A stretch of DNA of 64,000 nucleotides, from the NCBI GenBank assembly GCA_021780075.1, contig JAJXZL010000036.1, positions 1 through 64,000 of the forward strand, in the 5' to 3' direction. The notes beneath the pieces are model-generated. The model was not told the DNA's origin. It saw only the letters and a program-made list of their open reading frames with translations, and ran no database searches. This DNA is from Acidobacteriota bacterium (GTDB lineage Bacteria > Acidobacteriota > Terriglobia > Terriglobales > Acidobacteriaceae). Shown one piece after another: positions 1 to 64,000 of this stretch (position 1 is its first letter; every line of letters begins with the position of its first letter). The position numbers were made by a program, and so were the translations under genes.

Positions 1-120
1 CTCTTCTCCGCATTTACCCTCGTCTACCTCATCGTCGCCGCTGCCTTCATGCCGGAAACTAAAGGTAAAACCCTCGAAGAAATCGAAGCCATCTTCGACA
101 CCGGAAGAGCAAGAAAGTAG
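1..120 (+). CDS. MFS sugar transporter, C-terminal end (partial)
   Basis: Only the last 39 codons lie in the window; the reading frame is open to base 1 and ends in TAG. The visible part is one hydrophobic segment (FTLVYLIVAAAFM) followed by PETKGKTLEEIE, the C-terminal signature of the sugar porter family of major facilitator transporters (GLUT/XylE type). It would sit in the inner membrane and import a monosaccharide by proton symport or facilitated diffusion. The substrate cannot be read from this fragment. The next gene, cutC, is convergent and only 25 bp away. Confidence 0.85.
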   Translation, partial: LFSAFTLVYLIVAAAFMPETKGKTLEEIEAIFDTGRARK

Positions 121-145
121 GGACCGCATCCGCAAAAGCCTCGAA

Positions 146-910
146 TCAGCCCGCGGTAGACAACGTGCCTTCTCCGAGCCTGTGTGCCTGATGGAAAAGC
201 CGAACGGCCTCGCGCACATCGTCTTCCAGCACTGTCGGTTTGTACGCCGCTTTATCCGCATTGCGGGGTGAGCCGGATCCGGTCAGGACGTCCTTTCGGA
301 TCAACGACCCATGCAGGCAGGTAACGCCCGTTCGCTGTACAACATCGGCCAGGTTGTCCAGGCGCAGGCCGCCGCCGGCCATCACATCGAGGCGTGTCCC
401 GGCCTGCTTGCGCAACCTGGCAATGACCTCTGCGCCGGACACCATGTCTGCTTTGCCCCCCGAGGTCAACAGACAATCGGCTCCGGTGGCAATCACATCC
501 TCTAGAGCATCGTCCATATGCGGCGTCTCATCAAATGCACGATGGAAGGTCACTTCCATGGGACGGGCCAGCTCCACCAACTCGCGGTTTCGCACCACAT
601 CGACGCGCTTATCCGGAAGCAGGATGCCAACCGCGATCCCCGCAGCCCCGGCCTGCTTTACCTGTTCAATCTGCCGCCGCATCAGGTCAAACTCCTCCGC
701 GGAGTAGCAGAAGTCCCCACCGCGTGGGCGAATCAACACGCGGACAGGGATCGTAAGAGCCCTGATCGAAGCCGCAATCAGATCGGCGGGAGGCGTGATG
801 CCATCCATCCACAACTCAGCACAAAGCTCGATCTGGTCAGCGCCCCCCATCTCAGCGGCCCGTGCGGATTCCAGAGTCTCGACACACAGCTCAAAACGCA
901 ATTTATTCAT
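146..910 (-). CDS. cutC: CutC family protein (copper homeostasis CutC-like TIM barrel)
   Basis: The 254-residue product matches the CutC family along its length: FELCVETLESARAAEMGGADQIELCAEL at the start, then VRVLIRPRGGDFCYS, THRAFDE-type and GGGLRLDNL strands of a TIM barrel. The family was named for copper tolerance in Escherichia coli, but the direct role in copper handling is disputed. The start is placed at MNKLRFELCVET because homology begins there; the frame stays open upstream for 44 more codons without family resemblance. It sits next to a sugar transporter and a sugar/cell-wall salvage cluster, so a carbohydrate-linked role is possible but unproven. Confidence 0.9.
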   Translation of the reverse strand: MNKLRFELCVETLESARAAEMGGADQIELCAELWMDGITPPADLIAASIRALTIPVRVLIRPRGGDFCYSAEEFDLMRRQIEQVKQAGAAGIAVGILLPDKRVDVVRNRELVELARPMEVTFHRAFDETPHMDDALEDVIATGADCLLTSGGKADMVSGAEVIARLRKQAGTRLDVMAGGGLRLDNLADVVQRTGVTCLHGSLIRKDVLTGSGSPRNADKAAYKPTVLEDDVREAVRLFHQAHRLGEGTLSTAG

Positions 911-1533
911 AGCAATCTCGAAAAAATGACGATCAGTTCTTGGAATGTCACCCGGGAAACCCGTTTGGGAGGTAACCACGGAGCAGGCATCAGCGACAGC
1001 AGAGCATCGACTGGAGTTTGCGCGGTCCTGGGCAAATTCCACCCACCTTGACTCCAGTAATCAAGTCAGGGGAAAGGGCAATCGAGATCTGTGACGACTG
1101 AATGTGGTTGCTTACTTGAATGTAGATCAAAACTGGGCCAGATCGTTTCACCTTGTGATGGCCCAAGGCAAAATTGTTCGTTTGATCGCTTTTCAATGCG
1201 GCCAACTGGGCAGGGCGAAGGAATGGGTCCCCGACCGGCCACAATCAAATGAATAAATCGACGCTCCAATCCGTATCGTACACCAGCCTCTATCTCGATT
1301 AGCCTTTGTTGATGCGGCCAGGCTCAGCCGGCAATCTTGCAGATTCCCAAATGGAGTGCAGCGTCAGTGTGGGGCTCCGCCGAGATAGTCCGGGGCGAAA
1401 GCCATCGCCGCTGCATGCAGCCGCGTGCGCGGGCATCGGACCTGTCTTCGACCGATTGAGGCCGAACCCTCATATTTGCTTTCAGATATTGATTTCAGAC
1501 TGGTAGCTTTAACTTGCAGCTAAGGATTGATTC
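911..1533. other. Intergenic region between cutC and the symporter gene
   Basis: About 620 bases between divergent genes. Short open frames exist on both strands but none has a recognisable domain or a good ribosome binding site. The region presumably holds both divergent promoters. The only clear signal is AAGGA about 10 bases ahead of the ATG at 1534. Confidence 0.5.
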
Positions 1534-3018
1534 ATGGGGCTCAATGCACTCGATATAGCGGTGATTGCCACCTATCTCGTCCTGGTTACGCTGTTCGGCT
1601 TACGCTTTCGCCGTAAGCAGCGAACGTTGAAGGACTATTTTCTCGCGGGCAACTCGGCTCCATGGTGGGCAATCTCATTGTCGATCGTTGCAGCGGAGAC
1701 CAGTACGCTGACTATTATCAGCGTGCCGGGACTCGCCTATGACAGTGACTTCAGCTTTCTGCAACTGGTGATCGGCTATCTGGTAGGGCGCGTTGTTGTG
1801 GCTTTTCTTTTTGTTCCGCACTATTTTCGAGGGCAACTGCTCACCGCATATCAACTGATCGAACAACGCTTTGGACAGAAACTGAGGTCGCTGACTGCCA
1901 GCCTCTTTCTTATCACCCGCGCGGCAGCCGAGGGAGTGCGCGTGCTGGCGGTAGCCATCGTGGTCAGAGCGGCCCTCGGCAGCCTGTTGGCCGGCATGAG
2001 CGACTACAAGCGCGACGTCTTCTCGATTGCAATCGTCACGCTGCTAACGCTGATCTACACCTTTGAAGGAGGCATGGCGGCGGTGATATGGACGGACGTA
2101 GTTCAGTTGTCAGTCTATCTCGCAGGTTCCCTTGTGGCCGTCTTCGCCATTCTGCATTTAGTCCCGGGAGGATGGGCCACTGTACGCACCATCGCCGGTA
2201 ACGCGGGGAAATTCCGTGTACTCGACACATCGTGGCGGCTATCCTCGACGTACACGTTGTGGTCAGGAGTTATCGGCGGCGCATTTTTGACCGCAGCCAG
2301 CCACGGCGCGGATCAACTGATTGTGCAACGCCTGCTGGCAGCGCGCAGCGAGCGCCAGGCCAAGATTGCGCTCCTCTCCAGCGGCGTGTTTGTCTTTTTT
2401 CTATTCTCGCTTTTTCTACTGATCGGCGCCTTGCTGTTCGTCTTCTATCGATTGGCTGCGCCCACTACAACATTTACCCGTACGGATACGATCTTCCCAT
2501 CCTTCATTGTTTCGCACATGCCGCATGGCATCAGCGGACTGCTGATTTCCGCAATTCTTGCCGCGGCCATGTCGAACCTGAGCGCTGCGCTGAATTCACT
2601 CTCGTCCACGACGATTGTGGACTTTTATGCGCGGATTTCGCCACGATCCACGGAGGAGCGCAAGGTTCAGCTCTCGCGCGTCGCGACGATTGGTTGGGGA
2701 GTAGTTCTGTTTGGATTCGCCCTGCTCGCCCGGCGCGGTGGTACGGTGTTGGAGATGGGTTTGTCCATCGCCTCGGTTGCGTACGGATCGTTGCTCGGCG
2801 TCTTTCTATTAGGCGTACTGACCAGAAGAGCCTCAGAGCGCGGTGCGATGATCGGCATGCTCCTTGGATTTGCATTGAACGTGTATTTCTGGCTGTTTAC
2901 GCGCATTCCGTTCACCTGGTACGTTGCTTTCGGATCCATTACGACTTTTCTTGCGGGATATGGTTTCAGTTGGCTGTTGGCTCATACCGACGTTGCGCAA
3001 CACGAGCGCCGCGCATGA
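1534..3018 (+). CDS. Sodium:solute symporter family (SSS) permease
   Basis: The 494-residue, highly hydrophobic product has the layout of the SSS/SLC5 family: an N-terminal helix (LDIAVIATYLVLVTLFGLRF), the RTLKDYFLAGNSAPWWAISLS motif, then about a dozen further membrane segments. It would import a sugar, amino sugar or other small solute with sodium across the inner membrane. The start follows an AAGGA Shine-Dalgarno sequence. The gene lies 50 bp upstream of the AmiE-NamZ-like fusion and probably shares its transcript. That makes a muropeptide or amino-sugar product a reasonable guess for substrate. The sequence alone cannot separate SSS substrates. Confidence 0.9.
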   Translation: MGLNALDIAVIATYLVLVTLFGLRFRRKQRTLKDYFLAGNSAPWWAISLSIVAAETSTLTIISVPGLAYDSDFSFLQLVIGYLVGRVVVAFLFVPHYFRGQLLTAYQLIEQRFGQKLRSLTASLFLITRAAAEGVRVLAVAIVVRAALGSLLAGMSDYKRDVFSIAIVTLLTLIYTFEGGMAAVIWTDVVQLSVYLAGSLVAVFAILHLVPGGWATVRTIAGNAGKFRVLDTSWRLSSTYTLWSGVIGGAFLTAASHGADQLIVQRLLAARSERQAKIALLSSGVFVFFLFSLFLLIGALLFVFYRLAAPTTTFTRTDTIFPSFIVSHMPHGISGLLISAILAAAMSNLSAALNSLSSTTIVDFYARISPRSTEERKVQLSRVATIGWGVVLFGFALLARRGGTVLEMGLSIASVAYGSLLGVFLLGVLTRRASERGAMIGMLLGFALNVYFWLFTRIPFTWYVAFGSITTFLAGYGFSWLLAHTDVAQHERRA

Positions 3019-3068
3019 GCAGCACACCATCCACATGCCAGAAGACGAACATACTCAAGCGAGGGCCC

Positions 3069-5480
3069 ATGACAGCAATTCGATATTCCTGGCAATCCTG
3101 GCTACTTTGCGCGGTTCTTGCAAAGTGCATCCTGATCGCACCTGCATTTGCGCAAAACCCGCCCGCTTCCTCCAGCGGGCAAGGCAGCGCCACATCGATC
3201 GATGCAACGCTGGACCCGATCATGGAAAAGGCGGTCGCAGACGGAAATATCCCGGGAGGTGTCCTTTTAATCGGACACAACGGAAAGGTCATTTATCGCA
3301 AGGCATTTGGATGGCGTTCGCTTGAGCCAGTGCGGGAACGGATGACCGTTGACACAGAATTCGACCTCGCTTCGCTCACCAAGTGTGTCGCGACGGCGCC
3401 CTCGGTTATGAAGCTGATTCAGCAAGGTCGCGTCCGGTTGAACGATCCGGTATCTGCCTACCTTCCTGAGTTCGCGCAGAACGGCAAGAAGGACATCACC
3501 GTTCGTGAACTGCTCACGCATTACTCCGGCTTGGCTCCCGACCTTGATTTGAAAGCTCCATGGACAGGACGGGAAACAGCGTTTGAGATGGCCATGCACG
3601 AGACGCCCGCTTATCCTCCCGGATCGCGCTTCGTCTATAGCGACATCAACTTTGAGACGCTGGGCTTCCTGGTGGAAAAGGTGACTGGAGTCTCGCTGAG
3701 CGAGTACGCCAGCCGGAACATCTTTGTTCCGCTGGGCATGACCAACACCCGCTTTCTTCCGCCGGAAGAATGGACGCCGCGTACGGCGCCGACGCAATAT
3801 GACGAGCAGGGCAAGATGCTGCGCGGCGTGGTGCATGACCCCACCGCACGGCGGATGGGCGGCGTTGCGGGCCATGCCGGCGTGTTTTCGACGGCTGACG
3901 ATCTCGCCAAATTCGCTCAGGATATGCTGAGCGGCTTCACGGTCCTGAGCGAGTTAAGCGTGGAGAAGATGTCCACTCCGCAGCAGCCGGCCAACGCGGC
4001 CAGCCTGCGCGGACTCGGATGGGATATTGACTCGCCTTTCGCCAGCAACCGCGGCGAACTGCTTCCTGTTGGCTCATTTGGCCACAGTGGCTTTACTGGA
4101 ACCTCACTATGGATTGACCCGGTTACTGACACCTACATTATTCTCCTCACCAATGCCGTGCATCCTCGCGGCGGAAAATCGGCGGTGTCTCTGCGTTCCC
4201 GGGTTGCAACTGCCGTGGTTCAGTCCCTGGCACTAACCGTTTCCGAGAAAGAGAAGCTGCGGCTTTCCCGCATCACCGGATATAACGAATCCCTGATGGC
4301 CGCGCGACGATTCGATACGCGTAACGGAGAAGTAAAGCTAGGCATCGATGTCCTGGAATCGGACGCCTTCCGCGAGCTTCATGCTGATGCAGGACATGTT
4401 GTCAGGGTTGGACTGGTCACCAACCAGACCGGTGTCGATTCACACGGCCGGCGAACCATCGATGTTTTGGCACATGCGCCGGGCATTCAGCTCGCCGCAA
4501 TCTTCAGCCCTGAGCACGGCATTGCCGGCACGATGGATACAACTAAGATTGATAACTCCAAAGACCCTGCAACCGGTGTTCCCATCTATAGCGCGTATGG
4601 GGACAGCGACGCCAGGCGCCGCCCTGCAGCCGCGGCTCTCGCCGGTCTGGATGTGATCCTCTATGACATTCAGGACGTCGGTGTTCGCTTTTATACCTAC
4701 GAAAGCACGATGGGATATTTTCTTGAAGCTGCAGCCCATGCGGGCAAGCAGATGATCGTGCTCGACCGCCCCAACCCGCTTGGCGGCGCATTCGTTCAAG
4801 GCCCTGTTGCCGATCCCGGAAGGAGTTCGTTCACCAGCTACTGGCAGACACCCGTCCGGCACGGCATGACCATCGGAGAACTGGCCAAAATGTTCAATAC
4901 GGAGCGGGCGATTGGCGCGAAGTTGACGGTCATTCCCATGGAAGGCTGGATGCGGGGCGACTGGTTCGACTCCACCGGCGAGTTATGGATCAATCCATCG
5001 CCTAACATGCGCAATCTTAATGAAGCGATCCTGTATCCCGGCATCGGGCTTCTTGAAACCACCAATCTATCCGTCGGCAGGGGAACGGACACTCCCTTTG
5101 AAGTGGTTGGCGCGCCCTGGATTGCTCCAGAAGAGCTTGCCAGATATCTCAATGCCCGCGCGCTCGACGGGGTGCGATTCATCCCGATCTCGTTTACCCC
5201 GAACAGCGCAGTGTTTGCCCATCAGCAGTGTGGCGGCGTGAACATTGAGGTAACAGATCGCGATGCACTGGATGCTCCGGAACTGGGCGTGGAGATCGCG
5301 GCGGCCTTGCAGAAACTCTATCCCGGCCAGTACAAGATTGCCGGCCTCGATAGGCTCATGGTCAGCAAAACAAGCCTTGACGCAATTGCCGCTGGTCAGG
5401 ATCCGCGGCGCGTTGCCGAGCAATGGCGCAGCGGCATTGAGCAATTTCAGACCATGCGAACCAGGTACCTTCTTTACTAG
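3069..5480 (+). CDS. Secreted fusion: AmiE-like serine hydrolase + NamZ (DUF1343) exo-N-acetylmuramidase
   Basis: This 803-residue protein carries a signal peptide (cleavage near APAFA-Q, residues 26-28) and two complete enzymes. Residues about 45-390 are a beta-lactamase-fold serine hydrolase with S102-L-T-K105, Y190-S-D and H339-S-G in order. Residues about 424-803 are DUF1343, the family of exo-beta-N-acetylmuramidase NamZ (GH171), with VGLVTNQTGVD, FSPEHG, YDIQDVGVRFYTYESTM and LDRPNPLGG. In Bacillus subtilis the separate genes amiE (serine hydrolase-type MurNAc-L-Ala amidase) and namZ lie together and recover muropeptides. The fusion therefore suggests one periplasmic protein that both strips the peptide and releases MurNAc. 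The frame is open far upstream into the symporter gene; ATG 3069 is chosen because GAGGG precedes it and a signal peptide begins there. Confidence 0.88.
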   Translation: MTAIRYSWQSWLLCAVLAKCILIAPAFAQNPPASSSGQGSATSIDATLDPIMEKAVADGNIPGGVLLIGHNGKVIYRKAFGWRSLEPVRERMTVDTEFDLASLTKCVATAPSVMKLIQQGRVRLNDPVSAYLPEFAQNGKKDITVRELLTHYSGLAPDLDLKAPWTGRETAFEMAMHETPAYPPGSRFVYSDINFETLGFLVEKVTGVSLSEYASRNIFVPLGMTNTRFLPPEEWTPRTAPTQYDEQGKMLRGVVHDPTARRMGGVAGHAGVFSTADDLAKFAQDMLSGFTVLSELSVEKMSTPQQPANAASLRGLGWDIDSPFASNRGELLPVGSFGHSGFTGTSLWIDPVTDTYIILLTNAVHPRGGKSAVSLRSRVATAVVQSLALTVSEKEKLRLSRITGYNESLMAARRFDTRNGEVKLGIDVLESDAFRELHADAGHVVRVGLVTNQTGVDSHGRRTIDVLAHAPGIQLAAIFSPEHGIAGTMDTTKIDNSKDPATGVPIYSAYGDSDARRRPAAAALAGLDVILYDIQDVGVRFYTYESTMGYFLEAAAHAGKQMIVLDRPNPLGGAFVQGPVADPGRSSFTSYWQTPVRHGMTIGELAKMFNTERAIGAKLTVIPMEGWMRGDWFDSTGELWINPSPNMRNLNEAILYPGIGLLETTNLSVGRGTDTPFEVVGAPWIAPEELARYLNARALDGVRFIPISFTPNSAVFAHQQCGGVNIEVTDRDALDAPELGVEIAAALQKLYPGQYKIAGLDRLMVSKTSLDAIAAGQDPRRVAEQWRSGIEQFQTMRTRYLLY

Positions 5481-5493
5481 GGCGAGGAAAGAC

Positions 5494-6777
5494 TCAGAAG
5501 AATGTCTTAACGATCCCGACAACATCGAACTGCGCATTCAACACTGGCAGTACGCGCCACTTGTCAAAGGTCAAGCAAGGGTGCGAGATGTCGAAGCCGA
5601 TCATATCGCCTACCTGCAGATCGTCCGCTGCGCCAATCTGCATGTAAGCATGCTGATCCATCATCTTCGTCACAGTCCAATGCGCGGGAGCCGCTTTGGG
5701 GGCGGTATCTCCCGGCCTGAAATGCAGCGCGGGGGCTGGAAGTCCCGAGTCAAAGGCCGCGTCCCGCTTGCCCATGGCGATGATTGCCTTCTCTGCTTCC
5801 GGAACCGATTGCACGTACGCCCAAACCTGGAGCGCGGGCAGAAGGCCCGATTTCATGCGGTGCGCAATGGGATTGCGCTCGAGAATTTTCGCCTGCGCCA
5901 CGCGATAAGATCCCACGTCATGGGTGAGATAGCAGCCTGGACGCAGAACAATTTCAACGGCGGCGCCAAACCCTGCAGCAGAAAAAACTTCAGCCACAAC
6001 GTCGTACCATGCGGAGCCCGCGCCGGAAAGCAGGATGGGTGTTCGATGGAAATGCCCGCCCGCAGCCAACCCGCGCGTGACATCCACGGCGCGTTGCAGA
6101 AAGACGCGAATCGAGGCTTCGTCGTCGAGAACGCCTTCGTATAACTCGATCCCGCTCAGGGCAATGACGTTACTCCAGCGGGACAGCGCGGCCAGAACGG
6201 ATTGCAATTGCTCATCATCGCGCACTCCCGTGCGCCCACCCATCACGCCTAGCTCCAGGAGGACGCGCAGGCGCTGGCCGAGTTTCAAGAAATATGCGCC
6301 TAACTGGTCAACCTGTGCCGCCGAGTCAACAAGGCAGTAGTACTCAAATCCCGGATCCAGCAGCAAACGCGAAATGATGGCCATGTTCTCTTTGCCAACC
6401 AACTGGTTCGCCATCAGAACGCGGTGCACGCCGTGCGTGTAGGCGGCCAGCGTCTGCGGAGCGGTTGCAAGGGTGATGCCCCATGCTCCACCCTGCAGCT
6501 GCATGGCAAACAGCTTGGGCGCCATCGTGGTTTTTCCGTGGGGCGCAAGCTGGACTCCATACGCGTTGATGAACTGCCGCATCCAGTCAAGGTTATGCAG
6601 GAGCCTGTCTTCATACAGCACCGCTGACGGCAGGCTGAGATCTTCTTGCAGAAGGTTCCACCCCTGCTGCGCGATCTGACCGGGGTCGAGCGCATGGTCG
6701 AGCGAGCCAATGCCCTTGTTGAGCGGGCCAATTCCGGTATCACAGGCCACCTTCGCCGGCTTATTCTCTTGCGACAC
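5494..6777 (-). CDS. D-serine dehydratase / D-threonine aldolase-like PLP enzyme (DSD1 type)
   Basis: A 427-residue fold-type III (alanine-racemase-like) PLP enzyme. The cofactor lysine is K82 in LAPHGKTTMAPKLF, and the C-terminal D-serine-dehydratase-like domain ends with DISHPCLTF, where H399 and C401 match the zinc ligands of eukaryotic-type D-serine dehydratase. Members split D-serine or D-threonine-type substrates, or act as amino acid deaminases; the exact substrate cannot be fixed here. It starts at GTG (6777) with GGAG seven bases upstream. It is divergent from the D-aminoacylase gene with 85 bp between them, and converges on the AmiE-NamZ fusion with a 13-bp gap. Context supports D-amino acid catabolism. 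Confidence 0.82.
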   Translation of the reverse strand: MSQENKPAKVACDTGIGPLNKGIGSLDHALDPGQIAQQGWNLLQEDLSLPSAVLYEDRLLHNLDWMRQFINAYGVQLAPHGKTTMAPKLFAMQLQGGAWGITLATAPQTLAAYTHGVHRVLMANQLVGKENMAIISRLLLDPGFEYYCLVDSAAQVDQLGAYFLKLGQRLRVLLELGVMGGRTGVRDDEQLQSVLAALSRWSNVIALSGIELYEGVLDDEASIRVFLQRAVDVTRGLAAGGHFHRTPILLSGAGSAWYDVVAEVFSAAGFGAAVEIVLRPGCYLTHDVGSYRVAQAKILERNPIAHRMKSGLLPALQVWAYVQSVPEAEKAIIAMGKRDAAFDSGLPAPALHFRPGDTAPKAAPAHWTVTKMMDQHAYMQIGAADDLQVGDMIGFDISHPCLTFDKWRVLPVLNAQFDVVGIVKTFF

Positions 6778-6862
6778 TTCAATCTCCAGGGGGCGCCAGG
6801 AAAAACGCCATAATAAGTGTGGAGCCCGTGCTGCTTATAGTCTATATTTTGAATCAGCCGAC

Positions 6863-8317
6863 ATGCTGAGTTGCGACACTCTTATACGAAATGCGAGCGT
6901 TTTGGACGGCAGCGGCGCTCCACCGGAAGTCCTGGATATTGCGATTCGCGACGACCGCATTTGCGGCGTTGGCTTCTCTCTTGCGTGCAGTGCTGCCTCG
7001 GTAGTGGAGGCTGAGGGCCTTGCACTCGCGCCGGGCTTCATCGATGTCCACACCCACGACGACACCAGCGTGATTCGCTCGCCGGAGATGCTTGCAAAGT
7101 TGTCCCAGGGAGTTTCCACGGTAATCGTGGGCAACTGCGGCATCAGCGCGGCGCCCGTGCAACTGAAAGGCGAGCCGCCCGATCCGATGAATCTGCTTGG
7201 CGGCGCGGAGGTTTTCCGCTATCCAACATTTTCCGCATATGTCGCGGCGCTCCGCGAGGCACGGCCTGGCGTGAATGTGGGCGCGCTGGTGGGACATACC
7301 GCGCTGCGCAATAACCACATGGACCGCCTCGACCGCATCGCAACGGATGCGGAGATTGCGGCAATGCGCACGCAATTGGGCGAGGCGCTCGACGGCGGTG
7401 CGCTCGGTCTCAGCTCCGGCCTTGCCTATGCTTCGGCCCGTGCCGCGTCTACTGACGAGGTAAAGGCGCTGGCGCAGCCACTGGCATCAGCGGGCGCCGT
7501 CTACGTCACACACATGCGCACGGAGGCAAACGCAATCCTCGACGCGATGGATGAGGCCTTTGCAATCGGCCGCGCGTGCCATGTGCCGGTGATTTTATCT
7601 CACTTGAAATGCGCGGGCATCGCCAACTGGGGCCGCAGCGAAGAAGTATTGCACGCACTGGAAGCAGCGCGCGCCGCGCAGCCCACCGGCTGCGATTGCT
7701 ATCCCTATGCGGCCGGATCGAGCACGCTCGATTTACAACAGGTGGACGAGCGCGTTCAAATCACGATTACCTGGAGCGTGCCGCATCCTGAGCTCGCGGG
7801 GCAGTCGCTGGCGAGCATTGCCCAGGCGTGGGGCGTGCCGCATCTCGACGCGGCGCGGCGGTTGCAGCCTGCGGGAGCGATCTATCACAGCATCTCTGAA
7901 GCGGACATGCGCCGCATACTGGCACACCCGGCAACGATGATCGGGTCCGACGGCCTGCCCAATGATCCACGCCCCCATCCTCGCCTGTGGGGAACATTCC
8001 CCCGCGTCCTGGGCCGCTATTGCCGCGAGGAGGAGTTGATCACGCTGCCTGACGCCGTTCATAAAATGACCGGGATGCCGGCGCAGAGATTTGGACTTGC
8101 GGAGCGTGGGCTGATCCGCATGGGATATTTTGCGGATCTGGTGCTCTTTGATCCGGCGAAGATCATCGATACCGCAACCTTTACCGATCCCATCCGTGCG
8201 GCGGAAGGCATCGAGAGTGTTTGGGTGAACGGAACTCTTGCTTACACGACTGCAGGGGCCACAGGGAATCGCGCCGGACGCTTCCTGCAGCGCGCGAGGA
8301 CACCCTGGATTCAATAG
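6863..8317 (+). CDS. N-acyl-D-amino-acid deacylase (D-aminoacylase family)
   Basis: A 484-residue amidohydrolase of the D-aminoacylase/DAN family, which hydrolyses N-acyl-D-amino acids to a free D-amino acid and a carboxylic acid. Visible landmarks are the metal-binding H63-T-H65 in GFIDVHTHDDTS, the conserved cysteine in VGNCGIS, LSSGLAYASA, VTHMRTE, ILSHLKCAG, and MIGSDGLPND near the C-terminal end of the barrel, followed by FADLVLFDP. The ATG at 6863 is where homology begins; no good Shine-Dalgarno sequence is seen, though the frame continues upstream. It heads a probable operon with the RidA, GntP-family and lactonase-like genes. Confidence 0.9.
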   Translation: MLSCDTLIRNASVLDGSGAPPEVLDIAIRDDRICGVGFSLACSAASVVEAEGLALAPGFIDVHTHDDTSVIRSPEMLAKLSQGVSTVIVGNCGISAAPVQLKGEPPDPMNLLGGAEVFRYPTFSAYVAALREARPGVNVGALVGHTALRNNHMDRLDRIATDAEIAAMRTQLGEALDGGALGLSSGLAYASARAASTDEVKALAQPLASAGAVYVTHMRTEANAILDAMDEAFAIGRACHVPVILSHLKCAGIANWGRSEEVLHALEAARAAQPTGCDCYPYAAGSSTLDLQQVDERVQITITWSVPHPELAGQSLASIAQAWGVPHLDAARRLQPAGAIYHSISEADMRRILAHPATMIGSDGLPNDPRPHPRLWGTFPRVLGRYCREEELITLPDAVHKMTGMPAQRFGLAERGLIRMGYFADLVLFDPAKIIDTATFTDPIRAAEGIESVWVNGTLAYTTAGATGNRAGRFLQRARTPWIQ

Positions 8318-8340
8318 CTGAAAGGACGGAAGGAAAGCAG

Positions 8341-8733
8341 ATGGGCATCAAGCGATATGGAGTGGAAGGCGGCAAGGGCACGGGCGGCCAGCATCTGCCC
8401 TTTGCGCGTGCGGTAGAAGCCAACGGATGGCTCTATGTGTCGGGGCAGGTTCCTATGGTGAATGGCGAGGTCGTCGCGGGCAACATCGTTTCCCAGTCCC
8501 GGCAGGCCATTCAGAATCTTCTAGCAATCCTCAGTGAGGCAGGATACGGCCCCGAGCATGTGGTACGTTGCGGCGTATGGCTCGATGACCCGCGCGATTT
8601 CCCTTCCTTCAATGCGGTCTTCAAAGAATACTTCGGCGAACATCCGCCCGCGCGCGCATGTGTCGTATCGAGCATGGTTGTAGATTGCAAGGTCGAGATC
8701 GAGTGCGTGGCCTACAAAGCTTCCGGCGCTTGA
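8341..8733 (+). CDS. ridA: RidA family protein (imine/enamine deaminase)
   Basis: The 130-residue product is a standard-length RidA (YjgF/YER057c/UK114) protein. The catalytic arginine lies in PPARACVVSSM, and WLYVSGQVPM and VEIECVAYK are family landmarks. RidA hydrolyses reactive 2-aminoacrylate and related imines released by PLP enzymes such as serine/threonine dehydratases. That fits its place beside the D-serine/D-threonine-type PLP enzyme and D-aminoacylase. GGAAGGAAA lies just upstream of the ATG, 23 bp after the D-aminoacylase stop, so co-transcription is likely. Archetypal RidA trimers are cytosolic. Confidence 0.9.
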   Translation: MGIKRYGVEGGKGTGGQHLPFARAVEANGWLYVSGQVPMVNGEVVAGNIVSQSRQAIQNLLAILSEAGYGPEHVVRCGVWLDDPRDFPSFNAVFKEYFGEHPPARACVVSSMVVDCKVEIECVAYKASGA

Positions 8734-8804
8734 GCCTTTCGGTCTTCACTGCCGCATGAGCAGCAATTCGACTTGATGAGCACATCAACGCAGATAGCGA
8801 GCCT

Positions 8805-10154
8805 ATGATTGATCCTCACAGTATTTTTCTGCTGGCCTCGGCGCTGGCCGCAGTGATTGGGCTGATTCTGCTGATCGCTGTCTTTAAGCTGAATCCCTTC
8901 ATCGCCCTTTTTCTGGCCTCCCTGTCGCTGGCCGTCGTTGCCGGAATGCCGCTCACCACCGTGATTCATTCCTTTGAGGCCGGCGTGGGAGGCACACTCG
9001 GACACATTGCAATCATTGTGGCGCTCGGCACAATACTCGGCAAAATGATGGCGGAGTCGGGCGGCGCCGACCAGATTGCACAGACACTGATACGAGTCTT
9101 CGGGAAGAAGCGAATTCCATGGGCGATGATGGTCATCGGGATCGTGGTGGGCTTGCCGGCTTTCTTTGAGGTTGGCTTCGTGCTCCTGATTCCGATTGCG
9201 TTTACGGTTGCGCGGCGCACCCGGACTTCCCTTATCCTGGTGGCGTTACCCATGGTGGCCGGGCTTTCAGTGGTTCACGGACTGGTGCCTCCGCATCCAG
9301 CCGCGCTGCTGGCAGTAACGATCTACAAGGCCGACATTGGCCGCACAATCTTCTACGCCTTGCTCATCGGTATTCCCACAGCGGCAATCGCAGGCCCTGT
9401 TTATGCGAAATTTATTGCGCCGCACGTTGAGCTTTCTCTCGAAGGTCCCATGGCCGCCGACTTTGTTGATCACGGCGCTGAGAGCAGCCTGCCGGGCTTC
9501 GGGCTAACCTTCTTCACGATTCTGCTGCCGGTCGCATTGATGTTGATTGGCAGTTGGGCAAATGCAGTGTCTGCGCCCAATAGCGGACTGAACCACGCGC
9601 TGCACCTGATGGGCAACGACGATATGGCTCTGCTCATCGGTGTACTTGTCAGCTTTTTCACCTTGGGCAAGCTGAGGGGATTCACGCGCGAAACCATCCT
9701 GCGCTTCAGCAACGAGTGCCTTGCGCCCACAGCAACCATCACCATTCTGGTGGGCGCGGGCGGCGGCTTTGGAAGGGTGCTGCAGGACAGCGGCGTCTCC
9801 CAGGCAATCATCGGGATCGCCCTGCAAAGCCACATCCCGCTGCTGCTGCTGGCCTGGCTGCTGGCAGCCCTGATGCGCCTGGCGACGGGTTCGTCAACCG
9901 TGGCAATGACGACGGCCGCGGGTATCGTGGCTCCCATTGCGCTGCATAGCGCGGGCGTGCACCCTGAGTTGCTGGCCATTGCCACCGGCGCGGGTTCGCT
10001 CATCTTTTCGCATGTGAATGACGGCGGGTTCTGGCTCGTAAAGGAGTACCTCAACATGAGCGTTACGGAGACGATCAAGACCTGGTCGATCTGCGAAACG
10101 ATCATTTCAGTCACCGCCCTGCTGCTTACCCTTGCCGTGTCGGTTGTCGCCTGA
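8805..10154 (+). CDS. GntP family permease (gluconate or D-serine/DsdX-type)
   Basis: A 449-residue membrane protein of the GntP family, recognisable by GGTLGHIAIIVALGTILGKMMAESGGADQIA and GIVVGLPAFFEVGFVLLIPI near the N-terminus and FSHVNDGGFWLVKEY near the C-terminus. The family imports gluconate and related sugar acids with protons, and one branch (DsdX) imports D-serine. The neighbours (D-aminoacylase, RidA, D-serine-dehydratase-like enzyme) favour a D-hydroxy-amino acid. The downstream lactonase-like gene would equally fit a sugar acid. It lies 71 bp after ridA in the same direction. Confidence 0.9.
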   Translation: MIDPHSIFLLASALAAVIGLILLIAVFKLNPFIALFLASLSLAVVAGMPLTTVIHSFEAGVGGTLGHIAIIVALGTILGKMMAESGGADQIAQTLIRVFGKKRIPWAMMVIGIVVGLPAFFEVGFVLLIPIAFTVARRTRTSLILVALPMVAGLSVVHGLVPPHPAALLAVTIYKADIGRTIFYALLIGIPTAAIAGPVYAKFIAPHVELSLEGPMAADFVDHGAESSLPGFGLTFFTILLPVALMLIGSWANAVSAPNSGLNHALHLMGNDDMALLIGVLVSFFTLGKLRGFTRETILRFSNECLAPTATITILVGAGGGFGRVLQDSGVSQAIIGIALQSHIPLLLLAWLLAALMRLATGSSTVAMTTAAGIVAPIALHSAGVHPELLAIATGAGSLIFSHVNDGGFWLVKEYLNMSVTETIKTWSICETIISVTALLLTLAVSVVA

Positions 10155-10222
10155 ATAGTGGCGCTTCCGATTTGGCAGCTTTAGAAGATCGTGGCCGCTC
10201 AAGCAATTCAAGGAAGGATTCA

Positions 10223-11464
10223 ATGACAGATTCGACTTTGCTGCAGACGCTGTCTCGCCGGAACTTTCTTAAGACCACAGCCGCACTTGCCGTCGCACGC
10301 TGCGTTCCGGGTATGGCCCGAAATTCTGCCGGTAGCTCGAATGCAAACAGGCTCCGCGCCTATGTAGGAACGTACACAGGTGCGGTGGGCGCGGGAAGCA
10401 ATGGGGAAGGCATCTATCTCTTCGAGATGAATGCTGATACCGGGAAGTTATCAGGCAAAAGACTGGTGGCAAAAACGCCAAATCCATCGTGGATTGTCAT
10501 TCATCCTTCTAAAAAGTACCTGTATGCACTCAATGAGATTTCAGATTTTCGCGGCAACAGCGGGTCGGTTACCGCCTTCCAAATCCATCCCGCGACTGGC
10601 GATCTTAGCGCGTTGAATGCTGTGAGTTCTGAAGGCGCAGGTCCGGCTTATCTCAGTCTCGATGCCTCGGGCAGATACGTCTTCGTAGCAAACTACGCGG
10701 GGGGCAGCATCGCCGTGCTTCCCATTCTTGCTGACGGATCGCTTGGATCTGCGGTGGACATCCACCGCGACAACTCCTTCATTGGCAGTGCCAAGGCGGC
10801 CGATGCTCCACCGGGAAGCTTCGCCATCAGCGGACATGACGCGCCTCATGCGCACATGATCGCGGCCGATCCGCAAAACAAATTTGTATTGGCAACCGAC
10901 CTGGGTCAGGATCGAATCTACACCTATCGCTTTAACCCCGCCACGGGTAAGCTGACCCCCGCAGAGCGCGCACCCTTTGTCTCGTTACCCACCGGAGACG
11001 GCCCTCGTCATTTTGCATTTCATCCAAACGGGCATTGGCTCTATACGATTCAGGAAGAGTCCTCCACCATCACTTTTTTCCTGTACGACGCAGGCACTGG
11101 ACAGCTCAGCGCACAGCAGACACTGTCTTCACTGCCGCAGGGCTTCGCAGGATCGAGCTTCGCTTCGGAGATTCTCGTATCGCCTGACGGAAAGACGCTC
11201 TACGCCGCCAACCGCTTGCATGACACGATTGCGGTCTTTTCCATCGATGCGCATGGCAAGCTGAAACATATCGGTGAGACATCGACGCTAGGCGATTATC
11301 CCGTGCAATGCCGCATTGACCCGGGCGGCAAGTTCCTCTATGTCTGCAACCGGCGCAGCGACAGCATCACATCATTCAGGATTCATCGCGACACGGGCCT
11401 GCTTACATTTACCGGCCATTACACGCCGGTAGGCAGCCCAGCAAGCATTACATTTTTATCCTGA
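10223..11464 (+). CDS. Tat-exported lactonase family beta-propeller (Pgl/YbhE type)
   Basis: A 413-residue protein with a twin-arginine signal (SRRNFLKTTAALAVA, residues 11-25) and then the seven-bladed propeller of the 6-phosphogluconolactonase YbhE/lactonase family: YVGTYTGA, NPSWIVIHPSKKYLYALNE, GAGPAYLSLDASGRYVFVANY, PHAHMIAADP and GDGPRHFAFHPNGHWLY. Many family members act on lactones other than 6-phosphogluconolactone, and the Tat signal places this one in the periplasm, so a non-phosphorylated lactone is more likely. The start at 10223 follows AGGAAGGA. It is 68 bp downstream of the GntP-family permease in the same direction. Confidence 0.85.
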   Translation: MTDSTLLQTLSRRNFLKTTAALAVARCVPGMARNSAGSSNANRLRAYVGTYTGAVGAGSNGEGIYLFEMNADTGKLSGKRLVAKTPNPSWIVIHPSKKYLYALNEISDFRGNSGSVTAFQIHPATGDLSALNAVSSEGAGPAYLSLDASGRYVFVANYAGGSIAVLPILADGSLGSAVDIHRDNSFIGSAKAADAPPGSFAISGHDAPHAHMIAADPQNKFVLATDLGQDRIYTYRFNPATGKLTPAERAPFVSLPTGDGPRHFAFHPNGHWLYTIQEESSTITFFLYDAGTGQLSAQQTLSSLPQGFAGSSFASEILVSPDGKTLYAANRLHDTIAVFSIDAHGKLKHIGETSTLGDYPVQCRIDPGGKFLYVCNRRSDSITSFRIHRDTGLLTFTGHYTPVGSPASITFLS

Positions 11465-11656
11465 TCACCGCTTGCTCACTCGCCCAGCCACGGGCCGCAG
11501 GGTATGGAACGGCCCGCGGCCTGAAGTCGGAAGCGCGGTACGCATGAAGCTGCACGACGATTTTTCCGCCTGCTTCTGCAACGCATGCGGGAAGACAAAG
11601 CGCTACACGCAAAGGCGCAGGCCGATCGATGTATCACTCCGTTGTGGCGTTACGCT

Positions 11657-13501
11657 CTACTCCTGATGAACGGGCAGGCCATTCAACATCGGCGCGTTCA
11701 CGCCGCGCAGAGTTCGTCCCGCTTTCCCTTCCAGGTCGAAGACCACCACGTCATTGCTTCCCTTCACCAGCCATGGACCCGGCGCATAAAGAGTTTTCTG
11801 CGGCCCGATATTCCATATGCGCCCCAGTGGCGTGCCGTTCAGCCAAAGCTGCCCCTTGGTAAAGGCGCTGGTATCGAGAAACGTGTCGCCCACGTGCGGA
11901 ACTTGAAGCTGGCCGCGGTAAAAGCATGGCCCTGTGCAGCTCTCGTGGCTGTACTTTAGAAGCTGCGGTGCATTCATGGGCAATCGATAGATCTCCCACC
12001 CCAGTAACTCGTGCCCAGCCAGCTTCACATCCTTCGTAATTCCCGCGCGCTCTCCGGGAATCGCAGGCCCGAAGTTAATGCGTCCGGTGTTCTCAACCAA
12101 GATGTCCAGCCGCGCTGGAGCCACCTTCACTGCCAGCATCAAGCGGTCCTGCTTCAACCGCCGGTCCAGCGTTCCCACCTGTTTGCCATTCAGATAAATC
12201 ACCGCGTAGCTGTGCAGTGCATCCAGCACTAATTCGCCACGCGCAGGCGCCTGGAGCATTGTCCGATACAAAATATAGCCGTAAGCCTGGCCCACATCTT
12301 CCATGCTCAATATGCCTTGCGATCGTATCGGATCGGGGAGATTGTCCCACAAGGATGCGCCTTCCGCCATCTCTGCCGTGGGCGTACTCACGGCAGGCGG
12401 AATCAAGGGAACCGGTGGAGGAGTGCGCCCTGTGACCTTGGCAATCAGATCGCGAAAAGCAAAATACTTTGCCGTCGGCCGGCCGCTCTCATCCAGCGCA
12501 GAGTCGTAATCGTAGCTCGTCACATCCGGCTCATAGCTTCCTTTGCCGTCGCTATTTGCGCCGTTCATCCATCCAAAGCTCGTCCCGCCGTGAAACATGT
12601 ACACGCTGACGGAATAGCCCTGTTCCAGCATCCATTTCAGGTTGGCCGCCTGCGCTTCAGCATTCGTGTGCGCATGCCTGCTACCCCAATGATCAAACCA
12701 CCCGGCCCAGTACTCGCTATTGAAAAACGGGCCGCCGGGGCGCACTTTTTTCGGCACGGCGAATGCGTGTTGCGCGTCGCCATTCTTCTCGCCACCAAAA
12801 TTGATTCCCACCGGCAACTCCGGCAGCGATCCATTGGGCACCTGTTCCGGCCCGTCGGCGGTATACAACTGCGATTTCGTAAACCCGGCCTGCAATAGAG
12901 CCTGGTGGATCTGCTCCATATACTCATGGTCATTGCCATAGGATCCGTATTCATTCTCGACCTGCGTCAGAATAATCGGTCCGCCATTTTCAATCTGCAA
13001 CGGCGCCAATTCCTTGCCCAGCCGATTGAACCATCCGCGCACTTGCGCCAGGAATGCCGGATCGTTGCTCCTCACCTTCATTGCGTGATCTTTCAAGAGC
13101 CACGCAGGATACCCGCCGAAATCCCACTCCGCACAAACATACGGCCCGGGCCGCAGAATCACATACAGCCCTTCCTGCTGCGCCTCCCTCACAAACTCCG
13201 CAACGTCCTTGTTGCCCGCAAAGTCGTACACGCCGGGCTGCGTCTCATGCTCGTTCCAAAAGACGTACGTCGTAATCGTATTCAGCCCCATGGCCTTTGC
13301 CATGCGCAGCCGGTCGCGCCAATAAGCGCGCGGGATGCGCGGGTAGTGCATCTCGCCGGAGATCACCTGGAACGGCTTGCCGTCCAGAACAAACTGCCCT
13401 CCACTTACGCCAAAGTGATGTTTTTCCGGCTGCTGCGACGCAGCGGCGACGCTGGAGAGCAGGCCCACCATGATCGCGGCAAAAATCAGTCTTGACTGCA
13501 A
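11657..13501 (-). CDS. Secreted beta-galactosidase, glycoside hydrolase family 35
   Basis: A 614-residue GH35 enzyme with a signal peptide (LIFAAIMVGLLSSVAAAS). The acid/base glutamate is E184 in TQVENEYGSYG and the nucleophile is E263 in FFNSEYWAGWFDHWG; ILRPGPYVCAEWDFGG is also family-typical. C-terminal beta-sandwich domains follow, containing HLNGTPLGR-type segments. It should release terminal galactose from oligosaccharides in the periplasm or outside the cell. TTG at 13501 is chosen as start because GGAGG lies six bases upstream; the frame runs seven codons further to another TTG. It is the last gene of the ten-gene minus-strand operon, 46 bp after the alpha/beta hydrolase. Confidence 0.92.
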   Translation of the reverse strand: MQSRLIFAAIMVGLLSSVAAASQQPEKHHFGVSGGQFVLDGKPFQVISGEMHYPRIPRAYWRDRLRMAKAMGLNTITTYVFWNEHETQPGVYDFAGNKDVAEFVREAQQEGLYVILRPGPYVCAEWDFGGYPAWLLKDHAMKVRSNDPAFLAQVRGWFNRLGKELAPLQIENGGPIILTQVENEYGSYGNDHEYMEQIHQALLQAGFTKSQLYTADGPEQVPNGSLPELPVGINFGGEKNGDAQHAFAVPKKVRPGGPFFNSEYWAGWFDHWGSRHAHTNAEAQAANLKWMLEQGYSVSVYMFHGGTSFGWMNGANSDGKGSYEPDVTSYDYDSALDESGRPTAKYFAFRDLIAKVTGRTPPPVPLIPPAVSTPTAEMAEGASLWDNLPDPIRSQGILSMEDVGQAYGYILYRTMLQAPARGELVLDALHSYAVIYLNGKQVGTLDRRLKQDRLMLAVKVAPARLDILVENTGRINFGPAIPGERAGITKDVKLAGHELLGWEIYRLPMNAPQLLKYSHESCTGPCFYRGQLQVPHVGDTFLDTSAFTKGQLWLNGTPLGRIWNIGPQKTLYAPGPWLVKGSNDVVVFDLEGKAGRTLRGVNAPMLNGLPVHQE

Positions 13502-13547
13502 ATTACACCTCCGAATTTGCAAAGAAACTCCAATGCCGGAGTATCTT

Positions 13548-14540
13548 TCAGCTTTCCCCGCGCTGCCGTTCTGGTTCGAGATGGTCGTTGAAAGCCTTGC
13601 GCAATTCCAAACTCAGCAGGCCCATGGCAGATGCGGCCTGCGTGCTGTGCGCCAGTTCGTCGATCATCATGAAAGCGTGCGGCGTCCCTAGAAAGCGCGT
13701 CGCGGTAACTGGTACGCCGGCGTGAACGAGTTTCCGCGCAAAGGCTTCGCCCTCGTCGCGCAGCACGTCGCATTCAGCCGTAATCACCAATGCCGGGGGA
13801 AGATTCTTCAACTCATCCGCAGAAGCCCGCAAGGGCGAGGCCAAAGGCTGAGACCGCATGGACGCGTCAGGTAGGTAGAGATCCCAGAACCAGCGCATTG
13901 CCGCAAGATCGAGATTCAAGCCGGCTTCAAAATCCCGATAACTGGCTGAAGTAAAATCGCAGTCCGTTACCGGATAGAGGAGCGCCTGCATGCAAATCTC
14001 CGGGCCGCGGCGGAGTGCAGACAGCATGGCCACGCCTGCGGCCAGGTTGCCGCCAGCGCTGTCTCCGGCCACAGCAATCCGCGCAGGATCAAGCCCCAGG
14101 GAGCGCCCATGCGCGGCGACCCAGGTCAGCGCACGGTAGCAATGTTCGAGCGGCACGGGGAACGGTGCCTCGGGCGCGCGCGCATATTCCACAAATACGA
14201 CCGCCGACCGCGACTGAACAGCGATATCGCAAACCATGCGCGCATGCGTAGCGTAGTCTCCCAACACCCAGCCGCCGCCATGGCAATAAACAACAACCGG
14301 CAGAATCTCCTCAAGGCAGGACGGCCGCAGAATCAGCACCTCGAATTCGTCGAGGATATGTCGTTCCGTGCTGACCGCGTAAGACGACACGTCGGCATGC
14401 TGCATTTGCCGCATGAAGGCCCGCGCATCCGCTACCGTCATCTGATCAAGCGAGGGGCCGGGCTCTGCGCGAAGCCGCTGCACATAGGCGCGGTATTCAG
14501 GCGCAAGCAGGGCGAGCATCGCCTGGTCATCGATCGCCAT
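13548..14540 (-). CDS. Alpha/beta hydrolase, hormone-sensitive-lipase-like (HSL) family
   Basis: The 330-residue protein has the oxyanion-hole motif HGGGW at residues 87-91, the nucleophile serine S161 in GDSAGGN, the acid region VITAECDVLRDEGE and the histidine in FLGTPHAFMM. This is the HSL (family IV) esterase layout. No signal peptide is visible, so it is probably cytoplasmic. In this operon it may deacylate imported acetylated sugars, but that is inference. Its ATG lies four bases after the stop of the phosphomannose-isomerase-like gene, which suggests translational coupling. Confidence 0.88.
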   Translation of the reverse strand: MAIDDQAMLALLAPEYRAYVQRLRAEPGPSLDQMTVADARAFMRQMQHADVSSYAVSTERHILDEFEVLILRPSCLEEILPVVVYCHGGGWVLGDYATHARMVCDIAVQSRSAVVFVEYARAPEAPFPVPLEHCYRALTWVAAHGRSLGLDPARIAVAGDSAGGNLAAGVAMLSALRRGPEICMQALLYPVTDCDFTSASYRDFEAGLNLDLAAMRWFWDLYLPDASMRSQPLASPLRASADELKNLPPALVITAECDVLRDEGEAFARKLVHAGVPVTATRFLGTPHAFMMIDELAHSTQAASAMGLLSLELRKAFNDHLEPERQRGES

Positions 14541-14544
14541 GCCC

Positions 14545-16299
14545 TCAAGCTCCCGTTCTCACAAAGGCTTTAATTGTGGCGCACGGTTTCCCTGCCGATG
14601 CGCCGCAAGGGCGAATCGTGTAGTCGCCAACAGCAGCAGGAATAATGAATGTTTCTGCATAGTGGACGACATAGGGTTCAAACGCACCGGTGGGGCTTTC
14701 GACGATCGCCTCATCGCCCTCCACAAGGTTCAGCACGTTCACACCATCGCGCGTGTGGTGCGGAACCGTACCCGTGAACCAGTGGCGGCGCGTCTCGATA
14801 AACTCCCGCTTGTGGAGGCCGGTGCGTTCTTCCCTCCAACCTTTCTCCTCGTTGATCGTTTCGAAGCGGTTCATCAATTCACGCCGGACCCATTCGCTCG
14901 TGCGATCCCACTGAATGTTGGCAGCGCCATGCTCAATGTGAATCGGCCGCGGTCTGCCGTCGAGTCCAAGGCGTCCCCAGTCCCAGAGCTTGAAGGTAAA
15001 AATGTAAGGCGTGGCGCTGATTTCCAGCACCATGCTCTCCGCCCCCGAGCAGTGAATGGTGCCCGCGGGAATGAGGAAATGATCGTGCTTCCGTGCCGGC
15101 CAACGGTTCACGTATTGCTCTACTGGAAACTCCTCGCCACCGTGCTGCGCGCGCAAAAGGCTGTCGATCATTTCCTTGGACGATATGTCTTCTTTCAAGC
15201 CAAGGTACACGGTTGCATCGTGCCCTGCATCGAGCAGGTAATAGCTCTCGTCCTGGGTGTAGTTCATCCCGAATTTGTCCTGAATGTACTCCGTAAGGGG
15301 ATGCACCTGGAGAGACAAGTTGCCGCCGCCCATCGTGTCAAGAAAATCGAATCGAATGGGAAACTCCGTGCCAAAGCGCCCATGCACTGCATCCCCCAGC
15401 AACTCGCGAGGGTGAGCAAATACCAGATCGATGGAAGGCACCTCGACCCGGTGTTCGCCAAAGCCCAGCAGAAGACTGTTCTCTTCTGGCACGCAGTCAA
15501 AGCACCATGCATGGTTGGGAACGTCGCGCGGAAGATCGCAAACCTCCTCCATCCAGTGGCCGCCCCACGGACCGGGATCGAAGTAGGGCACAACGCGAAA
15601 GGGGCGCCGCACGGTTCGCGCCAGAGCCTCACGAAAGGCATCTCCACTAATCAGCTTCGGCACCAGAGGCTGATGGGTATCAAGCAGAAAGTCTATCCTC
15701 GGCAACAACAGTTTCTTCAAACGATCCGCTGCGCGCCACTCGGCAAAGAATCCGCACTTATACTTCGCTGCTCCATCTTCCTCCGCGTTATTCAGGCCGA
15801 GGTTGCCAATCTCTCCGCGCCGCCAGCGAAGCTGAATCTCCCATCGCGGAAGGTCCGCATACACCTGCGTGGCACTGGACGGCGAAACCAGAGACGCGCC
15901 TGCGCCAACCACAATAACCGGCCCTTGCTGTGCTGCGCGTTCGACAGCCAGACGCATTTCCTGCAGCTTGGCGGTGTCGAAATATTCCTCCATGCTGATC
16001 CCGCTCATGCGCCCGAAAACCCGATCCGTGCCAAGCAGCGGATTCAGAATCGCGCGCAGTTCCTGCGGAGACTTCAGGCATTCCTGCGAGCAGAAGATCG
16101 TCGGCGAGGACAGATGCGCACGCAGTTCATCAATCACCCGTTCGACAAAGACACCCGGATAACACTCCACGCAGACTGCATGATGCCGCCGCAGGTGCGG
16201 AGCAAGACGCGCCGTGACGGCCTGCCATCCTGCACTGCACGCCTCCGCTGGCCCTGCCGCCACAACGGGAAACTTGTCGTAATTCGATCGACGAGGCAT
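14545..16299 (-). CDS. Class I mannose-6-phosphate isomerase-like protein with extra N-terminal domain
   Basis: A 584-residue protein, almost twice the length of short bacterial type I phosphomannose isomerases. The C-terminal half (about 230-584) has the cupin metal site: Q331-V-H333 in GGGNLSLQVHPLTEY, E351 in DESYYLLDAG and H416 in PAGTIHCSG, plus YFDPGPWGGHWMEE. The first 225 residues form a separate region with IFCSQE, GPVIVVGAGASLV and IDFLLDTHQP; it resembles a nucleotide-kinase-like fold but shows no P-loop I can point to. Such long forms occur beside ROK genes in glycan loci. The ATG overlaps the ROK stop codon (ATGA). Activity on mannose-6-phosphate is plausible, not proven. Confidence 0.75.
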   Translation of the reverse strand: MPRRSNYDKFPVVAAGPAEACSAGWQAVTARLAPHLRRHHAVCVECYPGVFVERVIDELRAHLSSPTIFCSQECLKSPQELRAILNPLLGTDRVFGRMSGISMEEYFDTAKLQEMRLAVERAAQQGPVIVVGAGASLVSPSSATQVYADLPRWEIQLRWRRGEIGNLGLNNAEEDGAAKYKCGFFAEWRAADRLKKLLLPRIDFLLDTHQPLVPKLISGDAFREALARTVRRPFRVVPYFDPGPWGGHWMEEVCDLPRDVPNHAWCFDCVPEENSLLLGFGEHRVEVPSIDLVFAHPRELLGDAVHGRFGTEFPIRFDFLDTMGGGNLSLQVHPLTEYIQDKFGMNYTQDESYYLLDAGHDATVYLGLKEDISSKEMIDSLLRAQHGGEEFPVEQYVNRWPARKHDHFLIPAGTIHCSGAESMVLEISATPYIFTFKLWDWGRLGLDGRPRPIHIEHGAANIQWDRTSEWVRRELMNRFETINEEKGWREERTGLHKREFIETRRHWFTGTVPHHTRDGVNVLNLVEGDEAIVESPTGAFEPYVVHYAETFIIPAAVGDYTIRPCGASAGKPCATIKAFVRTGA

Positions 16300-16712
16300 C
16301 AGAACACCTCACATAGCAGCGAACCCGCACCGAGCAGCGCTGCTTTCTCGCCCAACCAAGCCGCGCGTACATGAAGTTTTGTCCAGGCCACCCACGCATG
16401 TTTTCCCACGTGGTCCTGCACAAACGGCAAGAGGATGCCCGCGCACGGCATCACGACGACCTCGGAATCGTACGCATGAATCAGGATCACGGCATTCGCC
16501 GTCCTTACCGCCATGCATCGTTGCCGCTCTGCCATCGCCGCTGCTCTCACCTTCGCCAGCAACCGGCGCAGGGTGTCGGTGATCGAAAGCAATAGCGAAG
16601 CGAGGCTCGTCGCCTTCTCTGCATCAAGCGAGGCGAAATCCAGAACCTCGTGGTCTCGAACAATCGCGCAACCAATGTGCGTTCCGCCCATATCAAGGGA
16701 TAAAGCAAGCAT
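16299..16712 (-). CDS. ROK family protein with large internal deletion
   Basis: The 137-residue product joins the two ends of a ROK sugar kinase/regulator. Residues 1-50 are the N-terminal phosphate-binding lobe (LALSLDMGGTHIGCAIVRD). Residues about 75-137 match the family C-terminus (VVVMPCAGILLPFVQDHVGKHAW, then HVRAAWLGEKAALLGAGSLL). ROK proteins are about 300 residues. The missing middle normally holds the catalytic aspartate, the ExGH sugar motif and the zinc-binding cysteine cluster, so this copy should be catalytically dead. The frame is intact and the stop overlaps the next start as ATGA, so it is still translated in the operon or was deleted recently. ATG 16712 is preferred over an upstream TTG. 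Confidence 0.75.
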   Translation of the reverse strand: MLALSLDMGGTHIGCAIVRDHEVLDFASLDAEKATSLASLLLSITDTLRRLLAKVRAAAMAERQRCMAVRTANAVILIHAYDSEVVVMPCAGILLPFVQDHVGKHAWVAWTKLHVRAAWLGEKAALLGAGSLLCEVF

Positions 16713-16739
16713 GAAACTGTTCCACCTTAGGAAACTCAA

Positions 16740-17756
16740 TTAAGAAAGAGAGCGGCTTGTGCCCGCCAGGATAAAGACCGCCAGCACGAGCAAGGCAACA
16801 CCGAACCACTGAATACGAAGCGGGGTAACTCCGCTATTCTTCCATTCGCCCGTTACCATGCCAAGCAGGCTTGCGGTAATCACAATAAGAGACATGTAGA
16901 CCGGCCATCCAAGGATTGGACCCCACGCCCCCAGCCGCACGGTCGAGAGTCCATAGAGGATGGTGCTGCCAAACCAGAACGCGGCCATGACAAATGCCAG
17001 CGCCAAGTGCCCCATGCCCCCCGCGCGAAATTTTCTTCCGGTGCGATTCTTCCCAAGTAGCCAAAAACAATACAGCAGGTTCGGCACCGCGCCAGCAAGC
17101 ATCAAGGGCATCCAGACTGCATTGGAAGCGTTGAGCGCACTGGCCCCGAAGGAGCGGGCCGACTGCACAAGCGGCGCGCCGAACGTGAGGCCGAAGTTTA
17201 CAAAGGAAGCGCCAAATCCGCAGAGGATTGCGAGTGCCAGTCCGAGGGTGGTGTTCTTGCGCGGACCAGCCTGAACCGCGATGGCCTTTTCACGCTGCCT
17301 GCCCGCGACTGCGCAAACAAGCACGCCCGCAACCACCAGCACGACGCCGGCTAGCACGTCGTGGCCCAGCGAAGTATTGAGGCGCTCGGGATGAAGACGC
17401 AGCAGTGGGACCAGCGTGCCGACGGCGGCCGAAGTGCCCAGCACGAGCGAGAAAGTGAGAGCGATGCCAATCGCATCCACCGCAAGTCCAAAAAAAACCT
17501 GAGCCACGCCCCAACCGGCGCCGAAGCCGATGACCTGAAGGAGAATGGTCGCGGGGACTGAGTGATACACATCGCCCACGCGCGGTACCGTGCCGAAGGT
17601 GACAAAGGGCGGCAACAGCAGCAGAGCAAAACATGTCCACGCAAGCCATGTATTCTCCCACGCCCATCGGCGCGCATATTTCATCGGCAGCGTGAAACTG
17701 GCGTTCATCACGCCGGCCAGAACAAGAACCAGCAAACCTGAGGCAGTGCTACTCAT
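16740..17756 (-). CDS. RhaT-like L-rhamnose/proton symporter
   Basis: A 338-residue inner-membrane protein with about ten hydrophobic segments and the RhaT family pattern: GVMNASFTLPMKYARRWAWENTW at the start, GFGAGWGVAQVFFGLAVDAIGIAL, and GWPVYMSLIVITASLLGMVTGEWK near the end. RhaT imports L-rhamnose with protons in enterobacteria, and homologues in glycan loci carry related hexoses or deoxyhexoses. Its start codon overlaps the stop of the mutarotase-like gene (ATGA). It is probably the inner-membrane importer for sugars released by the GH38-like and GH35 enzymes of this operon. Confidence 0.85.
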   Translation of the reverse strand: MSSTASGLLVLVLAGVMNASFTLPMKYARRWAWENTWLAWTCFALLLLPPFVTFGTVPRVGDVYHSVPATILLQVIGFGAGWGVAQVFFGLAVDAIGIALTFSLVLGTSAAVGTLVPLLRLHPERLNTSLGHDVLAGVVLVVAGVLVCAVAGRQREKAIAVQAGPRKNTTLGLALAILCGFGASFVNFGLTFGAPLVQSARSFGASALNASNAVWMPLMLAGAVPNLLYCFWLLGKNRTGRKFRAGGMGHLALAFVMAAFWFGSTILYGLSTVRLGAWGPILGWPVYMSLIVITASLLGMVTGEWKNSGVTPLRIQWFGVALLVLAVFILAGTSRSLS

Positions 17757-18934
17757 CGCGCTCTGCTTCCTTTCAGGAGAAAGTCATTCAATCCCTTGGT
17801 AGCTGCCACGATGGGTTCCCTGCCTCGAGGGCCAAAGAGAGTCAGCGTTTCGCAGCCGGGAACAACGTCTGTAATCTCGCGCCAGTCACGGGGAACAGTC
17901 GTGATCCAGACCAGATAGCGCGCCTCAAGAACGTCGCCCGGCTGCATCGTGCGCGCACCAGGCGTATCGAAAAGGTCGCCCATTGCGCGGATTGCCTCGC
18001 GCCCCAACGGCATGGGCGTAGTGCCAAACTCCATGCCGCGAACCTGCGCGGTCCCGTCCCACGGCGCACCGGGGCGTGCGCAGTTCTCTTCCCAGATGGC
18101 AACCCACGGAAAGTCCTGCCTGCGGAAGCAGTAGATGAGGACAACGCCAAGCTCGAAGTTGATTGCCGCAACGTACGCAAACTCGCGACTGCAGTCAACC
18201 TGCGCCGCTGCAACAAAGCCAAAGCCCTTGCGCTGAAAGGGCACCCGCAGGTCCAGCGCGCTGCCGTCCAAAGTGGGCGCGTACGGCCACTCAAACACCG
18301 CATCGTCGCGAAGCAGTTCGTGGCCTTCATATCCCAGAGGCCATGTAACCGCGCGCTCTAAACACGCATGGATGGAGCTCACGCCAGGCGCTATCAACGG
18401 CGGCCCTAGTGAAAGATGTTGCACCCAGTGAATCTCGCGGGGCGAGTCGCCGTGATGCTCTACGCGCTCTTCCACAAACAACACAGCGGCCTCTTCTGCC
18501 AGCGACACCCTGCGCTGAAAATCGATTTGCGCCACAGGCAGTTCAACGCGGCCCTCGCAACCCCGCGCCGTAGGCTCTAAATGCCACGCAAGCGCGGCCG
18601 CTTCGCCGTGCAGCGAAACACCTCGTGCTCCCTCCTCGCGAGAAGGCGGCCCAAAGATATCAAGGCACAGCGCATGCCCCGTGTAGCCGGCCAGAAATGG
18701 ACCGGCTGGGTCTGCGCCGTACCGCTCAGCCAGCGAGTTGAAACCTGGATTGCCCGGATCGGCAGTGGGCCAGGGCGCACACCATAGTAAGTTGATCGCC
18801 GGTCCATGCGCCTCTGCCAGGCGCAGTTCCGCGATGTGTCCCCCGCCCTGCAACAGCACGGCGTCCATCATGCCATTGGTCAGCCGCAGGGCGCTGCGAT
18901 TCTTCCATTGTTCTGCATTGACGCGAATCGTCAA
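17753..18934 (-). CDS. Aldose 1-epimerase/mutarotase-like superfamily protein
   Basis: A 393-residue all-beta protein resembling the galactose-mutarotase-like superfamily: ALRLTNGMMDAVLLQGGGHIAELRL at the start, SLHGEAAALAWHLEP and VEERVEHHGDSPREIHWVQHLSLGPP in the middle. The usual catalytic His/Glu pair cannot be assigned with confidence. The frame is open upstream into the SDR gene, so the start is placed at TTG 18934, where GGAGGAG lies six bases upstream and family-like sequence begins. Interconversion of sugar anomers would suit a pathway in which a dehydrogenase oxidises C1. Its stop overlaps the start of the RhaT-like gene. The family assignment is moderate. Confidence 0.65.
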   Translation of the reverse strand: MTIRVNAEQWKNRSALRLTNGMMDAVLLQGGGHIAELRLAEAHGPAINLLWCAPWPTADPGNPGFNSLAERYGADPAGPFLAGYTGHALCLDIFGPPSREEGARGVSLHGEAAALAWHLEPTARGCEGRVELPVAQIDFQRRVSLAEEAAVLFVEERVEHHGDSPREIHWVQHLSLGPPLIAPGVSSIHACLERAVTWPLGYEGHELLRDDAVFEWPYAPTLDGSALDLRVPFQRKGFGFVAAAQVDCSREFAYVAAINFELGVVLIYCFRRQDFPWVAIWEENCARPGAPWDGTAQVRGMEFGTTPMPLGREAIRAMGDLFDTPGARTMQPGDVLEARYLVWITTVPRDWREITDVVPGCETLTLFGPRGREPIVAATKGLNDFLLKGSRAR

Positions 18935-18998
18935 AGCGGCACTCCTCCATTCAATGAATGAGCCGAGCCCCGCGCGCGCACAACTGTGGTTTTGAGGT

Positions 18999-19817
18999 TC
19001 ATTGCTCTCCGAGCGATCCGGTTCCACTTGTCTGAAAACCCATGCCTCCACTAGGCACCAGCATGCCGCCATCCACCGCCAGCGTGGCTCCGGTAATAAA
19101 CGAAGCCCAGTCGCTGGCCAGGAAGGCGATGGCGCGGGCCACCTCTTCGGGACGGCCGATTCTCCCCAGTGGATGCGCCCGCGCGCAACCATCCAGCACA
19201 GCCTGCGGGGCGGCAGCCAGGCTTAATGACCAGCGCAGCATTGGCGTATCGATTGCGCCCGGCATCACGCAGTTGGCGCGAACATTCCTTCCGGCAAAAT
19301 CCAGCGCAATGGACCGCGTCAGGCCTGCCAGAGCATGCTTTGCAGTCACATACGCTGCGGAATTCGCCACCGCGGTGACGCTTTGGACCGATCCAACAAT
19401 GACGATGGAGCCGCCGCCCGCCGCCAGCAGATGCGGCAGCGCGCTACGCACGGCATAAAAACAACCATCGAGATGAACTCCCAGCGTTTCGCGCCAGACT
19501 TCCGCGCTGGTCGTAAGAACATTTCCATAACGCTGGATCCCCGCGCTGTGCACGACCACATGGAGGCCGCCATGTTGCCGGGCGGCAGCGTCAATGGCAA
19601 CCTGAACGCTTTCCGCGTCTTCAATATCGCACGCATGAAACGATGCTGCATGACCGGCATCGGTCAGGTCTGCGACGGTGCTGCTTCCCTGTTTCCGATC
19701 GCGGTCGAGCACCGCCACGCGCGCGCCCAGTTCGCACAGCGTCGCAGCCGTGGCGGCGCCAATGCCCATTGCCCCGCCAGTGACCACAGCAACTTTGCCC
19801 TGAAAACCAAAGCTCAT
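18999..19817 (-). CDS. SDR family NAD(P)-dependent oxidoreductase (sugar dehydrogenase candidate)
   Basis: A 272-residue classical short-chain dehydrogenase: TGGAMGIG cofactor motif at residues 13-20, D39-R following beta-2 (suggesting NAD preference), HSAG at 90-93 in place of the usual NNAG, and catalytic S143, Y156 and K160 in AAYVTAK. In an operon with a mutarotase-like protein, a lactonase and a sugar-acid dehydratase, the simplest role is C1 oxidation of a monosaccharide to its lactone. Fucose and rhamnose dehydrogenases of this family work this way. The start codon overlaps the stop of the GH38-like gene (ATGA), so translation is probably coupled. Confidence 0.85.
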   Translation of the reverse strand: MSFGFQGKVAVVTGGAMGIGAATAATLCELGARVAVLDRDRKQGSSTVADLTDAGHAASFHACDIEDAESVQVAIDAAARQHGGLHVVVHSAGIQRYGNVLTTSAEVWRETLGVHLDGCFYAVRSALPHLLAAGGGSIVIVGSVQSVTAVANSAAYVTAKHALAGLTRSIALDFAGRNVRANCVMPGAIDTPMLRWSLSLAAAPQAVLDGCARAHPLGRIGRPEEVARAIAFLASDWASFITGATLAVDGGMLVPSGGMGFQTSGTGSLGEQ

Positions 19818-22800
19818 GAACTTCCTCCCGCCATTGCATCAAGCGGCTCTGTCTTCATGCGAACGGTCACAATCCCGAATGCCGGCACGTCCACCTGGAA
19901 TCCTTCAGCGCTCACAGGCAATTCGCTCTGCTTGTCTTCAAGCACGTTCGAGAGCCACGCCTGCCTGATGCTGAAGTACCGGCTGCCGACGTGAACCGAT
20001 GCGGCCTTGTCCGACGTGTTCTCCAGACGCAGAATGCTTCCGTCCCCATCCTCTGCGATCTTCAAGGTAATCAGCGCCACCTCTGGATCGTCAATGGAAA
20101 GAAAACTTGCAGCATTATGCAACGCGTTGCTGCCGGCGGCAGACGCGTGCACCGGATCGGATTCAAGTCGCGTCATCGACTCCCATCCCTGCCGCGTCAG
20201 TTGCGGAGCACTGAAGCCCTGCGCACTCACAAACGTGTAATGAAATGCAAAATCGCCGCCCTGCGAGGAAGCAAAATTCGTATCCCAGTAGTTGGACACG
20301 ATCCAGGAATAAATCGCGCCGCTCTTCGCTTGAAACTTCGCGGGCCATTCACCTCGCACAATGTCGCCAAAGGTCACCAGGGGAGCATCTTCAGGAACGA
20401 TGGCCATGGTTGCGCCATCGCTCGTCATCGCGGCCCAGTGGTTGACTGCATACCACTCACGGCTGCCGCCCACCAGCTCGTCCCGCGCTGGATCGACCCA
20501 TCCATTCTGCGTCTCGTAGCGAAACTCAGGATGCTCTGCTGCCAGCGGAAACGCAATGTAGGCTGCCTCTTTGCATAGCGTTGCATTCTTGTGCAGGTTG
20601 TATTGCAGGTCGATGCTCTTCCCGTCCGCAGGCAGAGTAATGACGGTGCGGACTGACGGAGTGTTCGGCGCATCCGACTCCAGCACTGCGGTGATCCCCT
20701 GCGCCGTTGAAGAGACGCTGACCAGATGCCCATTGCCCGCCTGCGCAGGATGGAGTTTCGGCAGGCGTTGAGCAGCACCGTATCGATAAAGGCTGTTGGC
20801 CGGCATGTCGTCCGCGCCCTGGACATACACATAAGCTCCAAAGCGGAATGGAGAGGAATCGTCCACCAGTTCGCGGTTCAGCTGCTTGTCGAAGATATTC
20901 TTGATCGCCCCATGTTCCGCGTCCAGCGTGACCCGGTAATAACGATTTTCCATCACGCGACTGCGCAGCGCATCGGCATCGTCGTGCGGCATGAAAGCTC
21001 CCCGGTCCGTTCGCTGCGCGACCCGGAACAGCTTGTAGCCAAGCGCGGGAACATCCGCCGCGCGAAAGCGCACGCGATTGGTCGCGCCGCCGAATCCCGG
21101 CAATACCGTCCCCGCCTCCCGGCGCAGGATGATCTGCTCCACCGGCAACTTCGTGGCTGGATCGAGAACGGCTTGTCCCGCAGCAAGATCAGCTTCGACC
21201 CATCCACTGCGCGCCCAGCTCAGGGAGTTGAATACAGCAATGGAATCGTGCGCCGGACTGAGCAGCGACTCCAGTTGTGCCCAGCTTCTTTCCACGCTCT
21301 GGGCAATATCATTCTGCGCAATCACGGGCTCAAGCTGCTTTTGGCGCAGTTGCCTGCGGTTCTGGTCGCCCTCCGGCTGCGTCGTTGCGCCGGCTGCTGT
21401 CCAGGTGTGCTCGTCAAAGAGCAACATGTTCTGCCATGCGTCAGCAAGTTTTCCGGCATCCGGCCGCAGATTGGGATTCAGCAATGCCGGAATCGCAGCC
21501 ATCTTCTCCGCCGTCAAAATCTGCTGCTGGTTGCGGCGATGCATCGCCGTATGCACGGCGTCGGAGGCAAAACCATCTTCCCAGTAGGGTCCGAAGTCTC
21601 CGCGGTAGACCGGCAGAGCGCCGTGAAACTGCCGCTCCAGCGATGCCATCGCATCTTTGAATGTGGTGAAGTGCAGGCGCGGCCATGCATACGCGCTGGC
21701 CCATTGCTCCGGCAGCGCAACCTGCGCCTTGCTCAGCGGAGTGTTTTCCAGCTGGCTGCCAAAAACGATCACAGAGTCAGCTCGATAATCCGGGCGGCTG
21801 TACGCCTGCAGAAAGACCGGCGCGGCATCCTCGACCGCGGGCAGTGTCGGCGGAGTTCCGAACATGGACGACAACTGCAGGTACGCCCGCGAATACCACA
21901 TCATCACGCGGCCGCCATCCGGACCCTCCCAGTAGAACGGAGACTTCTCGTTCCACCGGCCCAGAAGCAGAACCGGCGCGCGCCAAGAGTTGCTGGCGGC
22001 GGCCAGGTACTGAACGCCCGCATCGTGCAATACCGAAGCATACGACCAACTGTACGAGGGCACATCGGTGATGTTCGCCGCGCCAACCGGAAGATGATAT
22101 TTTGCCGCCAGCGCATGAGCCGGATAAAGCGAACGAATCAGGCCTTCAAGGGATGCCACGCCAGTGTGCTGGTTGGCAAACTGCGCCGGCAGCACGATTT
22201 CGCCAGCGCGCACCGCGTCGAGAAACTGCTTCTGTCGCGCTTCCGATCGGCTCGCAAGATACTGCTGCGCAACCCACGCTCCGTCGAGTGTCCAGCGAAA
22301 GCCCGGCTGCTTCTGTAGCAGTTCGAGCACGCCATCTATACTCTGCGATTGCAGCTCCGCGACTTTCGACCGGTAGTCGGTGAAGCCCACGTCAAGATGC
22401 TCATGAGGAACAATATCGAGAGTCCATTTTTTGGCTGCGGTCAGTTGCTCAGGAAAACTGTGATCGTCGATTGTTACGGTTGCCGGTGCAGCGCCGTGCC
22501 ACTCGGGTACAGAAAAGCGAATGCGCTGCTCTCCAAACTCTCCGTCCAGCGCAAAGGGTTGCGTGAATTCCCGTCCGCCGATCAACAGCTTCACGCGCCC
22601 GCGCGTTGCTGGTCCTAAGTGCAGGTCTGCAAAGACATCCACAATCTCATCCAGCCCGGTAGCCGACTTGCGATAAAAGATGGTCGGCACCGCAAGAGCA
22701 GAAACCGCGCCAGCGCGATATGTCTTCCCTGGATCCTGCGTGAAAGCAATTGCGTCATATACCAGGCCGCTCTGTCCGGGAGCAATATCGCCCATCGAGT

Positions 22801-23341
22801 TCTCCGCCGTGGAAGGCGCGTCCAGTGCGGTAAAGACCATGCTGTTCCGCCCGCGCAACAGCCAGCGCGCGGGGATGTCGATGATTTTTTCATCGCGGGA
22901 AGTCTGTGGCACAAAGGTGCCCTCCCAGTCGCCCGCCGCGTAGTCGAGTTGAGGGTGAAAGTGGAAGACGCCTTTGTGGCCATTGATGCTAAGCTGCAGC
23001 GCGGAGAGGCGCGGCGTCTCATACAGCATGGCTACGCGCAGCCTGTAGAGACCGCGCGGAGCCTCGTCCAGAATGAAGTTCACCTGGAATGGATGCAAGC
23101 GCCCGCCCGCCACGGCGTTGGCCGGGCCAGGCTGAAAACGAATCCAGTCTGAGTCCCTGCTGACACCGACGGTGTACACCGCATCCGATTGCGAGCTTGC
23201 GTAGTCGATACCCTCGCTGCGAAACTCCTGCGATGAGTCGTCAAAGCGGCCGATCTGCCAGAGCGTACGCTGCTGAGCGCCTGCCCCGCAGATCGCGCAC
23301 GCCAGCACCAGCAAACCCGCGAGCTTGCTCGTCGTCTTCAT
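19814..23341 (-). CDS. Secreted GH38-like glycoside hydrolase with N-terminal lyase-type carbohydrate-binding domain
   Basis: A 1175-residue secreted protein (signal LAGLLVLACAICGAGAQ). Residues about 25-205 resemble the carbohydrate-binding domain of polysaccharide lyase family 4 (RTLWQIGRFDDSSQEF). Residues about 305-640 look like a GH38 alpha-mannosidase barrel: H313-E-H315-L-D317-V-G-F replaces the canonical HSHNDPGW, and NITDVPSYSWSY (D426) takes the place of the nucleophile segment. GH38-type beta-sandwich domains fill the C-terminus. The altered motifs suggest a sugar other than plain mannose. GAGGAG precedes the ATG. It is the third gene of the operon and probably its main polymer-degrading enzyme. 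Family-level call is good; substrate unknown. Confidence 0.75.
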   Translation of the reverse strand: MKTTSKLAGLLVLACAICGAGAQQRTLWQIGRFDDSSQEFRSEGIDYASSQSDAVYTVGVSRDSDWIRFQPGPANAVAGGRLHPFQVNFILDEAPRGLYRLRVAMLYETPRLSALQLSINGHKGVFHFHPQLDYAAGDWEGTFVPQTSRDEKIIDIPARWLLRGRNSMVFTALDAPSTAENSMGDIAPGQSGLVYDAIAFTQDPGKTYRAGAVSALAVPTIFYRKSATGLDEIVDVFADLHLGPATRGRVKLLIGGREFTQPFALDGEFGEQRIRFSVPEWHGAAPATVTIDDHSFPEQLTAAKKWTLDIVPHEHLDVGFTDYRSKVAELQSQSIDGVLELLQKQPGFRWTLDGAWVAQQYLASRSEARQKQFLDAVRAGEIVLPAQFANQHTGVASLEGLIRSLYPAHALAAKYHLPVGAANITDVPSYSWSYASVLHDAGVQYLAAASNSWRAPVLLLGRWNEKSPFYWEGPDGGRVMMWYSRAYLQLSSMFGTPPTLPAVEDAAPVFLQAYSRPDYRADSVIVFGSQLENTPLSKAQVALPEQWASAYAWPRLHFTTFKDAMASLERQFHGALPVYRGDFGPYWEDGFASDAVHTAMHRRNQQQILTAEKMAAIPALLNPNLRPDAGKLADAWQNMLLFDEHTWTAAGATTQPEGDQNRRQLRQKQLEPVIAQNDIAQSVERSWAQLESLLSPAHDSIAVFNSLSWARSGWVEADLAAGQAVLDPATKLPVEQIILRREAGTVLPGFGGATNRVRFRAADVPALGYKLFRVAQRTDRGAFMPHDDADALRSRVMENRYYRVTLDAEHGAIKNIFDKQLNRELVDDSSPFRFGAYVYVQGADDMPANSLYRYGAAQRLPKLHPAQAGNGHLVSVSSTAQGITAVLESDAPNTPSVRTVITLPADGKSIDLQYNLHKNATLCKEAAYIAFPLAAEHPEFRYETQNGWVDPARDELVGGSREWYAVNHWAAMTSDGATMAIVPEDAPLVTFGDIVRGEWPAKFQAKSGAIYSWIVSNYWDTNFASSQGGDFAFHYTFVSAQGFSAPQLTRQGWESMTRLESDPVHASAAGSNALHNAASFLSIDDPEVALITLKIAEDGDGSILRLENTSDKAASVHVGSRYFSIRQAWLSNVLEDKQSELPVSAEGFQVDVPAFGIVTVRMKTEPLDAMAGGSS

Positions 23342-23347
23342 CGCTCC

Positions 23348-24544
23348 TCACCACTTCGGCTGAACAGTTACGGTACCCGGCCGTTTGGGATCTTCGATCC
23401 ATGACCCCATTTCCTGATTCACTGCGAGTTCGTGGTACTTCGCGAGCTTGTCGCGGTCCAGTTCCACGCCCAGCCCCGGCCCCTGCGGCACAAGCATCCC
23501 GCCGTTCGGCGTGTATTGCAGCTTGCCGCCCACCAGAATGTCATCCGTCAGGTGGTGATAATGCGAATCTGCCGCTGCGCTCAAATTGGGCACTGAAGCC
23601 AGCAGATGCAGTGCCGCCGCCTGCGAGATGCCGAACTCCGCGCCGCTGTGCAGTCCTACGTCCAGCCCAAGGGCCTCGCAAATCCCTGCCGCAATGCGTG
23701 CCCGCGCAATCCCGCCGTACCAATGCGGATCGAGCAGCACTACGTCCAGCACATTCATCCGCGCCGCCGGCGCAAGATCTTCAAATGCAAATACGCTCAT
23801 GTTTGAGGCCAGCGTAATCCAGGGCGCCTTGGCATTCACGCGCTCCATCGCGCGCATGCCCCAAACCGGGTCCTCGTAGTACTCCACATCGTAATCGGAG
23901 AGCTTGCGCGCCATGCGCACGGCTGTGGTCACGCTCCAAGCCGCATTGGGATCGATTCGGAGCTTGAGATTGGGAAACGCCTTGCGCAGAGAGATGAACG
24001 TCTCCACTTCCTCGTCCGGATGCATCACGCCATTCTTGAACTTCAGCGTCCCGAAGCCGTATTGGTCGATCAACTCGCGAGCGTAGCCCACCATCTGCTC
24101 CGCGTTGCTGACCTCGCCCTCGCCGCGCTCATTCGCATACCGGTAAAACGCATAACCCGCAAAGGGAATCTCGTCCCGCACTCGACCGCCGAGCAGGTCG
24201 CATACCGGCCTTCCAATCGCCTTGCCCTGCAGGTCAAGACAGGCAAACTCAATGCCCGCATATCCCAGCACGTTTCCAAAAAGCTTTTGCGCACTGGGTG
24301 AAGAGAGCTTCCAGCGAATCCTTTCCAACTGAAACGGGTCTTCGCCGATCAGCAAGGGGCGCATCTCGCGCAACTGCCCCTCACGGCTCGCCCCGCTGTA
24401 GCATTCGCCCAGGCCAATCAATCCTTCGTCAGTGTGCACCTCAATCACCAGCCGCGAAAAGCCGGGATGCGCCCCGAAGGCATAACGCAAAGGCGCTTCA
24501 ATCGGAATAAAAACAGGTGTCCAACGTACGTCAGTAATTTTCAT
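23348..24544 (-). CDS. Enolase-superfamily sugar-acid dehydratase (glucarate-dehydratase-like)
   Basis: A 398-residue mandelate-racemase/enolase superfamily protein. The KxK base is K168-F-K170 in GTLKFKNGV, the magnesium ligands are D198 (RIDPNAAW), E224 (YYEDPVWG) and N248 (ASNMSV), and the opposing histidine is H299 in LHSGAEFG. The D-E-N ligand set and the C-terminal PNGGMLVPQGPGLGVELD stretch resemble the glucarate dehydratase group rather than muconate cycloisomerases. It should remove water from an aldonic or aldaric acid to give a 2-keto-3-deoxy acid. ATG 24544 with GGAG upstream is preferred to a GTG five codons earlier. It lies 22 bp after the SMP-30 gene and 6 bp before the GH38-like gene. 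Confidence 0.85.
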   Translation of the reverse strand: MKITDVRWTPVFIPIEAPLRYAFGAHPGFSRLVIEVHTDEGLIGLGECYSGASREGQLREMRPLLIGEDPFQLERIRWKLSSPSAQKLFGNVLGYAGIEFACLDLQGKAIGRPVCDLLGGRVRDEIPFAGYAFYRYANERGEGEVSNAEQMVGYARELIDQYGFGTLKFKNGVMHPDEEVETFISLRKAFPNLKLRIDPNAAWSVTTAVRMARKLSDYDVEYYEDPVWGMRAMERVNAKAPWITLASNMSVFAFEDLAPAARMNVLDVVLLDPHWYGGIARARIAAGICEALGLDVGLHSGAEFGISQAAALHLLASVPNLSAAADSHYHHLTDDILVGGKLQYTPNGGMLVPQGPGLGVELDRDKLAKYHELAVNQEMGSWIEDPKRPGTVTVQPKW

Positions 24545-24566
24545 CCTGCTCCGTTTCACAAGGGCT

Positions 24567-25430
24567 TCATTTCAAGTTCACAAGTGGTTGACCGGCTATG
24601 CCCAGGTGCACCCTGCCAATGTGCCAGCGGCCCAGGTTGGCCACATAAAGATCGTCGAAGTGGGGCCCTCCAAAGGCCACATTCGTCGGACGTGCAATGC
24701 GCGTTCCCTCCGGGTCGAATGCCAGCAAATGGACGGTTCTGTCCGGCGTCACGCGGTAGATGCAGTCGCTCGCATAACAGGTGACATACAGATTTCCTGC
24801 CGCATCAAAAGCCAGTCCATCGGGAATGCGTGCCAGGCCGTCAGCATAGATCTCCGGCTCGCCCGCATCGCCATTCTTCAATATCGGAATCCGCCGCACG
24901 CAGTCGCGCTGGCTCTCTACAACGAAAAGAAACCTGTCGTCCGCGCTCAAGGCCAGTCCATTTGCAAACGCGAACGGGCCCGCAAAATGCTCGGCCGTGC
25001 CGTCGGGCCGCACGCGGTACACGCAGCCATCGGCCTTGTCCCAATGCCCGGAGTCGCTGAAATAGAGATTGCCCTGGTGGTCGAAGACTGAGAAATTGGG
25101 CGTCACAAGAGGAATCGAGGTCACGCTGTCGATCACACTCAGTACCCGCCCGCTGCGATCAATGCGCATCAGCTGGTGCAGGCCGGAGTTACAGATCCAC
25201 AGCTCCTGCGAGGCGGAAAATGTCAATCCAAGACAAAAGCCGCCCAGCCGCGCAACTTCCTCCACATTCCCGGCTGGATTGATCCGGTAGACCTGCCCCA
25301 ACTCGCCACCGGCCCACAGTTGCCCTTCGTTATCGAAGGCAAGCCCTTCCGGATGGTCGAGACCTTCGCAGAAAGACACAAACTCTTCCTTCTTGAGAAG
25401 CGGCTGATTCGGGTTCGCAACGGATGCCAT
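24567..25430 (-). CDS. SMP-30/gluconolactonase family protein
   Basis: A 287-residue six-bladed propeller with SMP-30/gluconolactonase repeats: EGLDHPEGLAFDNEGQLWAGGE, TPNFSVFDHQGNLYFSDSGHWD, FANGLALSADDRFLFVVES and IPDGLAFDAAGNLYVTCY. E22 and the N and D residues in those repeats are consistent with the single metal site. No signal peptide is visible, so it probably acts in the cytoplasm, opening the sugar lactone made by the SDR so that the dehydratase can act. It is the first gene of the ten-gene minus-strand operon. Its transcript would start about 45 bp upstream, next to the palindrome at 25462-25470. Confidence 0.87.
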   Translation of the reverse strand: MASVANPNQPLLKKEEFVSFCEGLDHPEGLAFDNEGQLWAGGELGQVYRINPAGNVEEVARLGGFCLGLTFSASQELWICNSGLHQLMRIDRSGRVLSVIDSVTSIPLVTPNFSVFDHQGNLYFSDSGHWDKADGCVYRVRPDGTAEHFAGPFAFANGLALSADDRFLFVVESQRDCVRRIPILKNGDAGEPEIYADGLARIPDGLAFDAAGNLYVTCYASDCIYRVTPDRTVHLLAFDPEGTRIARPTNVAFGGPHFDDLYVANLGRWHIGRVHLGIAGQPLVNLK

Positions 25431-25461
25431 ATGCGCTTAGTGTGATCCTCATTCGCAAAAT

Positions 25462-25470
25462 TGTCAGACA
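25462..25470. promoter_or_regulatory. Operator-like palindrome TGTCAGACA (operon side)
   Basis: A 9-bp palindrome (TGTC-A-GACA) lies 31 bp upstream of the SMP-30 ATG, just downstream of the predicted minus-strand promoter. An identical copy occurs at 25651-25659 beside the divergent regulator gene. FadR/GntR proteins typically bind short dyads of this size, so this is probably the regulator's binding site on the operon. Confidence 0.65.
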
Positions 25471-25482
25471 GATGCGTCCCTT

Positions 25483-25511
25483 ATATATACCTGAGAACTG
25501 ACCGTAGTCAA
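25483..25511 (-). promoter_or_regulatory. Predicted sigma70-type promoter of the glycan operon
   Basis: On the minus strand, TTGACT (25511-25506) is followed after 16 bases by TATATA (25489-25484); an overlapping TATATA gives an 18-base spacer. Transcription would begin near 25475 and read into the SMP-30 gene. The operator-like palindrome at 25462-25470 would then be at about +5 to +13. Confidence 0.6.
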
Positions 25512-25602
25512 CATACCTTCGATGGACGAATAGCCTTGACTATTGGGAATTTGTAGAACAAATGACGCTGAATAACATTTTGCCACTCCGGATTAATTCC
25601 TG

Positions 25603-25631
25603 TTGACAAGCCATAAACGCTGTCTTATCGT
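25603..25631 (+). promoter_or_regulatory. Predicted sigma70-type promoter of the FadR/GntR gene
   Basis: TTGACA (25603-25608), a 17-base spacer and TATCGT (25626-25631) form a plausible promoter about 20 bp ahead of the regulator start. The transcript leader would be only about 12 bases, and the palindrome at 25651-25659 would lie just downstream of the start site. Confidence 0.55.
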
Positions 25632-25649
25632 CTGTACGTTCTCAATCAT

Positions 25650-26519
25650 ATGTCAGACAAATTACTCAAACTTCGCACGACAAATCTTCGCCCCCTTCGC
25701 GAGCAACGGGAAACTGTGATGGATATGGTTGCGCATCATATTGAATCGCTGGTGCGCAGCGGGCAACTCGGCCGCGGCAGCCGTCTGCCATCAGAGCCGC
25801 GCCTGGCGCAGATGTTGAACGTCAGCCGCGCATCGCTGAGGGAAGCGCTCAAGGGCATGATGCTGCTGGGGTTGATCAAGGCAAGGCCCGGCGACGGGAC
25901 CTATCTTCAGCCATCGCTCAGCAGCATGGTCAGCCGCCATTTCCAGTGGATGCTGCTGCTGCAGGAAATCAAGTACTTCGAACTGTACGAACTACGGCAG
26001 GTTCTGGAGCCGACAGCCACCGCGTTGGCAGCGCGCCGCGCCACGCGCGAAGATCTCGAGCAGATGCGCGCGGCGCTGGTCGCCATGCGTGCCGCAATCC
26101 ATGATCCGGCACTCTTCGTGCGCGCGGAAATGGAGTTCCACGATGCGATCACGCAGGCGTCGAAGAACGCCGCCATCCTGAGCACCATGCGCATGATGTA
26201 TGGAGCTCTCGCGGAAGGGCGCCATCGCGTACTGCCGCTGGTTGAGAGCCTCGAGAAAAACTGCGCGCACCACGAGCGTATTTACAAGCTCATCGCCAGC
26301 GGAGATGCCGTTTTAGCTCGCCGTGCAATTACCCAGGATCTCAAGTACGCTGAGTCGCTTCTGCGCAAAGACCTCAAGGCGATCAAGCAAACCGGCATGC
26401 CATCGGAAGCCGCGCCATTGCAGGCCATGGACAAGGCCCCGAGACAGCGAAAGACGGCCAAGGCCATCCTGCCCGGCAACGCAAAGAAAAAACGGAGTGG
26501 ACGTGAATCCAGTTCGTGA
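25650..26519 (+). CDS. FadR/GntR family transcriptional regulator
   Basis: A 289-residue regulator with a winged helix-turn-helix at about residues 20-85 (IESLVRSGQLGRGSRLPSEPRLAQMLNVSRASLREAL) and an all-helical FCD ligand-binding domain at about 100-235 (YELRQVLEPTATALAARRAT, FHDAITQASKN, HERIYKLIASGD). Regulators of this class often sense sugar acids or keto-deoxy acids and control catabolic operons. It is divergent from the ten-gene glycan operon, and identical palindromes lie at both promoters. ATG 25650 has no clear Shine-Dalgarno sequence; an internal ATG at 25719 is an alternative start. The tail after residue 245 is basic and low-complexity. Confidence 0.92.
   Translation: MSDKLLKLRTTNLRPLREQRETVMDMVAHHIESLVRSGQLGRGSRLPSEPRLAQMLNVSRASLREALKGMMLLGLIKARPGDGTYLQPSLSSMVSRHFQWMLLLQEIKYFELYELRQVLEPTATALAARRATREDLEQMRAALVAMRAAIHDPALFVRAEMEFHDAITQASKNAAILSTMRMMYGALAEGRHRVLPLVESLEKNCAHHERIYKLIASGDAVLARRAITQDLKYAESLLRKDLKAIKQTGMPSEAAPLQAMDKAPRQRKTAKAILPGNAKKKRSGRESSS
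25651..25659. promoter_or_regulatory. Operator-like palindrome TGTCAGACA (regulator side)
   Basis: Exact second copy of the 9-bp palindrome at 25462-25470. It overlaps the ATG start codon of the regulator gene, which would suit negative autoregulation. Confidence 0.6.
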
Positions 26520-26574
26520 ATCCAGATTACGCAACCAAGTACGGGCCGGCCATCTCGCCGGCGATCACGGTTAT

Positions 26575-26593
26575 GGCCGGTTCGTCACCGGCC
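26575..26593 (+). terminator. GC-rich hairpin after the regulator gene
   Basis: GGCCGGT and ACCGGCC pair around a five-base loop, followed by TAAATTG rather than a clear U-run. It lies between the regulator and the TonB-dependent receptor and may attenuate read-through. Confidence 0.35.
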
Positions 26594-26644
26594 TAAATTG
26601 CAGCAGCATTCAAGTTCGCAAGAAAGAGCTTTAGGAGGCGGAAA

Positions 26645-29600
26645 ATGAAAATCAGGTTTGTACTACAAGGGTTGCAAAGAATGCACCCCTTCATCGCAAG
26701 CTGCGCAAAAGGGACAATACACCTTGTCGCTGCTTTGGCAATCGTCTACCTCTGCTTCAGCACGCCGGCCTTGGCACAATTTGATACCGGGACGATTGTT
26801 GGCTCGGTTACCGATCCCTCCGGCGCTGTCATTCCTCACACTTCGATCACGATTGTCAATGTGGGAACGGGATTTCAGAAGAGCCTGCAAACCGACAGCA
26901 ACGGCGGCTTTGTCGCGTCTGCCCTGCCCTTTGGGCACTACGTGGTATCGGCCACGGCGTCCGGTTTCGCCAAGGCATCTACGCAGCCTCTTGAGTTGAA
27001 TGTAGGAGCAACGGTGACCATAAAGCTGGCACTGTCCGTTGCCACGACCAATGAGAGCGTCGAAGTAACAGGAACGACCACGACGATCGACACTTCGTCG
27101 AGCACCGCCGGCAGCACTCTGAACTCCAACCAGATCGCCAACTTGCCCGTGAACGGCAGAGACGTCAGCGACTTTCTCGAAATTTCTCCCGGCTCGGTTG
27201 GCTCAACGGCATACTTCCAGGGCAGCGTCAACGGCTTGGATAACATCTTTACAGGATTGAACATCAAGCTCGATGGCCAGTCGGCCAGTCGCGGTGACGT
27301 CAACGGCTTCCTTGAAACCGAGGGCCAGGAAGGCGCGCGCGTCACCCGTGCGAGTGTGGACAGCATCCAGGAGATTGACTTCGCCAACAGCGGCTATAGC
27401 GCCAGCAGCGGCTTCTCGCTCGGGCCCCAGATGAACATCATTACCAAGGGCGGAACCAATAGCTTCCACGGCACGGCCTATGAGTTTTTCCGCAACCAGG
27501 CACTGGATGCCAGAGACTACTTTGTAACCGGGCCGAAGGTGCCCTTGCGCCTCAACCAGTTTGGCGGCAACGTAGGCGGGCCAATCGTAAAGAATAAGTT
27601 GTTCTTCTTTGGGAACTACGAGGGCGATCGTACACATATCACAAACCCGGCACCGACGTATGAAGTCGCCAGCGCATACGTTCGGTCGCAGTTCGTTCCG
27701 TCCATGCAGCCCATTCTGAACATGATGGCTCCGCTACCCTCGGGTTGCGGCCTGGGCTCGACCACCGCCACATGTAATTACGACACCCGTTACCCCGATG
27801 GCAGTACGTATGATCTGGTTTTTACTCCCACCAACTTTTCCAGCGAGGTTCGGGAAGATACTGGCTCGATCCGTCTCGACTACCACGTTGGCGACAACGA
27901 CACGTTGATGTTCCGCTACAACATCAACGACTCCTTGACCACATATCAGTACGGCACCGCGCAAGGTCAGGTTTCTCCGCAGGCCCTCAGGACGCAGCTT
28001 GGCAAGTTCGACGAAACGCACATCTTTAGCCCCACTCTGCTGAATGAATTCAGCCTCGCGGTGAACCGCTTCCATTCCAATACCGCGTCGAACACCGGCA
28101 CACCCTACTTTTCGATTGCGAGCTTTTTCACCAATCTTGGCGCGCTGCCCGGAGCCAACAGCTTCAATCAGACCAATGCCAATACGCTGCCTGAGATTTT
28201 TGACAACGTAACCAAAACAGCTGGGAACCACACACTGAACTTTGGCGCGCAGATCCGCTTCAACCGTCTGAATACCTGGCTGCGACCGATTGAAACTTAC
28301 TCCTACTACAGCTTTGTGAGCCTGGAAACAAACTCTCCCTTCGTGTTGCAGAAACAGGGAACGCCAGGATTCATCGGCAACGGCGACTCCAACTGGGATG
28401 TCTATGGACAGGACGATTGGAGACTGAACCGCAGGCTCACCGTGAACGTGGGACTTCGTTATGACTACAACACGACATGGAATGTAGCGCACGGCAACCA
28501 GCGGCAATTCATTTATGCCACGCAAACCTTTGGTCCCAACGGACAAAGCGCGTACAGCGCCCCGATGATCGACTTTGCGCCGCGCGTCGGTTTCTCCTGG
28601 GATCCGTTCGGCAAGGGAAAAACCGTGGTTCACGGCTACGGCGGGCTGTTCTATATGCCCATGCAGCCTTCTCCCAATACGCTCGCGGATAACATGCCCG
28701 AGAATGCGACCATCTCTGACAACCTCTTCGACGCGCTTTTCGGAAATCCTCCGTTCTCCATCTCCTATCCCACGCCCAATCCGCCCCTGCTTCCCGGAGA
28801 ACAGAATGTATTCATCTTTCCGACCAACCCTCGCGATCCGTACTCGACCAATTGGCTCTTCGGCATCCAACAGGAGATTGCGCGGCAAACCGTGCTGACT
28901 GTGAATTACACCGGCAACAAGGTGCAGCACACGCAGGCCGGCGTCGCCTTCCAGGGAATCAACCTCAATCCCTCCAATCCGAATCCCAACGTCAACCGGC
29001 CTCTGGCTGCAAAGGGCATTCCCTACCAGAACGAGAACTACATGCCCAATATTCTCTTTTCCAACTACAACGCATTGCAGGTACAACTCCACAGGAGCAC
29101 AAAGCAGCTGACGATTGAAGCCAACTATGCCTGGTCGCACGAAATTGACGATGAGGTCAACGTCTTCGCGGGCTATTCAAATCCCTTCGATCCCACTTTA
29201 GACCGCGGCAACGGAGACTGGGACACGCGGCACAACTTCACTGCCAGCGCGGTCTACAATCTGCCTGAGCTGAAAGGCTCCCGCAAGCTCGTTCAGGAAA
29301 TTGCAGGCGGATGGCAAGCGTCAAGCATCCTCCAGACGCGCTCAGGACTTGGGCAAAATGTTGAAGTGACAAGCGGTTTCTTCGGAAACTACATGCGGCC
29401 CAATTCTGTTCAGGGAGCAGCCGTCAAAGTCCCTCATGCCAGCTGGCCCAATGCGAGCTACAACATCAACGCGTTCGCGCTCGAACCCGGCTTCGATGGA
29501 GTATGGGGCGATCCTTCCACGATCGGCAATGTGGGGCGCAACACTCTGCGCGGCCCTGCTTTCTTCCAGTGGGACACATCCGGGATGAAGAATTTCGCCA

Positions 29601-29869
29601 TTACCGGAGGGCTAAAATTGCAATTCCGCGCGGATATCTTCAACATCCTGAACCATCCTAACTTCTCCAACGTCGACACCGGAATTTGCAGCGCAGTCTC
29701 CTATCCCAGCGCTACATCCGCTGTCTGCACGCCCAACACGCCCACGCTCACAAACGGGATATGGAGCGGATTCGGAGTCTCCAGTGCCACAATCGCGGGC
29801 GCTGACGGGAACCAGATCGGCAATGGAACGGCGCGCCAGACGCAACTGTCTCTTAAGTTGATCTTCTAA
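26645..29869 (+). CDS. TonB-dependent receptor with carboxypeptidase-regulatory-like N-terminal domain (Oar-like)
   Basis: A 1074-residue outer-membrane protein. A signal peptide ends near TPALA-QF (residue 44). Residues about 47-135 are a carboxypeptidase-regulatory-like beta-sandwich (TGTIVGSVTDPSGAVIPHTSITI); the plug follows (NLPVNGRDVSDFLEISPG, MNIITKGGTNSFHG) and then the barrel, ending in the terminal phenylalanine typical of outer-membrane barrels (LSLKLIF). Receptors of this type are the usual outer-membrane glycan importers in acidobacteria, which lack SusD. AGGAGG precedes the ATG. Its position after the FadR/GntR gene suggests it imports oligosaccharides for the divergent operon. 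It needs TonB-ExbBD energy. Confidence 0.9.
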   Translation: MKIRFVLQGLQRMHPFIASCAKGTIHLVAALAIVYLCFSTPALAQFDTGTIVGSVTDPSGAVIPHTSITIVNVGTGFQKSLQTDSNGGFVASALPFGHYVVSATASGFAKASTQPLELNVGATVTIKLALSVATTNESVEVTGTTTTIDTSSSTAGSTLNSNQIANLPVNGRDVSDFLEISPGSVGSTAYFQGSVNGLDNIFTGLNIKLDGQSASRGDVNGFLETEGQEGARVTRASVDSIQEIDFANSGYSASSGFSLGPQMNIITKGGTNSFHGTAYEFFRNQALDARDYFVTGPKVPLRLNQFGGNVGGPIVKNKLFFFGNYEGDRTHITNPAPTYEVASAYVRSQFVPSMQPILNMMAPLPSGCGLGSTTATCNYDTRYPDGSTYDLVFTPTNFSSEVREDTGSIRLDYHVGDNDTLMFRYNINDSLTTYQYGTAQGQVSPQALRTQLGKFDETHIFSPTLLNEFSLAVNRFHSNTASNTGTPYFSIASFFTNLGALPGANSFNQTNANTLPEIFDNVTKTAGNHTLNFGAQIRFNRLNTWLRPIETYSYYSFVSLETNSPFVLQKQGTPGFIGNGDSNWDVYGQDDWRLNRRLTVNVGLRYDYNTTWNVAHGNQRQFIYATQTFGPNGQSAYSAPMIDFAPRVGFSWDPFGKGKTVVHGYGGLFYMPMQPSPNTLADNMPENATISDNLFDALFGNPPFSISYPTPNPPLLPGEQNVFIFPTNPRDPYSTNWLFGIQQEIARQTVLTVNYTGNKVQHTQAGVAFQGINLNPSNPNPNVNRPLAAKGIPYQNENYMPNILFSNYNALQVQLHRSTKQLTIEANYAWSHEIDDEVNVFAGYSNPFDPTLDRGNGDWDTRHNFTASAVYNLPELKGSRKLVQEIAGGWQASSILQTRSGLGQNVEVTSGFFGNYMRPNSVQGAAVKVPHASWPNASYNINAFALEPGFDGVWGDPSTIGNVGRNTLRGPAFFQWDTSGMKNFAITGGLKLQFRADIFNILNHPNFSNVDTGICSAVSYPSATSAVCTPNTPTLTNGIWSGFGVSSATIAGADGNQIGNGTARQTQLSLKLIF

Positions 29870-29961
29870 GTAAGGAGCCAACTCGCGGACGCCAAGGCCC
29901 CATGCCGAGAGGGTTTCGACATCTGCGGAAAGACCGGAAACACTGCTTAATTGAAAGTCTG

Positions 29962-29991
29962 TGGGCATCCACCGTTTACGGTGGATGCCCA
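29962..29991 (+). terminator. Strong hairpin after the TonB-dependent receptor gene
   Basis: A perfect 13-bp stem (left arm TGGGCATCCACCG, tetraloop TTTA) lies about 90 bp after the receptor stop. It is followed by ATTTG, a weak U-tract. It probably ends or attenuates the receptor transcript ahead of the DUF4185-like gene. Confidence 0.6.
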
Positions 29992-30062
29992 TTTGAACAA
30001 CCATGATGCCGCCTGAAACCTGATGATCCTCCCTGTGCGCAAAACCAACTCGAGGTGCTTGG

Positions 30063-31208
30063 ATGAATTTTGAGTTGCGCGGTTCGATACTCAATCGCCG
30101 GCTGCTCTTCCTGCTGGCCTGCTTCTCTTTGCTTGGCCGGTTCGCCTTGGGAGTCTCGCCGCATTCTGCCTGCACGCCGGAGTTTCACTTACAGCAGGGC
30201 ATGCCGATCGGGTGGCTTGGCGCGGACGCCGCATACTCGATTCCTCTGCCAGATGGGCGCGATGTCTGGATCTTCGGTGACACCATGTACGGCGAGAAGC
30301 GCGTCGTCCATGGCGATTCTCCGACAATGGTCCGCAACAGCATTGGCGTCTCAACGTGCGACGCCACCGGGCACTGGAATCTTGACTACTTCATTCGCAA
30401 GGATGCACAGGGCCAGCCGCACGACTTCTTTACGGCGCGGATGCCGAATACCTGGTACTGGGCAATGGATGGATTCGTCGCAGGGCATGACCTCTGGGTC
30501 ACTCTCCTGTGCATACGCAATTTGCCCAACGCAAAATTGCAGGCCATGGGATTTGAGACCTGCGGAACCGACCTTGCCCGCATCTCGGCGCCCGGTCCCG
30601 ATCCGCAACAATGGAAGATCGATTACTTACCGCTGGTTCCAGATGGCGTGCACGCCTATCCTTCCGCAACCGCCGTGATTCAAGGGCATGATGCCTATCT
30701 CTTCGCGCAGCAGGAATCCGGCACACGCCCACTCCTGGCCACACGAATTCCAGTCAAAGGATTGGCAGACCCCGCAAAACATCTGCAATATCTGGCCAAC
30801 AATGGAAGATGGCTAAGCGGCTACTCACCGCAGAACGCAATGCAAGTGATGAAGCGGGGCAGTTCTGAGCTCTCGATCCGCTATCATCCAGATCTGCATC
30901 GCTGGCTCGCTGTGATGTTTGCTCCGGGAATGTTCTCCAGTAAGATCCTGCTGCGCACGGCTCCAAGTCTTACTGGGCCATGGACAGAGGGGCAAACCAT
31001 CTATCAGGTTCCGGAGATGCAGCCGGCTAAGCCGGGCTACGACAAAGACACCTTCTGCTACGCCGCAAAGGAGCATCCCGAGTTTGAACGTGGCGACCTG
31101 GTTTTCACCTATGTCTGTAACACATTCGCCATTCCAAAACTCGCAACGAACCAGGCCATCTACTTCCCGCAGGTAGTGCACATGACAATGCCCGTGCATT
31201 TGCAGTGA
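30063..31208 (+). CDS. Secreted DUF4185-like five-bladed-propeller protein
   Basis: A 381-residue secreted protein (signal RRLLFLLACFSLLGRFALG). The mature part resembles DUF4185: GWLGADAAYSIPLPDGRDVWIFGDTMYG near the N-terminus, then MDGFVAGHDLWVTLLC, HAYPSATAVIQGHDAYLFAQQ and GPWTEGQTIYQVPE. These blades relate to the GH43/GH32/GH68 five-bladed propellers, so a glycan-binding or hydrolase role is possible, but no catalytic triad can be assigned here. It follows the TonB-dependent receptor in the same direction, beyond a strong hairpin, so it is probably part of the same glycan locus. GAGG lies ahead of the ATG. Confidence 0.7.
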   Translation: MNFELRGSILNRRLLFLLACFSLLGRFALGVSPHSACTPEFHLQQGMPIGWLGADAAYSIPLPDGRDVWIFGDTMYGEKRVVHGDSPTMVRNSIGVSTCDATGHWNLDYFIRKDAQGQPHDFFTARMPNTWYWAMDGFVAGHDLWVTLLCIRNLPNAKLQAMGFETCGTDLARISAPGPDPQQWKIDYLPLVPDGVHAYPSATAVIQGHDAYLFAQQESGTRPLLATRIPVKGLADPAKHLQYLANNGRWLSGYSPQNAMQVMKRGSSELSIRYHPDLHRWLAVMFAPGMFSSKILLRTAPSLTGPWTEGQTIYQVPEMQPAKPGYDKDTFCYAAKEHPEFERGDLVFTYVCNTFAIPKLATNQAIYFPQVVHMTMPVHLQ

Positions 31209-32091
31209 TGTTCACGCGGCAGGCGAACGCGATCCGGCCAGCTCTGAAGACTCTCCGGGGACTTGAATTCTCCCTATTTTTCCGCACCGTTTCTACGAAC
31301 CGTAATGTATCCTCGCGAGGGCGGAAGCGCTTCAGGAACAGGGATGCTTTTACCTCGACCCATCAGCCTCCAAGCGCCCTGTCTGAGAAATATTGAAAAG
31401 ATATTGAGCAGCAACAGAATGCATTGGCTGCTTGATGATGATCTGCCAGTAACTAGAGAGTTACAGCAGGATCTACCAGGCGTGCCGGTGGTAGTCATAG
31501 TGCCACGTGGCTGGCACATCCCCGGCAAGCTGTCTAACTTTGCCAACAGCATTCCTCAAAGAACTTAGAGACTAAAAGGCGCGCGTTCCCTGCTCAAATA
31601 ATGAGCTTATCTGCATACACGTTCAGCTTTTTTGACAGAAATTTGGACAATGTCCAAATTCTTCGACATCATGCAAAGTAATCCAACATGATTGCACCCC
31701 TGGACCCTTACCTGTAACTTCCATCAAAACTAGACCTTTCGCAAATCAATGTATTGACCTTGCCACGGATTGCGGATTGGCAGTCCAACTGCAACTTACC
31801 GTCGCCGTTGCGATGCGAATGTTCAGTTACGTGAGTGTCGCTTCGAGCCCGTTCCATACTCAGGTCGGCTGGGATTATTCCATGACTCGCCCACCAAGAG
31901 GTGTCAATCAACAGCTTGGCACCTTGAGACCTTGAGGCAGAGGCAGCGTTTTCGCTGTTGAACAATGGCGCGTCGTGCAGGCTAGTCACAACGGTGCGGC
32001 ACAGATGAGCAGAAAAATCCAATCCAACTGTTCGAACCGGAGAGAGCGAGACTCAGCTTGCACTTGCGAGCCGTACACAATGGAGGGTTTT
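31209..32091. other. Long intergenic region with a 21-bp palindrome
   Basis: About 880 bases between the DUF4185-like gene and the IPT-domain gene. Short frames on both strands lack domains and ribosome binding sites. The notable content is a perfect palindrome at 31640-31660 next to a TTGACA. The rest shows nothing recognisable. Confidence 0.5.
31640..31660. promoter_or_regulatory. Perfect 21-bp palindrome, operator-like
   Basis: AATTTGGACA, one central A, then the exact reverse complement TGTCCAAATT. A TTGACA (31632-31637) begins eight bases before it, so a bound repressor would cover a promoter placed here. No gene begins within 400 bp downstream, so the target is unclear; the IPT-domain gene at 32092 is the nearest candidate. 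Confidence 0.5.
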
Positions 32092-35000
32092 ATGTATCGC
32101 CGAACCATACCACCTGCAGTTTCCGCTTTGCTTCTCTGCTTGAGTTGCTTCTGGTCCCTCGGATGTGGCGGCAAAAGCAGCGCAGTCACCCCGGTCCAGC
32201 CAGCCGACAACCCCGTACCAACAATCACCGCAATCAGTTCGGAAAGCGTGCTCGTTGGCAGTGAGGATACCTCGCTGACAATCACTGGCACGAACTTCAT
32301 CTCGACAACCAAGATCTCCTTCGGAACCGACGTGATCACTCCCGTCTCGGTGACGGCGACCGAAGCGAAGGTTGTGGTTCCTAAGGCGCTCCTCGCGGCC
32401 GCCAAAGTCGTGCCGATCACCGCGTCGAATCCGACTCCGGGTGGCGGCGCATCCAATGCGAAGAACTTCACGATCGGCTATCCTGTTCCAACATTGACGG
32501 CGTTCACCGCGAGTTCCGTCCTCATCAATAGCACGAGCTTCACTCTCGAAATCGATGGAAAGGGATTCACAGCGGGAGCCAGGGTCCACTTTGGCTCTGA
32601 CGATCTGGCTGTTGCAGCAGCGACCGACTCCCACCTTTCCGCTACTGTTCCGGATGCGCTGCTTAGCACTGCACGCGTTGTTCCGGTCACCGTAACCAAT
32701 CCTGAGCCCCTCGGGGGAACTTCGAATTCTATCGACTTCACCGTCAACAATCCTGTGCCGACATTGTCCGCGCTCTCTACCGCCGAAGCCGATGCGCTCG
32801 CCGAAGCGGACTTGCCGCTTGAGGTAACCGGCACCAACTTCGTAGCCGGAGCAACGGTGGACTTCGGACCGCTCCACTTGACTCCTGGGTCGCCCAATGG
32901 CAATCTGCTCGGCGTCACAATTCCCTCTGCTTCTATGCAAACGGGAGGAGAAATTGCTGTCACCGTAACGAATCCCGGACCGGGTGGCGGACAGTCGAAC
33001 ATCCTGTTTTTCAGGCTCAATAATCCGGCCCCAGTGCTGCAGTCACTCTCGCAGGTGTCAGCTCTCGCCGGAGATCCCACGTTTGACCTGACGATCACGG
33101 GCGCGAAATTTGTATCCTCTTCAACTGTAGATTTCGGCCCGTCCGCTCTGGTACCTACTTCCGTTACAAAGAACCAGATGGTGGTGAATATTCCTGAACT
33201 TGCCTTCGCAACCGGCGGGGTGATTCAGGTAAAAGTCAACAATCCGGAGCCGGGCGGCGGCCCCTCGGGAACAGTTGATTTCACCATCAACAATCCTGCG
33301 CCTACCATCACCTCCACCAATCCCACAAGCATCACAAGCTCTGGGAGTGACGTGGTCATTTCTCTGGTTGGCACCGGCTTCGTCTCCACCAGTGCTGTAA
33401 CCGCCGGAACCGACCCCGTCTCATCGCATCAGGTCTCTAAGACGGAGCTTCAGGTAACCGTGCCTTCGGCGACTGTTACTGCGGCCGCCGCGGCTGGAAA
33501 AATTACCCTGAGCGTATCCAATCCGTCGCCCGCAGGCGGAACATCCAACACAATCGACATACCTGTCCTTGGCAAGGCGAACCTGGCCTGGCAAACGGTC
33601 GCCAATGGCGCCAGCACCTTACCGACCACCACTACGCCGTTCCTCAACTTCGGCCCGGCCTCGATCAATACAAGCGGCATGGCTGTTTTCAAGGGCGTAA
33701 GCGTAGTCACAACGTCGGAAGGAAGCGGTGAAACGAGCTCGACAACTGGCATCTATACCGCTGATCTGGCCAACGGAGGAACACTGGCGAAGGTTGTCGA
33801 CATTGCGACGCTTGTTCCTGATCCCAACACCATCACCTATGGGTTGACGCTGGCAAAGTTTGGCGGATTCCCGTCGTTCCCGAAGATCGACGCCTCCTCC
33901 AGCTTTGTGGGCTTCAACGCGACGCACCCCCCGGTGGTCTCTCTTCCGAGTGACGGCAGAGTAGGGAGTGCAGGCCTCTACAGCAACCCAGAAGGAGCGC
34001 TGGATACTGGGGTTGGTCTCTTCGTGCAAGACATCACAACAACGTACCCCTACTTTGCAAATCCTGACACAGGCGCTGCTTTTGGTGCCTTCCCGGCATC
34101 TCCATCCGTCGTCGGTGGAGACACCCTTGTGTTCAAGGCAGACTATCTGAATGGCACCACCGTCGTGATGGGTATTTACTATCGCGATGTGACGACACTC
34201 AGTGGTGAGTCTCTCATTCAGATGATCGCGAACCCGAGTACCCTGATCCCAGGAAATACCTCCAAGTTCGGCTATCTGGGTGCTCCCAATGCCGTTGGCA
34301 ACACGACGGTATTCGTCGGGTATGACAAAAAGGTTGCGCCCACTGCCGGAGGCATATACTCCGCCCCCATCAGCTCGGCGCCTGCGCTCACGCCTCTCGT
34401 GACAATTGGCACACCGGTGCCTGGCGAGACCGAAACAGACACCTTCACCCTCTTCAGCGACGCCGTCTCCTTCGATGGCCGCTACGTCAGCTTCTGGGGA
34501 GCATGGGGTACAGACACAACGAACCTCCATGTAACGTGTTCTGAGGGGGATGCCGCACTGCAGGCCTACTGCCTGACGGTCTTCCCGAGCGGCTATGACG
34601 CTCAGGTGCCAGTCCATCAGGGCATGTTCGTCTACGACACAACAGCGTCGACTCTGACTGCGGTTGCCAAAACAGGCAGCGGCTTCACTGACTTCACCTA
34701 CTGGCCGTTCGTTGGAACGCTACCCGAAGAGGGAATCCCGGACGACGTGGGCGGTGGTGGCGGCAACGGTGGCGGCGGCGGTGAGGTAGAAGTCGAAGTT
34801 CCGCTCGAACCTCCGGCGTTCGTCATGTCACCCAGTATCGTCGTATCGTCTTCGATAAAGAACGCTTATCAGGTTGCATTCAAAGCGAAGAGCGGTTCTG
34901 TGGATGGCATCTACATGACCACAGGGCCAGACACAGCCCCCATCACGACCGTTCTTGACACAACCATGCTGGGGACCGCGGTCGATGGCTCGTCAACCTC

Positions 35001-35142
35001 TACAGCCAACATTAACAAGCTTTCTCTTGAGCGCGAAGGCATGCGCGGCAGCTGGCTCGTAATCGGAGCAACCATGCACGACAGTGCAACCGACACGTAT
35101 CCGACTGGCGTGTACGCCACCAGCATTTCTACGCAGCAGTAA
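32092..35142 (+). CDS. Secreted lipoprotein-like protein with five IPT/TIG domains
   Basis: A 1016-residue protein with a lipoprotein signal (LLLCLSCFWSLGC, lipobox cysteine C25). Five consecutive IPT/TIG-type Ig-fold repeats of about 83 residues fill roughly residues 45-490; each opens with a PVPTLTA-like or PAPTITS-like strand and contains ITGTNF-like and NPxPGGGxSN segments. The rest is a beta-rich region with repeated GIYTADL/GIYYRDV/GMFVYDTT elements, like choice-of-anchor propeller-type secreted proteins, and a glycine-rich linker near residue 886. It is probably attached at the cell surface and may serve adhesion or binding. ATG 32092 follows GGAGGG; the frame extends 39 codons upstream without a signal. 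No enzymatic motif is seen. Confidence 0.8.
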   Translation: MYRRTIPPAVSALLLCLSCFWSLGCGGKSSAVTPVQPADNPVPTITAISSESVLVGSEDTSLTITGTNFISTTKISFGTDVITPVSVTATEAKVVVPKALLAAAKVVPITASNPTPGGGASNAKNFTIGYPVPTLTAFTASSVLINSTSFTLEIDGKGFTAGARVHFGSDDLAVAAATDSHLSATVPDALLSTARVVPVTVTNPEPLGGTSNSIDFTVNNPVPTLSALSTAEADALAEADLPLEVTGTNFVAGATVDFGPLHLTPGSPNGNLLGVTIPSASMQTGGEIAVTVTNPGPGGGQSNILFFRLNNPAPVLQSLSQVSALAGDPTFDLTITGAKFVSSSTVDFGPSALVPTSVTKNQMVVNIPELAFATGGVIQVKVNNPEPGGGPSGTVDFTINNPAPTITSTNPTSITSSGSDVVISLVGTGFVSTSAVTAGTDPVSSHQVSKTELQVTVPSATVTAAAAAGKITLSVSNPSPAGGTSNTIDIPVLGKANLAWQTVANGASTLPTTTTPFLNFGPASINTSGMAVFKGVSVVTTSEGSGETSSTTGIYTADLANGGTLAKVVDIATLVPDPNTITYGLTLAKFGGFPSFPKIDASSSFVGFNATHPPVVSLPSDGRVGSAGLYSNPEGALDTGVGLFVQDITTTYPYFANPDTGAAFGAFPASPSVVGGDTLVFKADYLNGTTVVMGIYYRDVTTLSGESLIQMIANPSTLIPGNTSKFGYLGAPNAVGNTTVFVGYDKKVAPTAGGIYSAPISSAPALTPLVTIGTPVPGETETDTFTLFSDAVSFDGRYVSFWGAWGTDTTNLHVTCSEGDAALQAYCLTVFPSGYDAQVPVHQGMFVYDTTASTLTAVAKTGSGFTDFTYWPFVGTLPEEGIPDDVGGGGGNGGGGGEVEVEVPLEPPAFVMSPSIVVSSSIKNAYQVAFKAKSGSVDGIYMTTGPDTAPITTVLDTTMLGTAVDGSSTSTANINKLSLEREGMRGSWLVIGATMHDSATDTYPTGVYATSISTQQ

Positions 35143-35150
35143 CTCCACTA

Positions 35151-35184
35151 GCGTGTGGTGAGCCTTAACGGGCTTGCCACACGC
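35151..35184 (+). terminator. Hairpin after the IPT-domain gene
   Basis: Arms GCGTGTGG and CCACACGC, extended inward by GAGCC/GGGCTT with two wobble pairs, lie eight bases after the stop codon. The following CTCTCTGG is only weakly U-rich. Confidence 0.5.
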
Positions 35185-35206
35185 CTCTCTGGCCCATCCA
35201 GAATAT

Positions 35207-35241
35207 GAGCGGACCAGAGGACCATCTCTTCCGGTCCGCTC
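35207..35241 (+). terminator. Second inverted repeat before the DUF4382-type gene
   Basis: GAGCGGACC (35207-35215) and GGTCCGCTC (35233-35241) pair across a 17-base loop, followed by CTCTTTC. It may be a second terminator or a leader structure. Confidence 0.4.
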
Positions 35242-35349
35242 CTCTTTCACCGCCTCCAACGCTCAGTGATCCCGCTCAGCCCATCTGACCCGGTTCTTCC
35301 TCAGGTCGCTGACCGCATATGTGCAAACACCAGAACGGAGGACATCTCC

Positions 35350-36789
35350 ATGCTTACGCCCAAAAGAGCGATCATGTCATTCGGCAAATTGCCGGCTGAA
35401 TCGCTCCTTCTTCTATCGCTTCTTTGCATCGCGCTCATTCCGTCGAGCTGCGGGGGCTCATCAGGCACGAGTAATATCTCCCCCGTGCCGGCAAGCAGTC
35501 CTCTCCAGGTCAACGTCGGCGATGATCCGTGCGACAGGGTGGCCAGTCTTGTGGTGGACTTCACTGCCGTGAATCTCAAAGACGACAAAGGCAACTCAGT
35601 TCCCGCAATGAACGGCTCCAGTTCCGTCGAGTTCATACATTTACTGGGCACAATGCAGTCGATCTCCCTGGTCAACGTGCCCAAGGGCACTTACCCGGGC
35701 GCGGAGATTTCAATCTCCTCTGCGGACATCAGCTACCTGAGCCCGATCTCCGGCGAGCTGACAAATCAGAAAGTCACGGGACCGTGGACCGTGTCCTTCC
35801 CAATTTCTCCCGCGATGACGGTCACCTCCGATGCCGTGGCACTTAACCTGCACCTCGCCGTTGGCGACTCGGTCTCCTTCGACAGCAGCGGCAACATCGT
35901 CTTTAATCCGAAATTCACCCCCGACGTGTTTCAGGGCGGTTCTGGCAATGGCCGCAATCACCAGTACGGCGGAGTCGACCATGGCACTGGTCGTATATCA
36001 AGCATTTCCGGGTCTTCGTTTACCCTGAACATGTTGCAAAGCTCAAGGCCGCACGTCGTCCATGTAGACGCCAACACACAGTTTGACGGCGTCGACGGTA
36101 TCAGTGGCCTGGCAGTTGGCATGATCGTCACAGTCGATGCCGACATGCAGGCTGACGGCAGTCTGCTGGCGCAGGAAGTGGATCTTGCCGAGCACGGCTC
36201 CGGCGGCATGACTGCCAGTGGCATGATGATCGCTTTCACCGGCAGCCCGGCAACCCAGATCACGCTGATCGGTCAGGATGCCTCTGGAACCGGCGTGTCT
36301 TCCGACGACATGGGCGAAATGATTAGCGCGAACCTCGACTCGAACACCGTCTTCAAGATTGACGCTGGCAACGTCGACCTGACTGGACTTCCGTTTACAC
36401 CGGGATTCAGCAGCACCGAACTGTACAACGGCCAGGCGATAGAAATCGTCAGCGGCAGCGGCATGATGCATGACAGCAAAAGTGAGAACGACACGCAAAG
36501 CGGTTCCGCCAATGTCACTGAAGTCCATCTGGAGAACCAGGGGATTCGTGGCGTTGTGTCCAATCACGCGGCCAACGGAAACGAGAAAACCTTCACACTC
36601 AACTTAGCGGCAGAATCCTACTTTTCCCACGTTACGGGAGCAACTTCGCTCATGGTGTTCCAGCGGCAGGACACGGAAGTCTGGGGGCCGGGAACGATCA
36701 CTGACGGAGCCAATGTCGTGGTGCATGGACTGCTGTTTGGTGGCTCAGACAACTACAAGCTGGTGGCCAGCCGTATCGTTGTCCACTGA
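35350..36789 (+). CDS. Secreted DUF4382/DUF5666-like lipoprotein
   Basis: A 479-residue secreted protein. The signal LLLLSLLCIALIPSSCGGSSG ends in a cysteine followed by a GGSSG linker, consistent with a lipoprotein although the lipobox is imperfect. Residues about 52-190 resemble DUF4382 (VNVGDDPCDRVASLVVDFTAVNL). The rest has DUF5666-like beta repeats (GRISSISGSSFTLNM, TQFDGVDGISGLAVGMIVTVDADMQADGSLLAQEV). Function is unknown; such proteins are cell-surface or periplasmic. GGAGG lies nine bases before ATG 35350. It follows the IPT-domain gene in the same direction with two hairpins between, so the two surface proteins may be co-regulated. Confidence 0.75.
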   Translation: MLTPKRAIMSFGKLPAESLLLLSLLCIALIPSSCGGSSGTSNISPVPASSPLQVNVGDDPCDRVASLVVDFTAVNLKDDKGNSVPAMNGSSSVEFIHLLGTMQSISLVNVPKGTYPGAEISISSADISYLSPISGELTNQKVTGPWTVSFPISPAMTVTSDAVALNLHLAVGDSVSFDSSGNIVFNPKFTPDVFQGGSGNGRNHQYGGVDHGTGRISSISGSSFTLNMLQSSRPHVVHVDANTQFDGVDGISGLAVGMIVTVDADMQADGSLLAQEVDLAEHGSGGMTASGMMIAFTGSPATQITLIGQDASGTGVSSDDMGEMISANLDSNTVFKIDAGNVDLTGLPFTPGFSSTELYNGQAIEIVSGSGMMHDSKSENDTQSGSANVTEVHLENQGIRGVVSNHAANGNEKTFTLNLAAESYFSHVTGATSLMVFQRQDTEVWGPGTITDGANVVVHGLLFGGSDNYKLVASRIVVH

Positions 36790-36906
36790 GCTTGCTGCAA
36801 TCCGGGGAGCTGCCGGTGTAAGATTGGCCGCTTATTCCACACATGGCACGCGTGCGCCGTCGCGACACGCAGCGAGGGCTGTCACGCAAGAGTGCGCCGG
36901 CATCAT

Positions 36907-38295
36907 TTACTTTCCGATGCAGAAGGTTGAGAAAATCAGATTGAGAATGTCGTCCGGCGTGGTTTGGCCTGTGAGCGAGTCCAGTGCCCAGAGCACGCGG
37001 TAGAGGTCGATCAGAATCATCTCGTGCGGAACGCCATTCGCATTGGCCTGAACTGCATCGGCCAGTGCTGCGTGCGCCGTGGCAATCGCCTGTTGATGGC
37101 GCAGGCTGGTCAACATGCCGGGCTCGGCGGCTGCTCCGCCGGTGGCCAGGGCCAGGATGCGCTCACGCAGCGCCGCTATCCCCTCGCCTGTCAACGCCGA
37201 GGTCAGCACTGCCGCAGCGCCTGCGAATTGGGCGGCGGCCATATCGCTGCTCAAGGCATCGCTGGCAGCCAGATCGCTCTTATTGATTGCAACGATTGTC
37301 GGGCGACCTTCCAGTCCGGCCAGCAGACCGCGCTCTTCCTCATTCAGCGGCTGAGTTGCGTCCAGCACCACCAGCACAAGCGCGGCATCGGCCAGGGCTT
37401 CGCGGCTGCGCGCAATGCCCATCTGCTCTGCTTCTTCGCGAGCCTCGCGCAGGCCGGCGGTATCCACCAGTTCCAGCGGAATGCCGTCCAATGAAATCCG
37501 CTCCGTTACAAGGTCGCGCGTCGTGCCGGGGGTGGCGGTCACAATGGCGCGTTCGCGCTGTACCAGCCTGTTGAAGAGCGAGCTCTTACCCGCGTTGGGA
37601 CGGCCCACAATAGCCAGTGTCAACCCATCGTGAACAATGCGGCCGCGGGCAAATGAAGCTTCAAGAGCTGCAAGCGGCAGCTCAATCTCCCCTATGCGGC
37701 GCGCAATCTCAGCCCGCGGGGTGACCTCTACGTCGTCCTCCGCAAAGTCGATGCCCGCTTCAAGCAGTGCGATCAGTTCCACGAGCGCCTGCTTCATCGG
37801 CTGCACGCGATGACTGAGCGCTCCTCCCATCTGGCTGGCGGCCTGCCGTGCCTGCGTCAGTGTTTGCGCCTCGATTAAATCGCGCACGGCCTCGGCTTGC
37901 GTCAGGTCAAGCTTGCCGGCCAGATAGGCGCGCTGCGTAAACTCGCCGGGCTCGGCCAGACGCGCGCCAAACTCAAGCGCCCGACGCAGCAGCAGATCCA
38001 ACACCACGGGCGATCCGTGTGCCGCTATTTCCACCAGGTCATCGGCGGTGTACGAGTGAGGCGCGGCAAAAAACGTCACGACTGCTTCATCGATGCGCGC
38101 GCCGCCCGCCTCCGGCGTGTCCAGCACGTCGGCCAGGCGCGCACGCGCGTGCTCCAGGGGCTGCCGCTGCGTTACCAGTTGCGCCGCAATCGCCGCTGCC
38201 CGCGGCCCGCTCAAGCGCACAATGCCGATGCCGCCCCGGCCAGGCGGCGTGGAGATAGCCGCGATTGTATCGCTGACTGTCACAGGTTCCGTCAT
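36907..38295 (-). CDS. mnmE: tRNA uridine-5-carboxymethylaminomethyl modification GTPase MnmE
   Basis: The 462-residue product is a complete MnmE/TrmE. The N-terminal tetrahydrofolate-binding domain begins DTIAAISTPPGRGGIGIVRLSG. The inserted G domain has the P-loop GRPNAGKSS at 231-239, GTTRD, DTAGLR and NKSD. The C-terminus is the invariant CIGK. With MnmG it adds the carboxymethylaminomethyl (or aminomethyl) group at U34 of certain tRNAs in the cytoplasm. MnmG is not in this window. The gene stands alone here, divergent from the second TonB-dependent receptor. Confidence 0.97.
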   Translation of the reverse strand: MTEPVTVSDTIAAISTPPGRGGIGIVRLSGPRAAAIAAQLVTQRQPLEHARARLADVLDTPEAGGARIDEAVVTFFAAPHSYTADDLVEIAAHGSPVVLDLLLRRALEFGARLAEPGEFTQRAYLAGKLDLTQAEAVRDLIEAQTLTQARQAASQMGGALSHRVQPMKQALVELIALLEAGIDFAEDDVEVTPRAEIARRIGEIELPLAALEASFARGRIVHDGLTLAIVGRPNAGKSSLFNRLVQRERAIVTATPGTTRDLVTERISLDGIPLELVDTAGLREAREEAEQMGIARSREALADAALVLVVLDATQPLNEEERGLLAGLEGRPTIVAINKSDLAASDALSSDMAAAQFAGAAAVLTSALTGEGIAALRERILALATGGAAAEPGMLTSLRHQQAIATAHAALADAVQANANGVPHEMILIDLYRVLWALDSLTGQTTPDDILNLIFSTFCIGK

Positions 38296-38640
38296 GTCTT
38301 GGACCAGTGTAGCGTCTGCGCATAAGCCGCCTGGCTTCAGTCAAGCGCCGCGCAACGCAAAATCCTTTTAGTACAATACGTCAAGGTACACTCCAGCAGA
38401 TCGCGCTATGGGGAACGAGTCCCCTCGGTCGCCAGTACTGCCTCGCGAGCAGGGCCATCCTCGGCCTGCCATGCTCGGCGGAAATCCTGCGACTGCAATG
38501 ATGCCGCGGCGTCGGCATGGCTTACTGCCCGCGAACATGGCGGCTGCCTATTGGACAAAATGATTGCAGCCCTGCCACTGCAGGATCCTTCCGTGGCGCT
38601 GCGGACTTCAAACTGAGTAGGTGGAAAGCAAGAGAGGTTC
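38296..38640. other. Divergent intergenic region between mnmE and the second receptor
   Basis: About 345 bases. Frames here are shadows without domains. A TACAAT box at 38372-38377 is a possible -10 element, but no convincing -35 accompanies it. GAGAGG sits just before the ATG at 38641. Confidence 0.4.
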
Positions 38641-41600
38641 ATGTTCGCAAACGGGTGCACCACCATAAAATCCAAACAGATCAATCCTTCCAGAGGTCTC
38701 TGGATTCTGGCTCTCCTATGGTCGCTGGCATGCGCCGCCGGCGGTGCGCAACAGGCCGCGCAGGCAGTGTGGCAGGGCGAGTTGCGCGGCCCGGGTGGAG
38801 ATCCCATCGCCGGCGCAACAATCAAACTCTCTGACGGCAGCGCTACTGCTGAAGCGGTCACCGGCTCGGATGGCCACTTCCAGTTGGCAGCCTTGCCCGC
38901 TGGACAATACCGCTTGACCGTGGAAACCGCGAGCAGCAAGGTCGAGTATGCGCAGCCCATTGATCTGGCGGTTGCCGAACCTGCTGTGGCCATCACGCTG
39001 TCAGGCCGCGGCGAAATCACACTTGCCTCACTCAATACCCAGACAGCCACGGGCGGCGAGCAGCTTTCCAGCAAGGCCGTCAGCTCGCTGCCGCTCAACA
39101 AGCGCGACTTCAGTTCGCTGCTGCTGCTCGCAGCCGGCACCATGACCGACTCCAACGGAGCCACCAACTTTACCGCCCAGTTCGCCATCGACGGCCAGCG
39201 CGGCGTTGAGGCCACTTTCGCCATGGACGGCGCGGACATCAGCGATCCGGAGATGGGTGGGTCAACCTTCTCAAACTTCAATGTCGACGCGGTTGATGAA
39301 ATTCAATCCAGCTCCGGATGGATGCCAGCCGAGATCGGCCGCGGCGCGGCGGGATTCACGAACATCATCACGCGCTCCGGAGCGAGCGGCTTCCACGGCT
39401 CGATGTTTGAGTTTGTGCGCAACTCCGCCTTTGACGCGCGCAACTACTTTGATCACCCCACGCCTGCATACCCGGGCCGCATCCCGCCCTTCCGCCGCAA
39501 CGAATTCGGCCTGACAAATGGCGGCCCAATTTACATTCCCCACATATACGACGGGCGCAAAAGCACCTTCTACTTCGCGCAGTATCAGGGCTTCCGTCAG
39601 GTACTCGGCACCACACAGGTCATGCCCGTGCCCACGGTCGAAGAGCGTACGGGCATTGACAACATAACCTACTCCGACGGCTCCTCTGACACTCTCACGG
39701 TGCCCGTAGATCCCAGTGTTGCGGCAATTCTGGCGCGCTATCCGCTGCCAAACTATACCGCCGGCGCTTATCAGAGCCGCACCTACGCAACCGCGTCGAA
39801 GGTCATCACCAACGCCAACCAGTTCTCCGTGCGCATCGATCACAGCTTCTCGCCAAAGGACCAGTTCTTTGCGCGCTTCAATCTCGACAACATCACCGGA
39901 CCTACCACCAATCCGGATCAGACGGCTGTCGATCCCGCGTTTGCCGTGCGCTTCATTGACCGGCAGCGCAACGTGATGGGCTCCTACGCGCACAGCGTGT
40001 CGCCGCGTCTCGTGCTGCAATCGTTGTTCAGCATCACGCGCTCCACCCCGGGCTTTCCCACGTCCGACTACACCGACCCCGCGGTCAAATTCGGCGACGG
40101 ATTGTTCGAGGCATTCAACAATGCGGCCGGATCGGTGATGCAGTCGTACGGCAACCTTTTCCAGGGGCAGCAATCCATGTCGTACACCACTGGACGCCAT
40201 GCCATGAAGGCCGGTGTTGAGGTCCGCCTCAATCGCGACACAAGCTACTTCGGCGTCAGCCCCGACGGTGAATACGACTTCGGCGGCGGCACTGCCTACG
40301 CCACCGAGGCCATTCCATCCAAAAGCGGATTGCACGACATCCAGCCGGGCGACCCGCTGCCTGACACGCTCTCCGGATTTCTCTCCGGCAGCGCGTTTGT
40401 CTACACTATCGAACTTGCCTCGCCGGGATTCTCGGGCGGCGATCACATTGGCCCCGCGGCCATCAACCGTGAAAATTACAGCCTCTGGCTACAGGATAGT
40501 TGGAAGATCACGCCGAGCCTCACGCTTGATTACGGCATGCGGTGGGATCTTTACACGCCCATTACTGAGCGCGCCAAGCGCACCGGTTCATTCCGGTATA
40601 TCAACGGAGCGCAACAGTATGTGGTGAACCCGCAGCCCGGATACCAGACCAGCAAACACGGCTGGGAACCGCGCGTACAGGTTTCGTGGCAGGCGGCGAA
40701 CAACCTGACGATTCATGCAGGCGGCGGCATCATGGTCATTCCGCCCAACCCCTGGCAGGACAACTTCCTCACCGGCTCCACGCCGTTTGCTGTCTCTCCG
40801 CGCCTCGTCGCGGCCCAGGGCGCGCCTATCCAGTACGGATTTAAAATCACGCCATCGCAACTGCCTCAGGCGTATACACTCGGCGGCCAGCCCATCTTTC
40901 CTCCCGGTCCCTACAAGCCCGCCGCGCCCAACACAATCATGAATGTGGACCGCTACGAGAAAGACATGGCCGCGCTCACGCCCAGCCACGTGGTCAGTGC
41001 GCTCAACCTCAATGGCGTCGATGTGTCCCTTACCAACGCCACGCTCTACACCTGGACGGCAGGCCTCGAACGCAAAATCGGCAACCTGACCGCCGACGCC
41101 AACTACGTGGGCACCGCGGCCCAGCGGTTGCCGCGCTACAGCTTTCCCAACGCCTATCCAGGCGCATCACCGCAGTTCGCACCCCACACGCAGTTTGATA
41201 GCACAGGCAACGTCATTGGCGGCTTCGGCGTGGAGAACGTCATTGTCTCCGATTCGCACTCCACCTATCACGCACTGCAAACATCGCTCTCCGGAACCAC
41301 GCCCCACGGCGGCCCCGGCATTCAGGCCAGTTACACATGGAGCAAGTCGATCGACGACACCAGCCTCGTGCTGGGCGGAACTGGATCAACCGGAGCCGTA
41401 ACCACCGGCTTTTCGCAGAATCCATACGACACCCATCCCGAAAAAGGCCCCTCGAACTTCGACGTAACGCACGCCTTCGGCCTCAGCCTCGCGCAGGACA
41501 TGCACCTCGATCGCGCAACGTTCCTGCGCCTGCTCGGCAAAAAGTTTAACCAGGGCTGGGAGATGCTCAGCATCTCCAGCATCAGCTCGGGTCCGCCATT

Positions 41601-42060
41601 CACTGTCTTCTCAGGCATCCAGCAAACCGGCTACGGCTCGAACGGCGTGGACCGCCCCGACCAGATCGCCACGCCGCATCTCTCCACCGCTCGCAAGGTG
41701 CGTGAAGACTACTTCGGTCAGGGCGCCAACAATGCCGCCGCGTTCTTCAGCATTCCCATCCATGTGCCCGGCGGCACAGGCCCCAATCAGGGGCGCCTGG
41801 GTACGCTCGGACGAAACAGCTTCCGCGGGCCCGCCTTTTACAACTTCGACTTCGCCTTCATCAAAGACACAACCATCGGCCGGCGCAGCAACGGAACCGA
41901 GCGCTTCGACCTGCAGTTCCGCTCGGAGTTGTTCAACCTCTTCAATATCGTCACCATGGGCCTACCCTCCAACATCCTCAACGGCTCAGGCTTTGGCGAA
42001 ATCAGCAGAACCGCCGGCAACTCCCGACAGATTCAGTTCTCCCTCAAGTTGATCTACTAG
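38641..42060 (+). CDS. TonB-dependent receptor with carboxypeptidase-regulatory-like domain (second copy)
   Basis: An 1139-residue outer-membrane receptor of the same broad type as the one at 26.6 kb but clearly divergent from it. A signal peptide (LWILALLWSLACAAGGAQ) is followed by a carboxypeptidase-regulatory-like domain at about 42-130 (WQGELRGPGGDPIAGATIKL), a plug (SLPLNKRDFSSLLLLAAG, FTNIITRSGASGFHG) and a long barrel ending LKLIY, with a terminal aromatic residue. It probably imports a polymer fragment or other large nutrient using TonB energy. The substrate cannot be told. The secreted serine hydrolase that follows may work on the same nutrient. Confidence 0.9.
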   Translation: MFANGCTTIKSKQINPSRGLWILALLWSLACAAGGAQQAAQAVWQGELRGPGGDPIAGATIKLSDGSATAEAVTGSDGHFQLAALPAGQYRLTVETASSKVEYAQPIDLAVAEPAVAITLSGRGEITLASLNTQTATGGEQLSSKAVSSLPLNKRDFSSLLLLAAGTMTDSNGATNFTAQFAIDGQRGVEATFAMDGADISDPEMGGSTFSNFNVDAVDEIQSSSGWMPAEIGRGAAGFTNIITRSGASGFHGSMFEFVRNSAFDARNYFDHPTPAYPGRIPPFRRNEFGLTNGGPIYIPHIYDGRKSTFYFAQYQGFRQVLGTTQVMPVPTVEERTGIDNITYSDGSSDTLTVPVDPSVAAILARYPLPNYTAGAYQSRTYATASKVITNANQFSVRIDHSFSPKDQFFARFNLDNITGPTTNPDQTAVDPAFAVRFIDRQRNVMGSYAHSVSPRLVLQSLFSITRSTPGFPTSDYTDPAVKFGDGLFEAFNNAAGSVMQSYGNLFQGQQSMSYTTGRHAMKAGVEVRLNRDTSYFGVSPDGEYDFGGGTAYATEAIPSKSGLHDIQPGDPLPDTLSGFLSGSAFVYTIELASPGFSGGDHIGPAAINRENYSLWLQDSWKITPSLTLDYGMRWDLYTPITERAKRTGSFRYINGAQQYVVNPQPGYQTSKHGWEPRVQVSWQAANNLTIHAGGGIMVIPPNPWQDNFLTGSTPFAVSPRLVAAQGAPIQYGFKITPSQLPQAYTLGGQPIFPPGPYKPAAPNTIMNVDRYEKDMAALTPSHVVSALNLNGVDVSLTNATLYTWTAGLERKIGNLTADANYVGTAAQRLPRYSFPNAYPGASPQFAPHTQFDSTGNVIGGFGVENVIVSDSHSTYHALQTSLSGTTPHGGPGIQASYTWSKSIDDTSLVLGGTGSTGAVTTGFSQNPYDTHPEKGPSNFDVTHAFGLSLAQDMHLDRATFLRLLGKKFNQGWEMLSISSISSGPPFTVFSGIQQTGYGSNGVDRPDQIATPHLSTARKVREDYFGQGANNAAAFFSIPIHVPGGTGPNQGRLGTLGRNSFRGPAFYNFDFAFIKDTTIGRRSNGTERFDLQFRSELFNLFNIVTMGLPSNILNGSGFGEISRTAGNSRQIQFSLKLIY

Positions 42061-42195
42061 GGTTCATGCGCGCGCACTGCATCCGCCCTGCTTCTGCTAT
42101 AAAGGGTGCGGCAATTCGGCCTGCCTTCACGGCACTGTAGACGCGCATCGCTCTCAGCGATATGCGCGGCAGCGCAGCGGGCCGTGGAGGCACCC

Positions 42196-43557
42196 ATGAA
42201 GCTCAATCGAATCGCAATCGCCGCACGCCTGGCCGTCGCCGGCGTCGCTCTCGCTCTCGGCGCATCCCCGGCACTGGCCCAGCAGCCGCGCACACAACAC
42301 CTGACCGGCAGCAAAGTCGATCTCACCGTCGTCAAGCCGGAATCCGTCGGCTTCTCCTCCGATCGCCTTGAAAACCTGCACAAGCTCATGCAGCAGACCG
42401 TGGACCAGAAACAGATCGCCGGCATTGTCACCCTCCTCGCGCGCCACGGCAAAGTCGTTGACTACCGCACCTATGGCGTCAGCGACCTCGCCAGCAGAAA
42501 GCCCACACAGAAAGACGACATCTTCCGCGACTTCTCCATGACCAAGCCCGTCACCGGCGTCGCCATGATGATCCTCTACGAACAGGGCAAGTGGCTGCCC
42601 TCCGATCCCATCGCCAAATTCATCCCCGAGTTTGCGCACCTCAAGGTCTACAAAGGCATCGGCGCCGACGGCAAAATGATCCTCGTCGATCCCGACCACC
42701 CGCCCACCATGCGCGAACTCATGTCGCACACCGCGGGCTTCACCTACGGCTTCTTCGGCAACACGCCCGTCGACAAGCTGTACCGCGACGCGCACCTCTT
42801 CGATTCCGGCAGCCTCCAGGAGTTCATCGATAAGCTCGCCAAGTTGCCGCTGCTCTATCAGCCCGGCAAAGGGTGGACCTATTCCGTCTCCATGGACGTC
42901 GAAGGCTACATTGTCCAGAAGCTCTCCGGCCAGTCGCTCCCCGACTTCGACCGTGATCACATCTTCACGCCGCTCGGCATGCGCGACGCCGGCTTCTTCG
43001 TCCCCGCTGACAAGCGCAGCCGCTTCGTCACCCTCTACGAGAGCCAGCTCGGGCCCAACGGCGAACTGGTTGCCGACCCCACCGGCGGCGGCCTCAGTCA
43101 TCACAACTACGCGCAGCCACCCACGCTGCCCTCCGGCGGCGGCGGCATGGTCTCCACGGCCGAGGACTACTACCGCTTTGCGCAGATGCTCCTGAACGGC
43201 GGCCAGCTTGACGGCACGCGCATCCTCGCGCCTTCCACCGTCCGGCTCATGACCTCAAATCACCTGCCGCCCGAGCTGCTCACCGGCCAGTACCACATCG
43301 GCATGCAGGTCATGCGTCCCGGCATGGGCTACGGATACAACGGAGCCGTCGTCTTTGATCCGCCCACCGCCGACCTATCCGACGGCAAAGGCGAGTACTT
43401 CTGGGATGGAGCCGCAGGTACATGGTTCTGGGTCGATCCCACCAACGACATCGTCTTCGTCGGCATGATCCAGCGCATGCTCGGCCCCACAAGCCCCAAC
43501 CTCGAATACAAGAGCCGCTCCGCCATCTACGGCGCGCTCGTCGATCCCTCGAAGTAG
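42196..43557 (+). CDS. Secreted serine hydrolase (beta-lactamase/esterase EstB-like family)
   Basis: A 453-residue beta-lactamase-fold hydrolase with a signal peptide cleaved near ALA-QQ (residue 28). The nucleophile motif is S114-M-T-K117, the second motif is YSVSMDVEGY, and GYNGAVVFDPP probably supplies the third. This pattern (SMTK, YSV) is closer to class C-like esterases and D-aminopeptidases than to true beta-lactamases, so resistance should not be assumed. The ATG has TGGAGG five bases upstream; the frame extends 30 codons further without a signal sequence. It lies 135 bp after the TonB-dependent receptor in the same direction. Confidence 0.87.
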   Translation: MKLNRIAIAARLAVAGVALALGASPALAQQPRTQHLTGSKVDLTVVKPESVGFSSDRLENLHKLMQQTVDQKQIAGIVTLLARHGKVVDYRTYGVSDLASRKPTQKDDIFRDFSMTKPVTGVAMMILYEQGKWLPSDPIAKFIPEFAHLKVYKGIGADGKMILVDPDHPPTMRELMSHTAGFTYGFFGNTPVDKLYRDAHLFDSGSLQEFIDKLAKLPLLYQPGKGWTYSVSMDVEGYIVQKLSGQSLPDFDRDHIFTPLGMRDAGFFVPADKRSRFVTLYESQLGPNGELVADPTGGGLSHHNYAQPPTLPSGGGGMVSTAEDYYRFAQMLLNGGQLDGTRILAPSTVRLMTSNHLPPELLTGQYHIGMQVMRPGMGYGYNGAVVFDPPTADLSDGKGEYFWDGAAGTWFWVDPTNDIVFVGMIQRMLGPTSPNLEYKSRSAIYGALVDPSK

Positions 43558-43693
43558 CCCTGCCTACGGCGCGGCAGCGCAATCTCGTGCCGCCGCGCCG
43601 CCTGCATCCGGTTCATCCCCATCGCAGTCACGCCCGTCGTGCGGCTTCAGGCCAGCTTCGCCGGATGCTACACTCCCACGAGCGGGAGTGTGC

Positions 43694-44437
43694 ATGCGCG
43701 CCACAAAACTCGAGTTCCGTCTGCGGCTGGTCTTCATCGTCCTTATCGTTTCCCTCGGCTTCTGGGCACCGTGGATGCAGGCTCTCGGCACAGGCCGTCG
43801 CATTGCATTCTTGGAGTGGCTCGCGCTCCAGATCAGCCGCGCGGGCCTTCTGCGCTTCACCGCCGCCACGCCTGCTGTCATCCTCATCGCCGCGCTCATC
43901 GCCGCGCTCGCCGTCATCCTGCGCGTCTGGGGCACGGCCTACCTGGGCCACGGCATCGTCGCGCACGCTCAAATGCAGGCCGGACGCGTCATGGCCGACG
44001 GCCCCTACCGCTTCGTGCGCAACCCGCTCTACCTCGGCACCTGGCTCACCGTCGCCGCCATCGCCTTCCTCATGCCGCCCAGCGGCGCGCTGCTTGTCAT
44101 GGCGCTGCTCACGATCTTTCTGCTGCGCCTCATCCTCGGCGAAGAAGCCTTCCTCGCCGCCCAGCTCGGCGAGCCCTATCAGGCCTACCTGCGCGCCGTA
44201 CCGCGCCTCGTGCCGCGCCTGCGTGGAGCGCCGCCCAGCGCCGGACACAAGCCCCGCTGGCTTCACGCCATTCTCGCCGAGCTCTTCCCCATCGGCGTCT
44301 TCGTCACGCTCGCGGCGCTCTCATGGAGCTACGACAACATGCTCATGCTCAAAGCCATCCTCATCAGCCTCGGAGCTTCGCTCGTCGTCCGCGCGCTGCT
44401 GCCGCAAACGACTACTGCCCCTGCGTCAGCGGAATAG
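43694..44437 (+). CDS. Isoprenylcysteine carboxyl methyltransferase-like (ICMT/PEMT) membrane protein
   Basis: A 247-residue membrane protein with several hydrophobic helices and the ICMT/phospholipid-methyltransferase motif GPYRFVRNPLYLGTWL, followed by EEAFLAAQLGEPYQAYLRAVPRLVP. In bacteria such proteins are mostly uncharacterised S-adenosylmethionine-dependent methyltransferases or NnrU-like membrane proteins; the acceptor is unknown. ATG 43694 is preferred to an in-frame GTG two codons earlier because GGGAG lies five bases before it. Its last 26 bases overlap the end of the convergent DUF4260 gene. Confidence 0.8.
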   Translation: MRATKLEFRLRLVFIVLIVSLGFWAPWMQALGTGRRIAFLEWLALQISRAGLLRFTAATPAVILIAALIAALAVILRVWGTAYLGHGIVAHAQMQAGRVMADGPYRFVRNPLYLGTWLTVAAIAFLMPPSGALLVMALLTIFLLRLILGEEAFLAAQLGEPYQAYLRAVPRLVPRLRGAPPSAGHKPRWLHAILAELFPIGVFVTLAALSWSYDNMLMLKAILISLGASLVVRALLPQTTTAPASAE

Positions 44438-44855
44438 CTTCGCGCTCTTTGCCCACGCGCCCAAGGTGCGTCCAGCCAAAGCCATCGCCAAACTTCAGCC
44501 CGTAGCCCAGCAGCCGGTCCACGCCAATGTGGTTCGCCCACACCAGCGCCGCCGCCAGCGTCGCATGCCCACCCAGGACCAGCGCGCTCAGCGCCAGCGC
44601 CACCGGTCCAACATACGTGTGAAATGCGTTGTACACCCGCGCGCCCCTGCACGGCCCGGCCACGTAGCCCAGCATCGAGAGGTCCGGCGCAAACCACAGC
44701 GCCGCAAACAGCCACCAACTCGCGCCCGTACGCGCATACAGCACGGCCGTAACGGCCGCCACCGCCAGCCCTTCAAATCGCAAGAGGAAAAGAATCGATG
44801 CCGGATGCCCTGCCACAGAAACGAACTGCTTGCTAACTGCTTGAGTGCTTTCCAT
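44412..44855 (-). CDS. DUF4260 family membrane protein
   Basis: A 147-residue small membrane protein of the DUF4260 family: FLLRFEGLAVAAVTAVLYARTGASWWLFAALWFAPDLSMLGYVAGP, then YNAFHTYVGPVALAL and WANHIGVDRLLGYGLKFGDGFGWTHLGR. Three to four hydrophobic segments are visible, with conserved histidines facing between them. No function is established for the family. The gene is convergent with the ICMT-like gene and overlaps it by 26 bases at the 3' ends. Confidence 0.85.
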   Translation of the reverse strand: MESTQAVSKQFVSVAGHPASILFLLRFEGLAVAAVTAVLYARTGASWWLFAALWFAPDLSMLGYVAGPCRGARVYNAFHTYVGPVALALSALVLGGHATLAAALVWANHIGVDRLLGYGLKFGDGFGWTHLGRVGKEREAIPLTQGQ

Positions 44856-44928
44856 GCCCCATTCGATGCCCGGCGCAACCGTCAGTGTGCGACAAAATTA
44901 TCGGGCGCTGCCCGCCGCAGAAAAGCGA

Positions 44929-44958
44929 AAAGGGAGAAGCCCTAAGGCTTCTCCCTTT
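44929..44958 (-). terminator. Rho-independent terminator of the HU-like gene
   Basis: A 13-bp stem with loop of four (arm AAAGGGAGAAGCC) lies about 25 bp after the HU-like stop codon on the minus strand. The stem's T-rich 3' arm runs into TCGCTTTT. Confidence 0.8.
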
Positions 44959-44981
44959 CTGTCCGCAGTCCGGTATAAAAA

Positions 44982-45278
44982 CTACTTCTTTGCGGGGGCG
45001 ATCACGTCCTTGGCGGCCTTGGCCACGCGGAACTTGACCACGGTCTTGGCCTTGATCTTGATGGCCGCGCCGGTCTGGGGGTTACGGCCAATGCGGGCCT
45101 TGCGCTCCGCCTTCACCAGGCGGCCGATGCCGGGGATCACGAAAACGCCGTTCTTCTTGGTTTCCTTGATGGCGGTCTCGGCCAGCAGGTCCAGGAAGGC
45201 AGCGGATTGCTTGTTGGTGAGTTGAAGCTTCTCGGCCATGTGCCGCGTAAGGGCGGTCTTGGTCATTCCAGTTGCCAT
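44982..45278 (-). CDS. HU family DNA-binding protein
   Basis: A 98-residue HU/IHF-family protein: helices MTKTALTRHMAEKLQLTNKQ and FLDLLAETAIKETKKNG, then the beta arm VFVIPGIGRLVKAERKARIGRNPQTGAAIKIKAKTVVKFRVAKAAKD with the conserved GRNPQTG turn. It is a nucleoid protein that bends DNA, working as a dimer. The start at 45278 follows AAGGAG; the open frame extends 68 codons upstream into unrelated sequence. It is a single-gene unit with its own terminator. Confidence 0.95.
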   Translation of the reverse strand: MATGMTKTALTRHMAEKLQLTNKQSAAFLDLLAETAIKETKKNGVFVIPGIGRLVKAERKARIGRNPQTGAAIKIKAKTVVKFRVAKAAKDVIAPAKK

Positions 45279-45578
45279 GTGATGTTCTCCTTCTGGGCGT
45301 GCCCTCGGGGCAGCCGGTGTTGCCTGGGTTTGTTTCGCTTTGCGCGTTCCGCATGGGGAGAGTGCGACCGGGGCAACTTGTGCACGAAACCCTTTATTCA
45401 TGCGGGTTCTGAAAAACCCTGTCGTTGGTAACAATGCGGCTTTGGGGCAGGTAAAGTCAATGGAAAAACGCAGGATTTCCACAATTTTCTTGGGTTTTTG
45501 TACGATTTTTGCCTGAAATCCCCGTTTTTTGCCGGTTTTTAGCCCAAAAGCCAGCCCAATGCACGAAAAATCAGCCCC
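45279..45578. other. Upstream region of the HU-like gene
   Basis: Three hundred bases between the DUF2461 stop and the HU-like start. It holds a possible HU promoter at 45431-45460 and T-rich runs at about 45480-45540. No gene is supported. Confidence 0.5.
45431..45460 (-). promoter_or_regulatory. Possible promoter of the HU-like gene
   Basis: On the minus strand TTGACT (45460-45455), an 18-base spacer and CATTGT (45436-45431). The -35 is good and the -10 weak. It would give a leader of about 150 bases. Confidence 0.35.
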
Positions 45579-46322
45579 TCAGCGCAGCCCAAACAGCACC
45601 TTTCGCTTCGGCGCAACTGCCTCCACAATCGGCGTATTCAGAGCAGCCACCACCGGCGCCGCCAGCTTGAAATGGCGAATCAGCGTCGCAGCCAGGCCGG
45701 GCTCCAGCGCGGCCTCGGCGGGCAGCGCAGCGCTCAGCCCCCACTGGCGGCACTGAATCAAATCCAGAGCCGGATGCTCCTTCGGAAAGCCCTTCGGCGG
45801 CCGCGTCAGCGCGTTGCCCTCAAATTCACTGAATGCCTTCCTCAGCGCCGTCGTCCGCAGGACTTTTCTGAACTCCGCGTGGTTCTCCAGCAGCCAGTGC
45901 CGAATCGCCGCCAGCTGGTCCTTCTCCGGCATGTAGGCCCCGGCGGCGATAATCACTTCCTTCGCGCTCACGTGGAAGTAGTAGCCCGCGCCCGATGTCT
46001 TCTCCAGCCCCTGATGCGACCACCACGCGGCAATGTGCGTCTTGTAGGGCCTCTTGTCGTTGCTGAAGCGCGTGTCGCGATAAATCCTGAACAGGCTCTT
46101 CTCCGCGGGCCGCACATGCTCCGGCGCAAAGTCCGTCATCGCGTCCGTCACCTTGCGGATCACGGCCAGCATCGGCTCCTTCAGCTCCGCCTCAAACACC
46201 GCCTTGCGCGGCGTGAACCACGCACGATCATTGTTCCGCGCCAGGTTGCGCAAAAACGTCAACGCCGCCGGACGAAAGTAGGGAGCAGCAGCCACAGGCG
46301 CAGATGCAGGTTTCAAGACCAT
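45579..46322 (-). CDS. DUF2461 domain-containing protein
   Basis: A 247-residue cytoplasmic protein matching DUF2461: FLRNLARNNDRAWFTPRKAVFEAELKEPML near the N-terminus, SLFRIYRDTRFSNDKRPYKTHIAAWW and GAGYYFHVSAKEVIIAAGAYMPEKDQLAAIR in the core, and RPPKGFPKEHPALDLI near the C-terminus. No biochemical role has been settled for this family. ATG 46322 is taken as the start because family similarity begins soon after; the frame runs 18 codons further to a non-ATG start. No clear Shine-Dalgarno sequence is visible. Confidence 0.87.
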   Translation of the reverse strand: MVLKPASAPVAAAPYFRPAALTFLRNLARNNDRAWFTPRKAVFEAELKEPMLAVIRKVTDAMTDFAPEHVRPAEKSLFRIYRDTRFSNDKRPYKTHIAAWWSHQGLEKTSGAGYYFHVSAKEVIIAAGAYMPEKDQLAAIRHWLLENHAEFRKVLRTTALRKAFSEFEGNALTRPPKGFPKEHPALDLIQCRQWGLSAALPAEAALEPGLAATLIRHFKLAAPVVAALNTPIVEAVAPKRKVLFGLR

Positions 46323-46383
46323 AGCAAGAGGAGTGTATCGCGAAGGCCACCAGAAAAACTCTGTGCAAACCCGCAATGTGAAA

Positions 46384-46438
46384 GGGCACGACTTCAGCTG
46401 TGCCGCAAGAGACGTAAAAACTGTGGGGCTTTAGCCCC
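46384..46438. repeat. Dispersed hairpin repeat element (acidobacterial REP-like)
   Basis: Two adjacent inverted repeats: GGCAC/GTGCC around ACTTCAG (46385-46404), and GGGGCT-TT-AGCCCC (46425-46438). Paired hairpins of this form recur in intergenic regions of Terriglobales genomes, as far as I recall. The element lies upstream of the DUF2461 gene. Its function is unknown. Confidence 0.5.
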
Positions 46439-46551
46439 TGAGGCGTGTTTTTTGGGACCACCCGTTCAGTTCCTGCATCCAGATGGACTATGGATGAGCA
46501 ACGCCCGCGTACAACTCCATGCAGCTACCGAATCACCTTCAGCGCGCCCGT

Positions 46552-46854
46552 TCAGCTTGCCAGCGCTTTCTCTACCGCTTTGGGCTGGCGTGCAATCACG
46601 GTCAGGTAAGCACGCGCGGCCCGGTCAGGGTTGCGACGGCCCTGCTCCCAGTCCTGCACTGCCCGCGGGTCCAGCGCGTAGCGGCGGGCAAACTCGGCGC
46701 GGCTCAGCCCCGTGGCCGCACGGATCTTGCGAACTTCAAGCGCGATGGTGGGCCGAAAGGTGTGGACGGCTGCAGGCTTTGCCTTGCCCTTAACAATCGC
46801 AAGGACCTCTTCCATGGCCTCGACAACCTCGTTGCCAACATTTTTGCGCTTCAT
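46552..46854 (-). CDS. Helix-turn-helix antitoxin (HigA/NadS-like)
   Basis: A 100-residue protein with an N-terminal extension and an XRE-type helix-turn-helix at about 38-80 (ALEVRKIRAATGLSRAEFARRYALDPRAVQDWEQGRRNPD). The RAVQDWEQGRRxP segment is typical of NadS/HigA-type antitoxins. Its ATG overlaps the stop codon of the upstream toxin gene by four bases (ATGA), the toxin-first order of HigBA-like modules. It should bind and neutralise the toxin and repress the operon. Confidence 0.88.
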   Translation of the reverse strand: MKRKNVGNEVVEAMEEVLAIVKGKAKPAAVHTFRPTIALEVRKIRAATGLSRAEFARRYALDPRAVQDWEQGRRNPDRAARAYLTVIARQPKAVEKALAS

Positions 46855-47228
46855 TTTCCCCTCCTCCTCTTCTTCGCTTCTGCCTTCACGGCTGCCGCAA
46901 TCGCTGCCACATACTTCTTTTGGTCCGGGCTCAGATTGCCTTGCTCGTTCTTGCCGTAGAGCAGCAGTGCGTAGAGCGGATTCTGCTCGTCGAAGAAGTA
47001 GTAGATCGCCCGTACTCCGCCTGATTTGCCCCTGCCCTGCACGGCATAGCGCAGCTTGCGCACTCCGCCCGTGCCCGGAATCTCATCTCCAACCTTGTAG
47101 TACATCGACAGATAGAGCAGCAGGTCTTCGTGCTCTTCGTCCGTGAGCAGTTTCTCAGCCCGCCTGGCGAAGGCGCTGGTTTCCACCACAGTCGGCAAAG
47201 AGTCAGTCACTGATTCAGTGTGCGGCAA
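46851..47228 (-). CDS. RelE/HigB-like type II toxin
   Basis: A product of up to 125 residues. Family-like sequence runs from VETSAFARRAEKLLTDEE through GTGGVRKLRYAVQGRGKSGGVRAIYYFFDEQNPLYALLLYGKNEQGNLSPDQKK to a basic tail. This is the RelE/ParE superfamily pattern of ribosome-dependent mRNA interferases, with conserved basic residues in RKLR and GGVRAIYY. The start is uncertain: TTG 47228 lies inside a 23-bp palindrome, and GTG codons at 47210 and further downstream are alternatives with no clear Shine-Dalgarno sequence. It is followed by the antitoxin gene with ATGA overlap. Confidence 0.87.
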   Translation of the reverse strand: MPHTESVTDSLPTVVETSAFARRAEKLLTDEEHEDLLLYLSMYYKVGDEIPGTGGVRKLRYAVQGRGKSGGVRAIYYFFDEQNPLYALLLYGKNEQGNLSPDQKKYVAAIAAAVKAEAKKRRRGK

Positions 47229-47239
47229 TGCCGCACACT
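47217..47239. promoter_or_regulatory. 23-bp perfect palindrome at the 5' end of the toxin-antitoxin operon
   Basis: Arms AGTGTGCGGCA and TGCCGCACACT flank a single A. It sits over the most upstream possible toxin start codon, the usual place for the operator bound by the antitoxin. A smaller dyad, CACTG-ATT-CAGTG (47208-47220), adjoins it on the gene side. Confidence 0.6.
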
Positions 47240-47265
47240 AGTCAAGAGGCGTGCGACCGAACGTC

Positions 47266-47856
47266 CTACCGAATCACCTTCAGCGCCCCGCGGAACAACC
47301 CGTCAAAATCATCCCGGAGCCCAGCATCCTTCGCCACCGCCTGCTCAATCGCCTTCTCCGCCGCGGGCCGCTGGTAGCCAAGATTCACCAGCGCAGACAG
47401 CACATCGTCCACCGCCGCGCCCTGCACCGCCGTCGGCACGGGAGCCACGGCAAAGTCGTCGAGCTTGTCCTTCAGCTCCACAACAAGCCGCTCGGCCAGC
47501 TTCTTGCCCACGCCGGGAATGCGTACCAGTTGCGCGTGGTCCTGCCCGCGAATCGCCTGCACCGTGCGCTCGCTTGAGAGCCCGCTCAGCATCTTGATCG
47601 CCAGCTTTGGCCCCACACCGCTCACGGTAATCAGCCGCTCAAACAGCCGCTTCTCTTCGCGCTCCAGAAAGCCGAACAGAGCGATCTGGTCCTCGCTCAC
47701 CTGCGTGTGAATGTAGAGCGACGCCTCCGCGCCCACCGCCGGCAACGCCGTAAACGTGGGCACCGAAATCGCAACGTCATACCCCACCCCGCCCGCCTCT
47801 ACAATGGCCTGGCCGGGCTGCTTGTCAATCAACTTGCCGCGCAAATGAGCAATCAT
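47266..47856 (-). CDS. ruvA: Holliday junction branch migration protein RuvA
   Basis: A full-length (196-residue) RuvA. The OB-fold starts MIAHLRGKLIDKQPGQAIVEAGGVGYDVAIS. Two helix-hairpin-helix motifs follow (LITVSGVGPKLAIKMLS at about 75-91 and LVRIPGVGKKLAERLV at about 110-125), and the flexible C-terminal domain (DDVLSALVNLGYQRPAAEKAI) binds RuvB. RuvA tetramers clamp the four-way junction and load RuvB. Neither ruvB nor ruvC adjoins it here, so it is a detached gene. It is transcribed toward the toxin-antitoxin pair. Confidence 0.96.
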   Translation of the reverse strand: MIAHLRGKLIDKQPGQAIVEAGGVGYDVAISVPTFTALPAVGAEASLYIHTQVSEDQIALFGFLEREEKRLFERLITVSGVGPKLAIKMLSGLSSERTVQAIRGQDHAQLVRIPGVGKKLAERLVVELKDKLDDFAVAPVPTAVQGAAVDDVLSALVNLGYQRPAAEKAIEQAVAKDAGLRDDFDGLFRGALKVIR

Positions 47857-47928
47857 CGCGTCCTATTCTACGAGTTCAACGCACCGTCACCCGGGCAGCC
47901 CGGTCTGACTCACTACAAAAATGGGTGC

Positions 47929-47954
47929 CCCGCATCTCGCCTTTGAGATGTGGG
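47929..47954. repeat. Dispersed hairpin repeat (GCATCTC/GAGATGT type)
   Basis: A 10-bp stem, CCCGCATCTC paired with GAGATGTGGG (one wobble pair), with a six-base loop. It lies between ruvA and kbl. GGGTGCCCC next to it completes a form that I recall as frequent between genes of acidobacteria. It could also act as a terminator for kbl. Confidence 0.45.
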
Positions 47955-48052
47955 ATACCTCGACCTCAGAGCAACGAAAAATCGGGGTTGTCTCACCAAA
48001 ATTTTCCGCCAGGTTTGCAGATCATTTCCTGCCCTTGGGAAGCGCCGCGCCG

Positions 48053-49264
48053 TTACAGCAGATTCATCCGCTTGGCCACGCGCTCCAGTGTCTCCAGCGC
48101 GCGGTCAAGCTGCGGCCGCGTGTGCTCGCTGGTCACAATCAGCCGAATCCGCGCCTTGCCCTCCGGCACCGTGGGAAACGCAATGCCCGTTCCCATCACG
48201 CCCGCGTCAAACAGCGCCTTGCTGAACTCCATTGCCGCGCGCCCCTCGCCCACAATCACCGGCGTAATCGGCGTCTCCGTCACCGGCGTATTCACGCCGC
48301 CAATGTTGAAGCCCGCCAGCCGCAGCTCGCCCTGCAGGTAGCGCGTATTGGCCCAAAGCCTCTCAATGCGCTCCGGCTCCTTCTCCAGAATGTCGAATGC
48401 CGCAATGCACGTGGCCGCCACCGATGGCGGGTGCGACGTAGAAAACAGGAATGGCCGCGCCCGATGGTAGAGAAAATCAATCAAATCCCGCGACCCGCAC
48501 ACATACCCGCCCAGTGCGCCAATCGCCTTCGACAGCGTGCCCACCTGCACATCCACGCGCCCGTGCATGCCAAAGTGATCGATGGACCCGCGCCCGTTGC
48601 GCCCCAGCACGCCCGAGGCATGCGCGTCATCCACCATCATGATCGCGCCATACTTCTCCGCCAGCGCCGCCAGCTTGTCCACCGGCCCAATGTCGCCGTC
48701 CATGCTGAACACGCCGTCGGTAATCACCAGCTTGTGGCCCGGCTCGTTGGCCACTTCCTTCAGCAGCTCTTCGCAGTGGGCAACGTCCTTGTGGCGGAAA
48801 ACCTTGATCTTCGCCCGCGACAGCCGCGCCCCGTCGATAATGCTGGCGTGGTTCAGCTCGTCCGACAGGATGAAGTCCTCCTTGCCCAGAATCGCGCTCA
48901 CCGTGCCCGCGTTGGCCGCAAAGCCGCTCTGGAAGACCACGCACGCCTCCACGTTCTTGAAGCGCGCAATCTTCTCTTCCAGCTCCATGTGGATGCGCAT
49001 CGTTCCCGCAATCGTCCGCACCGCGCCCGAGCCCACGCCAAACTTCCGCGTCGCGGACACGGCCGTCTCAATCAGCCGCGGGTCGTTGGCCAGTCCCAGG
49101 TAGTTGTTGCTGGCCAGGTTGATCACTTCCTTGCCGTCGTAGTGGCACACCGGCGCCTGCTGGTCGTCCAGAACGCGCAGTCTGAAATACGTCCCCTTGG
49201 CGCGCAGCTCATCCAGCACGGCAGTCAGGTAGGCGAGCTGGGGGCGCGTAGCGATTTCCGTCAT
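48053..49264 (-). CDS. kbl: 2-amino-3-ketobutyrate CoA ligase / glycine C-acetyltransferase (alpha-oxoamine synthase family)
   Basis: A 403-residue fold-type I PLP enzyme. The cofactor lysine is K246 in VGTLSKAIGALGGYV, with D212 and H215 in VDDAHASGVLGRNGRG. NLASNNYLGLANDP, GSGAVRTIAGT and FQSGFAANAGT are typical of Kbl. It condenses glycine and acetyl-CoA (or splits 2-amino-3-ketobutyrate) in threonine breakdown. The usual partner tdh is not adjacent. The related enzymes serine palmitoyltransferase and BioF are alternatives, but the N-terminal sequence is closest to Kbl. Confidence 0.87.
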   Translation of the reverse strand: MTEIATRPQLAYLTAVLDELRAKGTYFRLRVLDDQQAPVCHYDGKEVINLASNNYLGLANDPRLIETAVSATRKFGVGSGAVRTIAGTMRIHMELEEKIARFKNVEACVVFQSGFAANAGTVSAILGKEDFILSDELNHASIIDGARLSRAKIKVFRHKDVAHCEELLKEVANEPGHKLVITDGVFSMDGDIGPVDKLAALAEKYGAIMMVDDAHASGVLGRNGRGSIDHFGMHGRVDVQVGTLSKAIGALGGYVCGSRDLIDFLYHRARPFLFSTSHPPSVAATCIAAFDILEKEPERIERLWANTRYLQGELRLAGFNIGGVNTPVTETPITPVIVGEGRAAMEFSKALFDAGVMGTGIAFPTVPEGKARIRLIVTSEHTRPQLDRALETLERVAKRMNLL

Positions 49265-49474
49265 GTCGATTCACCTCAACCAGAAAGAATAGCGCGGTTT
49301 GGCGGTCAGGCGAGGCCGGGCAGCCAAGCCGGGCGCGCCGCCGCCCAAATCCCCTTTCCCACGTCCAAAAAAGGTGACAATTGGCCCGCTCGCGCCCCCG
49401 CCGGATACAATGGTTCTACACTGCCGCAAATGGGCGATATACGACTTTTTCTTGAGATTTGGAGCAAGGTACAC

Positions 49475-50461
49475 GTGAGAAGTTTGATCAGCCGCGCTCC
49501 GCGGCTTGAGTTGGTTGCAGGACTGGGTGTCGCACTGGCGCTGCCCGCGCTGGCCTTACCCGCCGGGAACGCGCGTAGCTTGGCCACGCAGACCACGCTG
49601 ACAGCGGAGATACACGACCAGGGCGGGCGCACGCAAGCCACGCTCACGGTTACCGTTATAGCCCAGGACGGCCAGCCCGCCACCGGCGCTGTCGTCGTCA
49701 GGGACAAGGGCAAGCCGCTCGCCGGATTTGTACTCGATGCCGCTGGACGCGCCACCTCCATCGTTGAACTGTCTGGAGGCGACCACAACCTCAGCGCGGT
49801 CTACACAGGGGACGCGACCCACATGACCTCGGTCTCGCAGGTTTCCCCAGTGCGCGCCATCGTCAGCACCACGCCCGATTTCACGGTGTCCATCGCTCCG
49901 GCCGCGGTCACGCTCACCGCCGGCCAGTCGGGAACCACGACCGCCTCGATCATGCCTGTGAACGCCGCATCGCTCACGGCGCCAATGTTCGTTACCCTCT
50001 CCTGCTCCGGCCTGCCTGACCAGTCCGCCTGCACCTTTACCCCGGAGAACATTGAAATCCTGCCCAACGCCACCGCTGCGATTCCCAGCACCATGGTCAT
50101 CGCAACCTCGGCGGGCATCGCCGCCACGGCAAAGGCCACGCCTCAAGTGCCCCCGACCGGGCGCAGCGCAAGCCCCATCGCATGGGCCGTCCTGTTGCCC
50201 GGCGCTCTCGGACTTGCCGGACTGGCCTTTGGCGCGCGTCGTCGCCGCTGGCTCAGCCGGCTCTCGCTCATGGGTCTGGTCGCGCTCGTGGCCACCCTCG
50301 GCACGACCGCCTGCTCGCCGCTCTACTGGTATTACAACCACGGGCCGACCCATAATCTGCCCACGCCGTCAGGCGCCTACACCGTGAACGTCACGGCGCA
50401 GTCCAGCAACGGCATCACCGCCATCACGCACTCCACCACCATGGCGCTCACGGTAAATTAG
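49475..50461 (+). CDS. Secreted/membrane Ig-like domain protein
   Basis: A 328-residue protein with an N-terminal signal-like segment (LVAGLGVALALPALALPAG). An Ig-like repeat follows (ATLTVTVIAQDGQPATGAVVVRDKGKPLAGFVLDAAGRATSIVELSGGDHNLSAVYTGD), then a second beta domain (DFTVSIAPAAVTLTAGQSGTTTASIMP), two hydrophobic stretches around AFGARRRRW and GLVALVATLGTTAC, and a short tail. This domain set is common in acidobacterial surface proteins of unknown function. GTG 49475 is chosen because GGAGCAAGG lies just before it; an ATG at 49430 is an alternative. It lies 37 bp ahead of the pabBC-type gene. Confidence 0.68.
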   Translation: MRSLISRAPRLELVAGLGVALALPALALPAGNARSLATQTTLTAEIHDQGGRTQATLTVTVIAQDGQPATGAVVVRDKGKPLAGFVLDAAGRATSIVELSGGDHNLSAVYTGDATHMTSVSQVSPVRAIVSTTPDFTVSIAPAAVTLTAGQSGTTTASIMPVNAASLTAPMFVTLSCSGLPDQSACTFTPENIEILPNATAAIPSTMVIATSAGIAATAKATPQVPPTGRSASPIAWAVLLPGALGLAGLAFGARRRRWLSRLSLMGLVALVATLGTTACSPLYWYYNHGPTHNLPTPSGAYTVNVTAQSSNGITAITHSTTMALTVN

Positions 50462-50498
50462 GCGGCTCCCCATCAGCTGCGTCGACCGCTGGCTTCCC

Positions 50499-52382
50499 TT
50501 GCCCGCGGAGATCTACGCGCTGGTGGAGGATACGCCGGCTACCTTGCTGTTCGAAAGTTCGCAGGCTGCGGAACATGACTCCGCCAGCCTGCTTTTTACT
50601 GCGCCATTGCGCGTGCTTGTCGCCAACGAATCGGCGGAACTGCACACACTCTTTGACGAAATCGAGCGCGCCACCTCCGATGGATACTTCGTCGCGGGCT
50701 TCTTCTCCTACGAGTGCGGCAAGGCCTTTGAACCGAAGGCGGAGATACGGCCCGGCAAACCTGGCGAGCCGCTGGCCTGGCTCGGCGTTTACGAGCGCAG
50801 CTATCGTTTTGATCACCGCCTCGGCGCTTTTCTCGACGGCGATCCTCCCGGCATCACCGCTGGTCGTTACCGTGCCGCGAGCATCCACGACACAGCCACG
50901 CCGCCTGTTCCATTGGTGCCAAGGCTTGCTCTCGCTCCGCAGCAATACGCCGCCCGCATCGAGGAAATCCACGAGCGAATTCGCGCAGGCGATGTCTATC
51001 AACTCAACTTCACGTTCCCTCTGCACGCAGACTTTGCCGGCAACGCCGCTGCCCTCTACGAACGGCTGCACCAGAACCAGCCCGCAGACTACGGCGCCTT
51101 CCTGCACTGGAAGCGCGACCGCCGCATCCTCAGCTTTTCGCCCGAGTTGTTTTTTCGCCTGGAAGAAGAGCACGGCAAGCGGCTCATCTTCACCCAGCCG
51201 ATGAAGGGAACTGCGCCGCGCGGACGCACCACCGAGGAAGACCTGCAAATCGCGGAGTGGCTGCGTAACGATCCAAAGAACCGCAGCGAAAATGTCATGA
51301 TCGTCGATTTGCTCCGCAACGATCTTGGCCGGTTGTGCGCCTTCGGCACCGTGCGCGTGGAGAGTCTGTTCGCCGTTCGGCGCTACCAGACGCTGTGGCA
51401 GATGACCTCGACTGTCACCGGCGAGCTGCGCAGCAACCTAGGATACGAGGAGATATTCCGCGCCTTGTTCCCATGCGGCTCCATCACCGGCGCGCCCAAG
51501 GTGCGGGCCATGCAGTTGATCGCCGGCATTGAATCGGAACCACGGGGCGTCTACACCGGGGCCATCGGATACTTCTCACGCCAGCGCTCCGTCTTCAACG
51601 TGGCCATTCGCACGCTCGAGCTCGACGGAAATCGCTGCACCATGGGCGTCGGCAGCGGCATCGTCATCGACTCCAACGCAGCCGGCGAATACAGTGAATG
51701 TCAACTGAAGGCGGAATTCCTCACGCGCATGGATGAGCCATTTTCTCTGGTTGAAACATTGCTCTGGAATGGCGAATATCCTCTCATCGAGTTGCACCTC
51801 GACAGGCTCGAGGACTCCGCGCACTACTTCGGATTTATCTGCGATCGCGCTGCGGCAAAGGCCTCCCTGCTGGCCACGGCCGAGTCGTTCCCGGATCGTG
51901 CACCGCGCAAGGTCCGGCTGCTGGCCGCCGCCGATGCCAGCCTGAACATCCAGCACGAAGCGATTCCCGCCGTTGCATCCGCCTCGCACGCGCCCATGGG
52001 CCGCGTTCGTCTCGCGCTTGAGCGCACTGACTCCAGCGACCGGTTTCTCTTCCACAAGACGACGCACCGTCCCCTCTACGCCAGCGCATGGAAGACCGCC
52101 CACGACGCGGGATTCGACGATGTGCTCTTTCTCAACGAACGCAACGAAGTCACCGAGGGCGCCATCAGCAATCTCTTCATCGAGAAGGAAGGCCGCTGGC
52201 TCACGCCACCCATCGAGTGCGGCCTTCTGCCCGGCGTCTACCGCCGCCACCTGCTTGCAACACGGCCACTCGTGGAAGAGCGCGTGCTTTATCCTCGGGA
52301 TTTGAAGACAGCCGACGCCATCTATCTTGCCAACGCGGTACGCGGCCTGCGCCGTGTCACCATCGACTGGGAGAGCGCGTAA
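50499..52382 (+). CDS. pabB: Fused aminodeoxychorismate synthase component I and aminodeoxychorismate lyase (PabB-PabC)
   Basis: A 627-residue bifunctional enzyme for p-aminobenzoate, the folate precursor. Residues 1-410 are PabB: GDVYQLNFT, FSPELFF, QPMKGTAPRG with K236 (the lysine that marks PabB rather than anthranilate synthase), RNDLGR and CGSITGAPKVRAMQ. Residues about 413-627 are a PabC-type fold-IV PLP lyase with K520 in FLFHKTTHRP and VLFLNERNEVTEGAISNLFI. The fusion makes 4-amino-4-deoxychorismate and splits off pyruvate in one protein. A glutaminase (PabA/TrpG) must come from elsewhere. The likely start is TTG 50499; no ATG is in frame nearby and no strong Shine-Dalgarno sequence is seen. 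Confidence 0.92.
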   Translation: MPAEIYALVEDTPATLLFESSQAAEHDSASLLFTAPLRVLVANESAELHTLFDEIERATSDGYFVAGFFSYECGKAFEPKAEIRPGKPGEPLAWLGVYERSYRFDHRLGAFLDGDPPGITAGRYRAASIHDTATPPVPLVPRLALAPQQYAARIEEIHERIRAGDVYQLNFTFPLHADFAGNAAALYERLHQNQPADYGAFLHWKRDRRILSFSPELFFRLEEEHGKRLIFTQPMKGTAPRGRTTEEDLQIAEWLRNDPKNRSENVMIVDLLRNDLGRLCAFGTVRVESLFAVRRYQTLWQMTSTVTGELRSNLGYEEIFRALFPCGSITGAPKVRAMQLIAGIESEPRGVYTGAIGYFSRQRSVFNVAIRTLELDGNRCTMGVGSGIVIDSNAAGEYSECQLKAEFLTRMDEPFSLVETLLWNGEYPLIELHLDRLEDSAHYFGFICDRAAAKASLLATAESFPDRAPRKVRLLAAADASLNIQHEAIPAVASASHAPMGRVRLALERTDSSDRFLFHKTTHRPLYASAWKTAHDAGFDDVLFLNERNEVTEGAISNLFIEKEGRWLTPPIECGLLPGVYRRHLLATRPLVEERVLYPRDLKTADAIYLANAVRGLRRVTIDWESA

Positions 52383-52543
52383 TCATAGTGCCGGTCTTGT
52401 GGGCTGGAACCTGCTCGCACAGGACATGCTGCAGTGCGAAACAGGGCATGGCCACTGCATCACGCTGGCCATCCCCGAAGCGCCCAGGCTGAGTAATAGC
52501 GAGCAAGCTGAGACGCCAGAAACCGCGTCGCGTTTAGCGCATC

Positions 52544-52909
52544 TTACCTGCCGCTCACGATCTGCGCTGCCCGGTTATAGGAGCCCAGATTGAAGGAGTT
52601 CGCGTAGCCCATGGACACGAGCTTCCTTTTCGCAATACTGCTCCGCGTTCCGCTCTGGCAGTGCAGCAGCAGCACGCTGTTCTTGTCCTTGACCTTGCGC
52701 GCAACCAGCGCCTCAACCTCACTCAGCGGCATGTTGATCGCCTTCGGCAGATGCCCGGCCGTATACTCCGCCGCGGTCCGCACATCAATCACCATGGCGC
52801 CATGTTTCAGGTGTTCCGCCGCTGCTTTGTGTGAGATTTGACCGGCGCGCTTGAGCAGAAGGAGCAGCGCCAAAATAGCGACAACTATAAGTACAGAAGT
52901 CCAGTTCAT
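52544..52909 (-). CDS. Membrane-anchored rhodanese-like protein
   Basis: A 121-residue protein with one N-terminal membrane helix (VLIVVAILALLLLL) and a single rhodanese domain: MVIDVRTAAEYTAGHLPKAINMPLSEV, then the persulfide-forming cysteine in LLHCQSGTRSSIA. It would carry sulfur or act as a sensor at the inner membrane. ATG 52909 is chosen because the helix begins there; an ATG at 52939 adds ten residues. It is 85 bp downstream (in transcription sense upstream) of the molybdopterin oxidoreductase stop, same strand, which hints at a shared transcript region, though the functional link is inference. Confidence 0.82.
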   Translation of the reverse strand: MNWTSVLIVVAILALLLLLKRAGQISHKAAAEHLKHGAMVIDVRTAAEYTAGHLPKAINMPLSEVEALVARKVKDKNSVLLLHCQSGTRSSIAKRKLVSMGYANSFNLGSYNRAAQIVSGR

Positions 52910-52993
52910 ATTGTTCAGGTTACCTCGTCCGCCATGCATTCGTTTGGATGCCCTGGACTTGCCGCGTAGTTGTCCTTGCGGAAGGGTGGGCCT

Positions 52994-55144
52994 CTACGCT
53001 TTCGCCACATCAACCAGCGCGGAATAAAATGTGGCGCCACCTCCCAGATCGGTGAGCCGCTCACTGGTCAGCACGTTCTGGTTCACTCCTTCCGGGTGCA
53101 TCTTGGCCCAGTCCAGATGACCGGCCACCACGCCGGGCGGAACGCTGCCATTCACTAGCGCCGTCAGCCGCAGCGAACCGCGATCATTCCACACGCGCAC
53201 CGCATCGCCATCCACTATGCCCCGCGCATCGGCGTCTGTGGGATGCATCTCCAGCCGTTGGCTCGTCCTTGCCTCCATCCGGCGATGCCCGTCCAGATTG
53301 GCAAAGGTCGAGTTCATATAATTGTCCGCCTTGCGGCCCAGAAACTCCAGCGGATAACGTTGCGCGCCCTCGCCCCAGCGCGACTCCGCGGGAGGCGTAA
53401 AGCCCGGCAGACCATCCACCCCCTGCGCCGCCAGCGTCTCGGAGTAGAACTCAACCTTGCCCGAAGGCGTAGAAAGCCGTCCGGAAATAAAGGGCTGGAA
53501 GCCGTCGCGATGGAAGCTCAGCGGAATGTGCCCCTGCTCTTGCAGGTCCTCAAACGTAATGTGCTCCATGCCCGCATTGGTCGAGCGGCCATCCAACCCA
53601 ATCCCAAGGGCCTGCCGGATCATCTGCTCCGGCGTATCGCGGAAACAATCTTCCGTAAAGCCCATCCACTGCGCCAGTTGCCCAAAAAGCCACACATTCG
53701 ACCGCGCCTCGCCCAGCGGCTCAATCGCCTGGTTCGACATCTGCACAAAGTAGTGCCCATACGCGCCTTGAATATCCGTGTGCTCCAGGAACGTCGTCGC
53801 CGGCAAAACATAGTCCGCGTAATCCGTCGTATCGGTGAAGAACTGCTCATGGACCACGGTGAATAAATCCGGCCGCATCAAGCCCTTCCGCACCGCGTTG
53901 TGGTTCGGCGCCACCGCGCCGGGGTTCGAGTTGTAGACAAACAGCGCATGCACGGGCGGCCCGTCGTCCGGATTCTTGCCCATCTCCGTAAGCGCCATCC
54001 CCAGCGTAGACATGTTCACCACGCGCGCCTGCCGCCCAAGCGGCGAATTGAGCGCCAGATCAGGCCGCTCCACTTCCGTCTTGTTCCACTTGAAGCCACC
54101 CGACGTCGAGAGCTGCCCGCCGCCTCCGCGATGCTTCCACGCACCGGTCAGCGCAGGCAGCATGGCGATGGCCCGCACCGCGGAGCCGCCGTTTTCGCTC
54201 CGCTGCACGCCATAGTTCACGCGCAGCGCGGTGGGCTGCGTGGTGGCGTACTCGCGCGCCAGTTGCTCCACTTCGCCGGCTGTCATCCCGGTCCAGGCGG
54301 CCACGCGCTCCGGCGTGTACTCGCGCACGCGCTCGGCCAGCCGCTCAATGCCGTGTGTCATCGCGGCAATGTAAGCGCGATCCTCAAGCCCTTCGCGCAG
54401 AATCACGTGCATCAGTCCCAGCGCCAGCGCTACGTCCGTGCCCGGCCGGATGGCAATGTGCCAGTCCGCCAGCGCTGCCGTCCGCGTCCGGTACGGATCG
54501 ATGACGATGAGCCGCGCCCCGTTGCGCCGCGCCTGCTCCACCATCGGCCACAGGTGGATGTTGTTGCCGTGGATGTTCCCGCCCCACGCAAGAATCAGTT
54601 TCGCCAGCTTGAAGTCTTCCGTCGGGGTGCCCAGCTTTTTGCCGTACACAAGACTCCACGCCTCGCCTCCGGCCACGGAGCAGATCGTCCGGTCAAGCTG
54701 GCTGCCGCCCAGTCGGTGAAAAAAACGCCGGTCCATCGAGCCGAATCCCAGCAGGCCTATCGTGCCCGCATAGCTATACGGCAGAATCGATTCCGGCCCA
54801 TAGTCATCGCTGATTTGTTGCAGCCGCGCGGCGATTGCGCCAAGCGCCTCATCCCAACCGATGCGTTCAAAAGCCTCATGCTCGCTGCCGCGCTTCAGTG
54901 GCCCCTTGGGCACGCCCGCCTTGCGCCTCAGCGGATAAAGAACCCGGTCCGGCGCGTAAACACGGTCAAGATATTTCGCCACCTTGCCGCACAGAAATCC
55001 CTGCGTCACCGGCTGCGACGGATCGCCCGCCACCTTGATCGCCCGGCCTTCCGCGTCCACCGTCACCAGCACGGCACACGAGTCAGGGCAGTCGTGCGAA
55101 CAAACCGTGTGCACAATGCGAAAGGGAGAAGCTGCCGCCGTCAT
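52994..55144 (-). CDS. Molybdopterin (bis-MGD) oxidoreductase with an N-terminal 4Fe-4S site
   Basis: A 716-residue DMSO-reductase-superfamily enzyme. C15, C19, C23 and C52 form the 4Fe-4S motif (CSHDCPDSC plus FLCGK). DRTICSVAGGEAW places C155 where NapA-type enzymes put the molybdenum ligand. AWGGNIHGNNIHLWP, VNYGVQRSENGGS and a C-terminal MGD-binding domain (RLEMHPTDADARGIVDGDAVRVWND) follow. No Tat signal is seen, so it is cytoplasmic. No electron-transfer subunits flank it, so its substrate (formate, nitrate, a sulfoxide or other) is unknown. The start is at MTAAASPFRIVHTVC; the frame extends 55 unrelated codons upstream. Confidence 0.88.
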   Translation of the reverse strand: MTAAASPFRIVHTVCSHDCPDSCAVLVTVDAEGRAIKVAGDPSQPVTQGFLCGKVAKYLDRVYAPDRVLYPLRRKAGVPKGPLKRGSEHEAFERIGWDEALGAIAARLQQISDDYGPESILPYSYAGTIGLLGFGSMDRRFFHRLGGSQLDRTICSVAGGEAWSLVYGKKLGTPTEDFKLAKLILAWGGNIHGNNIHLWPMVEQARRNGARLIVIDPYRTRTAALADWHIAIRPGTDVALALGLMHVILREGLEDRAYIAAMTHGIERLAERVREYTPERVAAWTGMTAGEVEQLAREYATTQPTALRVNYGVQRSENGGSAVRAIAMLPALTGAWKHRGGGGQLSTSGGFKWNKTEVERPDLALNSPLGRQARVVNMSTLGMALTEMGKNPDDGPPVHALFVYNSNPGAVAPNHNAVRKGLMRPDLFTVVHEQFFTDTTDYADYVLPATTFLEHTDIQGAYGHYFVQMSNQAIEPLGEARSNVWLFGQLAQWMGFTEDCFRDTPEQMIRQALGIGLDGRSTNAGMEHITFEDLQEQGHIPLSFHRDGFQPFISGRLSTPSGKVEFYSETLAAQGVDGLPGFTPPAESRWGEGAQRYPLEFLGRKADNYMNSTFANLDGHRRMEARTSQRLEMHPTDADARGIVDGDAVRVWNDRGSLRLTALVNGSVPPGVVAGHLDWAKMHPEGVNQNVLTSERLTDLGGGATFYSALVDVAKA

Positions 55145-55191
55145 GTGTCCATTGTATGCTGAACCCACCTCGCATTCCCGGAGACATCCCG

Positions 55192-55647
55192 ATGAGAAAA
55201 GTTCTGCTGGTCTTCGTTCTGATCTGCGCCAGCCTGGCGCTGAACGCGCAATCCGCCGCGACTGATGAAGCCGCCATCCGCGCCGTGATCGCCGCGCAGG
55301 TCGCCGCATGGAACCGCGGCGACATCCCCGCCTTCATGCTGGCATACGAGGACTCGCCCAACACCACCTTCATTGGAACGACCGTGCGCAAGGGCTACGG
55401 CCCGATCCTTGAGCGCTACAAAAAGAGCTACACCAATCGCAGCCAGATGGGCACGCTCACCTTCAACGAGCTCAATGTCCGGCTGCTCCCCGGCAGTTGC
55501 GGCAAGGTCGAGTTCGCCGTCGTCACCGGCCGCTTTCATCTGGCCCGCACCACGCGCGGCGAAGCAACAAAAGACGACGGCATCTTTTCGCTCGTGTGGC
55601 ACAAGGGCCCGCACGGCTGGAAGATCCTGCTCGACCACACCAGTTGA
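55192..55647 (+). CDS. Secreted SnoaL/DUF4440-like (NTF2-fold) protein
   Basis: A 151-residue protein with a signal peptide (VLLVFVLICASLALNAQ) and an NTF2-like domain of the DUF4440 type: AAIRAVIAAQVAAWNRGDIPAFMLAYEDSPNTTFIGTTVRKGYGPILERYKKSY near the N-terminus and FHLARTTRGE...DGIFSLVWHKGPHGWKILLDHTS at the end. This family includes ketosteroid-isomerase-like folds; most secreted members have no known role. ATG 55192 follows GGAG. The start lies 47 bp from the divergent molybdopterin oxidoreductase gene. Confidence 0.8.
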   Translation: MRKVLLVFVLICASLALNAQSAATDEAAIRAVIAAQVAAWNRGDIPAFMLAYEDSPNTTFIGTTVRKGYGPILERYKKSYTNRSQMGTLTFNELNVRLLPGSCGKVEFAVVTGRFHLARTTRGEATKDDGIFSLVWHKGPHGWKILLDHTS

Positions 55648-55670
55648 GCATCCTGTACACTGGACCCGTT

Positions 55671-56009
55671 ATGAGCTGCCTCTTCTGCAAGATCATCGAA
55701 GGAAGCATCCCCTCCGCCGCCGTCTACCAGGATGAGCAGTGCTACGCCTTCGCCGATATCCACCCGCAGGCGCCGGTGCATGTGCTGGTCGCGCCGCGCG
55801 AACATATCGTGGCGATGACCGAAGCCAGTGAAAAGCAGAGCGCCCTGCTCGGCCATCTGCTCCTGGCCGCCGCCGAGATTGCCCGCGCCAAGGGCCTCGC
55901 CAAAGGCTATCGCCTGGTAATCAACACAGGACAGGACGGCGGCCAGACCGTCGATCACCTCCACGTCCATCTGCTCGGTGGCCGCCCGCTCCACTGGCCT
56001 CCGGGATAA
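55671..56009 (+). CDS. HIT family nucleotide hydrolase (HinT-like)
   Basis: A 112-residue histidine-triad protein: MSCLFCKIIEGSIPSAAVYQDEQCYAFADIHPQAPVHVLVAPREHI, then the triad DHLHVHLLGGRPL. Length and the N-terminal CLFCKII match bacterial HinT/PKCI-type phosphoramidases, which hydrolyse AMP-linked amines in the cytoplasm. ATG 55671 lies 23 bp after the DUF4440-like gene. A hairpin at 56028-56053 follows the stop. Confidence 0.93.
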   Translation: MSCLFCKIIEGSIPSAAVYQDEQCYAFADIHPQAPVHVLVAPREHIVAMTEASEKQSALLGHLLLAAAEIARAKGLAKGYRLVINTGQDGGQTVDHLHVHLLGGRPLHWPPG

Positions 56010-56027
56010 AGCCGGCACAAAACACAA

Positions 56028-56053
56028 AGGGCGCCTCCATTGGGAAGCGCCCT
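56028..56053. terminator. Shared terminator between the HIT and pseudo-receiver genes
   Basis: AGGGCGC and GCGCCCT pair around a loop that can form a short inner stem (TCC/GGA). It lies in the 66-bp gap between convergent stop codons, so it may serve both strands. U-runs are poor on both sides. Confidence 0.6.
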
Positions 56054-56075
56054 CGTTGCGTATCCTTGCTCGCCG

Positions 56076-56975
56076 TTACACCGGCTGTGGCATGTAGTCT
56101 TCTTCCTCTTCCATGCCATAGCGGCGAAGCAGGTTCGGTAGCGTCTGCGAGAAGGCCGAGCGCGGCATCACGGTGTCGCAACCCGCTTCAATGGCCTTCA
56201 GCTTCAGATCTCCCTGCAGATGGTTGAGGAAACCCACGATGGACGTTGCCTTCTTCAGCTTCGCCTTCAGTTTGGGAATCAGCGTCATGGGCTTGGCATT
56301 CACGTTATTCAGGTCAAACACCACCAGTGTTGGCCGCTCGGCTTCAGGCGCATCCGTCAGCCGCGCTACGGCATCCTTGTCGCCCTTCGCAAACTCCACC
56401 TTCACGCCCAGCTTGCGCGCCGTCTCCTGAATCTTGGCCTGAAAAAACAGATCCTCGATGAAGCAGACAATGCGCGTGGGCGCATCTTCACGCACGGGTG
56501 CCGCTGGCGCTGCCTGGTACACGTCTGGATAGTAGCTGCCGTGGCCGTTGCCCGAGGTGGGAATCGTCGAAGCAGGCCCATCCGAGACGTTGCCATTCAC
56601 GGCGCGGTAACTGTGGTCCATCGGACCGACAAATGTCCGCGGCCCCTTGGAGCTGCGTTGCTTTTCCCTGCGCTTGCCCTGCGCGGGAGACGAAATACTG
56701 TTGCCCGGCTGGGCGCCCGGCGCCGAACCCTTCTGGAAAAACTTCTTCTTTTTCCGCCCCTGGTTCTGCTGCACAGGCCGCGGCGGGTTCGCCTGCGCCT
56801 GCGGCGGAGGCTGCTGCGGCTGCGGGGACTGTCCCTGCTGAACCTGGGCTACGCCCGGTTGGCTGGTTTTATTCTTGCGGCGGCGCCGGCGGCGCCGATG
56901 CCCCTGCGACTGCCCTTGGCCGTTGGCCTGGGCTGGCCCCAGTTCAGACTGGGGCTGCGTCGGTTCTGTCGTCAT
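56076..56975 (-). CDS. Receiver-like (REC pseudo-receiver) protein with basic, disordered N-terminal half
   Basis: A 299-residue protein in two parts. Residues 1-150 are low-complexity, rich in Gln, Pro and Arg/Lys, with GHRRRRRRRKNK and GRKKKKFFQKG, likely disordered and nucleic-acid binding. Residues about 168-299 look like a response-regulator receiver fold: TRIVCFIEDLFFQAKIQETARKLGVKVEF, PTLVVFDLNN with a central aspartate, KATSIVGFLNHLQGDLKLKAIEAGCDTVMPRSAF and LPNLLRRYG. The lysine normally conserved after beta-5 is arginine here (MPRS), so phosphorylation is doubtful. ATG 56975 follows AGGAAG. No precise function is known. Confidence 0.72.
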   Translation of the reverse strand: MTTEPTQPQSELGPAQANGQGQSQGHRRRRRRRKNKTSQPGVAQVQQGQSPQPQQPPPQAQANPPRPVQQNQGRKKKKFFQKGSAPGAQPGNSISSPAQGKRREKQRSSKGPRTFVGPMDHSYRAVNGNVSDGPASTIPTSGNGHGSYYPDVYQAAPAAPVREDAPTRIVCFIEDLFFQAKIQETARKLGVKVEFAKGDKDAVARLTDAPEAERPTLVVFDLNNVNAKPMTLIPKLKAKLKKATSIVGFLNHLQGDLKLKAIEAGCDTVMPRSAFSQTLPNLLRRYGMEEEEDYMPQPV

Positions 56976-57420
56976 GCGTGCACTTCCTGGCACTTTGCTC
57001 TATCGTGCTTTGCCTTGCTGGATTCAGCCTTGCCCCTGCGGGCGCTGAATTTCTCTTGCCTGTCGCTCGTCGGCGCATACGCGCCCAACACAACGACGGG
57101 GAATCTTTTTCCTTTGGGATACCGGGTGAACTGGCGCTGAAACAGGCCCTGCGCGCAATCTACCACGATTTCCGGGAGCTATCTGCGCTTTCACGGCAGG
57201 TGTGCCATTCTTGCCAAGTGCGCGGTCGAACCTTCCTCAGGAAAATACCACTCAACGAATGCGGCTCCGGGGTATTGCAACTGCGAAACGCTATCATCGC
57301 CTTCCACACCAGACTCTCACAACGGTCTTGTCCGCTTGTCAGGGTCGGTATAGCGCAGCCAGCGTTATCCTCGGATGATGCCTTCCCCAAAAGTGTTTTC
57401 GACGCTCGTTGCCCGAATAA
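56976..57420. other. Intergenic region upstream of the pseudo-receiver gene
   Basis: About 445 bases without a supportable gene on either strand. The likely minus-strand promoter of the pseudo-receiver gene lies here, and the promoter of the RNA candidate beginning near 57421 may be at its end; no convincing consensus was found. Confidence 0.45.
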
Positions 57421-57665
57421 GGTTTAGACCGGCTGACGAAAACATCCTTCTTCAGCGGCGAGCTCTCACTACCCAGCTTCGGGTGGTTCGCGTCAGCCGC
57501 CTGATAGGCTTCTGTTCTTGATACTACAGCCAGCCGCACCGGCTTGCAAGTAACCTGTGGATAGACAGGTATCAGGTCAATGCCCCTGGTAACCCCCGAG
57601 CTGGCCGAAAAGGCTGTGTAATTGGGGCCAAACGCACAAAACGCCACCCAAGGGTGGCGTTTTGC
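57421..57665 (+). ncRNA. Candidate structured non-coding RNA
   Basis: A 245-base stretch with no credible protein folds into a chain of long-range stems: GGCTGACG (57431) with CGTCAGCC (57491-57498), enclosing hairpins AGCGGCGAGCT and CCCAGCTTCGGG; CCTGATA (57500) with TATCAGG (57570-57576), enclosing CCTGT/ACAGG and GCCG/CGGC hairpins; GCCCC with GGGGC (about 57582-57628); and a terminator hairpin at 57637-57664. The orientation is inferred from the U-rich sequence after the terminator. I could not match it to 6S, tmRNA, RNase P or SRP RNA from conserved motifs. Confidence 0.45.
57637..57664. terminator. Strong bidirectional terminator hairpin
   Basis: CAAAACGCCACCC and GGGTGGCGTTTTG form a 12-13-bp stem over AA. 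Both arms carry A/T runs, so it can terminate in either direction; on the plus strand TTTTGCTTT follows. Confidence 0.75.
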
Positions 57666-57983
57666 TTTCCCGTGCTGGTCACTGGCCTCCCAGCAAATCA
57701 TGGCCGGTGGTTCTCTCCACCGCACCTTCTACAGACTTTCCCGGCCGGTTTCTCCCTTTTGAGGGCCGCTTCGTTGGCGGTTGCTCTTGCCGGGCGTCTG
57801 CTGTTTTGTGGGCTGGCCGGACTTTTATCCAGCAGCCGGTACATCACTGGCACCCTCTATATAGCAATCGGCGTGCCGTTTCTCCAGTCTTTTTATTTCA
57901 AGCACTTGCAGTGAGTACACCCAACTTTAGTTTGATTTCCAATAGTTCATCTGTACTCCATCTTCTAAAAACCATACATCCCC

Positions 57984-58814
57984 CTAACGCTGGCACAGAG
58001 GGCAATAGTGCGTGCTCCGTCCGCCCACCACAATCCGCCGGATAGGTGTTCGGCACTCCCGGCACGGCTCACCTGTGCGCTGGTAAACCCGGTGCTCCAG
58101 CTGGAAAAAGCCGCGCACCCCATTCGCATCCACGTAATCGGACACCGACGAGCCCCCCAGCCGTATGGCGTGCACCAGAATCTCCCGCAACGCAAGCCGC
58201 AGCCGCTCCAGTTCGGCCCTGGTCAGCCGACCAGCCATCCGGCGCGGCCGCAGGCCTGCGCGAAACAGGCTTTCGTCCGCATAGATGTTGCCCACCCCCG
58301 CAAGCAGCTTCTGATTTAACAGGGCAGCCTTGATCGCCAGGCGCCGCCCATGAAAAAGAGCAGCAAATTCATCGGTGCCAATCGTCATCGGCTCTGCGCC
58401 CGGCCCGCTGAAGGCCTTGCTGCGGAGCAGGTCGCGATACTCCAGCCGCCCAAACCGCCGCGGGTCCACAAAGCGTATCTCCCTCCCGCTTGCCAGCGTC
58501 AGCCGAGCATGCGTATGGGCGGCCACAGGGCTTTCAGGAGTCGTCACCAGCAACCGGCCTGTCATGCCAAGATGCACAATCCACTGCGCTTGCACAGCGC
58601 TATCCGCCCCGCGCGCCCCCAGCTCGCACACAATGTGCTTTCCCGTGCGATGCACGGCCAGAATCCAGCGCCCTTCCAGTCCGCTCGCCTGACGAGCCGG
58701 CGGCGTTTTGAAGGGTTCCCGATGCGAGCCGAACCAGGCCTCCACAATCCGGTCGCCGCGCACGCGCGCGTCCACGCCCTGGGCGATGGTTTCCACTTCA
58801 GGAAGTTCAGGCAT
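57984..58814 (-). CDS. mutM: Formamidopyrimidine-DNA glycosylase (Fpg/MutM)
   Basis: A 276-residue bifunctional DNA glycosylase/AP lyase that removes 8-oxoguanine. The catalytic proline follows the initiator methionine in MPELPEVET; KTG in VHRTGKH, VHLGMTGRLL and AGVGNIYADESLFRAGLRP (with the helix-two-turn-helix) are present. The C-terminal zinc finger is CRECRTPIRRIVVGGRSTHYCPLC. The N-terminal proline must be exposed, so the start has to be 58814, although the frame extends 17 codons further. It is probably expressed alone; the downstream side leads to the RNA candidate. Confidence 0.96.
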   Translation of the reverse strand: MPELPEVETIAQGVDARVRGDRIVEAWFGSHREPFKTPPARQASGLEGRWILAVHRTGKHIVCELGARGADSAVQAQWIVHLGMTGRLLVTTPESPVAAHTHARLTLASGREIRFVDPRRFGRLEYRDLLRSKAFSGPGAEPMTIGTDEFAALFHGRRLAIKAALLNQKLLAGVGNIYADESLFRAGLRPRRMAGRLTRAELERLRLALREILVHAIRLGGSSVSDYVDANGVRGFFQLEHRVYQRTGEPCRECRTPIRRIVVGGRSTHYCPLCQR

Positions 58815-58870
58815 CGGCCTATTGTAGAGGACCGCGCCGCTCACCCTGGTCGCCCCTGCGGGCAACGTGG

Positions 58871-59443
58871 CTATTTATATTCAGGAGACTCGTCAATGCG
58901 GCTGGCCTCGAAGCTCACGACCTTCCAAGCGCCCTGCGCATTCCGCACCCACACATGCGTATAGCGATAGCTGCCCGTCAGCGGCCCATCGGGAGATACG
59001 CCGTCCACCTCTGCGCGGGAGGTCACCACCGCCGTCGTTCCGTAGAGGCGCACCTTGCGATCGGAAAAATCAAGAGACTTGAAGTGCATCGTTCCGGCGC
59101 GCAGACTGGCCAGCGTCTGCTCCCTGGACTGCAGGGTGCCCATGGGGCTGATGCCCATGTAATCGTCCGCCAGCATCGCGCTTACGGTGGCGGCGTCTCC
59201 GTGCAGCATGGCCAGGCGCCACGCGTCTTCCATCTTGTCAATTTCGTGGCGTTTTTCGTGTCGTTCGGCACGCGGCATGCCGCTCAGCAGGGGCGCGGCG
59301 CTCGCCGCAAGCAGCATCAAAAAACAGAGTGCCAGAAGGCGCTTCAATCCGGCAGGTGAGTTGGCCCCGTACTTCCACATAGGCGTATCGGATGGTATTC
59401 CCCAAACATCCCGCGGGTCAATGCGCTTCCGTCGCACGCTCAT
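58871..59443 (-). CDS. DUF4440/SnoaL-like NTF2-fold protein with N-terminal hydrophobic segment
   Basis: A 190-residue protein. A hydrophobic stretch at about 34-54 (RLLALCFLMLLAASAAPLLSG) is a signal or anchor. The NTF2-like domain (DKMEDAWRLAMLHGDAATVSAMLADDYMGISPMGTLQSREQTLASLRAG) follows, ending WKVVSFEASRI. ATG 59443 gives a long n-region of 33 residues; ATG 59380 (MWKYGANSP) would give a more usual signal peptide, and neither has a clear Shine-Dalgarno sequence. The function of such secreted DUF4440 proteins is unknown. Confidence 0.75.
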   Translation of the reverse strand: MSVRRKRIDPRDVWGIPSDTPMWKYGANSPAGLKRLLALCFLMLLAASAAPLLSGMPRAERHEKRHEIDKMEDAWRLAMLHGDAATVSAMLADDYMGISPMGTLQSREQTLASLRAGTMHFKSLDFSDRKVRLYGTTAVVTSRAEVDGVSPDGPLTGSYRYTHVWVRNAQGAWKVVSFEASRIDESPEYK

Positions 59444-59494
59444 TATGCATGGATTGCGGCAACGCCCAGGCCGCTCATCCTGCAGCTTCCGGGC

Positions 59495-59782
59495 TTAAAC
59501 CAGTGCCAACAGGTCCTCGCGCCCGCGCTCCCGCATCTTCTGGTAGAGCCCGCCCACTGCGTACTTCTTAAAGTGCGCCGACTGACGGTGCGCCTCTTCG
59601 GCCGCCGCATCCTTGTACTGCTCATAGATCAGCACCGTGTCCGGGTCGCCTTCAAGGCTGTGTGGAATGTAGCTCACGCAGCCCGGCTCCTGGCGCGAGG
59701 CCTCGGCGAGCTTGCGCAGTAAATCGGACACTTCTGCCCGATCTTCGGGGAGAAACTTCATCCGGACAACAAAACTAACCAT
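59495..59782 (-). CDS. Antibiotic-biosynthesis-monooxygenase-like (ABM) domain protein, putative quinol monooxygenase
   Basis: A 95-residue dimeric ferredoxin-like ABM-domain protein: MVSFVVRMKFLPEDRAEVSDLLRKLAEASRQEPGCVSYIPHSLEGDPDTVLIYEQYKDAAAEEAHRQSAHFKKY. The ARPG-like EPGCVSY turn and HRQSAHFK helix match YgiN-type quinol monooxygenases. No cofactor is needed in this family and the substrate here is unknown. ATG 59782 follows AAGGAAG; the frame runs further upstream without similarity. Confidence 0.88.
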   Translation of the reverse strand: MVSFVVRMKFLPEDRAEVSDLLRKLAEASRQEPGCVSYIPHSLEGDPDTVLIYEQYKDAAAEEAHRQSAHFKKYAVGGLYQKMRERGREDLLALV

Positions 59783-59837
59783 AAGTGCGGCTTCCTTGCG
59801 GCTCCGGGGCTGTTTGCCCTCGGCAGGTTGCTCCAGT

Positions 59838-61154
<1,317 letters not shown>

Positions 61155-61469
61155 CGGTTTCCGTTTCTGTGAATGAGTCTGCAGACTAATCAGTGGTCAG
61201 TTCTGTCATCCTGAGCGGAGCGCAGCCAAGTCCAACGACCCACATCTCGCGACACCCCACCGGCACAACAAACCCGGCCCGCACCACCTCCGATGATAAA
61301 CCCTGAGCCCAAGCGCCCAATCCAAACGCCGCGCCTGAGCCGGCTTGAGTAGCCCGGCAAGTCGGACCCGCTCGCATTCCAACCAGGCGCGCCGCGGCAC
61401 TAGCCCGTACCGCCCATTGACATCCCCCGGCGCACGTCATCCCATACAATAAGTCTGGGAGCATACCGC
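61155..61469. other. Intergenic region between purA and yggX
   Basis: About 315 bases between divergent genes. The frames here lack domains. GTCATCCTGAGCGGAGCG at about 61207 resembles a short motif repeated in many acidobacterial intergenic regions. Promoters for both genes should lie here, but no clear consensus was found. Confidence 0.45.
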
Positions 61470-61742
61470 ATGGCGCACATGGTTTTTTGCGTTCGCAACA
61501 AGCAGGAGATGGAGGGCCTCGACGAGCCGCCCTTCGACTCGGAATTAGGCCAGAAGGTCTACAAAAATGTCTCCAAGGCAGCGTGGGCCGAGTGGGTCAA
61601 CCATCAGAAGATGTTGCTCAACGAGTACCGCCTCCAGCCCTGGACCCCACAGGCGCAGCAGTTCCTGGCCGAACAGATGGAGATGTTCTTCTTCGGCGAG
61701 GGCTCGGCCCTGCCCAAGGAGTTCGTGCCGCCGTCGCAGTAA
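61470..61742 (+). CDS. yggX: Probable Fe(2+)-trafficking protein (YggX family)
   Basis: A 90-residue YggX protein: MAHMVFCVRNKQEMEGLDEPPFDSELGQKVYKNVSKAAWAEWVNHQKMLLNEYRLQPWTPQAQQFLAEQMEMFFFGEG. The conserved cysteine is C7. The family protects iron-sulfur clusters from oxidative damage and is thought to help traffic ferrous iron in the cytoplasm. GGGAG lies nine bases before the ATG. It is upstream of the tRNA-Pro gene in the same direction, with 144 bp between. Confidence 0.95.
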   Translation: MAHMVFCVRNKQEMEGLDEPPFDSELGQKVYKNVSKAAWAEWVNHQKMLLNEYRLQPWTPQAQQFLAEQMEMFFFGEGSALPKEFVPPSQ

Positions 61743-61886
61743 GCCGATGCGCGTCGCCTGCGTTGCGCAGACCCGCGGCAGTCACCCGGAAACAACCATG
61801 CGTCTGCACGCACACGCAACCCGCGCCGCTGGTGTAAACTGATTCAGACCCCGGAGGCCGGCTCACCCGAGCCGGCTCCATTGTGT

Positions 61887-61963
61887 CGGGACGTGGCTCA
61901 GCCTGGTAGAGCACTCGCTTGGGGTGCGAGGGGTCGGCAGTTCAAATCTGCCCGTCCCGACCA
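61887..61963 (+). tRNA. tRNA-Pro (anticodon GGG)
   Basis: A complete cloverleaf of 77 bases including CCA: acceptor CGGGACG/CGTCCCG, D-arm GCTC/GAGC, anticodon arm CTCGC/GCGAG around TTGGGGT (anticodon GGG), T-arm GGCAG/CTGCC around TTCAAAT. Discriminator A and CCA are encoded. The CCA starts the first unit of a 160-bp tandem array. Confidence 0.95.
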
Positions 61964-62502
61964 TTTAATCTCCACTGAAATCCTTCACCCAGTAAAAGTC
62001 TTCGTGGCCGACCCACGAAGCACCCCATCCGTGGAATCCGCCAGAGCGGATTCCCGAGTAAGGCCTGCGAGGGGTGCGAGGCAAAGCCGAACCTCGGCAG
62101 TTCAAATCTGCCCGTCCCGACCATTTAATCTCCACTGAAATCCTTCACCCAGTAAAAGTCTTCGTGGCCGATCCACGAAGCACCCCAATCGTGGAATCTG
62201 CCAAAGCGGATTCCCGAGTAAGGCCTGCGAGGGGCGCGAGGCAAAGCCGAACCTCGGCAGTTCAAATCTGCCCGTCCCGACCATTTAATCTCCACTGAAA
62301 TCTTTCATCTAGTAAAAATCTTCGTGGCCGACCCACGAAGCACCCCAATCGTGGAATCCGCCAGAGCGGATTCCCGAGTAAGGCCTGCGAGGGGTGCGAG
62401 GCAAAGCCGAGCATCGGCAGTTCAAATCTGCCCGTCCCGACCATTTAATCTCCACTGAAATCCTTCACCCAGTAAAAGTCTTCGTGGCCGACCCGCGAAG
62501 CC
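61961..62502 (+). repeat. 160-bp tandem repeat array containing copies of the tRNA-Pro 3' half
   Basis: Units begin at 61961, 62121, 62281 and 62441, exactly 160 bases apart; the fourth is partial and ends near 62502. Each begins CCATTTAATCTCCACTGAAA and contains two stable hairpins: CTTCGTGG/CCACGAAG, and GGAATCCG/CGGATTCC. It then repeats the tRNA anticodon-arm 3' strand (GGGGTGCGAG), a 10-base insertion, and the T-arm plus acceptor 3' strand. Copies of that tRNA-like end lie at 62071-62123, 62231-62283 and 62391-62443. The units differ by a few substitutions, some of which keep the stems paired. No 5' tRNA half is repeated. Confidence 0.9.
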
Positions 62503-62562
62503 CCCGCCCAGTATCCGATCATCCTTGCCTCTAGGCTCAAGCGAGTCGTTTCGCCAAAGGAA

Positions 62563-62590
62563 AAGGGCCAGCCAAATTCGACTGGCCCTT
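62563..62590 (-). terminator. Rho-independent terminator of the cysteine-rich protein gene
   Basis: Minus-strand hairpin with arms AAGGGCCAG and CTGGCCCTT and a ten-base loop, followed by TTTTCC. It lies about 70 bp after the minus-strand stop at 62659. Confidence 0.75.
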
Positions 62591-62658
62591 GTGAATATGT
62601 GCCACACAGAGAGAGCTGAGAGTGGCAGCCCGCCACCGGGCGAAGCCACTTCACCCCT

Positions 62659-64000
62659 CTATTGCGTAACCACCTCGACGCACTCGCTCGCGGTGAGCGT
62701 CCCAACAGTCTGGGTGACTGCTTCGTTCTCGTCACCCACCATGGTCGCAGACACTGTGTTGATGTGCTGGATACCATTGCAGCTCACGTCGCAGTCCCTG
62801 TCGCTCGAGCAAGTATTGCCCACATTGCTCGACTTGCCGACACTACACGTCCCAGTGGTGCACTTTCCCGCGGTCGAAACGATGGCCGTAGGTGCTGCGC
62901 AGAACTGTGCGTCAAACGTGCACTTGTAGTCACTGCCTCCCACGGTCAACGTCGTTGGCAAACCCCCGCAGGTCGTCGCGAGAATTAGAGGGCCAGGAGT
63001 GGGTGCGATGTTCCCAAATGCACTGTCGGTTAATGCCGAAAGAGTCAGATTCTCATCCGCCTTACTCGTGTTTGCGACGTCCACGTTGTATCTCAGGGTC
63101 GCACACACCTCCTGGTTGCTCCCGAAGCCCTTGGTTATCGTCGCCGTGCTCGGCGCATCACTCGAAGTGACCAGAACGCTGTTTGACTGGGTTGGGCCAA
63201 ATAGCGTGCCGCCAGAACCATGCCCCTTTACGGTCAGGATATTCGTCACATTTGCATTCTCGCCTTGGGTTACGATGAAATCACACGATCCAGTACCAGC
63301 CGCCGCAATCGTCATCCCTGGAGAACATGTATTCATGCCAGTCACGGTCCCGGCGGTTCCCGCTGCGCAAGCGGACGCGTACCCGGGGGCAGTGAAAACA
63401 TTGCCGTAAGCGGTATCGCAAATCTGGTCGATGAAGAGGCTGCCGAAGTTCGACGTGTTCGTGATCGCCACGTGATAGGTAACCTCGCCACCCTCCGGAC
63501 CTGCGTCACACGACACCTTTTTTTCTCCTGTGGTAAGAGTTGTATTGCAACTTTTCGCCACCGTCGCTGATGGTTGTTGAACCTCAATCGGCACAGTGAA
63601 CGTACTGTCGCAATTACACTTTGACGGAGCCCCTGGTATAGCTGCCGCCACCCACGGGTAAGAAGGCGAGGGGCTGACGCAAGACAGCGTTCCGCCGGGC
63701 TGCTGCCAGCTCGTGCAGTTCGGCAGGGTCAGTTTGTTGGTGCCCGCTGCCGCTTTGCACAGAACATTGTCGACCTCCACCGTAACGACCTGGTCATTGT
63801 TGGCGGTCGTGATATCGCCGCAGTTGTCCGGCGGCGGATCATTCTCTTCATATTGGGAAGTTCCCAGCTGTACCGTAGCACCCGTTGTGGTCGAGTTATG
63901 GAGGGGCGCAATGATGTTGTCTGCGCAGCTCCCTGTCAACGCGTCCCCCTGGCCGCCGGTCGCGAAATACATACCGATGTTTTCCCGGGCGGAGGCGGTT
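62659..64000 (-). CDS. Cysteine-rich secreted protein with DUF11-like repeats (partial, N-terminus beyond window)
   Basis: The last 447 codons of a larger gene; the frame is open to base 64000, with RENIGMYFATGGQG still in a domain-like context, so the apparent ATG 63972 is not the start. The sequence is beta-rich and extracellular in style: repeated DUF11-like units (EVTYHVAITNTSNFGSLFIDQICDTAYGN; LRYNVDVANTSKADENLTLSALTDSAFGN) with many paired cysteines (CSSDRDCDVSCNG, CTTGTCSVGKSS). No catalytic motif is seen. It is probably a surface adhesin-like protein, followed by a terminator and then the tRNA repeat array. Confidence 0.7.
   Translation of the reverse strand, partial: TASARENIGMYFATGGQGDALTGSCADNIIAPLHNSTTTGATVQLGTSQYEENDPPPDNCGDITTANNDQVVTVEVDNVLCKAAAGTNKLTLPNCTSWQQPGGTLSCVSPSPSYPWVAAAIPGAPSKCNCDSTFTVPIEVQQPSATVAKSCNTTLTTGEKKVSCDAGPEGGEVTYHVAITNTSNFGSLFIDQICDTAYGNVFTAPGYASACAAGTAGTVTGMNTCSPGMTIAAAGTGSCDFIVTQGENANVTNILTVKGHGSGGTLFGPTQSNSVLVTSSDAPSTATITKGFGSNQEVCATLRYNVDVANTSKADENLTLSALTDSAFGNIAPTPGPLILATTCGGLPTTLTVGGSDYKCTFDAQFCAAPTAIVSTAGKCTTGTCSVGKSSNVGNTCSSDRDCDVSCNGIQHINTVSATMVGDENEAVTQTVGTLTASECVEVVTQ

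Follow-up and report, generated by a model that had tools for sequence, protein, structure and literature searches.

The array of 160-bp repeats that follows the tRNA-Pro(GGG) gene on this Acidobacteriaceae contig is probably a group of gene-restoring insertion units at the 3' end of the tRNA gene, multiplied locally, and one case of a kind of unit that occurs across the Acidobacteriaceae. The position of such units, their copies, their locally matching tails, their junctions with tRNA loops, the many tRNA genes that serve as targets and, for a second type of unit, one well-resolved empty site were read directly from the sequences. That the units move, by means of an enzyme supplied in trans, we infer. 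To our knowledge, and as far as literature searches went, a family-wide class of such units with many tRNA targets is new: neither a description of tail-copying units of this sort nor a report of insertion with a target-copied tail for bacterial mobile DNA was found in the literature searched, which lay mostly outside subscription journals. An oddity behind one tRNA gene thereby becomes a testable class of short units, which spread to many tRNA genes and leave them intact.

The tandem array behind tRNA-Pro(GGG)

The window, the whole stretch of 64,000 nucleotides that was analysed, contains tRNA-Pro(GGG) as the only tRNA gene recognised by ARAGORN, and units of exactly 160 bases lie directly 3' of its CCA (Table 1). 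TRF gave a period of 160, 3.6 copies, 94% matches and no indels. A BLAST search of the organism's own genome returned five matches at E <= 0.001, all of them within the array and the tRNA, and at this threshold no unit was found elsewhere in the 3.88-Mb assembly. The three full units and one partial unit described in an earlier reading of the letters alone (the sequence-only reading) were confirmed by both programs; the partial unit measures 62 bases. The last 30 bases of tRNA-Pro recur exactly at the end of every full unit, and each unit carries two perfect hairpins and a 10-base insertion between the copy of the anticodon arm and that of the T-arm; that reading had named two strong hairpins, the 3' half of the tRNA and a 10-base insertion.

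Table 1 Features of the tRNA-Pro(GGG) locus, in positions of the window
Feature	Position	Strand	Source or remark
tRNA-Pro(GGG), intact, CCA encoded	61887..61963	+	ARAGORN; Rfam 61887-61960
Unit 1: spacer, hairpin, antisense segment, hairpin, anticodon-arm copy with insertion, tRNA tail copy	61964..62123	+	
Unit 2	62124..62283	+	96% identity to unit 1 (own-genome BLAST), 6 differences
Unit 3	62284..62443	+	95% identity to unit 1 (own-genome BLAST), 8 differences
Partial fourth unit, ending within the antisense segment	62444..62505	+	97% identity to unit 1 (own-genome BLAST), 2 differences
Unit 1, first hairpin, CTTCGTGG/CCACGAAG	62000..62020	+	
Unit 1, antisense segment, complementary to the tRNA from anticodon loop to T-stem	62007..62030	+	Kept in most relatives read
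Unit 1, second hairpin, GGAATCCGC/GCGGATTCC	62033..62054	+	Hairpin with different sequence in many relatives
Unit 1, copy of the tRNA anticodon-loop/arm 3' strand (GGGGTGCGAGG), followed by a small inserted hairpin	62071..62081	+	
Exact copy of tRNA bases 61934-61963 (T-arm to CCA)	62094..62123; also 62254-62283, 62414-62443	+	

No promoter-like sites were found in 61700-62720. On its minus strand this interval has five hairpins that resemble terminators, and in each unit the first hairpin is one of them. Downstream of the array lies a long repetitive ORF (window 62659-63972, minus strand), and a strong terminator-like hairpin (62563-62590) stands 3' of this ORF on the ORF's own, minus strand.

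Units behind tRNA genes in related genomes

The closest relatives of a neighbouring iron-trafficking-like gene lie in the Acidobacteriaceae; among the best 80 of 220, nearly all are labelled as Acidobacteria or as members of that group, and one as Formivibrio. Counts given here for the genus refer to group g1, which comprises 79 genomes including the window's own, and those for the family to group f1. The window's kind of unit (type 1) was found in 21 of the 79 genus genomes, again with the window's own included, as 25 matches above 50 bits to model R1; the weaker matches to this model that were inspected (46 bits and less) were tRNA-Pro itself. Most of the genomes with a unit carry a single copy. 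ARAGORN recognised tRNA-Pro in 17 of the 21 type-1 loci and no tRNA in the other four (L015, L363, L369 and L371). Of these four, L015 and the locus of genome G045 by eye have an apparent island end ahead of the unit, and L363 has an apparent assembly gap. Units of type 1 with the sequence of a tRNA other than tRNA-Pro were not found in the genus search.

The 21 type-1 units that were read usually have the order spacer, antisense segment, hairpin, anticodon-arm copy, inserted hairpin and tRNA tail. The sequence of the inner hairpin varies between species, and the antisense segment is the complement of the tRNA from anticodon loop to T-stem. The unit of L019 is without this segment, and was left out of the type-1 alignment (A2) together with the units whose tail is interrupted. 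The distance from tail to tail is 146 to 183, or as much as 204 in units with an interrupted tail copy. A cut-off unit is all that at least four relatives possess (L018, L030, L081 and L085). By eye, the flank directly 3' of tRNA-Pro in L061 is the one that stands 3' of the unit tail in L007 and L013; this would follow from insertion of a unit or from its clean loss in L061, since clean excision would yield the same pattern. In four loci (L013, L023, L028 and L059) the T-loop of the tail copy is interrupted by a hairpin repeat of the GGGGTCCCC...GGGG type, and the real tRNA is spared.

Several broader searches were set aside. A short pattern of the antisense segment was unspecific across 80 genus genomes, its backward control matching many genomes too, and an initial search of relatives, with matches in 87 of 149 genomes, found mostly the tRNA itself. 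In a plasmid search with the window array, the 20 of 95 matching records that were listed had short matches confined to the tRNA end of the query. The type-1 antisense motif in one phage contig lies inside a coding frame with no unit, and was taken as a chance match.

In the window's own genome the tRNA model matched 37 places and 36 tRNA genes were read; a repeat of the gene's own tail was found in the stretch behind two of them, Pro(GGG) and Ala(CGC). The unit behind tRNA-Ala(CGC) is a different short palindromic one (type 2) that ends in an exact copy of the tRNA-Ala tail; its core is formed by two palindromes ending in CGGCTCAA and is joined directly to GTTCGATCCCGCTCAGCTCCACCA, the tail of tRNA-Ala. 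At E <= 1e-5 a type-2 core of 65 bases was found in 143 of the 398 genomes of the family, spread over 48 of 79 genera. Behind tRNA-Ala, -Met, -Lys, -Cys and -Val alike, the copy is that of the same tRNA.

Of 182 BLAST rows, 16 lacked their 3' end and about 20 duplicated a context already present; with both groups dropped, 146 distinct type-2 3' junctions remained, read from 30 loci and 80 regions of the longer family-search list and from the loci of an earlier search; with tandem units and related species among them, they are not independent of each other. At 66 of these junctions the core passes directly into a copy of a nearby tRNA, and 25 tRNA types are represented, although the share linked to tRNA is inflated among the best matches by a query taken from a tRNA-linked copy ending in GTTC. 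The junction lies at the T-loop in sense orientation in 58 of the 146, at the anticodon loop in four in sense and three in antisense orientation, and elsewhere in the tRNA, in antisense, in one. Eighty match none of the tRNAs recognised in the stretch that was fetched; a GTTC...CCA tail is nevertheless present in 12 of these. The first four letters of the target (n = 146) were most often GTTC (70), followed by CTTC (15) and CTTG (11), and 68 of the 70 GTTC junctions are placed at the G-C pair that closes a 7-base loop.

Among the 12 unmatched junctions with a tRNA-like tail are type-2 cores of L191 and L198 that stand in tRNA clusters, a dense run of 18 tRNA genes in the case of L198, and whose tail comes from a tRNA other than the upstream one; recombination between units is possibly the origin of these mismatched tails. 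In L200 (about 483-560) and L309 (about 765, reverse strand) the core by eye abuts the apparent start of a 5S rRNA gene, and in L243, L294, L295 and L299 it is followed by similar, CTTGCTGAAAAGATTCGCAGCCTCTACACTGG-like sequence that is not tRNA. The type-2 core was not found in plasmids, and in viral contigs neither a type-2 pattern nor the one spacer searched was matched exactly.

Sequence that follows the type-2 core on its 3' side was found again on its 5' side, scoring 15 or higher, in 82 of 144 instances (the 146 less two that lie too close to a contig end for the repeat test). In a shuffle control, with the best of 20 shuffles taken per instance, a score of 15 was reached in 0 of 144. 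A few of the 82 repeats are tandem hairpin arrays and not tRNA copies (e.g. L299). The 59 distinct tail pairs comprise 32 that are identical, 17 with one change, nine with two and one with three; the required 20 matching bases out of 24 fix the lower end of these counts. Fifty pairs carried no tandem flag, with the tandem cases L190 and L245 still among them. In these 50, identity after the CCA was 0.68 at the first base (control 0.32) and came down to the control level at about +10; the exact match extends 0-3 bases past the CCA in 39 pairs and further in 11, one of these being an unflagged tandem case.

The spacer between CCA and core has a median length of 26 bases, with an additional group at 4-11. 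In a comparison of all spacers with each other they differed from place to place, and among the 15 best pairs likeness was confined to orthologous, same-array or core-containing pairs. The clearest view of an insertion is given by the tRNA-Leu(CAG) gene, which has no unit behind it in L390 and three in L383. In L390 the CCA is followed by AATGGC, and in L383 the three units are followed by AATGGT; the flank after the last tail of L383 aligns to L390 throughout, with a score of 325 compared with 50.5 for the sequence after the tRNA. In this pair the copy stops one base beyond the CCA. Behind the single tRNA of L383 the units have two unrelated spacers, which suggests repeated arrivals. The agreement between L394 and L388 (empty) and L398 (one unit) is less clean because the near flank has diverged; on these diverged flanks the spacer after the CCA is likewise not native flank. 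From these comparisons it follows that the spacer is part of the inserted piece and that the copy ends at the CCA or a few bases beyond. A fixed target duplication of about 50 bases was rejected on the same grounds, the spacer after the CCA not being native flank in L390/L383. The pair L402/L407 looked favourable but was not relied on, as the stretch common to both could be a widespread low-complexity motif, and at tRNA-Ala the empty sites had diverged too far to be informative.

At tRNA-Gly the copies in L268 and L274 are antisense and extend from the anticodon loop as far as the tRNA's 5' end. In L316 an antisense copy ends at the apparent start codon of a protein gene, as judged from frames read by eye, and a weaker copy in L292 (repeat score 13) likewise ends at an apparent start codon; both again look like restoration up to a gene end.

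Proposed gene-restoring insertion and its alternatives

In the explanation we prefer, a 160-bp unit would enter the 3' end of tRNA-Pro, and the tRNA would stay intact because the inserted piece carries (or receives) a copy of the tRNA from one loop to the 3' end. One unit would arrive first, and recombination among near-identical units and their 30-base tails would then give three and a half copies, of which the partial last one may be a decayed or cut unit. A unit would in general consist of a palindromic core of ~60-130 bases that is joined at the 5' edge of a 7-base tRNA loop, mostly the T-loop and sometimes the anticodon loop, the rest of that tRNA's sequence coming after it. For the window's own type of unit, mobility is suggested by the sister type 2 and by the comparison with L061.

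The crossover in a 7-base loop, the restored gene and the unrelated sequence after the CCA have the geometry of tyrosine-integrase attachment sites, and therefore a trans-acting recombinase of tyrosine-recombinase-like geometry is our first guess within the insertion reading, a tentative one that may somewhat more easily prove wrong than right. An enzyme linked to the units was not found. Y1 transposases were considered as partners and rejected on 30 loci, since none of these Y1-transposase loci carries the full-length type-2 core (31 genomes searched; the best partial match covered 22 of 65 bases). The class of units calls for an enzyme that joins DNA at tRNA loops.

The match between nearly every tail and its neighbouring tRNA cannot be explained by a tail that the unit carries with it, which would need one lineage per tRNA or a swap of tails. 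Either the units form many lineages, or each insertion takes its tail copy from the target. That gene-less mobile units enter tRNA loops and copy their tail from the target, as DNA or RNA, so that a single family of units could occupy dozens of tRNA genes, and that the tyrT repeats of E. coli stem from the same kind of event, is a possible but doubtful extension of the insertion reading.

A tail copied from RNA is the basis of the first rival explanation, in which the tail would be copied from the tRNA molecule, joined to the core and returned to the same gene by a reverse transcriptase (RT). It would explain the local tails, the sense copies that end at the CCA, the antisense copies that end at the mature 5' end (those at tRNA-Gly run from the anticodon loop to just this point) and the unrelated spacer; the 39 of 50 pairs in which the exact match stops 0-3 bases past the CCA, and the copy at the empty site with its one additional base, are consistent with it. 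RT genes (PF00078) are present in 44 of the 79 genus genomes, the window's genome included, but were not found in the other 35, and none was linked to the units. Nor were they found in eight of the 11 RT-searched genomes with a type-2 match at E <= 1e-17 (G009, G019, G023, G029, G040, G053, G056 and G068), most of which are incomplete assemblies. Furthermore, the copy in L316, and more weakly that in L292, ends at an apparent start codon, which is no known RNA end. We consider RNA-templated insertion unlikely.

A structured RNA, co-transcribed with the tRNA and kept for a function in which the antisense segment would pair with the copied anticodon arm or with the tRNA itself, is quite unlikely to account for the array. 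Unit 1 folds better than all of 200 dinucleotide shuffles (z -3.4), the whole array gave a z of -4.9 (20 shuffles), and the predicted fold pairs GCACCCC with the GGGGTGC of the copy. Most units read from the genus have kept both the antisense segment and the arm copy, and the analogous repeat of E. coli is annotated as a small RNA, RttR. Palindromic DNA elements, however, fold well too. RNAalifold found only 11 consensus pairs over 17 units, and the central hairpin beat its shuffles (p <= 0.05) in eight of 20 units, three of which are the window's. Moreover, 58 of the 79 genus genomes gave no match above 50 bits, and the cut-off units of at least four relatives have to be set beside them. The sequence-only reading had held that the changes in unit 2 keep its stems paired and hint at constraint on an RNA structure. 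This was borne out at position 76, where C-G becomes U-G, but not at position 112, where a change from T to C breaks the GCACCCC/GGGGUGC helix. The fold of unit 1 favours such constraint, and the few consensus pairs, the inconstant hairpin and the cut-off units weaken the case; a conserved RNA function of the units is weakly supported.

A further proposal from the sequence alone was that the array may be a stack of attachment-site scars; integrase islands would have come to tRNA-Pro and left again. The part of that proposal that concerns insertion at the tRNA 3' end was upheld by the single-unit relatives, the type-2 empty and filled pair and the local tails, whereas scars of integrase islands were not supported and are very improbable. 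Islands of relatives do seem to use the same tRNA-Pro. In L105 a tyrosine integrase (Pfam Phage_integrase, E 1.5e-25; 3071-4165, minus strand) adjoins tRNA-Pro(GGG) at 2888-2964, and L086 and L101 have island-like far copies. These far copies, however, comprise the tRNA from the anticodon loop without the inserted bases of the unit, and the units share one conserved inner structure, unlike the variable ends of islands. In L015 and L023 the units by eye stand behind an apparent island end and do not form one. The window had been noted to hold no integrase, and this is true of its whole 210,716-base contig, on which none of the genome's 20 Pfam integrase matches is located. Finally, one type-2 core that is common to 25 tRNA types and nearly always has the right tail does not fit the layout of integrase islands. 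Integrase ends similar to that of L105 were seen by eye in L016, L043, L057 and L113. A phage contig (L413) carries a copy of the tRNA-Pro tail (26 of 29 bases, about 9061-9089, read on the minus strand as 4927) just behind an ORF that we read as integrase-like (8009-9055, plus strand), and this copy is likely the attachment site of the phage.

Ordinary tandem duplication of the tRNA tail and its flank with no insertion event, although duplication is most likely how the array grew locally (95-96% identity, same spacer), is most improbable as an account of the whole, since at the unit-free sites read the inner hairpin sequence occurs neither within the tRNA nor in its flank, and one core recurs behind unrelated tRNAs.

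Comparison with known systems

According to PMC4383910, genes for tRNA that are split by islands in the anticodon loop or T-loop are restored by a copy, and the displaced fragment lies downstream; the crossovers known there are in the anticodon loop, the T-loop and the T/acceptor junction, and a minority of islands leave a 5' piece. The window array resembles this layout in its intact tRNA with a downstream fragment in the same orientation. A crossover in a loop is likewise seen, in 65 of the 66 type-2 tRNA junctions and in the window, where the copy starts in the anticodon loop. The units differ from islands in their length of about 90-200 bases (160 bp in the window) and in having no integrase gene inside. 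In the same source, the Islander program is described as rejecting candidates below 2 kb or without an integrase, and such units would therefore go unlisted. The class would be a source of genomic tRNA fragments that an island finder discards by design. Fragments of tRNA from islands, and one in a CRISPR spacer, are treated in PMC9897764.

REP sequences with their RAYT transposases are a second system for comparison. PMC3733652 describes short palindromic non-autonomous repeats, with related transposases reported from Acidobacteria. The units studied here are likewise short, palindromic and repeated, but differ in the direct repeat of the target and in their junction with a tRNA loop, and the 30 loci noted above gave no link of the units to a Y1 transposase.

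The closest known case is that of the distal repeats of tyrT/tyrV in E. coli K-12 (rttR RNA, tpr), for which the present class offers a possible origin. A scan of the window with Rfam at the gathering score gave the tRNA only and no match to the rtT/rttR family; the likeness is one of layout. In K-12, tandem units of 178 bp in 3.1 copies stand behind tRNA-Tyr as the 160-bp units stand behind tRNA-Pro, and one further copy lies behind tyrT. Each K-12 unit ends in DNA that by eye is palindromic, joined to a copy of the last 19 bases of tRNA-Tyr, from T-loop to CCA. The copy in the window begins further up, in the anticodon arm, and the K-12 stretch was looked at for tRNA-Tyr alone, compared with the 25 tRNA types of type 2. 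Common to E. coli and the window are tandem units behind a tRNA gene, each of which ends in the 3' tail of that same tRNA.
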